Positions 1 to 63,005 of a DNA stretch of 63,005 nucleotides are shown piece after piece. Position numbers and translations under genes: made by a program. Location: the NCBI RefSeq assembly GCF_003851545.1, contig NZ_BHVX01000020.1:1-63005 (forward strand). Direction: 5' to 3'. The notes beneath the pieces are model-generated. The model made no database searches and had not been told where the DNA came from. It was given only the letters and a program-made list of their open reading frames with translations. The DNA comes from Ralstonia sp. SET104 (GTDB lineage Bacteria > Pseudomonadota > Gammaproteobacteria > Burkholderiales > Burkholderiaceae). The stretch's first letter is position 1. Each line of letters opens with the position of its first letter.

Positions 1-900
1 TCCTAGTCGGCGTCAGCATACGGAATGTGGCAATTCAGGCCCACGGAATTGTTCGAAGAACCCTTTCTTTGCTGACTTTCTTTGGCAAGACAAAGAAAAG
101 TAATTCAGCCCCGGCAGGAGATGAAACAAGGGATGGACCACCAAGATAACAACCAAAATGCCCCGACCGCAGGCCCCGGCAGCCCTCGGATGAGCCCCGC
201 CAAATTGTGATTTATAGTGACAACTTCGCTCTGACGAAGCAGCGGTCATTACACTCGGCGCCATCGCTTTCGTGCCATAGAGAAAGTGGTCAAGGTCTGG
301 AAACCCTTGGAGATGGCGGGGCAAGTGCCGAGCATAGGTGCTTTGCCCTCAACCGCTATGGCTTGGCTTCGTCTCCCTCTTGGGGCGGGCCAGGCTTGAA
401 CGGCTTCGGCCGTACCGATTGCCATCTCTCGGGTTTCCAGCTTGCCTGTGCTCGCCCACCCTCCCCCAGGGTTGGGCGCGCTTCCATTCATCACATGAAA
501 GGAAAGCCCGATGACCCGCTTACCCGCCGACTCTTCCGACTTCCCCGCTTGCGAAACAAGCCACGCATACCAGCAAGGCGCACACGCTGCACGCGCGTTC
601 ATCCGCATCGTCTACACGTGTTTGCAGGCCGGGCGAACCAACAAGACGCCTGACGACCCGCCTGCCCGCAAGCAAAAACATCAGGACCAACAACGCTGAC
701 CTTATGGGCAAGCCAGCGTGCATGGCTTCGGCCATACCGATGTTGCAGCATCGGTGGCTCCCCCGCGTCTGTGCTTGCCCACCCCTTGCCCGAAAAAACC
801 GCCCTGAAAAGCACAGCGCCGCAGCGCGCTCTGAGGCCAAAGCCAGGTCAATAAGCGCCATTAATGATCCGTTTTTTGCCTGATCAAAAAATTGACTCAT
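1..900. repeat. Intergenic repeat-like region with two related leader segments
   Basis: No convincing long gene lies here. Two stretches resemble each other: about 390-475 and about 705-785. Both contain a short self-complementary block (ggcttcggccgtaccgat and ggcttcggccataccgat) followed by a run ending in tgctcgcccaccc or tgcttgcccaccc. The stretch at 60-110 (tttctttggcaagacaaaga) is of a kind I associate with multicopy intergenic repeats in Ralstonia and relatives; that is recollection, not a search. Overlapping ORFs on both strands look like chance. Confidence 0.35.
511..699 (+). CDS. Possible small hypothetical protein, 62 aa
   Basis: The short ORF begins MTRLPADSSDFPACETSHAY and ends in a basic, Gln-rich tail. 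It is preceded by an AAAGGAAAG ribosome-binding sequence about 5-9 bases before the ATG, which is the main reason to list it. It follows the first of the two leader-like repeats, suggesting a repeated leader-plus-small-ORF module. No domain is recognised and no function is assigned. It could be non-coding. Confidence 0.3.
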   Translation: MTRLPADSSDFPACETSHAYQQGAHAARAFIRIVYTCLQAGRTNKTPDDPPARKQKHQDQQR

Positions 901-1067
901 AAAAATTACACTCAGTGTTTAACAAATGAATCAAATTTGCGGCAATTCGAACGGCATCGCGCATCTTTAAATTATGAAATATAGTGAGTAAGGAAAGCGC
1001 GGACACCCACTTCTTCCGGCTTGCCTGGATTATCTGGTGCTCTGGCAGTCATTGATTGGGGGCCGGT

Positions 1068-1400
1068 ATGTCTACACATTCATACTTTCACCCATTCACC
1101 ATGTTGGTGATGGGATTAGCCTTGCTGGGTTGCAGTGAATCGGCACCTGTTGTTGCGTCGATGAGCGCCAGCACGATGTTGGCCAAGACCACCGAAGCCC
1201 CACCTGCGGCTCCATCTGCGGCCCAATCTGCCGTAAGCCCGCCTGCCAATGCCAAAAACGCGGTTGCAGCAACCCCTGGAAGTGTCGTGATCGAGAGATG
1301 CAGGGAGGCCGATGCAACCACGGGGAAATGCGTGGATGCGATGTGCGTAAGCTACATCGGCAAAGGCGTTTGGAGCGAGCACTTTGAATGCGTGCCTTGA
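1068..1400 (+). CDS. Small putative lipoprotein
   Basis: The protein is 110 aa when started at the ATG at 1068; a TTG four codons upstream is also possible. The N-terminus has a hydrophobic stretch ending in the lipobox Leu-Leu-Gly-Cys, so signal peptidase II cleavage and lipid anchoring are expected. An Ala/Pro/Ser-rich linker follows, then a C-terminal region with four Cys (ERCREAD, GKCVDAMC, EHFECVP) that could form two disulfides in the periplasm. No family is recognised. It stands alone, with about 325 bases of apparently non-coding DNA downstream. Confidence 0.6.
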   Translation: MSTHSYFHPFTMLVMGLALLGCSESAPVVASMSASTMLAKTTEAPPAAPSAAQSAVSPPANAKNAVAATPGSVVIERCREADATTGKCVDAMCVSYIGKGVWSEHFECVP

Positions 1401-1676
1401 CGTTCCAGCGCGCCAAATCAGTGCTTGCAGAAGACGGCCAAGAAGCCTGGATTTTCAGCTTCTCGACTCATCGCGGGAAAGCGCGGCATCCGAGCGCGTC
1501 GGTCAATATCCGATGGGGCGATAGCGCGTTTCCGCAAGAACGCGAGAATACCCGCATTAGAATCAAGCGCCCTGATCATTGTCACGTTCTCCAACAAGGG
1601 CTTTTCAAAACAACACCGGGCGCACCCTGGAGCCGATCGCTCAAAAGTTCACTTCGCCATAATGCCGCGCAGGCAC
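1401..1676. other. Intergenic region, no gene seen
   Basis: Overlapping ORFs in several frames have no family resemblance and no convincing ribosome-binding sites. Nothing is assigned here. Confidence 0.4.
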
Positions 1677-1705
1677 AAAAAACCGGGCATGCAGCCCGGT
1701 TTTGG
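1677..1705 (-). terminator. Rho-independent terminator of the acyl-CoA dehydrogenase gene
   Basis: The inverted repeat AACCGGGC / GCCCGGTT (1681-1688 and 1694-1701) with a 5-base loop is followed on the minus strand by a T-run. It lies 20 bases beyond the stop codon of the dehydrogenase gene. Confidence 0.75.
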
Positions 1706-1725
1706 TTGGCGATGGCGATGCGCAC

Positions 1726-2889
1726 TCAGCGGTCGTCGCGCAGCAGGTTCTTCGCGATGATGAGCTGCTGAATCTGCGTGGTGCCCTCGTACAGGCGCAG
1801 CAGGCGCACATCGCGGTAAAAGCGCTCGGCCTTGTATTCGGCAATGTAGCCCGCGCCGCCGTGAATCTGCACGGCGCGGTCCGCCACCCGGCCGACCATC
1901 TCGGTACAGAACATCTTGGTGCACGAGGCCAGCATGCTGACTTCGTGATCCTGCCTGGCCATCGGCTTGGCGTCGTAGCGCCGCGCACAGTCGCGCACCA
2001 TCGACATGCCGGCGTACAACTCCGCTTGGCTATCGGCCAGCATGGCTTGAATGAGCTGGAAGTCGGAGATCGGCTGGCCGAACTGCTTGCGTTCCTTGGC
2101 ATAGGCAACTGCATCGGTAATGAGCCGGTGCGCCATCCCGCACGCAAGTGCCGAGATATGCAGGCGCCCCCGGTCCAGCACCTTCATCGCTGTCTTGAAG
2201 CCCTGCCCGGGCACGCCGCCAATGATGTTGGCCGCCGGCACACGCACGTTGTCGAGCATCACATCACACGTTTTGGTGCCGCGCTGGCCCATCTTCTTGT
2301 CCGGCTTGCCGAGCGTGATGCCCGGCGTATCGGCCGGCACGATAAAAGCCGAAATACCACCGGCGCCCTCACCGCCCGTACGCGCCATCAGCGTAAAGGC
2401 CCCGGCGCGCGGCGCGTTGGTAATGAAACGCTTGGTGCCATTGATGACGTAGTGATCGCCATCCAGCGTGGCACGCGTCTGCAGCGATGCCGCGTCCGAA
2501 CCTGCGTTCGGTTCTGTCAGCGCGAACGAGATGACCAGCTCGCCGCTGGCGATGCGCGGCAGGTAATTGGCCTTCTGCGCATCGGTGCCGTCCATCAGGA
2601 TGCCCTGCGAGCCGATGCCGACGTTGGTGCCAAACACGGAGCGGAACGCCAGCGCCGTGTGCCCGAGGTCATACACCACCTCGCATTCCTGCGCCATTGC
2701 CAGGCCAATGCCGCCGTATTCCTCCGGAATCGACAGGCCGAACAGGCCCATCTCTTTCATGTCGGCGACGATCTCGGCGGGCACGTCATCCTCTTCTTCG
2801 AGGATGTTCTCCGCCGGCACGAGCCGTTCCCGGATGAAGCGCTGCACCGATTGTTGCAGCAGGCTGAAGGATTCGTCGTCGAGCGCCAT
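1726..2889 (-). CDS. Acyl-CoA dehydrogenase
   Basis: A 387 aa flavoenzyme that introduces a trans-2 double bond into an acyl-CoA, passing electrons to ETF. Family signature 1 (FALTEPNAGSDAA) lies near residues 122-134. The C-terminal signature includes GGAGYIAEYKAERFYRD and LYEGTTQIQ, where the Glu near residue 368 is the likely catalytic base. The ATG at 2889 is chosen because AGGAG precedes it by about 9 bases and the protein then has normal family length; an upstream in-frame extension lacks family similarity. It is divergent from a LysR gene 125 bases away, which may control it. Substrate chain length cannot be read from the sequence. Confidence 0.9.
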   Translation of the reverse strand: MALDDESFSLLQQSVQRFIRERLVPAENILEEEDDVPAEIVADMKEMGLFGLSIPEEYGGIGLAMAQECEVVYDLGHTALAFRSVFGTNVGIGSQGILMDGTDAQKANYLPRIASGELVISFALTEPNAGSDAASLQTRATLDGDHYVINGTKRFITNAPRAGAFTLMARTGGEGAGGISAFIVPADTPGITLGKPDKKMGQRGTKTCDVMLDNVRVPAANIIGGVPGQGFKTAMKVLDRGRLHISALACGMAHRLITDAVAYAKERKQFGQPISDFQLIQAMLADSQAELYAGMSMVRDCARRYDAKPMARQDHEVSMLASCTKMFCTEMVGRVADRAVQIHGGAGYIAEYKAERFYRDVRLLRLYEGTTQIQQLIIAKNLLRDDR

Positions 2890-3014
2890 GTCGCTTAGCT
2901 CCTGTGGGATTTTCCCGAAGATGTTACCGGGTTGCCGTGTTTTGACAATCTTGGCCCGCATCAACAGAATGTCGAATCCATTTCACCAATGTGGCAAGCC
3001 GGGATGGCGCCGAT

Positions 3015-3935
3015 ATGGACCTGAATGCACTCAAGCTGTTCGTCGAAATCGTCGATGCGGGCAATCTGTCTGCCGCGGCACGCCGGTTGCAGACCACGCG
3101 CTCCAACGTGAGCCATCGGCTCAAGGCATTCGAGCGCGCGCTGGGCGTCCAGTTGCTGCGCCGGACCACGCGCCGCGTGGAGCCCACCGAGGTGGGCGCG
3201 GGCATCTATGAACACGGCCGCAGCATCCTGCGCGAGATGGCCGCCGCCGATGCGCTGGTGTCGTCGCTGGGCAAATCGCTGCAGGGCAGCGTGCGGCTGT
3301 CGGTGCCCACAGGGCTGGGGCACTTGCTGATATCGCCGCTGCTGGTGGCGTTCAAACGCGCGTATCCGGACATCCGCCTGGATGTGCGATTCGACAACCG
3401 CGTGTCCGACCTGATTGGCGAGGACGTGGATGTGGCACTGCGCATCGTGTCGAATCCGCCGGAATCACTCGTGGCAACGTTCATCGATGAGGTGGACTGG
3501 GTGCTGTGCGCGGCACCGGATTATCTGGCTGCGCACGGTGTGCCGAAGTCGATCGATGCGCTGGTCAACCACACCATCGTCAGCGCGCCCGCCGACGGGC
3601 AACCTCTGCGACTATCCGCCCAATCAGGCGATGAGCGCGAGGTCGTCACGCTTGATCCGGGCGTTTCCTCCCACAGCTACCTGTTCCTGCAAGCCGCCGT
3701 GCGCGCCGGCAATGGGCTGGGCATCCTGCCCTACTACGCCGCTGCGGAAGATTTGCGTGAAGGGCATGTCAAGCTTGTGCTGCCGGGGTATCGGTTCAGC
3801 GTGTTTGGTAGCCGGCTTTATATGCTGGCAATGCCCAGCCGCTATCGCACGCTCGCAACGCGGCATCTTCTGGACTTTCTGAAAGACGGGTTGCAAGGCA
3901 AGCTGCCACGCTTGCCCATGAAGGAACGCGGGTGA
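3015..3935 (+). CDS. LysR-family transcriptional regulator
   Basis: A 306 aa regulator. An N-terminal winged helix-turn-helix (MDLNALKLFVEIVDAGNLSA, then SNVSHRLKAFERALGVQLL) is followed by a two-lobed periplasmic-binding-protein-like effector domain (SVRLSVPTGLGHLLISPLL onward). The start at 3015 places the HTH at its usual position. It belongs to the CrgA/PecT-like group of LysR proteins by overall look. Divergent transcription from the acyl-CoA dehydrogenase gene suggests that gene as a target (inference). Its stop codon abuts the stop of metR with no gap. Confidence 0.88.
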   Translation: MDLNALKLFVEIVDAGNLSAAARRLQTTRSNVSHRLKAFERALGVQLLRRTTRRVEPTEVGAGIYEHGRSILREMAAADALVSSLGKSLQGSVRLSVPTGLGHLLISPLLVAFKRAYPDIRLDVRFDNRVSDLIGEDVDVALRIVSNPPESLVATFIDEVDWVLCAAPDYLAAHGVPKSIDALVNHTIVSAPADGQPLRLSAQSGDEREVVTLDPGVSSHSYLFLQAAVRAGNGLGILPYYAAAEDLREGHVKLVLPGYRFSVFGSRLYMLAMPSRYRTLATRHLLDFLKDGLQGKLPRLPMKERG

Positions 3936-4853
3936 CTACGCCTCCAGCGGCATCAACCCCGGCAACTGCGCAAAGCAGATCGACTTTGCCGTCTCAATAA
4001 AGTCCTGCGCAAATGGCGCCTGCGCATAGTCGCGCGTCATGGCCGCGTACAGATCACTCCACACGCCTTCTTTGCCAACGCGCTTGGCCACCACGTATTC
4101 GTAGTCGACGTAGTTCCTGATGCCCCAGCTCGGCAGCGCGGCCAGCCCGCGGCGGCTGGCAACGAGTTGCAGCACGGCGATGGTCAGCTCGGCCGTGCGG
4201 CGGTTGAATGCGATCCCGGCGGGTGTCAGCACCTGCCGGATCAAATCGATGCGCTCTTCCGGCACGGGATACGTGATGAGCGTCTGATCGGTAAAGTCCT
4301 TCGCGTCCAGCCACTTCTTGTTGCGCAGCGCGTGGTCAACCGGCAGCACGGCCAGGATCTCGAAGCGGAACAGCGGCGCGAACACCACGCCCCGGCGCAT
4401 CTTGGCGTCAGAGCCAATGATGACGTCGGCGCGGCCGTCCTTGAGCAACGCGAGCGGATCGGTATGGAAGCCGGAAACGAGATCCATCTCCACCTCGGGC
4501 CAGCGCTGGCGGAAAGCATCCATCACGGGCATCAGCCAGTCGAAGCAGGTGTGGCATTCAAGCGCAATACGCAGCGTGCCGGCCGCACGGCCCTTGATGC
4601 GCTCCAGATCGCGCTCGGCGGTCTGGATGTCGGCGACGACCTTTTGCGCAAGTTCGAGCAGTCGCTCACCTGCTTCGGTCAATTCCACCGTCTGCCCCTT
4701 GCGGCGCACCACGGCCAGCCCGTAATGCGATTCCAGCGCGCGCAATTGGTGTGACAGCGCTGATTGCGTCAGATGCAGCCGCTCGGCGGCGCGCGACACG
4801 GAGCCCCCATCGGCTAGGGCGATCAGCGTGCGTAGATGACGGATTTCAAGCAT
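3936..4853 (-). CDS. metR: MetR, LysR-type activator of methionine biosynthesis
   Basis: A 305 aa LysR protein with the MetR hallmark ECHTCFDWLMPVMDAFRQ after the HTH (GSVSRAAERLHLTQSALSHQ), and typical effector-domain text (DLVSGFHTDPLALL). MetR uses homocysteine as co-effector and activates metE. The gene is divergent from metE across 103 bases that contain a perfect MetR-type half-site pair (TGAA-N5-TTCA). Context and sequence agree strongly. Confidence 0.93.
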   Translation of the reverse strand: MLEIRHLRTLIALADGGSVSRAAERLHLTQSALSHQLRALESHYGLAVVRRKGQTVELTEAGERLLELAQKVVADIQTAERDLERIKGRAAGTLRIALECHTCFDWLMPVMDAFRQRWPEVEMDLVSGFHTDPLALLKDGRADVIIGSDAKMRRGVVFAPLFRFEILAVLPVDHALRNKKWLDAKDFTDQTLITYPVPEERIDLIRQVLTPAGIAFNRRTAELTIAVLQLVASRRGLAALPSWGIRNYVDYEYVVAKRVGKEGVWSDLYAAMTRDYAQAPFAQDFIETAKSICFAQLPGLMPLEA

Positions 4854-4874
4854 GTTCGTACGATTTTTGAAATA

Positions 4875-4887
4875 TGAATCTCATTCA
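4875..4887. promoter_or_regulatory. MetR binding site between metR and metE
   Basis: TGAATCTCATTCA matches the MetR consensus TGAA-N5-TTCA exactly. It lies 22 bases upstream of the metR start and about 70-90 bases upstream of metE, suited to controlling both divergent promoters. The surrounding AT-rich stretch (4860-4920) stands out from the GC-rich genome. Confidence 0.75.
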
Positions 4888-4956
4888 ACGTTATCGAAAA
4901 TAATATCATTTGATTCATGATCAAGTGTCGCCCATCATCGCAGAACTCAAAAACGA

Positions 4957-7305
4957 ATGGCCTCTGCTGCGAAGACTATGACCACCATCCACACCCTCGG
5001 CTACCCGCGCATCGGCGCACAACGCGAGCTGAAGATCGCCCTCGAATCGTTCTGGAAGGGTGCCTCGTCCGAAGACGACCTGCGCGCCACCGGCCGCGCG
5101 TTGCGCGAGCGCCACTGGGCTGCCCAGCGCGACGCCGGGCTGGATTTCGTGACCGTGGGCGACTTCGCCTGGTACGACCAGGTGCTGCAGACGGCCGCCC
5201 TGCTCGGCGCCATCCCCACGCGCTATGGCTTTGACGCGGCACAACTGACGCTGGCGCAATCGTTCGTGCTGGCGCGCGGCAATGCCGACCACGCAGCCAT
5301 GGAGATGACGAAGTGGTTCGACACCAACTACCACTACCTCGTGCCCGAACTCACGCCGGACCTGCACTTTGGCCCGGGCACCGAATGGCTGTTCGATGAG
5401 GTGCGCGAAGCCCACGGCGCGGGGCACCGCGTGAAGGTCGCGCTGGTCGGGCCGGTCACGTTCCTGCATCTGGCCAAGGCGCGCAACGGCTTGACCGACA
5501 AGCTCGCACTGCTGCCGCAAGTGCTGCAGGCTTACACGACTGTGCTGCAGCGCCTGGCCGCACTGAACGTGGAATGGGTACAGATCGACGAGCCCGCTCT
5601 GGTGCTGGATCTGCCGCAAGCCTGGGCAGATGCATTCGCCCCCGCCTACCAAGCGCTGGCTGCCGCCAAGGGCCCCAAGCTGCTGCTCGCCACGTACTTT
5701 GAAGCGGCGTCGCACCATGCGGCGCTGATCAAGTCGCTGCCGGTCAACGGCGTGCATCTGGATCTTGTGCGGGCGCCAGAACAGCTTGACGCCTTCGCAC
5801 CGTGGCCGGCAGACAAGGTGCTCTCGGTTGGCGTGGTGGATGGCCGCAATATCTGGCGCTCAGACCTTGCACGCGCGCTGGAACGCGTGGCCCCGCTGGC
5901 CGAAACCTTTGGCGATCGGCTATGGGTCGCACCGAGCTGTTCCCTGCTGCACGTGCCGGTGGACTTGTCTGCCGAAACCAAGCTGGACGACGAACTCAAG
6001 GGCTGGCTGGCCTTTGCCCGCCAGAAGCTGGACGAGCTGGCGACTCTCAAGCGCGCGCTGGCTGAAGGCCCCGCTGCCGTGCAGAAGGCGCTCGATGACA
6101 ACCGTGCCGCCATCGCCTCGCGCACGGAATCGCGCCGCGTGCACAACGCCAGCGTCAAGAAACGCGTGGCCGCCATCCGTGCAGAAGATGCCGACCGCGC
6201 CGCGCCCTACGTGGCCCGCGCCGAAGCGCAGCAAGCGCGCCTGAACCTGCCGTTGCTGCCGACCACCACCATTGGCTCGTTCCCGCAGACGGCCGAGATT
6301 CGCCAGGCACGCGCACAGCACAAGCGCGGTGACTTGCCCGCGCTGGATTACCTGCAACGCATGCGCGCTGAAATCACCGACGTTGTGCGTCGCCAGGAAG
6401 CACTGGGCCTCGACATGCTCGTGCACGGTGAAGCCGAGCGCAACGACATGGTTGAATACTTCGGCGAGCTGCTGTGGGGCTACGCCTTCACCGCCAACGG
6501 CTGGGTGCAGAGCTACGGTTCGCGCTGCGTGAAGCCGCCCATCATCTACGGCGATGTGTACCGCCCGGAACCGATGACGGTCGAGTGGTCCAAATACGCG
6601 CAGAGCCTGACGGCCAAGCCGATGAAGGGCATGTTGACTGGTCCCGTGACCATGCTGCAATGGTCTTTCGTGCGCGATGACCAGCCGCGCGAGCAGACTG
6701 CGCTGCAGATCGCTCTGGCACTGCGCGATGAGGTGTGCGATCTGGAAGCGGCCGGGATTGCCGCCATCCAGATCGACGAACCGGCCTTCCGCGAAGGTCT
6801 GCCGCTGCGCGCTTCTGACGTGCCGGGCTACCTGGAATGGGCAGCGCGTGCGTTCCGCGTGTCGGCCTCGGGCGTGCGCAACGACACGCAGATCCACACG
6901 CACATGTGCTATTCGGAGTTCAACGACATCCTGCCGGCCATCGCGTCAATGGATGCAGACGTGATCACCATCGAGACGTCGCGCTCGAACATGGAACTGC
7001 TCGATGCGTTTGGCGAGTTTGCCTACCCCAACGAGATCGGCCCCGGCGTGTACGACATCCACTCGCCACGCGTGCCGCGCGTGGAAGAGATGGAAGCGCT
7101 GCTGGACAAGGCTGCGCAGGTGGTGCCGGTGCAGCGCCTGTGGGTGAACCCCGACTGCGGCCTGAAGACGCGCGGCTGGCCGGAAGTGGAAACAGCGCTG
7201 CAAGGCATGGTGGAAGCCACGCGCCGGTTGCGTGCAAAGCATGCGAAGGTGCAGCACGCAGGCAGCAAGGCTGCCCAGGCTGAAACTGAAACCACCACGG
7301 CTTAA
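4957..7305 (+). CDS. metE: Cobalamin-independent methionine synthase MetE
   Basis: This enzyme transfers a methyl group from 5-methyltetrahydropteroyl-triglutamate to homocysteine, the last step of methionine synthesis. The duplicated barrel architecture is complete: the N-terminal half begins [14 protein letters not shown] and the C-terminal half begins [14 protein letters not shown]. Zinc ligands are visible at His649 and Cys651 (THMCY), Glu673 (IETSRSN) and Cys734 ([11 protein letters not shown]), a constant offset of 8 from E. coli MetE. The protein is 782 aa from the ATG at 4957; the ATG at 4978 ([13 protein letters not shown]) fits homologues at least as well. Neither start has a clear Shine-Dalgarno. 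Likely activated by the divergent MetR. Confidence 0.96.
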
Positions 7306-7330
7306 GCCGCATCGGCAGCACAAAAAAAAT

Positions 7331-7360
7331 AACGCCAACCGACGCAAGCCGGTTGGCGTT
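7331..7360. terminator. Bidirectional terminator between metE and the crotonase gene
   Basis: A perfect 11-base stem (AACGCCAACCG / CGGTTGGCGTT) with a 7-base loop. It has a T-run on the right for metE and an A-run on the left (7321-7329), which serves the convergent minus-strand gene. Confidence 0.85.
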
Positions 7361-7373
7361 TTCTCATGCGCGC

Positions 7374-8159
7374 TCAAGTAGAGGTGTCCGCCTTTCCATG
7401 CCGGCCAGCGCCACCGGCAAACCGCGCAGCACCCTCCAACCCTTCGGCAAACACCATGGGCGTGCCGCGTGCACCTTCCTGTCGCAACGCCTCGCCCAAT
7501 GGCAGATTCCACTGCGCATAGGCCGATGCCCGATCGGCCAGCATGCATTGCTGCGCAAACGCGGCAAGGCCCCGTGCCAACTGTTGTGCAACCGCAAGCG
7601 ATTCACCGGATTCGACCAGCCGATTGGCAAGCCCCATGGCGAGCGCCTCGTCAGCAGGCACAGCGCGGCCGGTCAGGATCATGTCGAGCGCGCGGCCCAT
7701 GCCGACAATGCGCGGCAAGCGCACCGTGCCACCGTCGATGAGCGGAACCCCCCAGCGGCGACAAAACACACCGAACACGGCGTCGCGCTCCACCACTCGC
7801 AAATCGGCGAGCAGCGCAAGCTCCAGCCCGCCCGCCACGGCATAGCCGCTCACCGCGGCGATGAGCGGCTTGGACAGCGCCATGCGCGACGGCCCCATCG
7901 GGCCAGGCACACTGCCATCGGGGTCGAGATGATTGCGTCGGGCTGGATCGCCAATGGCCGTCAGATCGGCGCCAGCGCAGAAGTGGCCGCCCGTGCCGCC
8001 GAGCACGGCAACGCGCAGCGCATCGTCAGCTTCGAAACGCTGGAATGCGCCTAGCAATGCGGCAGCGGTTGGCCCATCCACCGCATTGCGGCAGTCGGGC
8101 CGATTGAGCAGGATGGTGCAGACCGGGCCATCGGTCTGGAACAGCACGGCATCGGGCAT
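7374..8159 (-). CDS. Enoyl-CoA hydratase/isomerase (crotonase) family protein
   Basis: A 261 aa crotonase-fold protein. The oxyanion-hole segments are present: HFCAGADLTAIG and GYAVAGGLELALLADLR, the latter carrying the first catalytic Glu. The second catalytic Glu of true enoyl-CoA hydratases, expected just after FG in the next segment, is replaced here (FGVFCRRWGVPLIDGGTVRL). The reaction may therefore differ from simple hydration; many uncharacterised crotonases share this RRWGVPLIDGGT pattern. The gene stands alone, convergent with metE. Confidence 0.85.
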   Translation of the reverse strand: MPDAVLFQTDGPVCTILLNRPDCRNAVDGPTAAALLGAFQRFEADDALRVAVLGGTGGHFCAGADLTAIGDPARRNHLDPDGSVPGPMGPSRMALSKPLIAAVSGYAVAGGLELALLADLRVVERDAVFGVFCRRWGVPLIDGGTVRLPRIVGMGRALDMILTGRAVPADEALAMGLANRLVESGESLAVAQQLARGLAAFAQQCMLADRASAYAQWNLPLGEALRQEGARGTPMVFAEGLEGAARFAGGAGRHGKADTST

Positions 8160-8201
8160 GAGCGGTCTCCGCAGCGCGGTACGTTGACAGACCGCCCGAT
8201 G

Positions 8202-11200
8202 CTACACCTGGTGTGGACCGTGATCCGATGCAGGTTCCACCTTGTGCCCGTGATGACGCACGCCACGCAACTTGCGCAACGTCCATTTCTTGAAGTCATC
8301 CACCTTCTCGAACACCACCGGCACCACCAGCAAGCTCAGCAGCGTGGAGGTCAGCAGGCCGCCGATCACCGCCACGGCCATCGGCGCGCGGAAACCCGCA
8401 TCGCCCTCCAGGCCAAGCGCCATCGGCACCATGCCGGCCGTCATGGCCACCGTGGTCATGACGATGGGGCGTGCGCGCTTGTGGCAAGCATCAATGATGG
8501 CCTCGGTGCGCGACATGCCCAGATCACGCCGCGCGACGATGGCGTATTCCACCAGCAGGATCGAGTTCTTGGTCACGATGCCCATCAGCATCAACAAACC
8601 AATGAGCGCCGGCAGCGACAAGCTGAAACCAAACAGCGCCAGCAGCCCAAACGCCCCGCCAACCGACAGCGGCAGCGCCGCCAGAATCGTCACCGGCTGC
8701 GTGAAATCGTGGAACAGCAGCACGAGCACCGCATACACGCACAGCACGCCGGCAAACATGGCAAGGAAGAAGCTGCTGAACAGCTCCTGCATGCCCTCCA
8801 CATCGCCCGAGGCGATACGGCGCACGCCTTGCGGCAGGTTCTTGATAGACGGCAATGCTTCCACCGCCATGTTGGTTTCGCCCAGCGCGCGGCCCTCCAG
8901 CCCTACGCTGATGGTGACGTTGCGGCTGCGGTCATAGCGGTCGATTTGCGCGGGGCCGCTGGCGATGGAGATGTCGGCGATGTTCTCCAGCGGCACCGCG
9001 CCGTTGCGGCCCGGCACGCGCAACTGGCGGATCGTGTCGATCTGGTTGCGCGCCTTCGGATCAAGCTCAACGCGGATGTACACCTGCCGCTCGGGCAGGT
9101 TCAGCTTCGGCAGGTTGACGTCATAGTCGCCGGCGGTGGCCACGCGCACGGCCTGACCGATGGCGGCAGCCGTCACGCCCTGCTGCGCGGCGCGCGCAAA
9201 ATCCGGGCGGATGACGATCTCGGGCCGCAGCAGACTCGCTGACGAAGTCACTGCACCGAGCCCCGGCACTGTTCGCAGATCGCGCATCACATCGCGCGCA
9301 GCCTGCTGAAGCGTGGCGGGGTCATCGCCGGTCAACACGACCTGCAATTGCTCGCCAGAACCCACCGCGCCGAACGAGATCCGCACGCCCGGCACGCCTT
9401 CCAGCATTTCGCGCAATTGGCGCTGCACGTCCTGTTGCTTGATGTGCCGGTCATGCCGATCGGTGAGCGAAATGGTGAGCGTGCCATTGCGCACCTCGCC
9501 GCCGCTGGAGCCCGGCACGCCGGCCATCACGCCGGAGCCGATGGCCGTATAGACGTGACGGACTTCCTTGTGCTGCATCACGATCTTGCGCACGCGCTCG
9601 GTGTTCTCGCGCGTCTGGGCGATCGTGCTGCCGGGCGGGCTTTCCACCGTCATCTGCAGTTGCGCCCAGTCTTCGGGCGGCAGGAACGTCGCGGGAATCA
9701 ACCCGATGATGGCGACCGACACGACAAAGAACGCCGCCGCCATGCCGCCCGTCTTCCACGGGTGCACAAGACACCAGCGCGCCGCCTGCAGGTAGCGCGT
9801 CATGATCCAGCCGTCGCGGTTGGGCTCGTCCTGCGGCTTGAGCATGTAGGCCGCCATCATGGGCGTGAGCAACCGCGCCACCAGCAATGACGCCAGCACC
9901 GCCAGCGACGCCGTCCACCCGAACTGCTTGAAGAACTTGCCCGAAATGCCGCCCATGAAAGCCGTCGGCAGAAACACGGCCACCAGCGTGAGCGACGTCG
10001 CAACGACGGCCAGGCCGATCTCCTGCGCCGCTTCCATGGCGGCTTCCAGCGGCTTCTTGCCGTTGCGCAGGTGGCGCACGATGTTCTCCACCTCCACGAT
10101 GGCATCGTCGACGAGAATCCCGACCACCAGCGTGAGCGCCAGCAACGTGATGCCATTGAGCGTGAAGTCGAGCAACTGCATGGCCGCAAACGTCGGGATG
10201 ATCGACAGCGGCAGCGCCACGGCCGACACGAATGTCGCCCGCCAATCGCGCAGGAACAGCCACACCACGATCACTGCCAGGATGGCGCCTTCATACAGCG
10301 CGTCCATCGACGCCTTGTACGAATCGGCCACCGGCTTGACCATGTTGTAGACCTCGGTCACGTGCACGTTGGGGCGTTCGGCCTGCAGCCTGGCAATCGC
10401 CTCGCGCACGCCCTTGGCGACCGACACCTCGCTCGCGCCGCGAGATCGGAACACCTGGAAGCTCACCACCGCCTTGCCGTCGAACAGCGCCATCTGGCGC
10501 GGCTCGGCAGCCGTGTCGCGCACATCGGCCACATCCGACAGGCGAATGCGCCGTCCGTCTGACAGTGGGATATCCATCTGCGCCAGTTCGCGCGCGCTCT
10601 TGACGGTGCCCAGCGTGCGCACCGCCTGCTCCTGCCCGCCGATGTTGCCGCGCCCGCCCGGCGCCTCCTGCTGCATGCCGCGCACTTGCGCGCTGATGTC
10701 CGCCGCCGAGACGTTCAACGCCTGCAGGCGCACGGGGTCGAGCTGCACGCGCACTTCGCGGTTCACACCGCCCTGGCGCGTGACCTTGGCCACGCCATGC
10801 ACTGACAACAGCCGCTTGTTGACCGTGTTGTCGACAAACCAGGAGAGGTCCTCCGCGTCCATATCCTTCGCTTGCACGGCGTACGTCAGCACCGGCAGGC
10901 TGGCAAACGTCACGCGTGAGATGACCGGCTCCTGCACGTCAGACGGCAATTGCGCGCGGATGCGGCTGACTGCATCGCGCACGTCGTTCACGGCTTCCTG
11001 CACATCCTTTTCAAGCTGGAACTCGACCATCGTGGTCGAGCTGCCATCGTTGATGGTGGACGTGATGTGCTTGATCGCGCCGATGCTGGCAATGCTGTCT
11101 TCGATCTTGCGCGTGACTTCGGTCTCCATCTGCGTGGGCGTGGCGCCCGGCAGGCTGGCCGTCACGGAAACAGCAGGAAAGTCGATGTCCGGAAAGTTCT

Positions 11201-11303
11201 GGATCGACAGCATCTTGAACGACACCAGCCCTGCCACCGTGATCAGGATGAACAGCAGAATCGACGGAATCGGCTTGCGGATCGCCCAGGCAGAGAAGTT
11301 CAT
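8202..11303 (-). CDS. RND efflux pump inner-membrane subunit (HAE1 family)
   Basis: A 1033 aa proton-driven drug exporter of the AcrB/MdtB/MexF type and the last gene of a three-gene operon. The N-terminus (MNFSAWAIRKPIPSILL) is a membrane helix followed by the porter domain. The proton-relay pair Asp399-Asp400 lies in the TM4 motif LVVGILVDDAIVEVENI, and the duplicated second half shows the matching GIVTKNSILLVEYA helix. The start overlaps the stop of the adaptor gene by 4 bases (ATGA), implying translational coupling. Substrate range cannot be predicted. Confidence 0.93.
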   Translation of the reverse strand: MNFSAWAIRKPIPSILLFILITVAGLVSFKMLSIQNFPDIDFPAVSVTASLPGATPTQMETEVTRKIEDSIASIGAIKHITSTINDGSSTTMVEFQLEKDVQEAVNDVRDAVSRIRAQLPSDVQEPVISRVTFASLPVLTYAVQAKDMDAEDLSWFVDNTVNKRLLSVHGVAKVTRQGGVNREVRVQLDPVRLQALNVSAADISAQVRGMQQEAPGGRGNIGGQEQAVRTLGTVKSARELAQMDIPLSDGRRIRLSDVADVRDTAAEPRQMALFDGKAVVSFQVFRSRGASEVSVAKGVREAIARLQAERPNVHVTEVYNMVKPVADSYKASMDALYEGAILAVIVVWLFLRDWRATFVSAVALPLSIIPTFAAMQLLDFTLNGITLLALTLVVGILVDDAIVEVENIVRHLRNGKKPLEAAMEAAQEIGLAVVATSLTLVAVFLPTAFMGGISGKFFKQFGWTASLAVLASLLVARLLTPMMAAYMLKPQDEPNRDGWIMTRYLQAARWCLVHPWKTGGMAAAFFVVSVAIIGLIPATFLPPEDWAQLQMTVESPPGSTIAQTRENTERVRKIVMQHKEVRHVYTAIGSGVMAGVPGSSGGEVRNGTLTISLTDRHDRHIKQQDVQRQLREMLEGVPGVRISFGAVGSGEQLQVVLTGDDPATLQQAARDVMRDLRTVPGLGAVTSSASLLRPEIVIRPDFARAAQQGVTAAAIGQAVRVATAGDYDVNLPKLNLPERQVYIRVELDPKARNQIDTIRQLRVPGRNGAVPLENIADISIASGPAQIDRYDRSRNVTISVGLEGRALGETNMAVEALPSIKNLPQGVRRIASGDVEGMQELFSSFFLAMFAGVLCVYAVLVLLFHDFTQPVTILAALPLSVGGAFGLLALFGFSLSLPALIGLLMLMGIVTKNSILLVEYAIVARRDLGMSRTEAIIDACHKRARPIVMTTVAMTAGMVPMALGLEGDAGFRAPMAVAVIGGLLTSTLLSLLVVPVVFEKVDDFKKWTLRKLRGVRHHGHKVEPASDHGPHQV

Positions 11304-12472
11304 CGCTGGGCTCCGGCTGCTGTGGGCGTCGATGCTGGGGCGGCGGGTGCTGAGGCTGCTCCAGCGACTGCTCCAGCAGCTATCACGCGCACCACATCCC
11401 CGTCGCTGAGGAAGGCGGCGCCTGCGGCAACCACACCATCATTTGCGCCGACGCCCTGCACGATCTCGACTTGCCCGTCCTGGCGGCGGCCGACTGTCAC
11501 CTTGGTCTGGCGCACGCGGCCTTGCTGGCCGATCACCATCACGTAGTCGTAACCGTCGCGCGAGAACACGGCGGTTTCGGGCAACGTCGTGGCCGGGGCA
11601 TCGCCCAACAGCACGTCGCCTGAGAGGTACATGCCGGCCTTCACGCCAGACGTGGCGGCTTCCGGCGGCAGATCAACATAGACGAGCCCATTGCGCGTGT
11701 TGGCATCCACCGTGGGCGCGACCTGGCGCACGCGGCCGTTAACCACGCCGCCGTCCATGCGGCGCAGGCGTGCAGCCTGCCCGGGCTGGATGCGCGGGAG
11801 CACGTCACCGTGCATCTCGGCGCGCCATTCCAGCCGGTTCTTGCGGATGAGCTTGAAGAGTTCGGTGCCGGATGACACCACGGCGCCCACGGTTGCCGTG
11901 CGGGCACTGATCACGCCATCGTCCGGCGCAACCACCCGCGTGTAGCGCAAGCGCAGTTGCTGGCTGTCGAACTGCGCGCGTGCTGCAGCCAGTTTGGCAG
12001 CGGCCGTCTTGGCCTGCGTGTCGTACTGGATCAGATCCTGCTGGCTGATGGCGCCGCTCTTGTCGAGTTCATGCGCGCGGCGGGCCTCGCCGGCGGCCTG
12101 AGCGGCGGAGGCTTCCGCTTCAGCCAGGCTGGCGCGTTGAGCGGCCACATCGGCACGCACAGTGTCATCCGACATGCGTGCAAGCAATTGACCTTGCTTG
12201 ACGACATCGCCCACGTTGACGCGCACTTCTGCCAGTTTCAGGCCGTTGACCTCGGCGCCAATGCTGGCTTCCTGCCACGGTTGCACAGCGCCGCTGGCCG
12301 TGGCGATACGCGGCCACACATGCTGCGCCAGATGCGCAACATTAACGGCCAGCGCCGGCTTGGCAGGCTGCTGTTCTTTGCCCTTGCTCTCGGGCGCGGA
12401 TTTGCCGCACGCCGCCAGCGCGGCGGCCAGCATCATCGCCAGCGCGGCCATCCAAACACGTTGTCCTGTCAT
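11300..12472 (-). CDS. RND efflux periplasmic adaptor (membrane fusion protein) lipoprotein
   Basis: A 390 aa adaptor bridging the pump and the outer membrane channel. The start at 12472 (MTGQRVWMAALAMMLAAALA) gives a signal peptide with lipobox Leu-Ala-Ala-Cys; the longer frame upstream is the end of the preceding gene. The lipoyl-like segment (SIGAEVNGLKLAEVRVNVGD), an Ala-rich coiled-coil hairpin (VAAQRASLAEAEASAAQAAG) and the beta-barrel (YTRVVAPDDGVISAR) appear in order. It overlaps the upstream channel gene and the downstream pump gene by 4 bases each. The C-terminus is an Ala/Pro-rich tail. Confidence 0.92.
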   Translation of the reverse strand: MTGQRVWMAALAMMLAAALAACGKSAPESKGKEQQPAKPALAVNVAHLAQHVWPRIATASGAVQPWQEASIGAEVNGLKLAEVRVNVGDVVKQGQLLARMSDDTVRADVAAQRASLAEAEASAAQAAGEARRAHELDKSGAISQQDLIQYDTQAKTAAAKLAAARAQFDSQQLRLRYTRVVAPDDGVISARTATVGAVVSSGTELFKLIRKNRLEWRAEMHGDVLPRIQPGQAARLRRMDGGVVNGRVRQVAPTVDANTRNGLVYVDLPPEAATSGVKAGMYLSGDVLLGDAPATTLPETAVFSRDGYDYVMVIGQQGRVRQTKVTVGRRQDGQVEIVQGVGANDGVVAAGAAFLSDGDVVRVIAAGAVAGAASAPAAPASTPTAAGAQR

Positions 12473-14028
12473 GAAGCGTTTCCGGTATGCGCGCGGCGCT
12501 GTGCGGCCGGTGCAGTGGTATTGGTATGGATATCGGGATGAGGATGAGGGGCATCGTCGCGCCAGCCGCCGCCGACGGCCTTGTACAGTGCCACCCACGC
12601 CTGCGCGCGTTCGAGCTTCACGGCCGCCAGGGATTGCGAAGCCTGCAACGCCGTACGCCGCACGTCTTCCAGTTGCAGCAGGCTGCCAGCACCCAGTCGG
12701 TAGCGGGCGCTGGCAGCCTCCAGTACTTTTGCGTATTGCGCATCGGCCGTCGTAGCCGCATCGACCCGGCGGTCAGACGCATCCAGGCGCACCAGCGCAT
12801 CTTCCACTTCCTGCACGGCCTGGCGCACCTTGCCGCGGTAACCGGCCAGCGCCTGGTCATAGCGTGCACGCGCCGTTTCCACGCGCGCCGCGCCTGTGCC
12901 ACCGTCAAAGATCGGTAACGACACCGACGGCCCGAACGACCACGATTTGCTCGTCAACGATTGCCCGCCGAGGCGGTACGAATTGATGCCAATCGAACCC
13001 GCCAGCGTGATCGACGGCAAACGGCTCGCCACGGCCACGCCAATATCGGCGCTTGCGCCCGCCACTGCCCGTTCGGCAGATGACACATCCGGCCGTTGCG
13101 ACAGCACATGCGCTGGCACGTCCGGCACACCTGCGTCGGGCGGTGCGGGAATCTGCGCACTGGCCCTTGCAAGCAATCCGTTCAACGCATCGTGGTCAAT
13201 TCCGGTGAGCATGACGAGCTTGTCGATGCCCTGTGCGCATTGGGCGCGCTGGCCCTCCAGCGCATTGACCGCATCACCTACAGTGGCCTGCGCCTGTGCG
13301 TAATCGGCGGGAGCAACAAAGCCCGCACGGAATTTGCGTTCGGTCAGTTGCAGCGTTTCTTGCCGGGACGACAGCGTTGCCGCACCGATATCGACCAGCG
13401 CCTCGCACTCGCGTTGCTGCAGGTAGGCATTGGCGACCTCGGCGGCGAGCAAGACGCGGGCGTCGTGCCAATCGGCTTCGCTGGCGGTCAGGCGCGCATC
13501 GGCGCCTTCCAGGCTGCGGCGCTTGCCGCCGAAGAGATCGATCTCCCACGACGCATCGGCCTGCGCCGCGAGGGTGGTGATCGTGCCCAGCCCCAGCGTT
13601 GGGTTCAACGCGCCAGCGGACAACCCGCCGCCCGCAAACTGACTGCCGCCAAACCCACCCTGCCGCGTGGCGGAGCCCGTGCCTTTCAGTTGTGGGAATA
13701 GCACCGCCTGGCTGGTGGAAACGCTCGCGCGGGCCTCGCGCACCCGGCCGACGGCCTGCGCGATGGTCGGGCTGGTGCTGTCCGCCTGCTCCACTAACTG
13801 TGTCAGCACAGGATCGTGAAACTGCTCCCACCAGCGTGCAAGCGCTATGCGGCTGCCGTGGTGGGCAAGCGTGGCATGCCAGCCTTGCGGTGCTTCGGTG
13901 CCGCTCAGCGGCGGCGTGCGGTAATCGGGCCCGACCGCGCAGCCTGCCAACAACATGGCAGCCACCAGCGAAGCATATCGGGCAGGGCCACCGGGCCATC
14001 GGCTGCCGGCGTGTCGACCTGTCTTCAT
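12469..14028 (-). CDS. RND efflux outer membrane channel lipoprotein (NodT/OprM family)
   Basis: A 519 aa TolC-like channel and the first gene of the efflux operon. The start at 14028 (MKTGRHAGSRWPGGPARYAS) gives a signal peptide with lipobox Leu-Ala-Gly-Cys followed by AVGPDY, the usual NodT-family opening. Two repeated helical halves follow (QADSTSPTIAQAVGRVREAR and later RARYDQALAGYRGKVRQAVQ). A weak AGGA lies upstream. The C-terminus is His/Thr-rich and slightly extended. The operon order channel, adaptor, pump is common in Burkholderiales; no local regulator gene is adjacent. Confidence 0.92.
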   Translation of the reverse strand: MKTGRHAGSRWPGGPARYASLVAAMLLAGCAVGPDYRTPPLSGTEAPQGWHATLAHHGSRIALARWWEQFHDPVLTQLVEQADSTSPTIAQAVGRVREARASVSTSQAVLFPQLKGTGSATRQGGFGGSQFAGGGLSAGALNPTLGLGTITTLAAQADASWEIDLFGGKRRSLEGADARLTASEADWHDARVLLAAEVANAYLQQRECEALVDIGAATLSSRQETLQLTERKFRAGFVAPADYAQAQATVGDAVNALEGQRAQCAQGIDKLVMLTGIDHDALNGLLARASAQIPAPPDAGVPDVPAHVLSQRPDVSSAERAVAGASADIGVAVASRLPSITLAGSIGINSYRLGGQSLTSKSWSFGPSVSLPIFDGGTGAARVETARARYDQALAGYRGKVRQAVQEVEDALVRLDASDRRVDAATTADAQYAKVLEAASARYRLGAGSLLQLEDVRRTALQASQSLAAVKLERAQAWVALYKAVGGGWRDDAPHPHPDIHTNTTAPAAQRRAHTGNAS

Positions 14029-14160
14029 GGGAAGTGTCCTTCGGGAACGCAACCGGAATTATGCCCAGTCAAGCGTCCGCAAGACACTCGCCCCGCTTCG
14101 GTGCTCAGCCCACCGTCGACCGCCGGTCAGGCGATGCTCAGAGACCCGCCTACGCCGGTG

Positions 14161-14316
14161 TCAGATATAGCCCAGCAGCACCAGGATGACGACGATCACC
14201 ACAATCAGCCCAAGCCCGCCCGTGGGCCCGTAGCCCCAGCCACGGCTGTAGGGCCACGACGGCAGTGCGCCGATCAGCAACAAGATCAGAACAATGATGA
14301 GAATGGTGCTCAACAT
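14161..14316 (-). CDS. DUF3309 family small membrane protein
   Basis: A 51 aa protein with two hydrophobic helices separated by a conserved loop (LPSWPYSRGWGYGPTGGLG), which is the DUF3309 signature. The start at 14316 is supported by a perfect AGGAGG six to seven bases upstream. The function of the family is unknown; it is often stress-related by context. It stands alone between the efflux operon and yddG. Confidence 0.85.
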   Translation of the reverse strand: MLSTILIIVLILLLIGALPSWPYSRGWGYGPTGGLGLIVVIVVILVLLGYI

Positions 14317-14493
14317 GATGCCTCCTGATTCGGTGTTGGTATGCCGCCGCCATAGCTGGCGCAGCGGCTTACCCCGCATCTAGCACGCCCCGTTCCCGTG
14401 GAGGCTACATCTGCTGCTTGATGGAAAATCTGGCGGTTAATTGCGAAATATCGCTGCAAACCGGACCGTGGGACCGTGGCCGGCCCTTTAGTC

Positions 14494-15426
14494 TTAGTCT
14501 GTCGGCGCCTGAGAACGCTTCGGCGACGATTGGGCGCGTGCGCGTTGACCGCGTGTGGCGAGCCAGCACAGGATCGAGCCCGCAACCACCATCGATGCGC
14601 CCTTCCAGAACGCGAACGAGAGCGGCGCATGCAACAGCGCAGCCGCCAGCGCGGCCGACAACACGGGAATGAAGTAGGACGCCCCGGCCAAGACTGTGAC
14701 ATTGCCGTGCAGGATGCCGACGTTCCACGCCGCGTAGCCGAACCCCATCGCGGAAGCGGCCAACGCAAGGTAGACGACTGCCGAGATACTGAAGTGCATC
14801 GCGCCACCGCCGGTGGCGAAGAACTTGATCCACAGGGCGAGCGCCGTCAACATGAAGAACAACGTGACGCCGTTCTTACCCTCGGCGATGCGGTTGGTAA
14901 CCGTGCAATACGCAGCCCAGATCATTGCACCCGTGAAAGCCAATCCGTAGCTGAGCGGGTTGTCTGCGACGTTCGCGGCCATGCCGGCGAGATCCAGCCC
15001 CTGGTCACCGCCAAGCACCAAACCGATCCCCAGAATGGAGATCAAAGCGCCCGGAACGATCAGAGCGTTCGCGCGCTGCTTGTTGAACGCGATGGCCGAC
15101 AGCATCGTGAAGGTCGGCCACAGGTAGTTGACCATCCCGACCTCAATCGCTTGCCGGCCGCTGTTGGCGTAGCCGATCGAAAGCGAAAGGCACAGCTCGT
15201 ACGATACGAACAGGAGACTGCCCCACACCAGATAGCGCCGCGGAAACGCCTTCAGGCTGCTGAAGCCGACGGAAAACAGCAGCAACACCGACGCGACGGA
15301 ATAGATCATGGCAGCGCCGCCCACAGCGCCCAGGTTCTGGCTCACGCCACGGATCAATCCGACGATCGAACTCCACAGCAGCACCGCGATGAGCCCGATG
15401 AGTGTTGCCCTGCTCTTGCTTTGCAT
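14494..15426 (-). CDS. yddG: YddG-type aromatic amino acid exporter (DMT superfamily)
   Basis: A 310 aa inner-membrane exporter with ten predicted helices (two EamA halves). It is very close in wording to E. coli YddG: ATLIGLIAVLLWSSIVGLIR, QAIEVGMVNYLWP, GAMIWAAYCTVTN and YAAWNVGILHGNVT. YddG exports aromatic amino acids and paraquat-like compounds. The start at 15426 (MQSKSRATLIG) matches the homologue; a 16-residue upstream extension is unlikely. Divergent from the DUF2520 gene. Confidence 0.9.
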   Translation of the reverse strand: MQSKSRATLIGLIAVLLWSSIVGLIRGVSQNLGAVGGAAMIYSVASVLLLFSVGFSSLKAFPRRYLVWGSLLFVSYELCLSLSIGYANSGRQAIEVGMVNYLWPTFTMLSAIAFNKQRANALIVPGALISILGIGLVLGGDQGLDLAGMAANVADNPLSYGLAFTGAMIWAAYCTVTNRIAEGKNGVTLFFMLTALALWIKFFATGGGAMHFSISAVVYLALAASAMGFGYAAWNVGILHGNVTVLAGASYFIPVLSAALAAALLHAPLSFAFWKGASMVVAGSILCWLATRGQRARAQSSPKRSQAPTD

Positions 15427-15597
15427 AACGCCTGCCTGCACTGACCTGCCTGTCTGAAAAAACTGCTCGCGCACGGCCAGTCCAACACTGGCGGGCGAAG
15501 GCGAGCAGTGTACCCGTCACACCCCCAGGATGCTGCACCGTGGTTCCCAAACACCGCTCCGCTATAAGATTCGGACAATTCAGAACAGAGATTTGGC

Positions 15598-16479
15598 ATG
15601 ACGTCTTTTGCGATCGAAACACCGGTGTCGGTAGGCTGGATTGGCGCGGGTCGGCTGGCCCGGGCGCTCGCCACGCGGGCACACAACGCGGGCATCCGCA
15701 CAGTGGCAGTGGCCAACCGCTCACCGGAACCCGCCGCGTGGCTCGCGCAAGTGACCGGCGCCAGGGCCGTCGATGCCCAAGGCGTGGCGGACGCCGCCGA
15801 CTGGGTGTTCGTGACAGTGCCGGACGACGCCATCCCACGTGTGGTCAGCAACGTGCGCTGGCGCCCTGGGCAGCTTGTACTCCATTGCAGCGGCGCAGGG
15901 GAACGCGACGTGCTGAGCGCGGCAAATCAGGCGGGGGCGGACACGGCCAGCTTCCACCCGCTGTTTCTCTTTGCCGGTTTGCCGGATGATGCCGAGCGGC
16001 TGGGTGGTGCATCCATAGCCATCGATGCCGATGCCCCGCACGACGCGGCACTCGCCAGCTTTGCGTCGCGGCTCGGCTGCATGCCGCTGCAGGTACGTGC
16101 CGGGCAACGCGCGCTCTATCATGCGGGCGCCAACTACGCGGCGAGCTTCCTGCTATGCGTACTGCACGAAGCGGCTACCCTGTGGGAAGCCGCAGGCATC
16201 GACCGCGATGCCGCCGTTGCCGCCATGTGGCCGTTGGTGGAAGGCACGCTGGCCGCAGCCCGTGCACGTGGCTTGGCTGGCGCACTGGCTGGCCCGGTGT
16301 CACGCGGCGACGGCGGGGTGATTGACAAACACCTGCACGCGCTCAACACACTCGGCGCGGATCATGCTGCGCTGTACTCCGCGCTTACGCGACGCGCACT
16401 TGCTCTGGCGGCCGAACGCGGCGCACCTTCCGCCGATGTGCTGGCTGAGCTTGCCGCACGTGTGGACCGTCAGCAATAA
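15598..16479 (+). CDS. DUF2520 domain Rossmann-fold protein
   Basis: A 293 aa NAD(P)-binding oxidoreductase-like protein. The N-terminal Rossmann motif is VGWIGAGRLARALATRA, and the C-terminal helical DUF2520 domain carries HPLFLFAGLP, YHAGANYAASFL and ALAGPVSRGDGG. The family resembles pyrroline-5-carboxylate and F420-dependent reductases, but its substrate is unknown. A -10-like TATAAG lies at 15563. The MFS gene begins 91 bases downstream, in the same direction. Confidence 0.85.
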   Translation: MTSFAIETPVSVGWIGAGRLARALATRAHNAGIRTVAVANRSPEPAAWLAQVTGARAVDAQGVADAADWVFVTVPDDAIPRVVSNVRWRPGQLVLHCSGAGERDVLSAANQAGADTASFHPLFLFAGLPDDAERLGGASIAIDADAPHDAALASFASRLGCMPLQVRAGQRALYHAGANYAASFLLCVLHEAATLWEAAGIDRDAAVAAMWPLVEGTLAAARARGLAGALAGPVSRGDGGVIDKHLHALNTLGADHAALYSALTRRALALAAERGAPSADVLAELAARVDRQQ

Positions 16480-16570
16480 CGGTATCGGCATCATTGGGAT
16501 CGGGCTACGCGCGAGCGCCAAACCGGCACGCACCCTACAATCGAAAATTTGCCCGCAAGCCTGCTCCGCC

Positions 16571-17800
16571 ATGTCCCAATTACCGCAGTCTCCGCAACCC
16601 TCTGCCACCACGCATTCCGCCACTGAACACCGCTCGGCCGGCGCGCTGGGCCTGCTCGTGGCCGGTCTGGTGCTGGTGGGCGTAAACCTGCGGCCGGCGC
16701 TGTCGAGCCTGTCGCCCGTGCTCAAGCAGGTGGCGGCAGGCACTGGGTTGTCGGGCGCCACCGCGGGCCTGCTGACGACATTGCCGGTGCTATGCCTGGG
16801 GGTGTTTGCGCCGGCGGCAGCGGTGCTGGCCCGTCGCTTCGGTGCAGAACGCGCGGTAGGCGGCTTGCTGATCGCACTTGCGGCCGGCATTGCCTTGCGC
16901 AGCGCGGGCGGCGTCGCACCGCTGTTCATCGGCACACTGGCGGCGGGTGCCTGCATTGGCGTGACGGGCATCCTGCTGCCGGGCATCGTCAAGCGAGACT
17001 TTGGCCGACAGGCCGACCTGATGACCGGCGTCTACACCATGGCGCTGTGCTTTGGTGCAGCGGTGGCAGCCGGCGCGAGCGCGCCACTGTCGGCATGGCT
17101 GGGCGGATGGCAACCGGCGCTCGCGTTCTGGGCGCTGCCGGCGCTGCTGGCCTTTATCGGCTGGTGGCCACACATGCGGCATGCGCACGGCAAGGGTGCG
17201 GCAATGCGGCTCGAACGCGTGTCGCTCTGGAACAAGCCGATCGCCTGGCAGGTGACGCTGCACATGGGCCTGCAATCGTCGCTGGCGTATTGCGTGTTCG
17301 GCTGGCTGCCGGTGATCCTGCAAGACCGTGGGCTGTCAGCGGTGCAGTCGGGTGTGGTGGTGGCGGTGTCGGTTCTCGTGCAGCTCATCACCGCGCTGGG
17401 CGGGCCGTTCGTGGCACGCCTTGGCCAGGACCAACGCCCCGCCGTCGTGCTGATGATGCTGATGTGCTGGGCCGGCCTGATAGGCTGCCTTTACGCGCCA
17501 CTCTCAACGCTGTGGTGGTGGGCGGTGCTGCTGGGGCTGGGCCAGGGCGGCAACTTCAGCGTGGCGCTGTCGCTGATCGTGCTGCGCTCGGCCGATGCGC
17601 GGGTGGCGGCCAGCCTGTCGGCCATGACGCAGGGCATTGGCTACACCATGGCAGCAGCGGGGCCGTATCTCATGGGCGTGCTGCACGACCTGACCGGCAG
17701 TTGGGCCGTGATGGGGTGGCTCTTCAGCGCGATTGCGCTGGCGTCCATCGTGATGGGATCGCTCGCCGGGCGCAATCGCACGCTGCACGCCGGCGAGTGA
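16571..17800 (+). CDS. CynX/NimT family MFS transporter
   Basis: A 409 aa, twelve-helix major facilitator. The CynX hallmark LLVAGLVLVGVNLRPALSSL is in helix 1, with GILLPGIVKRDF and ALSLIVLRSADARVAASLSA later. The start at 16571 (MSQLPQSPQPS) follows a TACAAT -10-like element about 30 bases upstream; the longer frame overlaps the upstream gene and lacks similarity. Relatives include the cyanate porter CynX and the 2-nitroimidazole exporter NimT; the substrate here is unknown because no cyanase gene is adjacent. Confidence 0.87.
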   Translation: MSQLPQSPQPSATTHSATEHRSAGALGLLVAGLVLVGVNLRPALSSLSPVLKQVAAGTGLSGATAGLLTTLPVLCLGVFAPAAAVLARRFGAERAVGGLLIALAAGIALRSAGGVAPLFIGTLAAGACIGVTGILLPGIVKRDFGRQADLMTGVYTMALCFGAAVAAGASAPLSAWLGGWQPALAFWALPALLAFIGWWPHMRHAHGKGAAMRLERVSLWNKPIAWQVTLHMGLQSSLAYCVFGWLPVILQDRGLSAVQSGVVVAVSVLVQLITALGGPFVARLGQDQRPAVVLMMLMCWAGLIGCLYAPLSTLWWWAVLLGLGQGGNFSVALSLIVLRSADARVAASLSAMTQGIGYTMAAAGPYLMGVLHDLTGSWAVMGWLFSAIALASIVMGSLAGRNRTLHAGE

Positions 17801-17818
17801 ACGCTGTCAAGGCTGTGC

Positions 17819-18364
17819 TCAAGCCTTGTGCTTCAAGGTCCAGTTGGCAAGCGCCTGCATCTGCTCGGTGATCAGGCCGGCGATGCGCTCGTCAGTCAGA
17901 TCACCATCGGCCGTGAAACCGCCGGCAAACGCGTTGGCAAACACTTCCGGCTTGTTCAGTGGATGCAGATCCAGATACACGCACACCTGACGCAGGTGGT
18001 ACTGCGCGCGCGACGTACCCATGCCACCGCCCGCACCCAGGATCGCGACCGGCTTGCCGGCCAGCAGCGCGTTGTCCGGTTCGCGCGAGGCCCAGTCGAG
18101 AATGTTCTTCAGCGCCGGCGCCAGCGAGTAGTTGTATTCGGGGCAAGCCAGCACGAGTGCATCGGCGCGCTTCATCTGCTCGAACACGCGCAGCACCGAG
18201 GCCGGCTTGTCCGTGATGTCGGCGTTGTAGAACGGAATATCCGTCAGGTCGGCCAGATCCATTTCAACGCCGGCGGGCAGCCGGGTGGCCGCCGCGCGCA
18301 GCAGGCCCTGGTTGGTGGATTTTCGGCGCAGGCTACCGGCAATGCCGAGAAAATTGAGCGACAT
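17819..18364 (-). CDS. NADPH-dependent FMN reductase
   Basis: A 181 aa flavodoxin-fold quinone/chromate-type reductase. The FMN phosphate loop is GSLRRKSTNQGLLRAA near the N-terminus, followed by PEYNYSLAPALKNILDWAS and GAGGGMGTSRAQYHLRQV, which are standard for the ChrR/SsuE-like family. The start at 18364 (MSLNFLGIAGS) is chosen over one 6 codons upstream because the fold begins there. Convergent with the CynX-like gene. Confidence 0.88.
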   Translation of the reverse strand: MSLNFLGIAGSLRRKSTNQGLLRAAATRLPAGVEMDLADLTDIPFYNADITDKPASVLRVFEQMKRADALVLACPEYNYSLAPALKNILDWASREPDNALLAGKPVAILGAGGGMGTSRAQYHLRQVCVYLDLHPLNKPEVFANAFAGGFTADGDLTDERIAGLITEQMQALANWTLKHKA

Positions 18365-18418
18365 GAAGAACGACTCCGTCAAGGTTGGGAGTGGCGAGAA
18401 TAGCGGACATTCGCTCCA

Positions 18419-18994
18419 TCAAAAAGAGGCATCGCGCTTGGCTTTGCCGGCGCGGAAGCAACCGCCTTCATGATCATCGACCATGCCGGTGGCCTGCATG
18501 AAGGCGTAGCAGATGGTGGGGCCGACGAACTTGAAGCCGCGCTTCACCAGTGCCTTGCTCATCGCCTTCGATGCATCGGTAGCAGCAGGCGCATCGCGGT
18601 AGCTATCCCACCGATTAACGATGGTCTTGCCGTCGACGAAGCTCCATAGGAACGCATCGAGCGAACCAAGCTCTTCCTGCAGTTCCAGCACCTTGCGTGC
18701 ATTGGTGACGGCGCTCTCCACCTTGGCGCGGTTACGCACGATGCCGGGGTCGGCCAGCAGCTTTTCAATGCGTGCCGGCGTGAAGCGTGCCACGCGTGCT
18801 GCGTCAAACCCCTCGAACAACGCCTGGTAGCGCGCCCGCTTGCGCAGGATGGTCTGCCACGACAACCCCGCCTGCGCACCTTCGAGGATAAGCATCTCGT
18901 AGAGGTGACGATCATCGTGCGAGGGCACGCCCCACTCGGTATCGTGATACTCGATCATCAGCGGGTCTTCGCCCGCCCAGCAGCAGCGCGCCAT
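18419..18994 (-). CDS. tag: DNA-3-methyladenine glycosylase I (Tag)
   Basis: A 191 aa base-excision repair enzyme that removes 3-methyladenine from alkylated DNA. It aligns with E. coli Tag throughout (MARCCWAGEDPLMIEYHDTE, GLSWQTILRKR, SKALVKRGFKFVGPTICYAF). The zinc-snap ligands Cys4, His17, and the C-terminal His and Cys (DDHEGGC) are present. It lies just downstream of corA on the same strand (9-base gap), so the two may be co-transcribed. Confidence 0.95.
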   Translation of the reverse strand: MARCCWAGEDPLMIEYHDTEWGVPSHDDRHLYEMLILEGAQAGLSWQTILRKRARYQALFEGFDAARVARFTPARIEKLLADPGIVRNRAKVESAVTNARKVLELQEELGSLDAFLWSFVDGKTIVNRWDSYRDAPAATDASKAMSKALVKRGFKFVGPTICYAFMQATGMVDDHEGGCFRAGKAKRDASF

Positions 18995-19003
18995 TCTTGC
19001 CTC

Positions 19004-19975
19004 CTAGATCCAGCCCGACTTGCGCAGCTTGCAATACAGCCACACGCAAGCGGTGGCCGTACACGCCAGCACGATGGGATACCCCGCCGGATGCTCCAGC
19101 TCCGGCATGCCCTTGAAGTTCATACCGTAGTTGCTGAACACCACGGTCGGGATCGCCAGGATAGCGCCCCACCCTGCCAGGCGCTTGACGATATCGTTCT
19201 GTGTGACCGACACCAGCGCCACATTCACAGAGATGGCCGTGGTCAGCATTTCTCGAATCACATCAAGCGCGCCCACCACCCGGTGCGCATGGTCGGCTAT
19301 GTCGCGGAAGTACGCGCGCAGCTCCTTGGGCACCACGTCTTCGTGCAGCCGTACGAGCTGGCCAGCAATGTCTTCCACCGGCAGCGCGGCGTTGCGCAGG
19401 CGCAGCAACTGGCGCTTGAGCATGTAGAGCCGCTCGATGGCCGCTCGGTCAAACGTGTCGCCAAAGATCTGGCTTTCGATGTGCTCGAACTCTTCCTGCA
19501 TGCGCTCAAGCACGGGCTGGTAGTTATCGACCACGAAATCCATCACCGCGTACAGCGCAAACGGCGCACCCTTGGCCAGCAGTTGCGGCGATCGCTCACA
19601 GCGCTCGCGCACCGGCGCATACGACGCCGACGGCCCATGTCGCACAGAGACGAGGAAGTCCTTGCCGACAAACAGATGCGTCTCGCCAAACAGCACGTTG
19701 CCGTTTTCCATCTGCGCGGTATTGAGCACGATGAAGAGCACGTCGCCGTACACCTCCAGCTTCGGGCGCTGGTGCGCGTTGCGCGCGTCTTCAATGGCGA
19801 GATCGTGCAGCCCGAATTCTTCCTGCACGCGGTCGAGCATGGCGTTGTCCGGCTCGTGCAGACCCAGCCAGACAAACGAGCCCGGCGTGTGCAGCACGTC
19901 GCTGACGGCCTCGACGGAAAGGTCACGCTCGCGCTTGCCGTTGCGGTACAGCGCGCTGTTGATCACCATGGACAT
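19004..19975 (-). CDS. corA: CorA-family magnesium/cobalt transporter
   Basis: A 323 aa divalent-cation channel subunit with a large cytoplasmic N-terminal domain and two C-terminal membrane helices. The signature YGMNFKGMPEL at the end of TM1 is intact. The start at 19975 (MSMVINSALYRNGKRERD) fits the family; the frame extends upstream without homology. It precedes tag in the same direction and follows marR after 29 bases. Confidence 0.92.
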   Translation of the reverse strand: MSMVINSALYRNGKRERDLSVEAVSDVLHTPGSFVWLGLHEPDNAMLDRVQEEFGLHDLAIEDARNAHQRPKLEVYGDVLFIVLNTAQMENGNVLFGETHLFVGKDFLVSVRHGPSASYAPVRERCERSPQLLAKGAPFALYAVMDFVVDNYQPVLERMQEEFEHIESQIFGDTFDRAAIERLYMLKRQLLRLRNAALPVEDIAGQLVRLHEDVVPKELRAYFRDIADHAHRVVGALDVIREMLTTAISVNVALVSVTQNDIVKRLAGWGAILAIPTVVFSNYGMNFKGMPELEHPAGYPIVLACTATACVWLYCKLRKSGWI

Positions 19976-20004
19976 GGTTGTCTCCGGAACGCATTCAGCG
20001 CGCA

Positions 20005-20502
20005 TTAGCGGTCTGCGGGCTGATCTGCGGGCTTGATATCGGATGGGGTAGATACCGCTGCGGCCAGCGCAGGCACTTCGGACAGGCGCGTCTCGATTTG
20101 CGCCAGCGCTTGAGACAGCGCATGAATGAGATCGTCGGGCAGCCCGTCGAGCGTGGCATTGACGAAGGCGATGCGGCGCGGCATGCAATCGAGCACGATG
20201 GCCACGCCAGCGTCGGACAGCGACACGTTGGTCAGGCGGTTGTCGCGTGCGTCAGTGGTGCGCTCAATCCAGCCAAGCTGGTCGAGCACCTTGAGCTGGC
20301 GGGTCAGCGCGCCCGGGTCCATCTGCAGACGTTCGGCAAGCTGCTTCTGGGCCATGCCGCCGCCCGTGTTGTCGTGCAGCGCGAGCAGGATGCGCCAGCG
20401 CGGCATCGGCTGGCCGACATGCGCCTCGAAGGCGGCCATGAACGCACGGTAGGTGCGGCCGAACTGGTGCATGACGGCGAAGCGTTCGCGTTCAGAAGTC
20501 AT
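20005..20502 (-). CDS. MarR-family transcriptional regulator
   Basis: A 165 aa winged-helix repressor (PRWRILLALHDNTGGGMAQK, DPGALTRQLKVLDQLGWIER, then the wing TDARDNRLTNVSLSDAG). It lies 80 bases downstream of an MFS drug exporter on the same strand, a common exporter-regulator pairing. A palindrome upstream of the exporter (22204-22216) is a plausible binding site. Confidence 0.88.
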   Translation of the reverse strand: MTSERERFAVMHQFGRTYRAFMAAFEAHVGQPMPRWRILLALHDNTGGGMAQKQLAERLQMDPGALTRQLKVLDQLGWIERTTDARDNRLTNVSLSDAGVAIVLDCMPRRIAFVNATLDGLPDDLIHALSQALAQIETRLSEVPALAAAVSTPSDIKPADQPADR

Positions 20503-20582
20503 CGATCAGGGGCTGAGATTGCTGGGGAACCGCGCATCCTAACCGTTCCGGCTTGTGGGTGCCCATTCAGCGTATTTGGCGC

Positions 20583-22175
20583 TTATTCAGTGTGTTGCAC
20601 AGGTTCAACATGGTGCAGCACCACCGGCGGCACCCGGCGCACATACCAGAGGCCGACCAGCGCCACCACCGTCGCTACGATCAAGCCGATATGGATGGCG
20701 CTCACCAGCACATGCCGCGCGGCTTCAAGCAGCGCCGCGCCGTCATGGCCGGCAGCATGCAACTGCGAGAGCAAGCCGGCTTGCGCGTCATGATCGATGA
20801 GAATTTCGGGATCGGCAAGCTGGTGCAGCCACTGGGTCGCGTTGTCAGCGCTCAATGCGTTTCCCACTCCCGACGCATAGCGCTCGCTCACCAGCGTGCC
20901 GACCAGCGCTGTGCCGACCATGCCACCCACCATACGCAGCGATTGCAGCAGCGCCGTGGCAATACCCAGATGCGCGCGCCCGGCCGTCTGCTGTGCAAAC
21001 ACGGTCAGGTTGGGCAGCACAAAACCGAGGCCCAGACCGGCCAGGAGCATCAGCAGCGTCAGCATCGCGTGCGGCATGCCCTTGGACGACACCGACATGC
21101 CGGCCACCGCCACCGTCAGCAACGCAAACCCGGCATACAGCATGGCGTTGGGTTGAGGAATGCGCGTGACGATACGCCCGTTGATGATGCTGCCCAGCGT
21201 GATGCACACCACCAGTGGCGTTATCACCAGACCGGCCTCCTGCGGCGACATGCCAAAGCCGCCCTGGAACAGCAGCGGCGCGTAAAACAGCACGGCAAAC
21301 ATCGAGAAGCCCGACAGCAGCGCCAGCATGAACAGCGCGGCCAGCGACGGATTGCGCAGCATGTCGAACGGCAGCAGCGGCTGCTCGGCACGCTGCTCCC
21401 ACCACCACAGCGCCACAAACGCCGCGGCCGACAGCACGAGCCAACCGAACAACGCCAGCGACAGGCCATGCCGCGGCAGCCACTCCACAAACAACTGCAG
21501 TGTGCCGAGTGCCACCGTGATCAACACCGCGCCCTGCCAGTCCAGCCGGATACGCCCGGCATGCAGGTTCTGGCGCAGATGCGGCAGAAAGCGCCAGGCA
21601 AACCACAGCCCCAGCATGCCAAACGGAATGTTCACGTAGAAGACCGAGCGCCAGCCGAACGCCTGCGTCATCCACCCGCCCAGCGTCGGGCCAATCGCGT
21701 TGGCGATACCGAATGAGGCACTCAGCATGACCTGCCAGCGCAAACGTACACGCGCATCGGGAAAAAGATCAGGAATGCACGCGTAAGCCGTGCCGACCAG
21801 CATGCCGCCGCCAATGCCCTGCAGCGCACGCGACCACACCAGGAACGTCATGCTGCCCGCCATGCCGCACATGACCGACGCCAGCGTGAACACCACGATG
21901 GACGCAATCACGAACGGTTTGCGCCCATAAAAATCCCCCAGGCGGCCGAAGATTGGCACCGTCACCACCGACGTCAGCAGATATGACGTTGCCACCCACG
22001 CATACAGCTCAAAGCCCTTCAGTTCGGCCACCACCGTTGGCAACGCGGTGCCGACCACGGTCTGGTCAAACGCCACCAGAACAACGACAAAGCAAATGCC
22101 GATCATCGCCAAGAGCGATTCTTTGAACGGCAGAACCTGAGTATGGGAGTGCGGTAGCGCGGTGTGGACGGCCAT
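20583..22175 (-). CDS. MFS drug:proton antiporter, DHA2 (EmrB/QacA) family
   Basis: A 530 aa, fourteen-helix exporter. Family motifs include AFDQTVVGTALPTVVAEL (motif D1-like), GRLGDFYGRKP (motif A) and GIANAIGPTLGGWM (motif C, extrusion type). The start at 22175 (MAVHTALPHSH) is preferred; the 16-residue longer form would run through the palindromic promoter region. It is followed by a MarR gene that probably represses it. Substrate unknown. Confidence 0.88.
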   Translation of the reverse strand: MAVHTALPHSHTQVLPFKESLLAMIGICFVVVLVAFDQTVVGTALPTVVAELKGFELYAWVATSYLLTSVVTVPIFGRLGDFYGRKPFVIASIVVFTLASVMCGMAGSMTFLVWSRALQGIGGGMLVGTAYACIPDLFPDARVRLRWQVMLSASFGIANAIGPTLGGWMTQAFGWRSVFYVNIPFGMLGLWFAWRFLPHLRQNLHAGRIRLDWQGAVLITVALGTLQLFVEWLPRHGLSLALFGWLVLSAAAFVALWWWEQRAEQPLLPFDMLRNPSLAALFMLALLSGFSMFAVLFYAPLLFQGGFGMSPQEAGLVITPLVVCITLGSIINGRIVTRIPQPNAMLYAGFALLTVAVAGMSVSSKGMPHAMLTLLMLLAGLGLGFVLPNLTVFAQQTAGRAHLGIATALLQSLRMVGGMVGTALVGTLVSERYASGVGNALSADNATQWLHQLADPEILIDHDAQAGLLSQLHAAGHDGAALLEAARHVLVSAIHIGLIVATVVALVGLWYVRRVPPVVLHHVEPVQHTE

Positions 22176-22203
22176 GGCGGAGCGGCGGGAAGACAAATGA
22201 TAC

Positions 22204-22216
22204 ATCAACGATTGAT
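22204..22216. promoter_or_regulatory. Palindromic operator candidate upstream of the MFS exporter
   Basis: ATCAA-CGA-TTGAT is a perfect inverted repeat, 29 bases upstream of the MFS start. Its size and AT-rich arms are in the range of MarR-family sites. Assignment to the neighbouring MarR protein is inference. Confidence 0.45.
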
Positions 22217-22325
22217 GCGTCAACTATCAGTGTAGCCGAAGTCTGAAAACGCTGCTGGCTGTTGTCAGCCGGTCTGCGGCAGACGTTGCAGCCCAGCGGA
22301 TCGGGGGGGACGGGAAAACCCGCCC

Positions 22326-22354
22326 TTGACCTCTAATATATCAATCAATAAATT
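22326..22354 (+). promoter_or_regulatory. Putative promoter of the polygalacturonase gene
   Basis: TTGACC (22326-22331), a 17-base spacer and TAAATT (22349-22354). The region also carries two copies of ATATATCAA-like sequence and the palindrome TGATATATCA (22357-22366), which may be a regulator site. It lies about 80 bases upstream of the GH28 start. Confidence 0.4.
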
Positions 22355-22435
22355 CTGATATATCAAAAGGCGTGTACTGATTCAGCAGTTCGCTGTCAGG
22401 TCGACACGTCAGAGAAAAACCAAAAGAGGAGACCC

Positions 22436-25524
<3,089 letters not shown>

Positions 25525-25539
25525 GCCTGCATCGCCGCT

Positions 25540-25566
25540 CAAGCGCAGGGCCTGCGCCTTTCCCGC
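25540..25566 (+). promoter_or_regulatory. Intercistronic hairpin between dctP and dctQ genes
   Basis: AAGCGCAGG / CCTGCGCCTT forms a GC-rich hairpin 20 bases after the binding-protein stop. Such structures often stabilise the binding-protein message and lower downstream expression. There is only a short T-run. Confidence 0.35.
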
Positions 25567-25662
25567 GGACCTTGCGCCGGGCAGGCTGCCGATGTGCACC
25601 GTTGGTAGCAACCGGCCCCGCCTGCCCGCCCTCCCGATACCGCGCTCCCCTCCAGGTTCAGC

Positions 25663-26151
25663 ATGCAATCGATGTCCTTACTCAAGCGCACAAACGATGC
25701 GTTTGCGCTCGTGCTCACGCTTGTGGCCGCGTTATGCCTGGCCACGCTGACCGTGCTCGTCTTCTACGGCGTGGTCATGCGCTACGTCTTCAACAACGCG
25801 CCGGATTTTGTTGAACCCATCGCCCTGCTCATGGTGGTGGCCATTGCCATGTTCGGTGCCGCACTCAAGGTGCGCGAAGGCGGCCATATCGGCTTGGATT
25901 CCTTTGTTGAACGCCTGCCCGCAGGCGGCAAGCGCGCCGCGCACGTGTTGCAGAAGCTGTGCCTGATCGCCTTTGCCGGGGTGATCTTCATCGGCTGCTT
26001 TGACATGGCCGAGACCACGTTCGGTGACCGCATTCCCATCCTCGGTCTGCCTGAAGCGGTTCGCTATTGGATTCCTATCGTGGCCAGTGTGGCCATCGCC
26101 CTGTTCGCCCTCGAACGCCTGATCGGGCTGTTCGCGCAAGACGCAAGTTAA
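25663..26151 (+). CDS. TRAP transporter small permease (DctQ)
   Basis: A 162 aa protein with four membrane helices and the DctQ signature (VVMRYVFNNAPDFVEPIALLMVVAIAMFG split across helix 2, then KVREGGHIGLD). It pairs with the large permease that starts 6 bases downstream. An alternative start lies three codons in (MSLLKRTND). Confidence 0.9.
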   Translation: MQSMSLLKRTNDAFALVLTLVAALCLATLTVLVFYGVVMRYVFNNAPDFVEPIALLMVVAIAMFGAALKVREGGHIGLDSFVERLPAGGKRAAHVLQKLCLIAFAGVIFIGCFDMAETTFGDRIPILGLPEAVRYWIPIVASVAIALFALERLIGLFAQDAS

Positions 26152-26157
26152 GTCACC

Positions 26158-27510
26158 ATGGATCTCGCCATTCTTTCCGTCAGTTTTCTGGCGTTTCTTT
26201 TGCTGGGCGTACCGGTTTCGTTCGCGCTCGGCCTGTCATGCGTACTGACGTATCTGCACGAGGGCCTGCCCGCGGCCACCGCCATGCAGTCGATGATCTC
26301 GGGCATGAACGCGTTCTCGTTCCTGGCCGTGCCGTTCTTCATTCTGTCGGGTGAGCTGATGCTGCACGGCGGCATTGCAGACCGCATCCTGCGCTTCGCG
26401 CAATCGCTGGTGGGGCACTTCCGCGGTGGCCTGGGCATGGCCAACGTGGTGGCCTGCACGCTGTTCGGCGGCGTGTCGGGCTCGCCCACTGCTGACACGT
26501 CGGCCATGGGCGGCGTGGTGATCCCGCTGATGAAGCGCGAGGGTTACAGCGCGGCCTACGCCGTGAACGTGACCACGCACGCTTCGCTGGCCGGGGCGCT
26601 GATGCCAACCTCCACCAACATGATCATCTACGCCTTTGCGGCGCAGGGCATCGTGGGCTCGCTCAACGGCCAGCAGGTGAGCGGCGTGTCGATTGGCGAT
26701 CTGCTGTTCTCCGGTCTGCTGCCGGTGCTGTGGGTCATGGGCTTCGTGCTGATCGCCGCCTACTGGCAAGCCAAGCGCTACGGTTTCCCGCGCCGCGCCG
26801 ATGGCTCGACCGAGTTGCCGCCCTTCCCTGGCTGGTTTGCCGTGGCACGTGCCTTTGTGGGCGCAGTACCGGGGCTGATGGTGATCGCGCTGATCCTGGT
26901 GTGCGTGGCCATGGGCATTGCCACCGCCACAGAAGCCGCCGCCATTGCGGTGGCGTATTCGCTGTGTCTGACGGTGCTTGTCTATCGCTCGATGACGTGG
27001 GTCAAGTTCCGCCGCGCACTCGCGCACGCTGCCAAGACCACTGGCGTGGTGCTGCTGCTGATTGCCGTCTCGAACATGCTGCGCTTCCAGATGGCCTATC
27101 TGGAGATTCCGGACGCCATCGAGCAGATGCTCACACAGACCAGCGCTGCACCGTGGCTGATGCTGCTTTACATCAACATCCTGCAGGTGTTCCTCGGCAC
27201 GTTTGTCGACATGGCGGCGCACATCCTGATTACCACGCCACTGTTCCTGCCCATGGCCATGCATTGCGGCGTCGGCCCGGTGCAGTTCGGGATCATGCTG
27301 CTGCTCAACTGCTCGCTGGGCCTGGTGCATCCGCCCATCGGCTCGGTGCAGTTTGTCGGCTGCGCGATCGGCGAGGTCTCCATCGGCGAGACCACCAAGA
27401 TCGCCTGGCCCTACTACCTCGCCATCTTCACCGCCATCAACGTGGTGACGTACATGCCGTTCTTCTCGACCTGGCTGCCGAGCGTGATCAACGGGCATCC
27501 GGTGTATTGA
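26158..27510 (+). CDS. TRAP transporter large permease (DctM)
   Basis: A 450 aa sodium-coupled transport subunit of about twelve helices. Motifs include LFGGVSGSPTADTSAMGG, HASLAGALMPTSTNMIIY and the C-terminal GLVHPPIGSVQFVGCAIG. It is immediately downstream of dctQ and upstream of a porin gene, so the set spans both membranes for uptake. Confidence 0.92.
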   Translation: MDLAILSVSFLAFLLLGVPVSFALGLSCVLTYLHEGLPAATAMQSMISGMNAFSFLAVPFFILSGELMLHGGIADRILRFAQSLVGHFRGGLGMANVVACTLFGGVSGSPTADTSAMGGVVIPLMKREGYSAAYAVNVTTHASLAGALMPTSTNMIIYAFAAQGIVGSLNGQQVSGVSIGDLLFSGLLPVLWVMGFVLIAAYWQAKRYGFPRRADGSTELPPFPGWFAVARAFVGAVPGLMVIALILVCVAMGIATATEAAAIAVAYSLCLTVLVYRSMTWVKFRRALAHAAKTTGVVLLLIAVSNMLRFQMAYLEIPDAIEQMLTQTSAAPWLMLLYINILQVFLGTFVDMAAHILITTPLFLPMAMHCGVGPVQFGIMLLLNCSLGLVHPPIGSVQFVGCAIGEVSIGETTKIAWPYYLAIFTAINVVTYMPFFSTWLPSVINGHPVY

Positions 27511-27580
27511 GCCGCTCCAATGCATCGCTAACGAATAACCAACATGCAGCCATGGCTGCGACATCAAGGAAGGAGTCATC

Positions 27581-28789
27581 ATGAAGAGCCAAGTAGCAAT
27601 CGCGGCAGCGATCGCGCTCACGGGGGGTGTGGCCGGATCGGTCTATGCGCAGAGCAGCGTCACGCTGTACGGCAACATCGATGTGTCGATCGGGTATCAG
27701 AGCAACCAGACCTCGGTCGGCTCCACCTCGAATGGCCATTCGGTCGTCAAGCAGAACAGCGGCATCTGGTCGGGCAGCCGCTTCGGCTTCAAGGGCAACG
27801 AAGACCTGGGCGGCGGCAACAGCGCGCAGTTCGTGCTTGAGGAAGGCTTTAACGGTGATACGGGCTCGCAATCGGTCTCGGGCCTGATGTTCAACCGCCA
27901 GGCCTTCGTTGGCCTGACCAATCGTGACCTGGGCGCCGTCACGCTGGGCCGCCAGTACACGGCCTACTTCTCGATCCTGGCCCCGTACAGCCCGATCAAC
28001 TGGCTGACGGGCTTCTACGGCGCGCATCCCGGCGATATCGACTCGCTCGACACGAACTACCGTGTCAACAATGCCATCGTCTACACGTCGCCCACGCTGG
28101 GCGGTGTGACGTTCAGCGGCTCCTACGGCATGGGCGAAACACCGGGCAGCGCGGGCAACGGTTCCACCTGGAGCTTTGCCGCGCGCTATGCCAATGGCCC
28201 GGTTGGCGTTGGCGCGGGTTTCATGCGCGTGAACAACTCGACAGTGGGCGGCGGTGCGTGGGGCGCGAACTCGTCACTGTCCAACAACGGCAGTGAACCT
28301 GCGGTGTCGGCCATCAACGCCGGCTACCAGCTGGCGGCTGCGCAACAGCGCTTTGCCGTGCTCGGTTCGTACACCTTCTCGCCAGCGTGGGACGTATCGG
28401 TGTCGTACTCCAACGTGCAGTACATCCCGGGCGTGAACTCCAAGTTCGCCACCCAGGCGATCTTCAATACCGGCGGCGCCGTGCTGCACTACAAGGCCAC
28501 ACCGACGCTGGATCTGGCGGCCGGCTATTCGTACACGCGCGCCACCAAGGCCAACGGCATTGCCGATGCAGCCACGTATCACCAGTTCAACCTGTCGCAG
28601 TACTACAGCTTCTCCAAACGCACGGGCCTGTACGTGCTGGAGGCCTATCAGAAGGCAAAGGGTAAGACGATCTCGCCCACGGGCAGCATCATCGATGCCA
28701 CCGCGTCCATCGGTGACGGCCAGAACGGTGCGCCGTCGGCAACCGGGTCGCAGCTGACCGTGGCTGTCGGCATGATTCACCGGTTCTGA
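27581..28789 (+). CDS. Burkholderiales-type outer membrane porin
   Basis: A 402 aa trimeric porin of the Gram-negative porin_4 (OmpC-like) family. The signal peptide ends GSVYAQ before SSVTLYGNIDVSIGY, the standard opening. RFGFKGNEDLGGGNSAQFVL, the L3-region text and the C-terminal Phe (VGMIHRF) are typical for BAM-dependent insertion. Its place after the TRAP genes suggests induction with the uronate uptake system. The ribosome-binding sequence AAGGAGT lies just before the ATG. Confidence 0.92.
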   Translation: MKSQVAIAAAIALTGGVAGSVYAQSSVTLYGNIDVSIGYQSNQTSVGSTSNGHSVVKQNSGIWSGSRFGFKGNEDLGGGNSAQFVLEEGFNGDTGSQSVSGLMFNRQAFVGLTNRDLGAVTLGRQYTAYFSILAPYSPINWLTGFYGAHPGDIDSLDTNYRVNNAIVYTSPTLGGVTFSGSYGMGETPGSAGNGSTWSFAARYANGPVGVGAGFMRVNNSTVGGGAWGANSSLSNNGSEPAVSAINAGYQLAAAQQRFAVLGSYTFSPAWDVSVSYSNVQYIPGVNSKFATQAIFNTGGAVLHYKATPTLDLAAGYSYTRATKANGIADAATYHQFNLSQYYSFSKRTGLYVLEAYQKAKGKTISPTGSIIDATASIGDGQNGAPSATGSQLTVAVGMIHRF

Positions 28790-28972
28790 CCGGTTTGAGC
28801 GCCGGGCACTGCTTTCGCTTGGACGCCGAGCCCGGGTTCACCTCAGTTCAAGGGCGCGGAGTTTGCCGCTATCATGGTGCCCGCGCTGCCCTTTGGTCTC
28901 TGACCGCATCGACAATCTCAGGCCGCGCCGTTGCGATCCCTTCCTCTACCACCCCAACTCGTTGCGAGCTGT

Positions 28973-29671
28973 ATGACTTCGCGCCCTTTCCCCTCGCCCG
29001 CTGAGGACGAGGCCACCATGACCGCCGCCCGACGCGTGTATCTGAGCCTGCGCGAGCGGATTGTCGAGATGGAACTGCTGCCCGGAACGCGCATCGTCGA
29101 GAAGGATCTTGCAGAAGAATTCGGCACCAGCCGCACCCCCGTTCACGAGGCTGTCCAGCGGTTGGCGGAAGAGGGTTTGATCGAAGTCCAGGCACGCGTC
29201 GGCACCTTCGTCTCGCGCATTCCGCTCAATACACTGGAAGAAGCGATGCTCGTGCGCGGCGCGCTGGAAGTCGCCATCATCGAAAAAGCCGCCGAGCGCA
29301 TGACGCCGGAAGGCATCCACAAGCTCAACGTCGTGCTCGAACGGCAAGCGCAATGCGTGCGCGAGAGCAACCGCCGCGGGTTCTTCCGCACCGATGAAGC
29401 CTTTCACGCCACGCTGGCCGAGCTGTCGGGCTACCCCGGCGTCTGGCAGATCATCCTGGAAGTCAAAACCCAGATCGACCGCTACCGGCTGCTGACACTC
29501 CCCCTGGAAGGGCGCATGACCGAGGTGCTGGCCGAGCACCGCGCCGTGATCGATGCCCTCGCTTCCAACAACCCGAAACGGGCCGTGCGCGCCATGCGCG
29601 AGCACCTGGATCACGTGCTGCCAGTGCTGGAAATCACGCGCCGGCTGCGTCCGGAATATTTCAGCGTTTAG
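28973..29671 (+). CDS. GntR-family regulator, FadR/FCD subgroup
   Basis: A 232 aa repressor. The N-terminal winged helix (RRVYLSLRERIVEMELLPGT, FGTSRTPVHEAVQRLAEEGL) precedes an all-helical FCD ligand domain. Its metal-binding residues are visible in DEAFHATLAE, EHRAVIDAL and REHLDHV. FCD regulators commonly sense organic acids and uronates (ExuR/UxuR type). Its position at the end of the polygalacturonase-TRAP-porin run suggests control of that block (inference). The ATG at 28973 is preferred. Confidence 0.88.
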   Translation: MTSRPFPSPAEDEATMTAARRVYLSLRERIVEMELLPGTRIVEKDLAEEFGTSRTPVHEAVQRLAEEGLIEVQARVGTFVSRIPLNTLEEAMLVRGALEVAIIEKAAERMTPEGIHKLNVVLERQAQCVRESNRRGFFRTDEAFHATLAELSGYPGVWQIILEVKTQIDRYRLLTLPLEGRMTEVLAEHRAVIDALASNNPKRAVRAMREHLDHVLPVLEITRRLRPEYFSV

Positions 29672-29883
29672 CGCACATGCGGCCGAACAGAAGCGGCCCG
29701 CATGGAATACGAACGCGCTGCGGCACTCACACACAACCGGCAGGAACGTGCCCTGTTGCCGGAGCGCGCAGACCAATGCGCGGCTCCGGAATAGCCACGC
29801 GGCACACAGCTTGCTAAGCAGGTTGAGTTGTCGATAACGCGACGGCGGCGGAACCTCCGTTGCGCTGGTGCCGTCCACTCCGT

Positions 29884-31011
29884 GTGAACCGGTCTTCGTC
29901 TTCCCTTCTGAGCATCCAGGCGCTGCGGGGCTTTGCCGCGCTGTATGTGGTGGTGTACCACTCGGGGCTCGCCTTGGCCCACGCCGACATCCCTGCGCTT
30001 GCATGGCTGACCACGCATGTGATCAAGCGCGGGCATGTGGGTGTGGATGTGTTCTTCGTCATCAGCGGTTTCATCATTGCGTGGGTTGCCGTTCTCGGCC
30101 CCAAGGGGCCGGAACCCGCCGGCGAGTTTCTCGTCAAGCGCGCCTTCCGGCTGGCGCCGCCTTACTGGCTGATGACGGTGCTGCATTCCACGTGGCTCAA
30201 TCCGGTGTCGGCAGGCGTGCTGCTCACCTCGCTCGCGTTTGTGCCGCAGGCCAATGCGGATGCACCGTACTTCGGCTATCCCGCGCTATATGTCGGCTGG
30301 TCGCTCAACTACGAGGTGTTCTTCTACGTGCTGTGTGCGATTGGTCTGGCAGTGTTCGGCCGCCGTGCGCTTGCCTTGGTTGCACTGGCATTGTTCGCCA
30401 CGACGATCATCGTGCCGTTCTGGCACAGCGGCATCGTGCAGCGCAATCCGGAAGCGCTATATGGCTGGGCCACGCCGCTGCAAGCCATGGCAGCCAACCC
30501 GCTCGTGCTGGAATTCCTGCTTGGCGCAGGGCTGGCGTGGTTGTATGCGGCACATCGGCATCGCCTGACACCCGCCTTTGCGCGCGTGCTGATGGCAGTG
30601 GGCGTGGCGGCGTTCACGATGTCGGTGGCGGGCCCGGTTCCCAAGTTCGATCTGCTTGCGCGCGGACTGCCTGCAGGCGCGTTGCTGATCGGCATGGTGG
30701 CCATGGAGCATTGCGGCGAATTGCGTGTGCCGCGCGTTGCAGTGTGGCTGGGCGAGCTGTCGTACGCGCTGTACCTCGCGCACCCGAGCGTGATCGAAGC
30801 CACGCACCGACTGGTAGGCAGATTAGCGCCCGAATGGATCGGCACGCAGTTGATGCTCTTTGCCGTCAACGTTGCGCTCACGCTGGCGCTGGCTGCATTG
30901 CTGCATCGCTATGTCGAGCTGCCGTCCATCGCGCTGGGGCGCCGCACCATCGAGTGGATGCGCAACCGCCAGCGCACGTGGCGCACGCGCCTGGGCCCCC
31001 AGAAGCCTTGA
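29884..31011 (+). CDS. Acyltransferase 3 family membrane protein
   Basis: A 375 aa integral membrane O-acyltransferase with about ten helices. The family opening LLSIQALRGFAALYVVVYHS carries the conserved His, and GHVGVDVFFVISGFIIAW, FLVKRAFRLAPPYW and LGELSYALYLAHPSVIE follow. Members acetylate or succinylate surface polysaccharides. The GTG at 29884 is the likely start; a TTG at 29860 is possible. The substrate is unknown and no polysaccharide genes adjoin it. Confidence 0.85.
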   Translation: MNRSSSSLLSIQALRGFAALYVVVYHSGLALAHADIPALAWLTTHVIKRGHVGVDVFFVISGFIIAWVAVLGPKGPEPAGEFLVKRAFRLAPPYWLMTVLHSTWLNPVSAGVLLTSLAFVPQANADAPYFGYPALYVGWSLNYEVFFYVLCAIGLAVFGRRALALVALALFATTIIVPFWHSGIVQRNPEALYGWATPLQAMAANPLVLEFLLGAGLAWLYAAHRHRLTPAFARVLMAVGVAAFTMSVAGPVPKFDLLARGLPAGALLIGMVAMEHCGELRVPRVAVWLGELSYALYLAHPSVIEATHRLVGRLAPEWIGTQLMLFAVNVALTLALAALLHRYVELPSIALGRRTIEWMRNRQRTWRTRLGPQKP

Positions 31012-31074
31012 ACGGCGCGCTTGGCCGACACGCTGTTCTTCCGGGTGGTGACGTTGATCTTGCTGCACAACGCT

Positions 31075-31327
31075 GCGTTTCGGCGGTTGGACTGCGGTGC
31101 GCGATGCGAATCTGCGCCGTACCATCGCGCTGATCAAGCAACCGGCGCCGGTCATTGCCGGCCAGCACGACACCGTGCCCTCCGCCCGCCACCGCGAGGA
31201 AATTGCCGCCGCCATCCCGGGCGCGCAGTTGCGCATGCTGGACACCGTGCATCTTGCCAACGTGGAGCAGCCGGACGCGTTTCTTGAGGCTGTGCCGGAT
31301 TTCCTCGCGGTGCCGGAAACGGCCTGA
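31075..31327 (+). pseudogene. Remnant of an alpha/beta hydrolase (PcaD-like), C-terminal part only
   Basis: The open frame from 31097 encodes 76 residues resembling the C-terminus of 3-oxoadipate enol-lactonase: APVIAGQHDTVPSARHREEI with the acid Asp, then DTVHLANVEQPDAFLEAVPDF with the catalytic His. The nucleophile half and lid are missing, and a shifted frame just upstream (GWTAVRDANL) continues the match. This is a decayed gene fragment between the acyltransferase and TetR genes. Confidence 0.6.
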
Positions 31328-31402
31328 CGCATCGGGTCAGCATCGACACGGCAGGACCCCGCCGGTTAACATGACGGCCATCCAATCGATGTGCCGCCAG
31401 AC

Positions 31403-32023
31403 ATGTCCCGCGTCAAGAACGAAGACGAATTCGAGCTGCGCCGCGAAAGCGTGCTCGATACCGCCGCCGAAGCCTTTGCGGCCGACAGCTACCCGAGCGT
31501 GTCGATGAACCAGCTTGCCGCTGCGTGCGGCGGCTCGAAATCACGCCTATATCACTACTACGAAGGCAAGGAAGCCATCCTCTTTGATCTGCTCGACCGC
31601 TACACCAAGCGGCTTGCTGATCTGGTTGAACGCGCCGAGAGCGACGCGCACCACGCCAGGCTCTCGGCCCGCGCTACGCTGCATCTGCTGATCCGGACAT
31701 TCCTGGCGGAATACGCCACTTCGCGCACGCGGCATGTGGCCTTGCTCAATGACGTGAAATACCTATCGCCCGAGCAGCGCGACATCGTGCTCGCACGCGA
31801 GCGGGACGTGGTGGCTGCCGTGGGCCGGCGACTCGGCGCGGCTTACCCGGACAGCGTGGACGAGGCCAACCGCACGCCCATCACAATGATGCTGTTCGGC
31901 ATGATGAACTGGACGTTCACCTGGCTCAAACCCGACGGACCGCTGTCGTACGAGGGCTATGCCGAGATGGTGATCGGGATGCTGGAGAACGGGCTGGGCG
32001 GCCCGAACGGCAAGAAAGGCTGA
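31403..32023 (+). CDS. paaR: TetR-family regulator of the phenylacetate operon (PaaR-like)
   Basis: A 206 aa TetR repressor. The HTH is SVSMNQLAAACGGSKSRLYH followed by YYEGKEAILFDLLDRY, as in betaproteobacterial PaaR proteins that respond to phenylacetyl-CoA. It lies tail to tail with paaE (20-base gap holding a small GCTGAG-G-CTCAGC hairpin). The operator it most likely binds is the palindrome CCGACCGGTCGG inside the paaA promoter. The start at 31403 is ATG; a GTG four codons upstream is possible. The symbol is assigned by context and resemblance. Confidence 0.75.
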   Translation: MSRVKNEDEFELRRESVLDTAAEAFAADSYPSVSMNQLAAACGGSKSRLYHYYEGKEAILFDLLDRYTKRLADLVERAESDAHHARLSARATLHLLIRTFLAEYATSRTRHVALLNDVKYLSPEQRDIVLARERDVVAAVGRRLGAAYPDSVDEANRTPITMMLFGMMNWTFTWLKPDGPLSYEGYAEMVIGMLENGLGGPNGKKG

Positions 32024-32042
32024 GGCTGAGGCTCAGCACCCA

Positions 32043-33137
32043 TCATCGTTCGTCGTAACTGACCACCACGCGCTGCGTCAGCGGCCGCGCCTGGCAGGTC
32101 AGCACAAACCCCTGCTGGATCTCCCAATCTTCCAGCGTGAAGTTCTTCTCCATCTCCACACGGCCTTCCAGCACCTTGGCGCGGCACGTGCAACACACAC
32201 CGCCCTTGCAGGCATAGGGCAGATCAAGCCCGGCATTCAACGCGCTGTCGAGCACCTTGGCATCACCCGCCATCGGCACCTCGTGCGATTTGCCGTCGAG
32301 CACCACGGTCAGCGCCACATCACCTGCCACCGCAGCGCGCTTGCGCGGCCTGGATGACGCGTCGCCGACTGGCACACCAAAGCGCTCCGCGTGCACGCGC
32401 TCGCGCGGCACACCGCGTTCGAGCAGCGCGGCCTCCACAGCATCGATCATGGTGGACGGGCCGCAGATAAACGCGGCGTCAATATCGTCGGGCAGGATCA
32501 GCGTATCGAGAAAAGCATGCGCCTTCGCACCATCGAGCCGGCCGTTGAACAGCGCAATCTCCTGCGCCTGGCGCGACAGCACGTGATACAGCGCAAAGCG
32601 ATCGAGGTAGCGGTCTTTCAGATCTTCAAGCGCTTCGCCAAAGATGATGCTGTCGACGCTGCGGTTGCCGTAGACCAGCGTGAAGCGGCTGCGGGGCTCG
32701 GCGGCCAGCGTGGTCTTGATGAGCGAGAGGATAGGCGTGATGCCGCTGCCCGCCGCAAAGGCAACATAGTGGCGCGCGCTTTCGGCGGCCAACGGCACGT
32801 AGAAGCGGCCATCGGGCGGCAATACGTCAAGCGTCTGGCCCACGCGGATGCGGTCGTGCAGATGGTTGGAGAACACGCCCGCATCAACACGCTTGACTGC
32901 CACGCGCAATTCGCCGTGCGCGTCGTAGTCCTGCACGGCGCAGCAGATCGAATACGAGCGTCGCAGTTCGTCCTGTCCGGGCAACTGACCGGACGGCACA
33001 CGCAGCGTCAGGAATTGACCCTGCGTAAAACGATACGCATCACGCAGATCGTTCGGCACGTCAAAGCGCACGGAAATCGTGTCGGCCGTCTCACCGCGCA
33101 CTTCGGCAACGCGCAGAGGGTGGAATTGCGGAGTCAT
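32043..33137 (-). CDS. paaE: Phenylacetyl-CoA epoxidase reductase subunit PaaE
   Basis: A 364 aa reductase that passes electrons from NADPH to the PaaABC oxygenase. Domains in order: FAD-binding (RRSYSICCAV), NAD(P)-binding (AFAAGSGITPILSLIKTTL), and a C-terminal plant-type 2Fe-2S ferredoxin domain with ligands in YACKGGVCCTCRAKV and the distal Cys of VLTCQARP. It is the last gene of paaABCDE. Confidence 0.95.
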   Translation of the reverse strand: MTPQFHPLRVAEVRGETADTISVRFDVPNDLRDAYRFTQGQFLTLRVPSGQLPGQDELRRSYSICCAVQDYDAHGELRVAVKRVDAGVFSNHLHDRIRVGQTLDVLPPDGRFYVPLAAESARHYVAFAAGSGITPILSLIKTTLAAEPRSRFTLVYGNRSVDSIIFGEALEDLKDRYLDRFALYHVLSRQAQEIALFNGRLDGAKAHAFLDTLILPDDIDAAFICGPSTMIDAVEAALLERGVPRERVHAERFGVPVGDASSRPRKRAAVAGDVALTVVLDGKSHEVPMAGDAKVLDSALNAGLDLPYACKGGVCCTCRAKVLEGRVEMEKNFTLEDWEIQQGFVLTCQARPLTQRVVVSYDER

Positions 33138-33158
33138 GGCGATCGCGTCCGTGGCGGC

Positions 33159-33671
33159 TTAGTAGGGCTTGAAGTAGTCGAACGGCTCATGGCACGAGCG
33201 GCAGCGGTACAGCGCCTTGCACGCCGTCGAGCCGAAGGCGGATATGAGCGCGGTGTCGTGCGATCCGCATTGCGGACACGTAACGTGCGCGACCCGCGCA
33301 GGACGCGTCAGCCGGATGGGGCGTGCATCACCCACTGCCTCCACATGCGCCGGCGGTGCAATGCCAAAGGCGCGCAGCTTAGCGCGCCCTTCAGCGGTGA
33401 TCCAATCCGTCGTCCACGCCGGTGACAGCACCGAACGCACGCGATACGCACCCACTTCGGCCGCTTGCAATGCGCGGCCCACATCGTCGGCAATCTGGCC
33501 CATGGCCGGGCAGCCCGAATACGTGGGCGTGATGGTTGTCACCAGCGTGCCGGCCTCGTCCACGTGCACATCGCGCAGGATGCCCAGCTCGGCAATCGTG
33601 ACCACGGGAATCTCCGGATCGGTCACGGCTTCCAGCGCAGCACGTGCGCGGCTCAACCGCTCGCTTACCAC
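33159..33671 (-). CDS. paaD: Phenylacetyl-CoA epoxidase accessory subunit PaaD
   Basis: A 170 aa protein with an N-terminal MIP18/DUF59 iron-sulfur assembly domain (VTDPEIPVVTIAELGILRDV, TPTYSGCPAMGQI) and a C-terminal zinc ribbon (CPQCG and CRSCHEPF). It probably helps mature the epoxidase metal centres. Its start overlaps the end of paaC by 7 bases. Confidence 0.94.
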   Translation of the reverse strand: MVSERLSRARAALEAVTDPEIPVVTIAELGILRDVHVDEAGTLVTTITPTYSGCPAMGQIADDVGRALQAAEVGAYRVRSVLSPAWTTDWITAEGRAKLRAFGIAPPAHVEAVGDARPIRLTRPARVAHVTCPQCGSHDTALISAFGSTACKALYRCRSCHEPFDYFKPY

Positions 33672-34468
33672 GACGCCCCCGGGAATTGACGCGCCAGTCC
33701 CTGCATCTCCGTCAGCAGATAGCCCATGTGTTCAGAGTGAACGCCCAGCTTGCCGGTGCTGACATAAGCGCCCGGCTCCGGCCAAGTGAGCGTGGCCTCG
33801 TCCAGCGCATTGCGCACCGTGGCTTCCCATACATCGCGCAAATCTGCCGGACGCACGCCGATGCCGTCTTCCGCCACCGCATTCTCTACCGCATCGGTGG
33901 CAAAGCATTCGTTGGTGTAGGGCATCAGCCAATCCAGCGCGGCCTGGGCGCGTGCATGCGATGCCTCCGTGCCATCGCCGAAGCGCACCAGCCAGTCGCG
34001 CGTATGGGCAAAGTGATAGCGCATCTCCTTGACCGACTTGGCGGCAATGGCAGCCAGCTCGGTATCGGTCGAACGGGTCAACGCCTCCCACAGCGGCACC
34101 ATCAACGCGGCATACAGGAAGTGCCGGACGATGGTGACGGCATAGTCGCGTGTTGCGGCCGAGGTTGCGACCATCGGCCCCGCATGCGGCAGTTCGAGCA
34201 GCGTGTAGTTGCAGAAAGCGGGCTCGGTCCGCCAGTAGGCGTAGTCGTCCTCCGTGCGCGGCGTGCCTGTACGTGCGCCTTCGATCTGCCCCGCGTGCGT
34301 GTAGAGCAGCCGCGCCTGGCCGATCAAGTCCAGGCTCAGGTTGGACAGCGCGATGTCCTCTTCCAGCACAGGGCCGTGGCCGGTCCATTCCGCATTGCGC
34401 TGGCCGAGGATGAGCGCGTTGTCGGCCAGACGAAGAATGTATTGCAGATGCGCGTCGGAAGTCATCAC
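33665..34468 (-). CDS. paaC: Phenylacetyl-CoA epoxidase structural subunit PaaC
   Basis: A 267 aa ferritin-like helical protein that pairs with PaaA but lacks a working diiron site in this family. Typical wording: LRLADNALILGQRNAEWTGH, DIALSNLSLDLIGQARLLY and EMRYHFAHTRDWLVRFGDGT. It is coupled to paaD by overlap and lies 6 bases after paaB. Confidence 0.94.
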   Translation of the reverse strand: MMTSDAHLQYILRLADNALILGQRNAEWTGHGPVLEEDIALSNLSLDLIGQARLLYTHAGQIEGARTGTPRTEDDYAYWRTEPAFCNYTLLELPHAGPMVATSAATRDYAVTIVRHFLYAALMVPLWEALTRSTDTELAAIAAKSVKEMRYHFAHTRDWLVRFGDGTEASHARAQAALDWLMPYTNECFATDAVENAVAEDGIGVRPADLRDVWEATVRNALDEATLTWPEPGAYVSTGKLGVHSEHMGYLLTEMQGLARQFPGASW

Positions 34469-34474
34469 CGCGGC

Positions 34475-34762
34475 TCACATGTGGTTGACTTCATCGGGCA
34501 GCCGGTAGAACGTCGGGTGCCGGTAAATCTTGTCGGCCATCGGGTCGAACAGCATGGGCTTGTCGTCGGGCTCGCTGGCGGTGATGGCGGCCGAGGGCAC
34601 AACCCAGATCGAGATGCCTTCCTGCCGGCGTGTGTACACATCGCGTGCCATCTGCAGCGCCTGCCTGGCGTCTACTGCGTGCAGGCTGCCGCAATGCTTG
34701 TGCTCCAGACCCTGCTTGCTGCGGATGAACACCTCCCACAGCGGCCATTCGTGTTGATGCAT
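34475..34762 (-). CDS. paaB: Phenylacetyl-CoA epoxidase subunit PaaB
   Basis: A 95 aa small bridging subunit. The start MHQHEWPLWEVFIRSKQGLE is standard for PaaB, followed by HCGSLHAVDARQALQMARDV and the C-terminal PDEVNHM. The ATG at 34762 has GGAGAG upstream. It joins PaaA-PaaC heterodimers. Confidence 0.95.
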   Translation of the reverse strand: MHQHEWPLWEVFIRSKQGLEHKHCGSLHAVDARQALQMARDVYTRRQEGISIWVVPSAAITASEPDDKPMLFDPMADKIYRHPTFYRLPDEVNHM

Positions 34763-34781
34763 GGTCGGCTCTCCTTCCGGT

Positions 34782-35801
34782 TCAGGCAGCTTGTTCGGTA
34801 ACGGTGGCGCGTTCGGCCTGCTTGCGCGCATAGGCGAGCGCGGCTTCGCGCACCCACTCGCCTTCTTCATGTGCGCGCTTGCGGGTGGCAAGGCGCTCTC
34901 GGTTGCACGGGCCATGGCCATCGAGCACGCGCTTGAATTCAGACCAATCGAGCGGTGAGAAATCGTAGTGGCCGCGCGCTTCATTCCACGTGAGGCCGGG
35001 GTCGGGCAACGTCACACCCAGCACGCGCGCCTGTTCGACAGTCGCATCAACAAAACGCTGCCGCAGATCGTCATTCGAAATGCGCTTGATGCCCCAGGCC
35101 ATGGTCTGCGCGCTGTTGGGCGACGCGGTATCGGGCGGCCCAAACATCATTAGTACCGGGAACCACCAGCGATTGACGGCCTCCTGCACCATGTCGCGCT
35201 GTGCCTGCGTACCGCCCATCATCGTCAGCAACGATTCGTAGCCTTGGCGCTGGTGGAACGACTCTTCCTTGCAGATGCGGATCATGGCGCGCGCATAGGG
35301 GCCGTATGAGCAGCGGCACAGCGGCACCTGGTTCATGATGGCCGCGCCATCGACCAGCCAGCCGATCACACCCACGTCTGCCCAGGAGAGTGTCGGGTAG
35401 TTGAAGATCGATGAATACTTGGCGCGCCCCGCATGCAGCGCGTCGATCATCTCGTCGCGCGAGCTGCCGAGCGTCTCGGCGGCGGAATAGAGATAGAGGC
35501 CGTGACCCGCTTCGTCCTGCACTTTGGCCAGAAGAATGGCCTTGCGTTTGAGCGACGGCGCGCGGCTGATCCAGTTGCCCTCGGGCAGCATGCCCACCAC
35601 CTCCGAGTGCGCGTGCTGCGAAATCTGCCGCAGCAGCGTCTTGCGATACGGCGCGGGCATCCAGTCTTGCGGCTCGATCTTGTGGTCGGCGCCAATGCGC
35701 GCATCGAAGCGCGCCTGCAAATCGGCATCGCCTTGAGAGGCGGCGGCCAGTTCCTGCTCTGTGGGCAGACCACCGGGCTGGTCGAGGCTTTGGGTGTACA
35801 T
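34782..35801 (-). CDS. paaA: Phenylacetyl-CoA epoxidase catalytic subunit PaaA
   Basis: A 339 aa diiron oxygenase subunit that converts phenylacetyl-CoA to its ring-1,2-epoxide. Iron-ligand helices are visible: [18 protein letters not shown] (Glu and His) and [15 protein letters not shown]. The start at 35801 has GGAGG nine bases upstream; the longer frame runs back through the promoter. First gene of paaABCDE; no paaK, paaG, paaZ or paaH lies in this window. Confidence 0.95.
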
Positions 35802-35868
35802 GCGATCCTCCGGCCGCTTTCGTGGCGTGTGCACGGCACATCGTTCGTACCGTGTTTGGGATGGATCG

Positions 35869-35896
35869 ATTATAAATCGTCCGACCGGTCGGTCAA
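35869..35896 (-). promoter_or_regulatory. paaA promoter with a palindromic TetR-type operator in the spacer
   Basis: On the minus strand: -35 TTGACC (35891-35896), a 16-base spacer, and a perfect -10 TATAAT (35869-35874), about 68 bases upstream of the paaA ATG. The spacer contains the perfect 12-base palindrome CCGACCGGTCGG (35881-35892), overlapping the -35 by two bases. A repressor bound there would block RNA polymerase directly; the nearby PaaR-like protein is the obvious candidate. Confidence 0.8.
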
Positions 35897-35956
35897 TAAA
35901 GGGTTTCACCGCATGCCTCGTTTGAGACACGCGGTAAGCCCTTTTTCCGGTGTGAT

Positions 35957-37405
35957 CTAGACGGAGGCCGCGGACGACACCTCGCCCTGGGCTGCGCCAT
36001 GCGCGCGAGTGCGCACAAACACGCCCGCCAACACCGAGGCAAGCAGCGCCGCGGCAGCGCCCAGCAAGAAGGCAAGGTGGTAACCACCATTGAGCGCGGT
36101 CGCGACATCGGCGCCCGCCGCGGCAAGACCTTCCGTGCGCGCAGCGGCCAAGCTCGCCAAGATGGCCAGCCCCAGCGCACCGCCCATCATGAACGACGTA
36201 TTGACCACGCCCGACGCCAGCCCCGATTCATCCGGCGCCACGTCGCTCATGGCCGCCAGCAGCACCGGGTTGAATGCAACACCGGCACCCAGACCCAGCA
36301 ACAGCATGCCGGGCAGCACGTCCAGCACGAGGTTGCCGCCGGCCGGCGCGCGCGCAAACAGCATCAGCCCCACCGCCGCTACCAACAGCCCCAGTGACAG
36401 CGGCGCGCGAATGCCAAAACGCATCACCAGCCTGGCCGACAAACCCAGCGAGAACACCGCCATGATGATGTTGGCGGGCAAGAAGGCCAGCCCAACCTGC
36501 ATTGCGCTGTAGTTCAGCACGCGCTGCATATAGAGCGCCGAGATGAAGAACCACGCGAACATCGCAGCAGCCCACAGCACGCCCACCACGTTGGCCGTCG
36601 CCACATTGCGCAGCGCGAACATATGCAGCGGCATCAACGGATGCGACACGCGCGATTCGATGATCAGAAACGCGATCATCAGCGCGATGGCGATGCCCAG
36701 TTGCGTAAGCGTTTGCGCGGAAGTCCAGCCGGCTTCGTTGCCATGCACGACCGCGTACACCGCCAGCATCAGCGAGGCTGTCACGGCAATGGCACCTGCC
36801 ACGTCCAGCTTCGTGCGATCGGCCAGCGGCTTGCCCGCGGGCAGCAAGGCCACGCATGCGGCATACACCGCCACGCCAATCGGCAGGTTGACCAGAAAGA
36901 TCCAATGCCAGCTCAGCGCGCTCGTCAGCAGCCCACCGAGCAACACGCCGATGCTGCCGCCGCCCGCGCACACAAAGCCGTAGATGCCCATGGCGCGGGC
37001 GCGATCCCCGGGCGACGTGAACAGATTCATGATGAGTGACAGCGATACCGCCGACACCACCGCCCCGCCCAGCCCCTGCACAGCCCGCGCCGTAATCAGC
37101 AGCCCCTGCGAATTTGCCAGCCCGCACGCAGCGGATGCCAGCGTGAACAGCGTAAGGCCGAGCAAGAACAGCCTGCGATGCCCGAACAGATCACCCAACC
37201 GGCCGCCCAGCAACAGGCACCCGCCAAAGGTCAACATGTAAGCGTTGACCACCCACACCAGGGAGGTTTCGGTAAAGGCCAGATCTGCCTGAATGGAGGG
37301 CAATGCAACGTTCACGATGGTCGTGTCCAGCACGATCATCAGCACGCCCAGGCAGAGCACGATGAGGGCAAGCCAGCGCTTGCGTTCGTCAATGCCATGC
37401 GTCAT
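35957..37405 (-). CDS. MFS drug exporter, DHA2 (EmrB/QacA) family
   Basis: A 482 aa, fourteen-helix exporter. Motifs: [18 protein letters not shown] (D1), [18 protein letters not shown] (A), and [17 protein letters not shown] (C). It lies upstream of the paa operon on the same strand but is separated from it by the paaA promoter. Substrate unknown. Confidence 0.9.
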
Positions 37406-37445
37406 GGAATCACTCCTATGATTTGCCGCTGCGCCTGAAATGTAC

Positions 37446-37798
37446 TCATTGCGCAGCCGATTTGAGATTGGCGAGTCCGGCCTCGAAATCCTTGCCGATC
37501 AATCACCTTAGAGATGAGCGGCCTCGGGCCATGCACGGCCCAGGTCACGTGGGTCAGGTCGCCCCGGGGTTGCAGCGTGAATTCCGCCGTGTTGTGGGCT
37601 TCGAGGGGTTTCAGGAAATCCAACTGGATCTGGATGCGGCTGGGCGACGTTGAATTGACGATTTTCATGCGCCCCGCGCCCACCTTGCTGGAACCTTCCC
37701 ACGTCGCGCTGCACACGGAACGTATCGGGACGCATGGCAGCAAAACACAGCACAGCAACAATCGCGACGACGATAACGATCGCAATGCTCTTCAGCAT
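37446..37798 (-). pseudogene. Decayed SRPBCC (polyketide cyclase-like) family gene
   Basis: Three pieces of one SRPBCC protein are visible in order but in different frames. First is an N-terminal membrane helix (MLKSIAIVIVVAIVAVLC then RPDTFRVQR). Second is the middle (WEGSSKVGAGRMKIVN, AHNTAEFTLQPRGDLTHVTW). Third is the C-terminus (IGKDFEAGLANLKSAAQ, ending at 37446). By comparison with the family, roughly 60-70 codons are missing after the first piece and about 20 before the last. The gene is internally deleted and frameshifted, so it is not functional as a whole. Confidence 0.7.
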
Positions 37799-37987
37799 GA
37801 CGAGCGCACCAAGAGATGGGGCAGCAGGTGAATCGACGCTTTTGCGCACATCGTGCAAAAAGGGACGTAGCCAGAACAGCCGGTCGTCACTCAGGGGGGC
37901 GTCGATATTGGTAAGGCCCCGGTGAACGCACAGTCTAGCGCCGCGCCATCACCCTATGCCAAGGCAGATTCCTACGGTTTTGCGCAG

Positions 37988-38011
37988 AACGGCCATCGCT
38001 CGATGGCCGTT
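37988..38011. terminator. Hairpin downstream of the VOC gene
   Basis: AACGGCCATCG-CT-CGATGGCCGTT is a perfect 11-base stem, 17 bases beyond the stop of the minus-strand VOC gene. The T-run is weak, so termination strength is uncertain. Confidence 0.5.
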
Positions 38012-38027
38012 TGCACACACACGGCAA

Positions 38028-38459
38028 TTACATCGGCTTGGGTGCAATCACCATCCACGTAATGCCAAAGCGGTCGGTCACCATGCCGAACGCGTTGGCA
38101 AAAAACGTTTCAGACATCGGCATCGTGACTTGGCCGCCCTCGCCCAGCGCCTTGAACGTACGCTCGGCGGCAGCGTTATCGGGCACGCTCACAGACAACC
38201 CGAAACCCTTGAAGTCGGTCTTGCCGCCGGCCATGCCGTCAGAGGCAAGAATCTGGGTTTCGCCCACGCGGAAGGCGGCATGCATCACCTTGTCGAGCGG
38301 GGGCGCCATGCCGCCGCATTGCTCGGCGGTGGGCTGCGCATCCTTGGGCGCATCCTTGTAGTGCATCACCACGTCGACCTTGGCGCTAAGCGTCTTCTTG
38401 TAGAACTCGAGCGCTTCTTCACAACGACCTTCAAAGAACAGATACGGTTGAACTTGCAT
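38028..38459 (-). CDS. VOC superfamily protein (PhnB-like)
   Basis: A 143 aa vicinal-oxygen-chelate fold protein of the PhnB / 3-demethylubiquinone-methyltransferase-like group. Recognisable text: MQVQPYLFFEGRCEEALEFY, VMHAAFRVGETQILASDGM and FGMVTDRFGITWMV. The start at 38459 has AAGGAG five bases before the ATG. Function unknown; relatives are often annotated as glyoxalase-like. Confidence 0.87.
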   Translation of the reverse strand: MQVQPYLFFEGRCEEALEFYKKTLSAKVDVVMHYKDAPKDAQPTAEQCGGMAPPLDKVMHAAFRVGETQILASDGMAGGKTDFKGFGLSVSVPDNAAAERTFKALGEGGQVTMPMSETFFANAFGMVTDRFGITWMVIAPKPM

Positions 38460-38532
38460 CACAACTCCTTGGGGTGGACTCGGGGGACTGCAAAGCCGCG
38501 CATTGCGCCACGCGGTCGGGGGAAAATCTCAA

Positions 38533-38855
38533 TCATGTGCACGCCGGTTCGGGCACTGGCATCGGCACCGAGGCATGCTCGTGCACCACCTGCCAGCGGC
38601 CATCGCGCTTGCGCAAACACACGGTGGCGCGCGTTTGCGCATTCACGCTAAAGCAATAGGCCAGATCGCCGCTCACTTCAAAGTGCAACTCGGTGAACCG
38701 GAAATCGACCTGGCCTTCCAGCGCATCAAACCAGCCTTGCCAGTTGCGGCGGTAAGCGTGCGCGCCTTTTACAAACAGCGGCGGCATCACGTCGAGCCAC
38801 CACATCGCGCGCGCAGTTGCGCTTCATCGTCCGCAGCGTTTGTGGCAATCGTCAT
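38533..38855 (-). pseudogene. Decayed NTF2-like (SnoaL/SgcJ-type) protein gene
   Basis: The start MTIATNAADDEAQLRA (from 38855) is followed by a stop after six out-of-frame residues. The rest continues in another frame as DVMPPLFVKGAHAYRRNWQG, then DFRFTELHFEVSGDLAYC and WQVVHEHASVPMP. Compared with the family, the segment between the first helix and DVMPP is missing, and a few bases are lost at GATGTGGTGGCTCGACGTG. This is an internal deletion plus frameshift. Confidence 0.65.
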
Positions 38856-38924
38856 GCTGGCCTCTGAAGAATCCGTCGCAATAAGGGCTTGGAAAGTTGC
38901 GCAACAGCGTCTACGGTTGATTTG

Positions 38925-38969
38925 TGAACACTGTCCACAAACGATAGCAGACATAATGGACGGTGTCCA
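38925..38969. promoter_or_regulatory. Two matching operator-like repeats upstream of a TetR gene
   Basis: TGAACACTGTCCA (38925-38937) and TGGACGGTGTCCA (38957-38969) both fit TGRAC-N3-GTCCA; the second is a perfect inverted repeat. Their centres are 32 bases apart, about three helical turns, and they bracket the likely promoter (CATAAT at 38952). Autoregulation by the TetR protein encoded from 38995 is the natural reading. Confidence 0.6.
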
Positions 38970-38994
38970 CATAGAACTTGCGGAGATTCTTTGC

Positions 38995-39639
38995 ATGACC
39001 CAGGAACCACCTCGACCCCCCGTGCGCACGACGTATCGCCATGGCGACTTGCGGCGCGCGCTGCTCGACGCCGGCATTGAACTGGCGCGCGCCGGCGGGC
39101 CCGACGCCATCGTGCTGCGCGAAGCCACACGCCGCGCTGGCGTGGTGCCGAATGCCGCCTACCGGCACTTCGAGGGGCGACAGGATTTGCTGCAAGGTGT
39201 GCGGGCCGAGGCATTGGCCGCCTTGGCGCGCGCCATGGAAGCCGAGCTGGACGCCATTGACCCGACATGGCCCGACGATGCACGCGCACGTGCATCGCTG
39301 CGCGCCGTTGGCGTGGGTTACCTGCGTTTCGCGCAGAAGGAGACCGGCCTGTTCCGCACCGCCTTTGCGGTGCCCGACGAAGTGGAAAACGATGCGGACC
39401 CTGCCAAAGCCGGCAACAGTGGCCTGAACCCGTTCCAGTTGCTGGGCCTTGCGCTGGACCGGATGACCGCCGCCGGGGTATTGCCGGCTGAACGCCGGCC
39501 GGGCGCCGAATACCTCGCCTGGTCTGCGGTGCACGGCTTGGCCCTGCTCATCATCGATGGCCCATTGCGCGGGCGGTCGCCGGAGCAAACCGGCGCCATT
39601 GCCCTGCGTGTGGTGGAGATGGTGGAGAACGGCCTGTAG
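38995..39639 (+). CDS. TetR/AcrR-family transcriptional regulator
   Basis: A 214 aa regulator. The HTH is IVLREATRRAGVVPNAAYRH followed by FEGRQDLLQGVRAEAL; the C-terminal domain resembles TetR_C_13/WHG types (GYLRFAQKETGLFRTAFAVP, AWSAVHGLALLIIDGPL). The ATG at 38995 is set by the family opening TTYRHGDLRRALLDAGIEL. It is divergent from the decayed NTF2-like gene; the twin operators upstream suggest autoregulation. Confidence 0.87.
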   Translation: MTQEPPRPPVRTTYRHGDLRRALLDAGIELARAGGPDAIVLREATRRAGVVPNAAYRHFEGRQDLLQGVRAEALAALARAMEAELDAIDPTWPDDARARASLRAVGVGYLRFAQKETGLFRTAFAVPDEVENDADPAKAGNSGLNPFQLLGLALDRMTAAGVLPAERRPGAEYLAWSAVHGLALLIIDGPLRGRSPEQTGAIALRVVEMVENGL

Positions 39640-39714
39640 AGGTTGCCGGCACGATGGAATATTGCGTGCGCCCGAAGCGTTTACCATCAGGACAAGCCAT
39701 TCCGGAGAACCACC

Positions 39715-40227
39715 ATGCAGTTGCGACCAGGCAGATGGATCAGCGCAGCCGTGTTCGTGCTGAGCGCGTGCGCATCGCTTTCACCAATGCAAACGGGGCA
39801 CAAGCTGATCGGCCAGCCCGAAAGTGCCGTGCGCGAGACCTTTGGCGCGCCCACCGAGACTTACCAACTGGCAAGCGGCACGCACCGCTGGATTTATTCC
39901 AAGCAGCCGATGGGGCACGAAGTCTATGCCGCCGACTTTGACGCGAGCGGCAAGCTCACCAACTTCCGGCAGATGCTGACTGAAAAGGAAATCTACGAAG
40001 CCCGGCCAGGCGTCTGGACCAAGCATGACGTGGCCGAGCGCTTTGGCATGCCGCGCGAGCCGACGCAGTACTACCCGCTCATGAAGCGCGAGGCATGGTC
40101 ATACCGGATGTATATCGCCGGGTATCAGCAGGCGCACTTCAATGCGCTCTTCGACGACAGCGGCGTACTCGATCGCACGATGATCGTCGTCGACCCGCTG
40201 GGCGGCGACCACCAAAGCCGCAAGTAA
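39715..40227 (+). CDS. BamE/SmpA-like outer membrane lipoprotein
   Basis: A 170 aa lipoprotein: signal peptide MQLRPGRWISAAVFVL with lipobox Leu-Ser-Ala-Cys. Two SmpA/BamE-like units follow (GQPESAVRETFGAPTETYQL with HRWIYSKQ, and TKHDVAERFGMPREPTQYYP with REAWSYRM). A GGAG lies nine bases before the ATG. It is not the standard BamE, which is shorter with one domain, so a paralogue or DUF-type relative is more likely. Confidence 0.7.
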   Translation: MQLRPGRWISAAVFVLSACASLSPMQTGHKLIGQPESAVRETFGAPTETYQLASGTHRWIYSKQPMGHEVYAADFDASGKLTNFRQMLTEKEIYEARPGVWTKHDVAERFGMPREPTQYYPLMKREAWSYRMYIAGYQQAHFNALFDDSGVLDRTMIVVDPLGGDHQSRK

Positions 40228-40233
40228 TGCAGA

Positions 40234-40266
40234 GGCCCGGCGGCGCATTGCACGCCGCCCAGGCCT
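40234..40266. terminator. Strong hairpin between the convergent lipoprotein and cheV genes
   Basis: GGCC-GGCGGCG / CGCCGCC-GGCC forms a very GC-rich hairpin between two convergent stop codons. There is no long T-run on either side, so it may act as a processing or termination aid. Confidence 0.4.
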
Positions 40267-40273
40267 TCAACGC

Positions 40274-41218
40274 TTAGCCCAGCGCAGACGCGATTGCCTG
40301 CGCGAGTTCGTTGGCTTCGAACTTGGCGACGTAGCCGTTGGCGCCAACGCGGCGCACGTGGTCTTCATTGGCCGAACCCGACAGCGACGAGTGAATCACC
40401 ACCGGAATCGATTGGAACGCTGGTTCGGTCTTGATCTTGCGCGTGAGCGTGAAGCCGTCCATCTCGGGCATTTCCAGATCGGTCAGCACCAGAGCGATCT
40501 TGTCGCGCACGGTCTTGCCTTCGCGGGCGGCATCGCGGGCGATGTTCTGCAGCGTATCCCACGCTTCCTGGCCGCTCTTGGTCATCACGTAAGGCGTGCC
40601 CATTGCCTCCAGGCCGTTGGCGATCAGCGAGCGCGCGAGGCCGGAATCATCTGCCACCAGCAGCTTCGCACCCGGAGGCAGCTTGATCGGACGCTCGTCA
40701 TTGTCTGGCGCCAGATCGGTGCGGCGGGTGGGGAACACATCTACCAGAATCTGTTCAACGTCAATCACCTGCGCCAGGCGCGAGTTGTCGGCGTTGCCGT
40801 CCAGGCGCGCCAGGCTGGTGATATTGCTGCTGCCCACGCTCGCCTCGGCCGGGAAGATCTGGCTCCATTCCAGACGCACGATCTCGTCCACTTCTTCCAC
40901 CGCAAAGCCTTGGGTGGAGCGCGCATACTCGGTAATCAACAGGATGTTGGCATTGCCGTTCTTGGTGCCGATCACGCTGGCCAAGTCAATCACGGGAATG
41001 ATCTGGCCGCGCACATTGACGGCACCCAGGATATGGGCGCCGGCATCGGCCACGTGCGTCACAGGCGGCATGACCATAATCTCGCGCACCTTGAACACGT
41101 TGATGCCGAACATCTCGCGCTGGTTGGAGCGCGCGGATTCGCCCAGGCGGAACAGCAACAGTTCAAATCGGTTGTTGTTCGTCAGATTGGTCCGTTCATC
41201 GACTTCATGCTGCGACAT
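40274..41218 (-). CDS. cheV: CheV chemotaxis coupling protein
   Basis: A 314 aa fusion of an N-terminal CheW-like domain (about 20-165; REMFGINVFKVREIMVMPPV, GAVNVRGQIIPVIDLASVIG) and a C-terminal receiver domain (about 185-314). The phospho-acceptor is Asp247 in LVLTDLEMPEMDGF, with the acidic pair at LLVADDSG and the conserved Lys in GYVAKFE. CheV couples chemoreceptors to CheA and adjusts coupling when phosphorylated. The start at 41218 is MSQHEVDERT. No other chemotaxis gene is in the window. Confidence 0.93.
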   Translation of the reverse strand: MSQHEVDERTNLTNNNRFELLLFRLGESARSNQREMFGINVFKVREIMVMPPVTHVADAGAHILGAVNVRGQIIPVIDLASVIGTKNGNANILLITEYARSTQGFAVEEVDEIVRLEWSQIFPAEASVGSSNITSLARLDGNADNSRLAQVIDVEQILVDVFPTRRTDLAPDNDERPIKLPPGAKLLVADDSGLARSLIANGLEAMGTPYVMTKSGQEAWDTLQNIARDAAREGKTVRDKIALVLTDLEMPEMDGFTLTRKIKTEPAFQSIPVVIHSSLSGSANEDHVRRVGANGYVAKFEANELAQAIASALG

Positions 41219-41686
41219 CGTCTTCCCCCGTTCACGCACACGTTATGTGGCGGTAAACGGCAGGGTGTTGGGCAACTTGAAGGGGGTTTTGCGAATGTGA
41301 GCGCCGCGCCCTTCCAGCGTAGGGGAACAGCAGCCCAGGCAACCTTCACATGCCACTGAAATGCCCGCAGGCACGTCGGCAGATGCGCATCTTGGTCGAC
41401 ATAGATGGCGTGTCCCCAGCCTCGCCGGGCTGCTCCCCCCGCGCCACGGTGTGTCTTGTGGGACTACGACATAGTTGGTGACGGCTCCAAGGTGCGCCGC
41501 TTCGGCTTTCACGAATACGTTGAAACGAAAGCGATGTTCATGCGCATCTTTGACGACTTGCGCCCAGCGCAAGATCATTCCGGGGTAGAGCATCCGGATG
41601 CCTCGTCCGGCCGCGCTCACTGGCCGATCCGGCTAGGGGGATGTCCCGACTCGGGTTTCCTCATGAAGGGTCGATATAGTGAAGGC
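41219..41686. other. Intergenic region upstream of the tRNA-like gene, no gene assigned
   Basis: ORFs exist on both strands but none shows a family resemblance or a good start site. A -10-like TATAGT (41675-41680) sits seven bases before the tRNA-like gene. Confidence 0.4.
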
Positions 41687-41763
41687 GGGACGGTAGCTCA
41701 TGGGTCGAGCGGCAGCGGCCAACCGTTGCAGGCAGGCAGGTTCAAGTCCTGTACGTCCCACCA
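41687..41763 (+). tRNA. Atypical tRNA-like gene with encoded CCA; anticodon loop irregular
   Basis: A 77-base cloverleaf can be drawn. The acceptor is GGGACGG/ACGTCCC (six pairs, one G-A mismatch at the base) plus discriminator A and genomic CCA. The D stem is GCTC/GAGC with a GGG-containing loop. The T arm is GCAGG-TTCAAGT-CCTGT. The anticodon stem GCAGC/GTTGC leaves an 8-base loop GGCCAACC, or a 6-base loop if the stem is shifted to CAGCG/CGTTG. The invariant U33 is absent in both readings. The nominal anticodon would be CCA (Trp) or CAA (Leu). It may be a non-translational tRNA or a degenerate copy. Confidence 0.6.
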
Positions 41764-41859
41764 ATTTTTCTGCGCAGTGGCAGTTGATGGCTGTGCCGTT
41801 AAGCATAAAGTGGCTGGACAGGTTGTTTACCCGTTGGGCCACATTATGTTGTATCGAAA

Positions 41860-41885
41860 AACGGTCTTGGCCAGACTGGTTTTTT
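41860..41885 (+). terminator. Rho-independent terminator after the tRNA-like gene
   Basis: CGGTCT (41862-41867) and AGACTG (41873-41878) pair with a 5-base loop and are followed by GGTTTTTT. It would end a transcript of about 200 bases starting just before the tRNA-like gene. Confidence 0.6.
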
Positions 41886-41918
41886 CCCGCGCACACCGGG
41901 GAACGATAGACGCAAAAA

Positions 41919-41945
41919 AGCCGACCACTTGGTCGGCTTCTTCTT
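41919..41945. terminator. Bidirectional terminator between the tRNA-like unit and the cupin gene
   Basis: AGCCGACC-ACTT-GGTCGGCT is a perfect 8-base stem, with TTCTTCTTT to the right and an A-run to the left (T-run on the minus strand). It can terminate leftward transcription from the cupin gene. Confidence 0.7.
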
Positions 41946-42057
41946 TGGTTCGACAGGGTTATGACGGAGTGGCCCCTTGAACCGAGGGCCGCGAGACGGA
42001 GGGAAAGGCGCACGCCCAACTGGGCGCTTTTCGCGCGCGCTCCCGTCGAACGTGAGC

Positions 42058-42474
42058 TCATGGGACCTTCACATCGAGTTCGGGACGCATGACGACACTT
42101 TCCTGGGCGGTAGATTCGTTGCGTGCGGTGACGAAGACGGCGGGCGTCTGGCCGTGGTTGACAGCGATATGGGGAACGCCCGCTGGTGTGAAGATGAAAT
42201 CGCCGGGATGCGCCAGTTGCCGGTCTTCAAGCTCGTCACCGGTACAGAATTCGACTTCCTCGCCACTCAGCATGTAATGCGCGGAGTCGTGAAACTCATG
42301 AACATGGGCTTTCGTCCTGCCGCCAGGAGGGAGGGTCACCACGCCGAGAAACAGAACCTCTGAACCCACTGTCTCCTTACTGATACCGGGAGCATAAACG
42401 GAGCCTTGCTGGGAAACATAGCTGGCTGCGCTGGGAACGACACGGCCAACCTTCGATTTGGATGAGGCTTCCAT
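42058..42474 (-). CDS. Cupin domain protein
   Basis: A 138 aa single-cupin protein. Motif 1 is KAHVHEFHDSAHYMLSGEEVEF with metal-binding His residues, and motif 2 is HPGDFIFTPAGVPHIAVN. The start at 42474 has GGAGG upstream; the longer frame is less likely. Such proteins are often small dioxygenases, isomerases or sensors. Its substrate is unknown. It lies 5' of a fragment cut off by the transposon. Confidence 0.83.
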   Translation of the reverse strand: MEASSKSKVGRVVPSAASYVSQQGSVYAPGISKETVGSEVLFLGVVTLPPGGRTKAHVHEFHDSAHYMLSGEEVEFCTGDELEDRQLAHPGDFIFTPAGVPHIAVNHGQTPAVFVTARNESTAQESVVMRPELDVKVP

Positions 42475-42639
42475 TTCGCACCTCCGGCAACCCGCCCAAT
42501 TTTCTGTCAATGACGGCAATCACTATAGGCGACGTTGTCTCCACCATGAAGACCCGCGGTTCTGCCTGGCCTGAAACTCCGCAATTGGGCACTTCCAAAA
42601 AGCGCGCCGAAAAAATCATCCGCCTCGCGGCATCAAGCC

Positions 42640-42888
42640 TCAAGGGGTAACTCCGTCATCATGCCGTGGTTCGATGGGGTCAACCTGTCTCCATGCGCCC
42701 TTTGGCATCTTGGAGCAGGCTGATGACACCCTTGACGCTACCAAGGACTTCTTGTCTTGAGGGACTCGCTCCCTCACCTCTCGGAGGTTGATTGCTTTGC
42801 CCTGACTGGCGATGTCCTGGCAGGTTAAATCGATGGCCTCCCGCGCGGCCGAAGAACGCTTCTTGTGCTGACGTGCAAGGCCGGAAAG
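42640..42888 (-). pseudogene. Possible gene fragment next to the transposon insertion
   Basis: An open frame of 83 codons on the minus strand (LARQHKKRSSAAREAIDLTC, GKAINLREVRERVPQDKKSL, SACSKMPKGAWRQ) has the composition of a real basic, helical protein. It has no start codon and begins only 25 bases from the transposon-split SOS box. An overlapping frame with a GTG start (42680-42892) is the alternative. Family not recognised; the rest of this 400-base stretch shows nothing else. Confidence 0.35.
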
Positions 42889-42912
42889 TCACGTGCTGCC
42901 ACAGTCAAAAAA

Positions 42913-42924
42913 CTGTATATTTAT
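42913..42924. repeat. Left half of the interrupted SOS box: CTGT plus 8 bp target duplication
   Basis: CTGT (42913-42916) is followed by ATATTTAT (42917-42924), directly abutting the transposon end AAGGGG. The same ATATTTAT follows the far right end of the element at 54193-54200. Confidence 0.85.
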
Positions 42925-44012
42925 AAGGGGTATCTATTTAGCTCCAGCAGCCCCATTGATACTGTGATTTCATCCAGCAATGGTATCCGATTGGCTCTCC
43001 CCGGTGTTCTTGCTCACGACATCCCCATACGTCACTGGCGGCGTAACCACCGCTTGCTGCAGCAAGCGGTAAAACAGCATCCCGCGTGAGCTGGATGTGC
43101 GCCGGTTGAAACGGAACACGAATTCATCGAGATAGGCGTCCAGGTGGTCTGGCTGTACAGAGCCATGATGTGTTCCCAGCACCCAGCGCTGTACCAGTGA
43201 GGCGACCCGGTGCACTCCCGCCATGGAGACATGGGCAGGTACGCCTGAGCCGAGCATGACGGTGCGCTGGTGGGTGTAACCCAGTTCTCCCAGAGCGCGG
43301 TATGCCGCCGAACCATCCGTGCGTACCTGGGCTCCAGGCTCGACCACCTCCTGCACAAAGGGGATTACGTGGGTGGCGGCGTCTCGGTCAATGCGGCGTA
43401 ACCGGATGCGCCCAAACCCCTTGGGCTCCACGATCTCCACCGCCATGACCATCAACACTTTGGTGGTGCTGCTCTTGCGCCCTGCAGGGGTGGCGGGATT
43501 CTTGCGATCCGTGATGGACAGGTACGTTTCATCCACCTCCACAAGCCCCTTGAGCTTGTCCCGGCCCGGGCGGACCATGGCACGTCGAAACCGGTGCAGC
43601 ATGGTCCAGGCGGTCTGGTAGCTCCCCAAACCCAATACGCGCTGCAGCCCCAGGGCGCTCACGCCTTGTTTCTGATTGGTCAGGTACCAAGCTGCAGCCA
43701 GCCAGACACGCAGCGGTGTGCGCGTCTTGTCAAAGATGGTTCCAGATGTCACTGTGCCTTGGTACTGGCATGAGCGGCACATCAGGCGGGTGCGGCTGGC
43801 GCGGTACACATCGCCAGCGTTGCCGCAACGCGGGCAGACGAAGCCTTGGGGCCACCGAAGCTTCTCCAGGAACGCCTGGCAAGCCTCTTCGGTGGCAAAC
43901 CAGTCAAGAAATTCGTTCCAGGTGCGGGGGTAGTCCCCTCCAGGAGTTGGCGTTAGCATCTGGGTTTCCATCCAGCTATTCTCACGTCACTGGAGCTAAA
44001 TAGATACCCCTT
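42925..44012 (-). mobile_element. Complete IS1595-family insertion sequence
   Basis: An element of 1088 bases with terminal inverted repeats of at least 23 bases (AAGGGG...GCTCCAG at left, CTGGAGC...CCCCTT at right), carrying one transposase gene. The inner right end is followed by GCATTTGT, which differs from the left ATATTTAT, so this copy is not flanked by its own direct repeat. Its outer end pairs instead with the far remnant. Confidence 0.88.
42970..43971 (-). CDS. IS1595-family (ISXO2-like) transposase
   Basis: A 333 aa DDE-type transposase. The N-terminal zinc ribbon has Cys46, Cys49, Cys65 and Cys68 (CPRCG, CRSC), and TSGTIFDKTRTPLRVWLAAA is characteristic of the family. Catalytic acids Asp147 (VEVDETYL) and Asp219 (RTDGSAAY) are visible, with a C-terminal Asn-containing segment (FVFRFNRRTS). 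It appears intact. Its last 30 residues are also encoded by the truncated copy at the right end of the transposon. Confidence 0.9.
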   Translation of the reverse strand: METQMLTPTPGGDYPRTWNEFLDWFATEEACQAFLEKLRWPQGFVCPRCGNAGDVYRASRTRLMCRSCQYQGTVTSGTIFDKTRTPLRVWLAAAWYLTNQKQGVSALGLQRVLGLGSYQTAWTMLHRFRRAMVRPGRDKLKGLVEVDETYLSITDRKNPATPAGRKSSTTKVLMVMAVEIVEPKGFGRIRLRRIDRDAATHVIPFVQEVVEPGAQVRTDGSAAYRALGELGYTHQRTVMLGSGVPAHVSMAGVHRVASLVQRWVLGTHHGSVQPDHLDAYLDEFVFRFNRRTSSSRGMLFYRLLQQAVVTPPVTYGDVVSKNTGESQSDTIAG

Positions 44013-44024
44013 GCATTTGTACAG
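44013..44024. other. N8-ACAG abutting the inner end of the IS
   Basis: GCATTTGT (44013-44020) then ACAG (44021-44024) follow the IS end CCCCTT, the same arrangement as the outer right end (ATATTTAT-ACAG). It looks like the right half of a second CTGT-N8-ACAG site, only five bases before the IS91 transposase ATG. Confidence 0.6.
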
Positions 44025-44029
44025 TATTC

Positions 44030-45598
44030 ATGTCAGCCACTTCCAAGCCCAAGCTCTACAACCCACGCCACCCCGAACGCACGCTGCTCTACCAAACGGT
44101 AGCCGAGCACTACGAGACCTGGCTAGAGTTGGCCAGCGCGGGTCAGTTCGACGGCCAGGGCGACCACCACACCCCCAAGCCCTTCGTGCGCAAAGCGTTT
44201 GCCAAGTATCTTGAGTGCGGCATCTTTGCCCATGGCTTTGCCCGCGCTCGCTGCGGCGACTGTGGGCACGACTACTTTGTAGCCTTCTCCTGCAAAGGCC
44301 GGGGAGTCTGCCCCTCGTGCACCACGCGGCGGATGGTGGAGACGGCGGCACACCTGAGCGACCACGTCTTCCCCCGCCTGCCGGTGCGCCAGTGGGTGCT
44401 CTCCGTGCCCAAGAGGTTGCGGTACTTCATGCAACGCGACGGAGCGGTGCTGAGCATGGTGCTGCGCATCTTTCTGCGGGTGATCGCACAAACTCTGCAG
44501 ACCCACAGCCCCGGTGCGGCCCATATGGACAAGGCAGGCCTGCACATCGGTGCCATCGCCTTCATTCACCGATTCGGCTCCAGCCTCAATGAACACGTCC
44601 ACTTCCACGTTTGTGTGGTGGACGGGGTGTTTGAGGAAGTGGAGGGCGAGGGCGATGCTGATGCGACCCCTCGAATCTCATCGCCGGGTGTCATCTTTCA
44701 CGCGGCCACCGGCATCGATGCGGCTACCGTGGCCCCAGTGCAGACCACACTGCAAAAACGCATCCTGCGCGCCTTCGTTGCTCGGGGCCTGCTGGAGAAC
44801 TGTGACGCCAAAGACCTGCTGGGCTACAAACACAGCGGCTTCTCGGTGGACGCCGGTGTCTGCATCGAAGCCCACGACCGCGCTGCGCTGGAGCGGCTGC
44901 TGCGCTATTGCGCGCGTCCACCGTTTTCCATGGATCGACTGCGCAAAGAGGGAAGCGAACTGGTGTACCGCTGTGCCAAACAACGCAGCGAGCCCACCAG
45001 TGACCAGCGCGGTGCCAAGGCAGACGAACTGCACCTCACACCGCTGGAGCTCATCGACCGCATTGCCGCCCTGGTACCCCCACCACGCACCCACCGGCAC
45101 CGCTACTTTGGCGTGCTGGCACCGAACTCGCCGCTGAGGGAGGCGGTGACGGCTCTGGCCCAGCCTGCTGCGGCGCAACCAGCCACGGTCGAGACTGCAC
45201 AATCTGGCGCGGGCGTGGGCGTGGGCGTACCTGGGGTGGCGGCGCCGGGCAACGCGGCCACACCCACACCAGAACCTGCAGCACCTCCCAAACGCCCAGC
45301 GCACTACCTATGGGCGGTGCTGATTGCCCGCATCTACGAGGTCTTCCCACTGCTGTGTCCGAACTGCGGGGGGCAAATGCGCATCATTGCCTTCATCACG
45401 CACAGCGCCGAAATCCGCCACATCCTGAACCACATCGGGGTGGACTCGCAGCCACCGCACATAACCCCGGCACGCGGGCCACCGCTGTGGGAGGACTGCG
45501 ACGCGCCGGTGGATGACGGGGTGCAAGGCGAGCCCGATTGGGATCTGGCAGCTCAACCCGCACCCGATTACGAGGTGGACCAGCGCGTCAATTGGTGA
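44030..45598 (+). CDS. IS91-family (ISCR-like) rolling-circle transposase
   Basis: A 522 aa HUH-type transposase. An N-terminal zinc-binding segment (CGDCGHDYFVAFSCKGRGVC then PSC) is followed by the HUH core NEHVHFHVCVVDG (His189, His191, His193) and a candidate nucleophile Tyr in LLGYKHSGFSVD. A C-terminal zinc-like CPNCGGQM and an acidic tail follow. IS91 elements can mobilise flanking DNA by one-ended transposition. The ATG at 44030 lies 18 bases after the IS1595 end. Confidence 0.9.
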   Translation: MSATSKPKLYNPRHPERTLLYQTVAEHYETWLELASAGQFDGQGDHHTPKPFVRKAFAKYLECGIFAHGFARARCGDCGHDYFVAFSCKGRGVCPSCTTRRMVETAAHLSDHVFPRLPVRQWVLSVPKRLRYFMQRDGAVLSMVLRIFLRVIAQTLQTHSPGAAHMDKAGLHIGAIAFIHRFGSSLNEHVHFHVCVVDGVFEEVEGEGDADATPRISSPGVIFHAATGIDAATVAPVQTTLQKRILRAFVARGLLENCDAKDLLGYKHSGFSVDAGVCIEAHDRAALERLLRYCARPPFSMDRLRKEGSELVYRCAKQRSEPTSDQRGAKADELHLTPLELIDRIAALVPPPRTHRHRYFGVLAPNSPLREAVTALAQPAAAQPATVETAQSGAGVGVGVPGVAAPGNAATPTPEPAAPPKRPAHYLWAVLIARIYEVFPLLCPNCGGQMRIIAFITHSAEIRHILNHIGVDSQPPHITPARGPPLWEDCDAPVDDGVQGEPDWDLAAQPAPDYEVDQRVNW

Positions 45599-46008
45599 CC
45601 CAGTGAAGCGGCGGTATCAATCGCTGCGGTGAGTAGCTGCGTGCGCGCCAGACCCAAACGCATATTGCCTCCCAAGCTCTTGCCATTGAGCGGCAAGCGA
45701 GCGCTCAAACTGCTTGTGTCGAACGTGTTTCGAGGCCCAAAACGCGTGCCATACTTGGCCTCATGCGGTTGAATTTCCTATCCGTACGGATTTGATGGAC
45801 ATTGCAACTCCATGAGGGCGGATGGCCGCCCGACGTGATGCGGACCGCGAAGTACGGAACGCCTGGAACCGGCGACCTCATGCCGGCCGCCCGCTTTGTT
45901 GTCGAGTGCCTGATTTATAGCTGAAATGCCGCCAGCCTCCGGCCTTCGTGATGACATCACCGACCCTGCCAACCGCAGGAACGCGCGTGCCGGCTGAATC
46001 GCGAGGCC
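45599..46008. other. Non-coding stretch after the IS91 transposase
   Basis: No gene seen. It probably holds one terminus of the IS91 element, whose ends lack inverted repeats and so cannot be placed by eye. A short GC-rich inverted repeat lies near 45850-45895. Confidence 0.4.
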
Positions 46009-46284
46009 TCATTCCCCGCCGCCAAACAGATCCCGGAACTTCTGAGCCGCATCTTCCGCACCCGTGTTCTTGCTCATCGGCGTGCCCTTCGGATACTCCT
46101 CCGCAATGCGGTCTTCCCAATAGGTGGTGGGATACGGCGCGCTGCACAGACGGCGAAACACTTCCTGCGGCACGTGCTTGTAGGCGCGCACCGTCTTGTC
46201 GTCCCAGTGCAGCTCGAGCTGCTGGGTGCTGGCGTCGTAGTCGGCGCGGCGGATGCGCCCGTTGGTGAAGGTCTTGCTCTGCAT
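46009..46284 (-). CDS. KTSC domain protein
   Basis: A 91 aa protein whose core (SKTFTNGRIRRADYDASTQQ, LELHWDDKTVRAYKHVPQEV, FRRLCSAPYPTTYWEDRI) matches the KTSC domain, named for a C-terminal lysyl-tRNA-synthetase-linked module and often found alone. Function unknown. The C-terminus is a charged tail ending DLFGGGE. The gene lies between the IS91 transposase and the phosphodiesterase, transcribed leftwards. Confidence 0.72.
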   Translation of the reverse strand: MQSKTFTNGRIRRADYDASTQQLELHWDDKTVRAYKHVPQEVFRRLCSAPYPTTYWEDRIAEEYPKGTPMSKNTGAEDAAQKFRDLFGGGE

Positions 46285-46481
46285 GTTGGGCTCCGAAGGG
46301 AGCTCGCGACGGGGCGGGCCCTGCCGGATCGTCGCACATCCCAGAGCCGCTCCTGTTTTGATAGCTGGTGGCGCTTATTTAAAAAGCCCAAACGACCGAT
46401 TTGACTTGGAAAAAGACAGCACCCACAGGTGCCGTCTTGGCCGCCCCAACCAGCACGGAGCCGCAGCGCCGATGCCCCGCC

Positions 46482-47273
46482 TTACTCGCCGAGCCAGAAG
46501 CGTTCGCTGCGGTCGAGGAAGTCGTGCACGTGGACGGTGACCGTGTCTTCACCCAGCAGCACCACGCCGTACTGTGGCGGCTCGTGGCTGCCACCGATCT
46601 TGGGCGTGTCGTCCAGCCGCAGCGCCACCTGGTGGTTGGTGCCGCGCAACGTGGAGTACGGGATGCCGAGCCAGGAGCCGAAGATGGGCCGGTGCACGTG
46701 GCCGAAGAACAGGTGGCGGATGCGGTGCTCCTGCCCCTGCAGGGCGCGCCGCAGCGGTGCGGGGTCGAGCAGGGCGATGCGGTCCATGGACGGGATGCCG
46801 AGCGCGAAGGCCGGGTGGTGCATGAAAAGCAGCACCGGCTCGTCGCTCTGCGCCAGCCGCTCGGCCAGCCACTGCGCGCGCTGTTCGCACAGCACGCCGT
46901 GGCTCACGCCGGGTTCGTTGGTGTCGAGGAAGAGGCCGCGGTAGCCACCGATGGCCACCTCGTACTGCACGAAGCCGTTGGCGTCCACCGGCACCTGCGG
47001 GAAGTGCTCGCGAAAGCGCTCGCGGCTGTCGTGGTTGCCCAGGATGGGAAACACCGGCATGGGCAGGCGGCCGAGCTGCTGCGCGAGCTGGCGGTAGGCG
47101 TCCGGGTGGCCGGTGTCGGCCAGGTCGCCGGTGACAACGCACAGCGCGGCGTCGCCATGCTCTGCGATCACGCTGTCGATGCAGCGGGCCAGGCGGCGGT
47201 ACGGGTCGAGCCCGTAGAGCGCCTGCCCCTGCGCCACCAGGTGCGTGTCGGTGATGTGGATGAACTTGAACAC
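46482..47273 (-). CDS. Calcineurin-like metallophosphodiesterase (GpdQ/CpdA type)
   Basis: A 263 aa two-metal phosphoesterase. Ligand motifs in order: ITDTHL (Asp, His), VVTGDLADTG (Asp), ILGNHDSRERF (Asn, His), FMHHPAF (His) and FGHVHRPIFG (His, His). GpdQ relatives hydrolyse glycerophosphodiesters; CpdA relatives hydrolyse cyclic nucleotides. Context decides: it is the last gene of a Ugp-like ABC operon, 17 bases after the binding-protein gene, which favours glycerophosphodiester or a similar imported phosphodiester. Confidence 0.85.
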   Translation of the reverse strand: MFKFIHITDTHLVAQGQALYGLDPYRRLARCIDSVIAEHGDAALCVVTGDLADTGHPDAYRQLAQQLGRLPMPVFPILGNHDSRERFREHFPQVPVDANGFVQYEVAIGGYRGLFLDTNEPGVSHGVLCEQRAQWLAERLAQSDEPVLLFMHHPAFALGIPSMDRIALLDPAPLRRALQGQEHRIRHLFFGHVHRPIFGSWLGIPYSTLRGTNHQVALRLDDTPKIGGSHEPPQYGVVLLGEDTVTVHVHDFLDRSERFWLGE

Positions 47274-47290
47274 GATGCGGTCTCTCCTCT

Positions 47291-48553
47291 TCAGCGCGGT
47301 AGCAGGGCCTGCACGTCGCGCGTCATGGTGGCCAGCGCCTTGTCCGGGGCCACGTCCTTGGCCACCACGGTCTGGATGTGGTCCTTGATGACGTCGGTGA
47401 TCTTCAGGCCGCTCTCACCCGGGAAGGCATACCAGCCGGTCAGCACCGGCAGCTGCTTGATGGCGGTGAGGTAATTGGGGTTCTGCTCGTAGAAGGGCTT
47501 GAGCAGGGCCGGGTCGTTGGCCGGCAGGGCGTTGGCCGGGAAGTAGCCGGTGCCCTTGACCATGACGGTGGCGCCCTGCGGGCCGGTGGCGAACTTGATG
47601 TATTCCCAGGCGGCTTTCTGCTTGGCCGGGTCCTTGGCGAACAGCATTGCCACATTGCCGCCGGCGGGCAGGCGGCCGTTCTTCTCGATCGGCATGCGCG
47701 CGGTGCGCAGGTCAAAGCGCTTGCCGACCTGCTTGGTGGTCAGCCCCAGGCGCGAGGTGGAGGTGACCAGCACGGCCAGATTGCCGGTGATGAAGTCCTG
47801 GTTGGCGTTGCTGAAGGAGATGTTGCGCATCTCGCCTTCGTTCACGGCCTTGGCGAAGGTCTGCATGGCGGTCTTGCCGGCAGCACTGTCGAAAGCCACC
47901 TTCTTCTCGTCCGGCGTCAGCATGGTGCCGCCGTTGGAGAAGACCAGTGCCTGCCACATCCAGTTGCCGGTGATCTCCCAGTCCATGTGCAGGCTGTGGG
48001 TGCCGGGGTTGGCGGCCTTGGCTTTCTTCGCTACCTCGACGATGCCGTCCCAGGTGGCGGGGAACTGCTCGGGAGTGACGCCGGCCTTGCGCACCAGGTC
48101 GGCATTGAAGTAGACGATGGGGGTGGAGAGCGAGAAGCCGATACCGACCTGCTTGCTGCCGATCTGGCCCAGCGAGAGCAGCGCCTTGTCGTAACCCATC
48201 TTGCCCCAGTCCTTCTCGGCCTGGATGAGCGGAGTCATGTCGACGGCAATGCCGCGGTCGACGAACACGCGCTGGCGGTTCAGGCCCTGGTAAGACACGT
48301 CGGGCAACTGGTTGGTAACCGCCTGGCGCAGCGCCTGCTGCGTAGCTTCCTCGTAGCCCGGCGTGGACGCACGGAAGACCACCTTGTACTGCGGGTACTT
48401 CGCCATGAAGTCCTTGGCGATCTTCTCGTGCACGTCCTTGAAGATTTCCGGGTAGGGGTAGTCCACGACGATTTCCAGCGGCTGCTGCGCATGCGCCCAG
48501 CCGCAAGCCAGCAGCACGCCGGCTGCGATGGATTTCAGGACAACTCGTTTCAT
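47291..48553 (-). CDS. ABC transporter extracellular binding protein (UgpB-like)
   Basis: A 420 aa family-1 solute-binding protein. The signal peptide runs MKRVVLKSIAAGVLLACGWA to AHAQ; the body includes PDVSYQGLNRQRVFVDRGIA, GFSLSTPIVYFNADLVRKAG and NGRLPAGGNVAMLFAKDPAK. Resemblance is to glycerol-3-phosphate/sugar binders of the UgpB/MalE superfamily. The start at 48553 is supported by GGAG eight bases upstream; a GTG three codons earlier is possible. Confidence 0.87.
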   Translation of the reverse strand: MKRVVLKSIAAGVLLACGWAHAQQPLEIVVDYPYPEIFKDVHEKIAKDFMAKYPQYKVVFRASTPGYEEATQQALRQAVTNQLPDVSYQGLNRQRVFVDRGIAVDMTPLIQAEKDWGKMGYDKALLSLGQIGSKQVGIGFSLSTPIVYFNADLVRKAGVTPEQFPATWDGIVEVAKKAKAANPGTHSLHMDWEITGNWMWQALVFSNGGTMLTPDEKKVAFDSAAGKTAMQTFAKAVNEGEMRNISFSNANQDFITGNLAVLVTSTSRLGLTTKQVGKRFDLRTARMPIEKNGRLPAGGNVAMLFAKDPAKQKAAWEYIKFATGPQGATVMVKGTGYFPANALPANDPALLKPFYEQNPNYLTAIKQLPVLTGWYAFPGESGLKITDVIKDHIQTVVAKDVAPDKALATMTRDVQALLPR

Positions 48554-48610
48554 GGGATGCACTCCTTGATGGATGAAGGGAGAAAGAAAGGGAAACGGAA
48601 AGAGGAAAGA

Positions 48611-49456
48611 TCAGCCTTTGACGCCGGTCAGCGTCACGCCTTCGATGAAGCGCTTCTGGGCCGCGATGAACAGCAGCAGCAGCGGTGCCGTGATGAGCAC
48701 GGTGCCGGCCATGAGCGGGCCGTAGTTGATGCCGGCCTCCTCGTTGCGGAAGAACATGGTGCCCAGCGGCGGCGTGGCCAGCTCGGGGGAGGAGATCACC
48801 AGCAGCGGCCAGAAGTAATCGTTCCAGTGCCAGACGACCGAGAAGATGGCGAAGGCAAACAGCGCCGGCACGGCAGTGGGCAACATCACACGCCAGACCA
48901 GCTCGAACTCGCTCATGCCGTCCAGGCGCGCGGCGTGCACCAGGTCGTCCGGCACGGTGCGGAAGAACTGGCGCATCAGGAAGATGCCGAAGGCCGAGAT
49001 GGAAAACGGCACGATCAACGCCGACATGGTGTTCAGCATGCCCAGGTGGTGCAGCATCACATAGGTCGGAATGGCCGTGGCCTGGTGCGGGATCATCAGC
49101 GCCAGCAGCACCAGGCGCCAGGCCCAGGTCTTGCCGCGGAACTGCAGCTTGGCAAAGGCGTAGGCCGCCGGCAGCAGCACCACGATCTGCAGCACCAGGA
49201 TGGCGGTACAGACCAGCAGGCCGTTCCACAGGTAACGCAGCAGGGGCACACGCGTCAGCGCCTCGGTGTAGTTCTCCACCAGCGCCAGCCGCGTGGGCAA
49301 CAACGTCAGTTCGCGCGTGAACACCTCGTCCATCGGCTTGAGGGAGGTCAGCACCATCCAGATGAAGGGCGCCAAGAAGACCAGCGCACCCGCCATCAGC
49401 AGCAGGTGGCGCAGCGCGCGGAAGAGGAAGGTGCGTGCGGAGAAGGTGAGCATCAT
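48611..49456 (-). CDS. ABC transporter permease (UgpE/MalG type)
   Basis: A 281 aa inner-membrane permease with six helices. The EAA-type cytoplasmic loop that contacts the ATPase is AARLDGMSEFELVWRVMLPT. N-terminal text APFIWMVLTSLKPMDEVF is typical of MalG/UgpE proteins. It follows the partner permease gene after 10 bases. Confidence 0.92.
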   Translation of the reverse strand: MMLTFSARTFLFRALRHLLLMAGALVFLAPFIWMVLTSLKPMDEVFTRELTLLPTRLALVENYTEALTRVPLLRYLWNGLLVCTAILVLQIVVLLPAAYAFAKLQFRGKTWAWRLVLLALMIPHQATAIPTYVMLHHLGMLNTMSALIVPFSISAFGIFLMRQFFRTVPDDLVHAARLDGMSEFELVWRVMLPTAVPALFAFAIFSVVWHWNDYFWPLLVISSPELATPPLGTMFFRNEEAGINYGPLMAGTVLITAPLLLLFIAAQKRFIEGVTLTGVKG

Positions 49457-49466
49457 CGGGCGTTCT

Positions 49467-50339
49467 TCAGGCGTAGTGGGTCTTGCGTTCCATGGCGCTG
49501 TGCTGCACCTGGGTCAGGAAGAAGATGCCGGCGATGAACACCACCGTCATGGCGCTGGCGTAGCCCATGCGGAAGAAGCCGAAGCCTTCGGCGTAGATGG
49601 TGTGCAGCAGCACCTCGGTCGACTTGTTGGGACCGCCGCGCGTGAGCACGTGCACGGTGTCGAACACCTGCAGTGCGCGGATGGCGCAGACGGTGACGAC
49701 GAACAGCGTGGTTGGCCCGAGCAGCGGCCAGGTGATGCGGCGGAAACGCTCGCACGGGTGCGTCACGCCGTCGAGCGCCGCCGCGTCGCGCACGTCCTGC
49801 GGAATGCTCTTGAGGCCGGCAAGAAAAAGCACCATCGCCAGCCCGGCCATCTGCCACACGCCAATGGCCGCCAGCGAGTACAGCGCCAGCCGGCGGTTGT
49901 TGAGCCAGTCCTGCGGCTGCAGGCCGACCCACTGCAGCATGTGGTTCACCAGCCCGGCGCTCGGGTGCAGCAGGAATTGCCAGACCACGGCCATGGCAAT
50001 CAGCGTCGATGCCACCGGCATGAAGAAGGCGGTGCGGTAGAAGCCGCGCAGCTGGGTGTCGGATTCGATCAGCAGCGCCGTCCCCAGGCCGATGGCCACG
50101 GCACCGGCAGTCACCAGCACGAGGTAGAGCAGCGTGTTGGCGAGCGACTGGCGGAACACCGGGTCGCTCCAGAGTTCGGCATAGTTGGCCAGGCCGACCC
50201 AGTTCAGCGTGGCGGCGCCGAACTGCCAGTCGGTCAGCGACAGCATGGCGACGACGGCCACCGGCCCGAGCAGGAACACAAGCAGCAGCACCGTGGCCGG
50301 TGACAGCAGCAGCAGGGTATTGAGCGGATGCACGCGCAT
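49467..50339 (-). CDS. ABC transporter permease (UgpA/MalF type)
   Basis: A 290 aa permease with six helices; the EAA loop is DAAALDGVTHPCERFRRITW. The opening LLLLSPATVLLLVFLLGPVA and AFFMPVASTLIAMAVVWQFL are typical of UgpA-like proteins. It lies between the ATPase and the second permease, with 2- and 10-base gaps. Confidence 0.92.
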   Translation of the reverse strand: MRVHPLNTLLLLSPATVLLLVFLLGPVAVVAMLSLTDWQFGAATLNWVGLANYAELWSDPVFRQSLANTLLYLVLVTAGAVAIGLGTALLIESDTQLRGFYRTAFFMPVASTLIAMAVVWQFLLHPSAGLVNHMLQWVGLQPQDWLNNRRLALYSLAAIGVWQMAGLAMVLFLAGLKSIPQDVRDAAALDGVTHPCERFRRITWPLLGPTTLFVVTVCAIRALQVFDTVHVLTRGGPNKSTEVLLHTIYAEGFGFFRMGYASAMTVVFIAGIFFLTQVQHSAMERKTHYA

Positions 50340-50341
50340 GG

Positions 50342-51518
<1,177 letters not shown>

Positions 51519-51526
<8 letters not shown>

Positions 51527-52235
51527 GGCAGTTCTCCGGAGAAGAGGTCAGGACGTTGGACAGCTGGCCGAGCAGCCAGGGAGTGAACGTGTCGTAGTGG
51601 TCGAAGCCCGTCACCTGGGGCAGCAGGTCGGCCGGCTGGCCGGCGTAGCCCGCGCGGTGGGCCGCGAAACGCACGCCGGCGGCTTCGGCGCAGCGTGCAT
51701 CCATGGCCGAGTCACCGACGAACAGCACCTGCGCGGCCGGCACATCGAGCTGCTGCAGCACGCGCAGCAGCGGGTCGGCCGCCGGCTTGGGCCGCGCAGC
51801 ATCACCCAGCCCGACCACGGCATCGAAACCGATGTCGAGCCCGGTGCAGGCCAGCAGGGCTTCAATGGAAGGCCGGTCGCGGTTGCTGCACAGGCCAAGC
51901 AGCAGGCCCTGCGACTTGAGTTCCGCCAGCAGGGCCGGCACACCGGCGTAAGGCGTGGCCTGGGCCAGCCAGTGCTGCGCATAACGGGTGAAGTAGCTGG
52001 CCTCCAGGGCGCTGGCCTGCTCGGCCGCGGCCGCCTCGGCCTGCAATGCCAGCGCGTGTTGGAACATCGGCCCCAATCCCTCGCTGAGCGCCGGCCGCAA
52101 CCGGTCCGCCGGCACCGTGCGCAGCCCGGCTTCGGCCAGCACCTCATTGGCCGCCGCGGCCAGGGAAGGCAGGGTGTCGAGCAGCGTGCCATCGACATCG
52201 AAGACGACTGCTCGGATATGATCGTTTCTGTTCAT
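51519..52235 (-). CDS. HAD-superfamily phosphatase (phosphoglycolate-phosphatase-like)
   Basis: A 238 aa HAD hydrolase when started at 52235 (MNRNDHIRAVVFDVDGTLLD); upstream ATG codons at 52244 and 52265 are possible but lie inside the inverted-repeat operator region. Motif I is VVFDVDGTLLDT (nucleophile Asp), motif II LCSNRDRPS, the Lys is in RPKPAADPLL, and motif IV is VLFVGDSAMDARCA. It is the first gene of the ABC operon, so it may dephosphorylate the phosphomonoester released after uptake and diester cleavage. Confidence 0.87.
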
Positions 52236-52258
52236 ATTAGCCATGTTATGAACAGAAG
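52227..52258. promoter_or_regulatory. Perfect 11+11 bp inverted repeat, likely operator of the ABC operon
   Basis: TTCTGTTCATA and TATGAACAGAA are perfect complements separated by 10 bases. The repeat overlaps the HAD start codon region and lies in the divergent interval facing the DeoR gene. A second perfect repeat, GTCAT-TTTG-ATGAC (52262-52275), adjoins it. The encoded DeoR protein is the natural candidate to bind. Confidence 0.7.
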
Positions 52259-52350
52259 GTGTCATTTTGATGACTCAGCCTGAATCTATAGTGGCCGTAC
52301 GCCCGGGCCTTGCACGGCCCGATCTGACCGTCTGAACTGCCCCGCCGCCC

Positions 52351-53145
52351 ATGCTCAAAGCCGCACGCCACAAGGAAATCGTCGCCCTCGTCCAGGGCGG
52401 CGGCATCGTCGAAGTCAATGCCCTGGCACAGCGTTTCCAGACCTCGCCCATCACCATCCGGCGCGACCTGATCGAGCTGCAGGAACGCGGCCTGCTGGAG
52501 CGCACGCGCGGCGGCGCTGTCTCCGGTGAGGTGATTGCCGAGGGCTGGGCGCGTTACGAGAGCATCAGCTACGCCGAGCGCGAGCGCGAGCAGTTCCGTG
52601 AAAAACGCGCCATTGCGGAACTGGCGGCGCAACTGGTGTCGGACGGCGACTGCATCCTGGTCAACGGCGGCACCACCTCGCGCCACCTGGCCGAGGCGCT
52701 GCGCGGCCACCAGAACCTGCACGTTGTCACCAACGGCCTGACAGTGGCCATGGAGTTCGCACGCAGCCAGAACGCCGCGGTCTACCTGCTGCCGGGCATG
52801 GTGGACTTCAGGAAGATGACCTCGGTCAGCCGGCCGGCGCCGGGCAGCTTCGACGACATCACGGTGCGGGCCGCGTTCCTCGGCGTGCACGGCATCTCGC
52901 CGGCCGGCATCGGCATGCTGTCGCCGGAAGAAGCCGCGATGAACCGCGCCTTCATCGAGGCTGCCCAGACCGTCAACGTGCTCGTCGATTCATCCAAGTT
53001 CAACTCGCAGGCGATCTTCCGCATCTGTGAAATGAACCGTGTCACCCGGGTCGTGACCGATACCGGCATTGCGCCCGCAACACGCCAGGCACTGGAAGCC
53101 CTTGGTATCGAGGTCTTGCTGGCCTCCCCAGAAGAAGCCGCCTAG
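52351..53145 (+). CDS. DeoR/GlpR-family transcriptional repressor
   Basis: A 264 aa regulator. The HTH at the N-terminus (VEVNALAQRFQTSPITIRRD then LIELQERGLLERTRGGAV) is followed by a DeoR sensor domain (VNGGTTSRHLAEAL, VVTNGLTVAMEFA, FLGVHGISPAGIGMLSPEEA, VDSSKF). DeoR proteins sense phosphorylated sugars; GlpR senses glycerol-3-phosphate. It is divergent from the HAD-ABC operon across 115 bases that carry the inverted repeats. Confidence 0.9.
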   Translation: MLKAARHKEIVALVQGGGIVEVNALAQRFQTSPITIRRDLIELQERGLLERTRGGAVSGEVIAEGWARYESISYAEREREQFREKRAIAELAAQLVSDGDCILVNGGTTSRHLAEALRGHQNLHVVTNGLTVAMEFARSQNAAVYLLPGMVDFRKMTSVSRPAPGSFDDITVRAAFLGVHGISPAGIGMLSPEEAAMNRAFIEAAQTVNVLVDSSKFNSQAIFRICEMNRVTRVVTDTGIAPATRQALEALGIEVLLASPEEAA

Positions 53146-53190
53146 TTTCGCGCCGACGCGCGCGCCACTGTGGCGGCGCTTTTGCATGCC

Positions 53191-54147
53191 ATGACCTACG
53201 ATGCGGCCATGACACGGCCCATCATCCTGTTCGGTGCCTTCGACCGCCACAACTTCGGCGACCTGCTGTTGGCGCACATCGCGGCGGCGCTGCTGCCGGG
53301 GCAGGAACTGGTGTTCGCCGGCCTGGCCAACCGAGACCTGCGCGCCGACGGCGGCCATCAGGTCCAGGCCCTGACGCAGTTGGCTGCCGATTGGGATGCT
53401 CACCCGGCCACGCTGATCCACGTCGGGGGCGAAATCCTCAGCTGCAGCGCCTGGCAGGCGGCCGTGATGCTGCTGCCACCGGACGAACTGCAAGCCACCC
53501 TCGCTTACCTGGAAGCCCGGCCGCTGGAGCAGGCGGCCTGGGTGCAGCGCATGGTGGGCAGCGCGGCGCTGGCGCCCTACACGCTGTCGCGCTCGCTTTT
53601 TCCCGCGCTGACACGGGTGGCCTATCTCGCGGCGGGTGGCGTGCAGCTGGACACATGTGAACCGGCGCTGCGTGCCGAGGTACTGGCCAACCTGCAGGCG
53701 GCGGATGCAGTGAGCGTGCGCGATGGCCAGACCCTGGCGCATCTGGCGGCAGCGGGCATCACCGCGCATCTGCTGCCCGACCCGGCGGTGATGGTGGCCG
53801 AGCTGTTTGACGCACGGATACGTCAGCACGCAGCCGGTGGCGAGATGGCACAGGTGTTGCGCACGTTCCCGCAGGGCTATCTTGCCGTGCAGTTCAGCGC
53901 CGACTTCGGCGACGACGCCACGCTCACCACCATGGCCCAGCAACTCGACCAGGTAGCTGCGGCCACCGGTCTTGGCGTGGTGCTGTTTCGTGCCGGCGCT
54001 GCGCCCTGGCATGACGACTTGGCTTGCCTGCAGCGCGTCGCCGCGCGCATGCGCCTGCAGCAAGCGGTGGTTACGCCGCCAGTGACGTATGGGGATGTCG
54101 TGAGCAAGAACACCGGGGAGAGCCAATCGGATACCATTGCTGGATGA
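53191..54147 (+). pseudogene. Polysaccharide pyruvyl transferase-like gene, 3' end replaced by IS
   Basis: The reading frame opens TRPIILFGAFDRHNFGDLLL, typical of the CsaB/polysaccharide pyruvyl transferase fold, with IHVGGEILSCSAWQA, AADAVSVRDGQTLAHLAAAG and LLPDPAVMVAEL. The last 30 codons are not native: from 54055 the sequence is the end of the IS1595 transposase (QQAVVTPPVTYGDVVSKNTG). The native C-terminus is lost, so the product is a chimera and probably inactive. Starts at 53191 or 53209. Confidence 0.75.
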
Positions 54148-54192
54148 AATCACAGTATCAATGGGGCTGCTGGAGCTAAATAGATACCCCTT
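54055..54192 (+). mobile_element. IS1595 remnant forming the right end of the transposon
   Basis: These 138 bases are identical, in inverted orientation, to 42925-43062 of the complete IS as far as I could compare. They include the last 30 codons of its transposase and the terminal repeat. The break point with the pyruvyl-transferase gene is CTGCAG at 54055-54060. Confidence 0.9.
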
Positions 54193-54204
54193 ATATTTAT
54201 ACAG
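54193..54204. repeat. Right half of the interrupted SOS box: 8 bp duplication plus ACAG
   Basis: ATATTTAT (54193-54200) matches the left duplication exactly and is followed by ACAG (54201-54204). Joined to CTGT at the left boundary it restores CTGT-ATATTTAT-ACAG. Confidence 0.85.
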
Positions 54205-54311
54205 TATCGAAATTTAACGAATCCCACACGGGATGCCGCTTCTATGTGGCGCATAGGCCTCGTTCAACCACGTTAAACAGGGAATGCCCGTCTGGGCGCG
54301 CTCAACTCAAC

Positions 54312-54749
54312 ATGATGCAAACAGGACAAGTGGTACGCATGCCCTCGCGGGCTCCGGGGAACAATACGATGACGACAGCCACGGCGCGGGCCGGCAGCAA
54401 GGGGGAGGCGCTACGGCTGGTGGGGTCGGGCGATGTCGCGGTCGTCGAACTGGACTACGAGTCGGGCTGGCAAGACGCAGTTGAGCTGGGCCGGCTTGGC
54501 CGGGCGGTTGGCGTTCGCGTGGAGTTCCGTGGCCACGAGAGCGTTGCCGTCCAATCACCCGCAGCACTCGTTGCCGGACTTGCGCGCGCGAAAGCCACGT
54601 TCCGACAACGAAACCTCTACTGTCAGTTTGATCTTGACCTGTTGCCTGCCGGTGAGTTGGAACGGCTTGATTCGAAAGCAAAGAAGCTGGGGGACTACGT
54701 TCTAGCGGGCCACTTACTGCGCGGGGCCGATTCGATATGGACGGAGTAA
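54312..54749 (+). CDS. Hypothetical protein formerly next to the SOS box
   Basis: A 145 aa protein (MMQTGQVVRMPSRAPGNNTM; core ALRLVGSGDVAVVELDYESG; C-terminus GDYVLAGHLLRGADSIWTE). The start is uncertain: 54312, 54315 or 54369. No family is recognised. Before the transposon arrived, its start lay roughly 100 bases from a near-consensus LexA box, so damage-inducible expression is possible, now probably disturbed. It is followed by a terminator. Confidence 0.6.
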   Translation: MMQTGQVVRMPSRAPGNNTMTTATARAGSKGEALRLVGSGDVAVVELDYESGWQDAVELGRLGRAVGVRVEFRGHESVAVQSPAALVAGLARAKATFRQRNLYCQFDLDLLPAGELERLDSKAKKLGDYVLAGHLLRGADSIWTE

Positions 54750-54770
54750 GCCCATGTTCATTGCGTGCAG

Positions 54771-54797
54771 AGAAACCGGCCGCGCAGCCGGCTTCTC
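54771..54797 (+). terminator. Terminator after the hypothetical gene
   Basis: AGAA-CCGGC / GCCGG-CTTCT hairpin with a short loop, followed by TTCC, 22 bases after the stop codon. The stretch from here to 54992 holds no gene that I can support. Confidence 0.55.
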
Positions 54798-54992
54798 TTC
54801 CGCACAACGAATCGCAGGCTGCCCTTTTTTCGTCAGCATTGAAGAAATGGCCAACGGCCTCTGTTGTCTTGAATCCTGCTGCACCGCAACCACTGACCAA
54901 TCGGCTGACACGCGTGGTGAACCCGTTCACAAGCAGCCATTGCGTTAAGTCTGCTGCGGGAGTCAGATGGGGCCACTCAATGAGAGCGAGCG

Positions 54993-56048
54993 ATGACAAG
55001 CGCAGCGGACTTGATTGTGACAACGCCCAGCGGCCTCTACTGCCCAGCCGGCGACTTCTACGTGGACCCATGGCGGCCGGTTGACCGCGCCGTCATCACG
55101 CACGCCCACAGCGACCACGCTCGCATCGGGCACCACCATTACCTCGCAGCCGCGCCAAGTGCTGGCGTGCTGCGTGCGCGCCTGGGAGACGACATCCCCC
55201 TGCAGACGTTGCCGTACGGCGAATCCATCGTCCATCACGGTGTCCGGCTGAGTTTTCATCCGGCGGGGCATGTGTTGGGGTCTGCGCAGGTGCGGCTGGA
55301 ATACGGCGGCCACGTGTGGGTGGTCTCCGGTGACTACAAGGTGGAAGCTGACAGCACCTGCACGCCTTTTGAGCCGGTGCGCTGCGACACTTTCATCACC
55401 GAGTCCACCTTTGGGCTGCCGATCTACCACTGGCGGCCGCAGACCGAGATCTTTGCGCAGCTCAATGCGTGGTGGCGCGGCAATGCCGACGCCGGCCGCA
55501 CCAGCGTCGTGTTTTGCTACGCATTCGGCAAGGCCCAGCGCATTCTGTCGGGGCTCGAGACCAGCATCGGGCCCATTGTTTCGCACGGCGCCATGCTGCA
55601 ATTGGACGCCACATATCGGCACGCGGGCATTGCACTGCCACCAACGCAACTTGCGACCGACGTGCCGCGCGCAGAATTGCGACGCGCACTCGTGCTTGCC
55701 CCGCCCTCCGCGCAACGCACGCCGTGGATGCGCCGCTTTGGCGACTATGCCGATGCCTTTGCGAGCGGCTGGATGCAGCTTCGCGGGGCGCGGCGGCGGC
55801 GCGGTGTCGATCGCGGCATCGTACTGTCCGATCATGCTGACTGGCCTGGGCTGCTGCAGGCCATTGAAGCGACGGGCGCCACGCGGGTCTACGTCACACA
55901 TGGGCAGGTTGCGCCGATGGTGCGCTGGTTGTGCGAGCGCGGTCTGGATGCACGCGCCTTCGTCACCGAGTATGGCGACGAGCGTGAAGAAAGCGATGCA
56001 AGCGAAGCGCGCGACACGCCTGCGCCAGTGGATCCGCCCGCGCCATGA
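54993..56048 (+). CDS. Ligase-associated DNA exonuclease (metallo-beta-lactamase fold)
   Basis: A 351 aa MBL/beta-CASP-like nuclease. The metal-binding motif is ITHAHSDHARIG (HxHxDH), with further ligands in HPAGHVLGSAQV, VSGDYKVE and GIVLSDHADWPG. In related bacteria this gene is linked to an ATP-dependent ligase, an Lhr helicase and a phosphoesterase as a nucleic-acid repair cluster, as seen here. Its 3' end overlaps the ligase start by 4 bases. The C-terminus is an acidic, Pro-rich tail. Confidence 0.92.
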   Translation: MTSAADLIVTTPSGLYCPAGDFYVDPWRPVDRAVITHAHSDHARIGHHHYLAAAPSAGVLRARLGDDIPLQTLPYGESIVHHGVRLSFHPAGHVLGSAQVRLEYGGHVWVVSGDYKVEADSTCTPFEPVRCDTFITESTFGLPIYHWRPQTEIFAQLNAWWRGNADAGRTSVVFCYAFGKAQRILSGLETSIGPIVSHGAMLQLDATYRHAGIALPPTQLATDVPRAELRRALVLAPPSAQRTPWMRRFGDYADAFASGWMQLRGARRRRGVDRGIVLSDHADWPGLLQAIEATGATRVYVTHGQVAPMVRWLCERGLDARAFVTEYGDEREESDASEARDTPAPVDPPAP

Positions 56049-57691
56049 GAGCCTTTGCCGATCTGTACGCGCAGCTGGACGCCACCACATCAAGCAACGC
56101 CAAGCTGGCCGCCCTGGTGGCCTACCTGCGCACCGCGCCCGACGCCGACGCCGCGTGGGCGGTCTACTTCCTGGCCGGTGGCAGGCCTCGGCAGTTGGTG
56201 CCGGTGCGCATGCTCGCAACCTTCGCGCAGACCACGTCCGGCTTGCCCGAATGGCTGTTTGACGAGTGCTACCAAGCCGTGGGCGATCTGGCCGAGACCA
56301 TCGCCCTCGTCCTGCCCGATGCTGACCACGCCGACAACGCCAGCCTGGCCGAGTGGATGGAAGCCCGCCTGCTGCCGCTGCGCGGGCAGCCGCCCGAAGT
56401 GGTACTGCCGCGCCTGACCGAGCTATGCCGCGGCCTGCCGCTGCATGCGCGGCTGGTGTTGATGAAGCTGATCACGGGGGCGTTTCGCGTGGGGGTGTCA
56501 AAACTGCTGGTGACGCGCGCGCTGGCCGAAGCGGGCGGCACTGATCCCAAACACGTGGCGCAACGGCTCATGGGCTATACCGACATCGGGCGGGCGCCTA
56601 CTGCCGAGCGCTATCGCGCGCTGCTGGCAGATGCAAGCGTCGATGGCCACGTGCTCGATACCGGGCACCCGTATCCGTTTTTTCTTGCACACCCGCTGCA
56701 GGCTGACATAGAAACCTTCGACACCCTGCTCGGCCCGCCGGCTGAATGGCAGATCGAATGGAAGTGGGATGGCATCCGTGCGCAGCTCGTGCGCCGCGCC
56801 GGCAGCACATGGCTGTGGTCGCGCGGCGAGGAACTCATCACTGAGCGGTTTCCTGAACTATCGGCCATGGCAGAAGTGCTGCCTTCCGGCACGGTGCTCG
56901 ATGGCGAGATCGTGGTCTGGCGCGCAGGCCGTGTGCAGCCGTTTGCGCTGCTCCAGCAACGCATTGGCCGCAAGACGCTGACCGCACGCGCAATGCGCGA
57001 TGCGCCGGCCGTATTGCTGGCGTATGACCTGCTCGAATGGAAGGGGCAGGACTGGCGCGAGCGCACGCAAGGCGAGCGGCGCGCGCAGCTTGAACGTGTT
57101 ATCGCAGAGTGCATCCATCCGGCGCTGGAGCTGTCTACGCTGCTGCAGGGCGAAGATTGGCTGCATCTTGGGCGCCAGCGTGAAGCCTCACGCGCGCTGG
57201 GCGTGGAAGGGCTAATGCTCAAGCGGCGCGACGCGCGCTATGGCGTGGGTCGCACCAAAGACGTGGGCGTGTGGTGGAAGTGGAAGATCGATCCGTTTTC
57301 GGTAGACGCCGTCCTCGTCTATGCGCAGCGCGGCCACGGCCGGCGCGCAAGCCTGTATACCGACTACACCTTCGCCGTGTGGGACGCGCCCCCCGATGCG
57401 GCCGAGCGCAAGCTGGTGCCCTTTGCCAAGGCGTACTCCGGCCTGAGTGACGCAGAGATCCGCCAAGTCGATGCGCTCATCCGCAAGACAACAGTGGAAA
57501 GCTTTGGGCCCGTGCGCAGCGTAACGCCGACACTGGTGTTCGAACTCGGCTTTGAAGGCGTTGCCCGCAGCACGCGCCATAAAAGCGGCATTGCGGTGCG
57601 GTTTCCGCGCATGCTGCGCTGGCGCCATGACAAGCCGGTCGCTGAGGCCGATACGCTGCAGACACTGGAAAGCCTGTTGCCCCCATCATGA
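56045..57691 (+). CDS. ATP-dependent DNA ligase of the Lhr cluster
   Basis: A 548 aa ligase. An N-terminal ligase_N helical domain (about 1-200; [20 protein letters not shown]) is followed by the nucleotidyltransferase domain with nucleophile Lys240 in [11 protein letters not shown]. Other motifs are [19 protein letters not shown] and [14 protein letters not shown], and an OB-fold follows ([20 protein letters not shown]). It overlaps both neighbours by 4 bases. Distinct from the essential NAD-dependent LigA. Confidence 0.93.
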
Positions 57692-60303
57692 GCGCGCCCA
57701 TAGTGCCTGATCTCGATGCATGGTTTGCCGCACGCGGCTGGACGCCGATGCCGTTTCAGCGTGCGGTGTGGGCGGCCATGGCGCGCGGTGAATCGGGCCT
57801 GCTGCACGCCACCACGGGCGCGGGCAAGACCTATGCGGTCTGGCTAGGTGCGCTGCAGCGGCTGGCGCACGTGCGCGGGCGCGGCGGCGCACCGCCGTTA
57901 TCGGTGCTGTGGCTCACACCCATGCGTGCGCTCGCCGCCGATACCACGCGCGCCTTGAGCGAAGCCGCACAGGCGTTGGCGCCGCACTGGACCCTCGGCC
58001 TGCGCACGGGCGACACCGGCAGCGCTGAGCGCGCCATGCAATCGCGCCGCTTGCCAACCGCCTTGGTGACAACGCCCGAGAGCCTGTCGCTACTCCTTGC
58101 ACGTGCCGATGCGCGCGACACACTGGGCTCAGTGCGCGTGGTGGTGGTGGACGAATGGCACGAGCTGGTAGGCAACAAGCGCGGCGTGCAAGTGCAGTTG
58201 GCACTGGCACGCCTGCGCACGTGGTCGCCCGGGCTTATCGTTTGGGGGCTTTCGGCCACGCTGGGCAATCTGGCGCAAGCAATGGCCGCACTGGGCGATG
58301 CCGGTGCGCCGGCCACCGGCACCCTGGTGCAAGGCCACCTGCCCAAACGCATGGAGATCGATACGCTGCTGCCCGATGGTGTCGGCCGGTTCCCGTGGGC
58401 CGGACACCTGGGCATGGCGATGCTGCCCCACGTGTTGGAAGAATTGGCAAGCGCCCGCACTGCGCTGGTGTTTCTCAACACGCGTTCGCAAGCAGAGCTG
58501 TGGTACCAGGCCGTTATCAATGCGCGGCCCGAATGGGCGGGGCTGATTGCGTTGCATCACGGCTCGCTGGATCGCACCACGCGCGACTGGGTTGAGACCG
58601 GGCTCAAGCAAGGCACGCTCAAGGCGGTGTTCTGCACGTCGAGCCTGGACTTGGGCGTGGATTTCCTGCCCGTAGAGCGCGTGCTGCAGATCGGCTCGCC
58701 CAAGGGCGTGGCGCGGCTGCTGCAGCGTGCTGGGCGATCTGGCCACGCGCCGGGCCGGCCCTCTCGCGTGACAGTGGTGCCCACGCATAGCCTGGAACTT
58801 GTAGAAGGCGCGGCCGCACGCGCGGCAGCCACGTCTGGCCAGGTGGAAACCCGCGCCTCGCCGCACAAGCCGCTGGATGTGCTGGTCCAGCACCTGGTGA
58901 CGGTGGCGCTGGGTGGCGGCTTTGTGCCCGATGCGCTGTTGCTGGAAGTGCGTCGCGCATGGGCTTACCGTGACTTGCACGACGACGAGTGGCAATGGGC
59001 ACTCGACTTCGTGCGACAGGGCGGCCACTCGCTCACGGCGTATCCCGACTACCGCCGCGTCACGCCTGATGATCACGGCGTCTGGCGCGTGCCCGACGCA
59101 CGGCTCGCGCGGCGGCACCGCATGAGCATTGGCACCATCGTCAGCGATGCAACGATGACCGTGCGCTGGTGGCGCGCCTCCGGTGGCGGTGCGCTGGGGT
59201 CGATTGAAGAAGGCTTCATTGCGCGGCTGCGCCCCGGTGACAACTTTCTGTTTGCGGGCCGCTTGCTTGAACTGGTGCGCGTGCAGGACATGACCGCCTA
59301 TGTGCGGCGTGCCAGCGGCAAGCGCGCCGCCGTGCCGCGTTGGAACGGCGGGCGTATGCCGCTTTCCACCGAACTGGCGCACGCCGTGGTGGCGCAACTC
59401 GATGCAGCGGCGCATGCGCGCTTCGACAGCCCCGAGATGGAAGCCGCGCGCCCGCTGCTCGAACTGCAGGCACGCTGGTCCGCACTGCCTACCACGGCAA
59501 CGCTGGTGGCTGAGATGCTGCACACGCGCGAGGGCTGGCATCTCTTTCTGTATCCGTTTGCCGGGCGGCATGCGCACCTGGGGCTGGCAAGCCTGCTGGG
59601 CTGGCGCGCTGCCCATCGAACGCCGGCCACCTTCTCCCTGGCGTTCAACGACTACGGCCTCGAACTCCTCTCGGCCACGCCCATCGATTGGCCCACCCTG
59701 CTTGCCACCGGCGAGCTCTTTACCACCCACACGCTCATGCAAGACGTGCTTGCCAGCCTCAACGCGGGGGAACTGGCCCAACATCGCTTTCGCGAGATCG
59801 CGCGCGTATCAGGACTGGTGTTTCAGGGCTATCCCGGCGCGCCCAAGAGCACGCGCCAGTTGCAGGCATCGTCCGGCCTGTTCTATGAGGTCTTCCGGCG
59901 CCACGACCCGGGCAACCTGCTGCTCACGCAGGCAGAAACCGAAGTGCTGCGCCAAGAGTTGGACCTCGAGCGCATTGAAGCCGCCCTCATCCGTATGCGC
60001 GGCTTGCGGCTCGAACTGCGCACACTGAAACGGCCGTCGCCGTTCGGCTTTCCGTTGATGGTGGAGCGCTTTCGCGAACAGCTTTCTACCGAAAAACTGG
60101 CCGATCGCATCGCACGCATGCTGGCCGAAGCCGAACGCGCCGCGGGCCCCGAGCCCACCGACCCCGATGCGGCAGAGCGAGCGGTGATTGACGCAGACGT
60201 ACAGTCCGCATTGCGCTTGACCGAATCGCCCGACATGGCAGGCAAGAGCCGCCGCCGCGCGCGCCGGCCACGCAAGACATCGAAGCCGCTTCCATTGCTA
60301 TGA
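57688..60303 (+). CDS. lhr: Lhr-family ligase-associated DEXH helicase
   Basis: An 871 aa superfamily-2 helicase (Lhr core form). Walker A ATTGAGKT (residues 41-48, Lys47), Walker B DEWH (155-158), motif III LSATLGN (about 188-194), motif [16 protein letters not shown], then the winged-helix and Lhr-specific C-terminal domain. It is an ATP-dependent 3'-to-5' translocase in characterised relatives. The basic C-terminal tail ([15 protein letters not shown]) may aid nucleic-acid binding. Coupled by ATGA overlap on both sides. Confidence 0.94.
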
Positions 60304-60959
60304 CCGGCCCCCATGACTTCGCCATCCACTGCGCGGACGAGACTGTGTGGCTCCTGCCCGAGCGCGCGCTGTGGTGGCCCGCGCAAGGCATGCTGATGGT
60401 GGCGGATGCGCATTTCGGCAAGGCCGCCACATTCCGCGCACGCGGTGTGCCTGTGCCCGCAGGCAGCACGCTGCAGACCATCGCGCGGTTAGACGCCATG
60501 CTGACGCGACTGCCGGTGGCGCATATCGCCTGGCTGGGTGACCTGCTCCACGCGCGCGAAGCGCAGGTAGCCATAAACGCCCTCACCGCCTGGCGCACCC
60601 GGCACGCCGACGTAGCCTGCACGCTGGTCCGCGGCAATCATGACCGCCATGCGGGTGACCCGCCGGCAGACCTGCGCTTCAACGTGGCAGAAGAACCATG
60701 GGCTGTCGGCCCGTTCGCGCTGTGCCACGAACCGCAGACGGTGCCCGGCCGCTACGTAATCGCAGGCCATGTGCATCCCGGCATCGTCATCAACGGCCGC
60801 GGGCGGGACAGGCTCCGGCTGCCGTGCTTTCGCTTCGGGCGGGCTTGCGGGCTGTTACCGGCTTTCGGCGAGTTCACAGGCTTGTGGACGGCCCCGGTAG
60901 CGACAGGGGAGGCGCTGTATGCGGTGGCAGACGGCAGGGTCTGGCCGCTGCAGACCTGA
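60300..60959 (+). CDS. pdeM: Ligase-associated DNA damage response endonuclease PdeM
   Basis: A 219 aa binuclear metallophosphoesterase. Motifs in order: [14 protein letters not shown] (Asp, His), WLGDLLHAR (Asp), VRGNHDRH (Asn, His), LCHEPQ (His) and IAGHVHPGI (His, His). Relatives are manganese-dependent nucleases in the Exo-Lig-Lhr-MPE cluster. Last gene of the operon. Confidence 0.92.
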
Positions 60960-61116
60960 CGTCAAGCAAGCCTGCCGGGCATGACGCCGTCAAAGAGGTG
61001 CAGGTCGGAACCGCAAATCGCACACGCCGTGACCTTGATGCGCCAGCGAAACATGGCCGCGCACAACGTCGCGGGTCACTGCGGTCATCTCAGCATAAGC
61101 GCGGGCGGCCGCCGCC

Positions 61117-62319
61117 TCAGCCGGCCCAGGCGCGACAGTGTTCGAGATACTGGCGCTCGTGCAGCCCAAGCAGATCGACTATCGAAGACCAGAGCCAGAA
61201 CGGCGCGTTGATGGAACGTCCGTGGCGTGCCTTCAGCTCCCGGTGCCACGCCGTGGCAACATCCCGCGGCATCTGGCTGCCATGCGCGAGACCCACGATG
61301 TTGCCCAGATAGGCGGCCAGCACCGTGGCGTCTTGATGTTCGAGCTTATCGACAGACAGCTTCAGATCCTGCGGTTGCAGCTCGCGCATGAAAAAGCTGC
61401 TGCCCAGCATGCGGCCCCAGGCCATTCGATCACCCAGGTCGGGAGAAAGACGGCGCGCGCCCGTCACCACGCGCTCGCCATTGAGCCGGGGCATTTCGCC
61501 TGCAGAGGCGCTGGGCGCTGCGGCCTTTCCCGCCTCCTTGATATCAATCAGCCGATACCGCGGCCCGCGATCTTGATCGACCGCGAGCAAAACGGCATAG
61601 CGCCGCTGTCCGAGCGAGCTGCACCCTTTGACCCAGTACGCTGCGTCCACAATGCTGGCAGACGCTTCGCCCGGCATTTCGTAAAGGCGCGCCACCAGGG
61701 CAAGCACCTCATGCTGGCTCACCAGGTGTTTCAGTTCGCGCCGCTCTTCTCGTGAGAGTGGCCAGAAATGCCGCCCCAGAGGGATTGACGCAGACGTGTC
61801 ATTAAGACGTTCCTTGGCCAGTTGTTTCCACGTACGCGCAGTCGCTGCCTTCATTGCGGTGCGCACGGACGATGGGCGCGGCGGCAGGTGCAACGCTGCA
61901 TCGGGGTCGATGCCGTGCAGGTAGCCTGCCATCAACGCTTCCACCATTCTTGCGGTCACAATGCCAGGGAGATCCGACCCGCGAGCGGCCGTCGCCAATG
62001 AGACGCCAAGTCGAATCAAATCATGCGCCGGGTTGCCAAGCACCGTCTGATCCAGATCCCGGATCTGTATCCGCGTGGCGCCAGAGGCATCGCCAATCGG
62101 GCCCAGGTTGCCGACATGGCAATCGCCGCAAATCCAGATGACCGGCCCCTCGGGAAACGTGTGCGGTTGCACCTCGCTCAGCCACTCGTAGAACCGAACG
62201 GTACTGCCGCGCACGTACGCATGGGTCGAGCGCGCCATCTTGAACTGACGCAGTCGGGCAAGCACGGGCGCACGGTTTTTGGGGCTCACCATGCTCCGCG
62301 GCGATTTTCGTTGGGCCAT
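61117..62319 (-). CDS. DUF2252 family protein
   Basis: A 400 aa protein from the ATG at 62319 (MAQRKSPRSMVSPKNRAPVL); a TTG at 62367 would add 16 residues. DUF2252 markers: WICGDCHVGNLGPIGD, IQIRDLDQTVLGNPAHDLIR, VKGCSSLGQRRYAVLL and IDIKEAGKAA. The HxxN and D patterns resemble aminoglycoside-phosphotransferase-like kinases, but activity is not established. It stands alone, divergent from the HU-like gene. Confidence 0.82.
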   Translation of the reverse strand: MAQRKSPRSMVSPKNRAPVLARLRQFKMARSTHAYVRGSTVRFYEWLSEVQPHTFPEGPVIWICGDCHVGNLGPIGDASGATRIQIRDLDQTVLGNPAHDLIRLGVSLATAARGSDLPGIVTARMVEALMAGYLHGIDPDAALHLPPRPSSVRTAMKAATARTWKQLAKERLNDTSASIPLGRHFWPLSREERRELKHLVSQHEVLALVARLYEMPGEASASIVDAAYWVKGCSSLGQRRYAVLLAVDQDRGPRYRLIDIKEAGKAAAPSASAGEMPRLNGERVVTGARRLSPDLGDRMAWGRMLGSSFFMRELQPQDLKLSVDKLEHQDATVLAAYLGNIVGLAHGSQMPRDVATAWHRELKARHGRSINAPFWLWSSIVDLLGLHERQYLEHCRAWAG

Positions 62320-62513
62320 ATCTGTGCTGAGTCCAGGACGTTTCGGCTGGTTGATGGAGTCTCCCAAACCCTATGCAATAAGCGTTCCCTGGCCGCGGCA
62401 CAGCCGAGATATCAGCTCAATAACGCCTAACCTTTGCTATGCTTGCTCGAAGCGCACCGCACAAGCGTCGCTTCCATTGTATGGTCAACTTTACTCAACC
62501 ATCTATTTCCACT

Positions 62514-62909
62514 ATGGCCACCAAAACCAAGACCGCTGCAAAGAAGGCCTCGCCGGCAAAGAAGCCTGCCGCTACAACGCCGACCATCAAGCCTTTGAAG
62601 GATACGTTCACCAAGGCGAGCCTGGTGAGCCATCTGGCTGAGCAAGCCGACGTCGACGCCAAGTCGGTGAAGGCGGTGCTGCTCCATCTGGAGAACACCA
62701 TCGTGGCTTCGCTGCACAAGAAGGGCGTCGGCGAATTCACGCTGCCGGGTCTGTTCAAGGTGACATCGGTCAAGGTGCCGGCAACCAAGCGCCGCTTTGG
62801 CAAGAACCCTTTTACCGGCCTGGATCAGTGGTTCGAAGCGAAACCGGCGACCGTGCGCGTCAAGGTCCGTGCCCTGAAAAAGGTCAAGGACGCCGCCGCC
62901 AACAGCTAA
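62514..62909 (+). CDS. HU-like DNA-binding protein with basic N-terminal tail
   Basis: A 131 aa protein. Residues 1-30 form a Lys/Ala/Pro-rich tail (MATKTKTAAKKASPAKKPAA) like eukaryotic-type histone H1 tails. An HU/IHF fold follows (FTKASLVSHLAEQADVDAKS, VGEFTLPGLFKVTSVKVPAT, RRFGKNPFTGLDQWFEAKPA). It probably binds DNA as a dimer in the nucleoid. The start at 62514 is the ATG before the tail. Confidence 0.88.
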   Translation: MATKTKTAAKKASPAKKPAATTPTIKPLKDTFTKASLVSHLAEQADVDAKSVKAVLLHLENTIVASLHKKGVGEFTLPGLFKVTSVKVPATKRRFGKNPFTGLDQWFEAKPATVRVKVRALKKVKDAAANS

Positions 62910-62944
62910 CAAGCTGTCGCAAAGAAAAAGGGAGCTTCGGCTCT

Positions 62945-62985
62945 AATGCCGTTCAGTTAAGACCTGAACGGCATTTTTGTTTTTA
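62945..62985 (+). terminator. Terminator of the HU-like gene
   Basis: A perfect 12-base stem AATGCCGTTCAG / CTGAACGGCATT with a 7-base loop, followed by TTTGTTTTT. It lies 35 bases after the stop codon. Confidence 0.9.
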
Positions 62986-63005
62986 GGGGTTGGAGTTGTA
63001 AACAG

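Follow-up and report, generated by a model that had tools for sequence, protein, structure and literature searches.

An ISCsp2 pseudo-compound transposon in a split LexA box

The window analysed here is a 63,005-nucleotide stretch of Ralstonia sp. SET104 (assembly GCF_003851545.1, contig NZ_BHVX01000020.1), in which an 11,268-bp pseudo-compound transposon occupies positions 42925-54192 and consists of one full ISCsp2, a member of the IS1595 family, its passenger DNA and a 138-bp inverted solo end. The complete ISCsp2-type IS (42925..44012, minus strand) measures 1088 bp with inverted repeats AAGGGGTATCTATTTAGC, relatives at least 97% identical with both ends placed being 1087-1089 bp long. It encodes a 333-aa IS1595-family transposase (42970..43971, minus strand; Pfam DDE_Tnp_IS1595, PF12762, 1.1e-35, and Zn_ribbon_IS1595, PF12760, 2.1e-15), which is 100% identical to plasmid transposases annotated as ISCsp2; the DDE domain, the zinc ribbon, the terminal inverted repeats and the 8-bp target duplication place it in the IS1595 family. 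The right end (54055..54192, plus strand) is a solo inverted copy of the outer ISCsp2 end, comprising the 3’ end of the transposase gene and the inverted repeat. Since it spans 138 bp only, the compound transposon originally predicted does not have a complete IS at each end.

A half-box, CTGT-ACAAATGC on the minus strand (44013..44024), adjoins the left IS at its inner end and is followed by an IS91/ISCR-like transposase gene of the ISPps1 type (44030..45598, plus strand; Y2_Tnp 1.9e-37; NF052416 6.8e-77, under its cut-off). We take this half-box to be left over from a previous insertion into an ISPps1-type tnpA promoter box, CTGT-ACAAATGC-ACAG; the identical flank is found at two other loci (L010 and L092), there with both arms, and ISPps1 is annotated next to ISCsp2 in other records. 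The passenger genes form a block on mixed strands (46482..53145): a metallophosphoesterase (46482-47273), a solute-binding protein (47291-48562), permeases and an ATPase (48611-51526) and a HAD-like phosphatase (51519-52265), all on the minus strand, and a DeoR-type regulator (52351-53145, plus strand), the first two and the regulator assigned by Pfam-type profile matches and the others by eye. A polysaccharide-pyruvyl-transferase-like gene (53170..54147, plus strand; PF04230 5.1e-05, below the curated cut-off) enters the solo IS end with its 3’ end. On plasmids, coverage of the passenger DNA stayed below 80% in every record, a Delftia acidovorans plasmid coming closest with 47% coverage at 77% identity, and a consensus scan of the right junction gave neither sigma-70-type promoters nor terminators.

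Outside the element, the left arm CTGT (42913..42916) and the left copy of the target duplication ATATTTAT (42917..42924) precede the terminal AAGGGG starting at 42925, and CCCCTT, which stops at 54192, is followed by the right copy of ATATTTAT (54193..54200) and the right arm ACAG (54201..54204), arms and duplications being given on the plus strand. The inverted IS ends between the repeats and the exact coincidence of the 8-bp duplication with the N8 of CTGT-N8-ACAG (42913-42924 and 54193-54204) were confirmed as originally predicted, as was the rebuilt box CTGTATATTTATACAG, which matches the LexA consensus CTGTATATATATACAG at 15 of 16 positions with a single mismatch. With two arms, 8-bp spacing and an AT-rich core, the site has the form of the LexA box given for beta- and gamma-proteobacteria, CTGT-N8-ACAG, in passages of PMC3375312, PMC4151985 and PMC13393415. 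Boxes of this form also lie upstream of lexA (LexA domains found) and of a uvrD-type gene (by eye) in the host genome, where the pattern occurs at only 36 places, compared with 24 for the reversed control pattern.

Each flank is homologous to one side of a divergent gene pair with one common LexA-like box. The 145-aa gene downstream of the split box (54312..54749, plus strand) has homologues in two sister genomes with an intact box upstream, and the left flank (42843..42912, minus strand) has homology to the region where the divergent 106-aa gene across the box starts in one of them (L186). The empty-site comparison proposed with the original prediction yielded an uninterrupted box, ACTGTATATTTATCCAGTATC, at the corresponding point in the homologous, multi-copy gene pairs of both sister genomes (L185, L186), and this intact box, together with the mere 36 genomic boxes, argues for more than chance at the window's site. 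Pfam, NCBIfam and PADLOC returned no family match for the 145-aa and 106-aa genes.

Insertion sites across the ISCsp2 clade

Of 364 relatives in the main search, the best 80 were retrieved. Relatives with transposases at least 60% identical gave 59 distinct two-ended insertions. Both arms are perfect at 43 of the 59 and one arm at 13, the one-arm variants including CTGG, CCAG and TCAG, and the commonest-base reading of the 59-site matrix is ACTGTATATATATACAGT. Among 155 distinct ends, CTGT stands at exactly -12 in 126 and CTGG in a further 13, while at each of 36 other offsets tested CTGT was found at no more than two ends. This flank collection thus gave the strong enrichment of CTGT-N8-ACAG that had been anticipated, and such copies elsewhere, with a matching target in exact register, rule out coincidence at a single site. 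In three hosts, lexA too is preceded by candidate boxes of the CTGG type. Judged by eye, the IS runs in the direction of the SOS gene in about 21 cases and against it in 13, with no convincing bias.

Three of the 59 pairs were scored as armless (L043, L053 and L069), of which L043 has both arms once the ends are placed by hand, L053 reads TTGT/CCAG and is a decayed site, and L069 is ambiguous. The CTG triplet is absent from 11 of the 155 ends in the ISCsp2 clade, including two that seem to be placed one base out of register (L047, L054) and two single ends at loci cut by a contig edge (L032, L046); these are exceptions without a pattern. Two sites have poor cores despite matched arms (L083, score -3.5; L094, score -1.5), and two end fragments on viral contigs have no arm (L191, 60% identical over 25 residues; L198, 58% over 31).

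Thirty of the 59 sites adjoin recA, lexA, imuA, umuD, uvrA, uvrD-type, dinG, polB, dinB-type, dnaE2 or other repair-type genes, on which ground the targeted boxes look like real SOS operators; family scans of the neighbours gave no recognised SOS or repair gene at 29 of the 59. The pattern repeats within single genomes: all three sites fetched from Thiomonas delicata (L024-L026) lie at recA, a gene of the DNA polymerase IV type and a PA0069-type radical SAM gene, and all three fetched from Paraburkholderia solitsugae (L072-L074) at FAN1-type, uvrD-type and uvrA genes. Some sites are promoters of mobile ISCR/IS91-type elements or of genes of unknown function. Occupied and empty boxes were compared in Acidovorax temperans using a scoring matrix trained on 48 sites, all from other genomes: seven of eight distinct occupied sites score at least 4.3 and the eighth 2.6, and none of the 42 empty CTGT-N8-ACAG sites exceeds 3.7, which puts them all below seven of the eight occupied ones.

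Among more distant IS1595 elements, with transposases less than 60% identical, an arm was present at none of ten distinct two-ended insertions (the ends of one, L123, are poorly placed, and in another, L124, ACAG lies farther out by one base). The original claim that the transposase selects SOS boxes is therefore supported for the ISCsp2 clade on the arm counts, but the preference is ruled out as a general habit of the IS1595 family. The 67 tree rows that bear the target all belong to a single clade, which has 81 rows and a support of 100/97. As scored, the target label changes five times on the tree, at least four times by starred branches, because four armless rows (L032, L046, L054, L069) lie within the clade; 14 clade-specific transposase residues, W18, K82, Y96 and S221 among them, were listed at the border with the relatives lacking the specificity. 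Considering the arm counts, the fixed offset, the single clade, the SOS-gene neighbours, the empty sites and the A. temperans scores, targeting of LexA boxes by the ISCsp2 clade is well supported.

Apart from a Sphingobium plasmid, every host whose class is named belongs to the beta- or gamma-proteobacteria. On that plasmid, the copies with readable left ends lie in the ISPps1-type box known from beta-proteobacterial plasmids and are thus not independent. For this reason Sphingobium, an alphaproteobacterium whose LexA motif differs, was set aside as evidence on LexA dependence. Megablast gave no ISCsp2-type IS in complete E. coli genomes, and phage records gave two matches only, each under 60% identity.

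Recognition of the operator

The explanation that we regard as best, and on the whole as probable, combines a derived specificity for LexA operators, direct reading of the palindrome and movement of a pseudo-compound derivative into the window's box. ISCsp2 and its close relatives (from about 64% transposase identity upwards) have a narrow target specificity, derived within the IS1595 type, for DNA of the beta/gamma-proteobacterial LexA operator type: the pattern at the ends shows cuts at both borders of CTGT|N8|ACAG, which turn the N8 into the target duplication. Most likely, a transposase dimer would read the palindrome directly, its two-fold axis coinciding with that of the operator, with a preference for an AT-rich alternating core that also favours a good LexA box. 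An ISCsp2 copy in an ISPps1-type promoter box may have become joined with a solo IS end across the transport and phosphatase cluster, and the outer duplication points to movement of this derivative as a single unit into the LexA box of the divergent pair. The insertion splits the operator and leaves half-boxes only, from which a loss of LexA control over the neighbouring genes would be expected; derepression of both is plausible.

Alternatively, the transposase might bind LexA or the LexA-DNA complex and be delivered to operators, perhaps gated by SOS cleavage. The sites act like genuine LexA operators, one-arm variants included, the CTGG type recurs in the candidate boxes upstream of lexA, and the host range is confined to beta- and gamma-proteobacteria but for one plasmid, all of which would fit such guidance. 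The insertions, however, lie symmetrically inside the 16-mer that LexA would cover and not alongside it, two sites have poor cores, and the Pfam domains of the transposase are the usual zinc ribbon and DDE only. We therefore consider guidance by LexA unlikely, and reading of the DNA by the transposase itself is favoured, given the exact symmetric register in the operator and the poor-core sites L083 and L094. A palindrome that merely resembles a LexA box, with SOS genes hit as the owners of most such palindromes and LexA biology incidental, would likewise fit direct reading, the two low-scoring sites and the 29 sites without a recognised SOS or repair gene. Yet the match covers arms, core and outer bases and extends to the CTGG variant shared with candidate lexA boxes, an agreement that would be surprising without past adaptation to LexA operators, and we give this explanation very little credence.

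Nor do we see much prospect for broad insertion into AT-rich DNA followed by selection, in which the survivors would mostly be copies in SOS operators. The 8-bp duplications without these arms in distant IS1595 elements make a broad insertion habit likely for the ancestor, but the base register of the clade, exact at 126 of 155 ends with at most two at any other offset, and the occupied A. temperans sites, nearly all of which are the top-scoring ones, make selection highly improbable as an explanation of the targets; a benefit common to ISCR/IS91-type promoters and genes of unknown function is also hard to see. Returning to direct reading of the operator, the empty CTGT-N8-ACAG sites left in A. 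temperans, all of them poor matches, suggest an SOS-coupled homing to the regulon, in which LexA cleavage exposes operators, DNA damage opens targets, copies fill the strong boxes and the SOS regulon is rewired. We put this forward as a tentative possibility.

If the IS does home in on the operators of a single global repressor, it would be a natural probe of the regulon, its insertions forming an empirical map of LexA boxes in which each marks one box, including those before genes of unknown function. It would also provide a route by which mobile DNA rewires the DNA-damage response, error-prone polymerases included, and the border between the specific clade and its non-specific relatives offers a testable case of a DDE transposase gaining target specificity.

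Relation to known mobile elements

With the IS1595 family as known, ISCsp2 shares the transposase with zinc ribbon and DDE domain, the inverted repeats and the 8-bp duplications, but the LexA-box target is absent from the more distant members examined and undescribed for an IS1595 member or any IS in the literature found, ISfinder and most subscription papers being outside its scope. The rulAB operon is umuDC-like. According to the abstract of PMC4542609, integron-like elements insert in rulB of rulAB, rulB being on plasmid pWW0. Their target is likewise site-specific, but it is the rulB gene itself, whereas the ISCsp2 clade targets LexA operators across a regulon. ISApl4/Tn7560 is an IS1595-type pseudo-compound transposon in which passenger DNA is likewise mobilised, although it belongs to an IS1016-like subgroup with other cargo, and passages of PMC12561309 mention no LexA-box target. 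TnGBS, ISLre2 and the ISKra4 group (p-MULT transposases) are, from passages of PMC3942029, DDE elements with a similarly derived, clade-specific aim at regulatory DNA; they insert upstream of sigma-A promoters, 15-17 bp away, and so target promoters generally and at a distance, in contrast to the ISCsp2 clade, which hits the centre of a repressor operator in either orientation without convincing bias. A mobile element tied to LexA boxes is also seen in ISCR1/2/8, whose transposase genes are repressed by LexA (passages of PMC13393415, which do not name ISPps1). There LexA controls the transposase, while the ISCsp2 clade inserts into the LexA box itself, including the box that fronts ISPps1-type IS91/ISCR transposase genes.

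Target arms across the ISCsp2 clade

Scanning the species-genome collection returned 364 relatives of the transposase, of which the best 80, picked by similarity, were fetched, complemented by 16 plasmid loci (eight chosen as close and eight as distant relatives) and by copies from a sister genome, from order and class samples, from four selected genomes or records, and from viral contigs. IS ends and duplications were placed by script, duplicate insertions were removed before counting, and sites of loci at contig ends were lost. Among 59 distinct two-ended insertions with a transposase at least 60% identical to the window's, a count that treats sites with different flanks as independent while some represent one gene in related hosts or a single mobile element present in several copies, 43 carried both arms of a LexA box (CTGT left, ACAG right), 13 a single perfect arm (ten left only, three right only) and three neither, bearing out the original prediction that this IS selects CTGT-N8-ACAG targets. 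Examples of such non-independence are L061 and L064, which precede ISCR-type genes and have one 16-mer in common, and L016 and L085, which carry one 16-mer. Regarding the three insertions scored as armless, manual end placement gives L043 both arms, with two differing N8 copies, L053 is decayed (TTGT and CCAG), and L069 is ambiguous.

Across 155 distinct ends, CTGT was located exactly 12 bases outside the IS in 126 and occurred at most twice at each of the 36 other offsets tested; CTGG (13), CTGA (3) and CTGC (2) were found as variant arms, and 11 ends had no CTG, including L047 and L054, where CTGT is displaced by one base, a sign that the end may have been mis-placed. At L080 (Acidovorax sp. 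GW101-3H11), two sets of IS ends and an N point to a nested or misassembled locus, the outer IS ends of which are flanked by CTGT-ATATTTGT-ACAG beside a PA0069-like gene identified by eye.

Relatives below 60% identity contributed ten distinct two-ended insertions, none with an arm on either side. They include four copies from a single genome, 53% identical and with a terminal repeat, AAGGGGTATCC, that is nearly the same, and L123, for which end placing is weak. In a tree of 96 transposases, all 67 target-labelled rows, the label requiring CTG and CAG triplets and including single ends, fell into one clade of 81 rows (support 100/97), which also holds four armless rows (L032, L046, L054 (by single ends) and L069) and ten with no usable or mixed ends, while L053 is placed outside on a long odd branch. 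On the tree, the label as scored requires five changes, and at least four by starred branches; we interpret the extra changes as end-placing errors and decay. Viral contigs, searched by end pattern alone, yielded 16 ends, six with the CTGT arm (L193, L195, L197, L199, L200 and L201) and ten without. Five of the six armed ends are on contigs already known from an earlier viral-contig search, the new one being L195 (57% match over 74 residues). For eight of the ten armless ends no transposase match was obtained; the other two, L191 and L198, with matches of 60% over 25 residues and 58% over 31 residues, possibly belong to a single insertion, one end each, of an element lying on the clade border or outside it.

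Genes and promoters at the occupied sites

Neighbours of the 59 sites, whose naming rests on simple frame calling, were run against NCBIfam and Pfam in two sets (123 out of 186 listed frames), followed by single scans of 40 chosen proteins with NCBIfam, including 30 suspected SOS neighbours, and of ten with Pfam. As no more than 259 residues of each protein were scanned, many NCBIfam scores fell below the cut-off set for whole proteins. A name was obtained for 28 of the 30 suspected SOS neighbours (28 of 59 sites), comprising ImuA (L009, L029, L042, L043, L065, L112), PA0069-family radical SAM proteins (L014, L026, L037, L041, L053, L058), UmuD-type proteins (L021, L023, L034, L066), TIGR03916 DNA modification/repair radical SAM proteins (L056, L078, L154), error-prone DnaE2 (L060, L126), RecA (L024), LexA (L048), a DNA polymerase IV type protein (L025), DNA polymerase II (L085), DinG (L011), UvrA (L074) and a UvrD/PcrA-type helicase (L073); the suspected SOS neighbour at L020 gave no family in its scan. 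At L021 and L023, Pfam additionally identified an SOS-associated SRAP peptidase gene on the opposite side of the site from the UmuD-type gene. Once a FAN1-type protein (L072; by Pfam, with none in NCBIfam) and an ATP-dependent DNA ligase (L063; by NCBIfam) are added, SOS/repair-type neighbours are present at 30 of 59 sites, the PA0069 and TIGR03916 families being presumed members of the LexA regulon. The remaining 29 include promoters of IS91/ISCR-type transposases (L010, L061, L064) and genes without an assignable name. Overall, the insertion sites look like SOS operators.

A LexA-like box in ISPps1-type IS91/ISCR transposase promoters has been used repeatedly by ISCsp2-clade elements, in the window (44013-45598) and at L010, L013, L018, L061, L064, L087 and L089-L092, and the ISCsp2-ISPps1 pairs thus formed occur on IncP and other plasmids. 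This site, CTGT-ACAAATGC-ACAG, found at the window's inner flank and on plasmids, fits the functional LexA boxes reported for ISCR transposase promoters (PMC13393415).

Several genomes hold more than one copy. The three fetched from Thiomonas delicata are at recA, a DNA polymerase IV type gene and a PA0069-type gene, and the three from Paraburkholderia solitsugae at FAN1-type, uvrD-type and uvrA genes. Acidovorax temperans DSM 7270 (G421; L007-L014, L154) has nine copies in eight distinct sequences, with two ISPps1-type promoters occupied in opposite IS orientations. On an N8 position matrix trained on 48 of 56 sites (three badly placed pairs dropped, the eight A. temperans sites held out), these eight score 11.9, 11.6, 11.4, 10.1 (L008, with a faulty right arm, ACAT), 7.9, 5.0, 4.3 and 2.6 (L011, with CCAG), and all 42 empty CTGT-N8-ACAG sites of this genome score 3.7 or less. 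Among the exact CTGT-N8-ACAG sites, to which the count is confined, the IS thus took the best matches and left the rest; lexA of A. temperans retains two empty CTGG-N8-ACAG candidate boxes, so the pattern need not extend to every LexA box. Of the 36 empty CTGT-N8-ACAG sites in the genome of the window, five score at least 9. This genome has CTGT-N8-ACAG boxes upstream of lexA (LexA domains found) and, by eye, of a UvrD-type helicase gene. An unoccupied GC-rich CTGT-N8-ACAG place at 3297-3312 of the window exemplifies background sites.

Recognition of the box

The insertion point is symmetric about the operator axis, with both strands cut at the arm/core borders, and the commonest-base consensus of the sites is ACTGTATATATATACAGT, which we take to be that of a strong LexA box. 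On the simplest reading, a transposase dimer would read both arms and prefer an AT-rich core. Delivery of the transposase to the boxes by LexA itself is possible and less natural, because LexA would sit over the very bases that are cut and because two sites, L083 and L094, have poor cores. If LexA shields its box, one may speculate that targets open upon LexA cleavage, tying transposition to DNA damage. Candidate specificity determinants are 14 residues that at least 92% of 72 clade members share and at most 15% of 13 outgroup sequences have, in a comparison of 85 of the 96 tree rows that excluded partial or odd ones.

The literature searched, with ISfinder and many journals outside the search, held no report of an IS targeting LexA boxes. 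DDE elements aimed at regulatory DNA are already known from TnGBS and ISKra4-type elements (PMC3942029); to these the ISCsp2 clade adds an insertion sequence specific for one repressor's operators.

The element in the window and its empty site

The stated coordinates of the split box (CTGT 42913-42916, ACAG 54201-54204, duplications 42917-42924 and 54193-54200) and of the element proved exact to the base. The element (42925-54192; 11,268 bp) begins with a complete ISCsp2-type IS of 1088 bp (42925-44012, transposase on the minus strand), whose transposase matches plasmid proteins annotated as ISCsp2 (IS1595 family) at all 333 residues, and ends on the right with an inverted 138-bp copy of the outer IS end. 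The IS ends enclose an IS91/ISCR-like, ISPps1-type transposase gene and a cluster of genes that encode a phosphoesterase, a solute-binding protein and a DeoR-type regulator. With only one full IS copy, the element is better called a pseudo-compound transposon.

Sister genomes carry homologues of the gene to the right of the insertion (145 aa, 54312-54749). At L186 (1500-2446), the box CTGTATATTTATCCAG separates the 145-aa homologue from a divergent 106-aa gene, and this pair with its box recurs at L185; of the two flanks in the window, the left one (42843-42924) matches the 106-aa side of L186 and the right one the 145-aa side. Joined, the window flanks align with L185 and L186 as an uninterrupted ACTGTATATTTAT(A/C)CAGTATC, consistent with the empty site that the original prediction called for. 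Because the gene pair is multi-copy, both sites are taken as homologous to the window's rather than as proven orthologues. A further copy of the pair in L186's genome, L114, bears an independent clade IS (78% identical) that occupies the same box, with an identical N8, making two pair copies with a clade IS. The pair, with one common LexA-like box, occurs in several copies in the genus, and neither gene gave a family in Pfam, NCBIfam or PADLOC. At L111, an IS lies near a distant relative (31%) of the 106-aa gene. The window's genome encodes a second IS1595-domain transposase (L006, contig C28:3612-4019), with no tblastn match to P0001. Just right of the insertion, at 54993-57691, a metallo-beta-lactamase-fold gene is followed by an ATP-dependent DNA ligase-like gene, the latter identified by eye.
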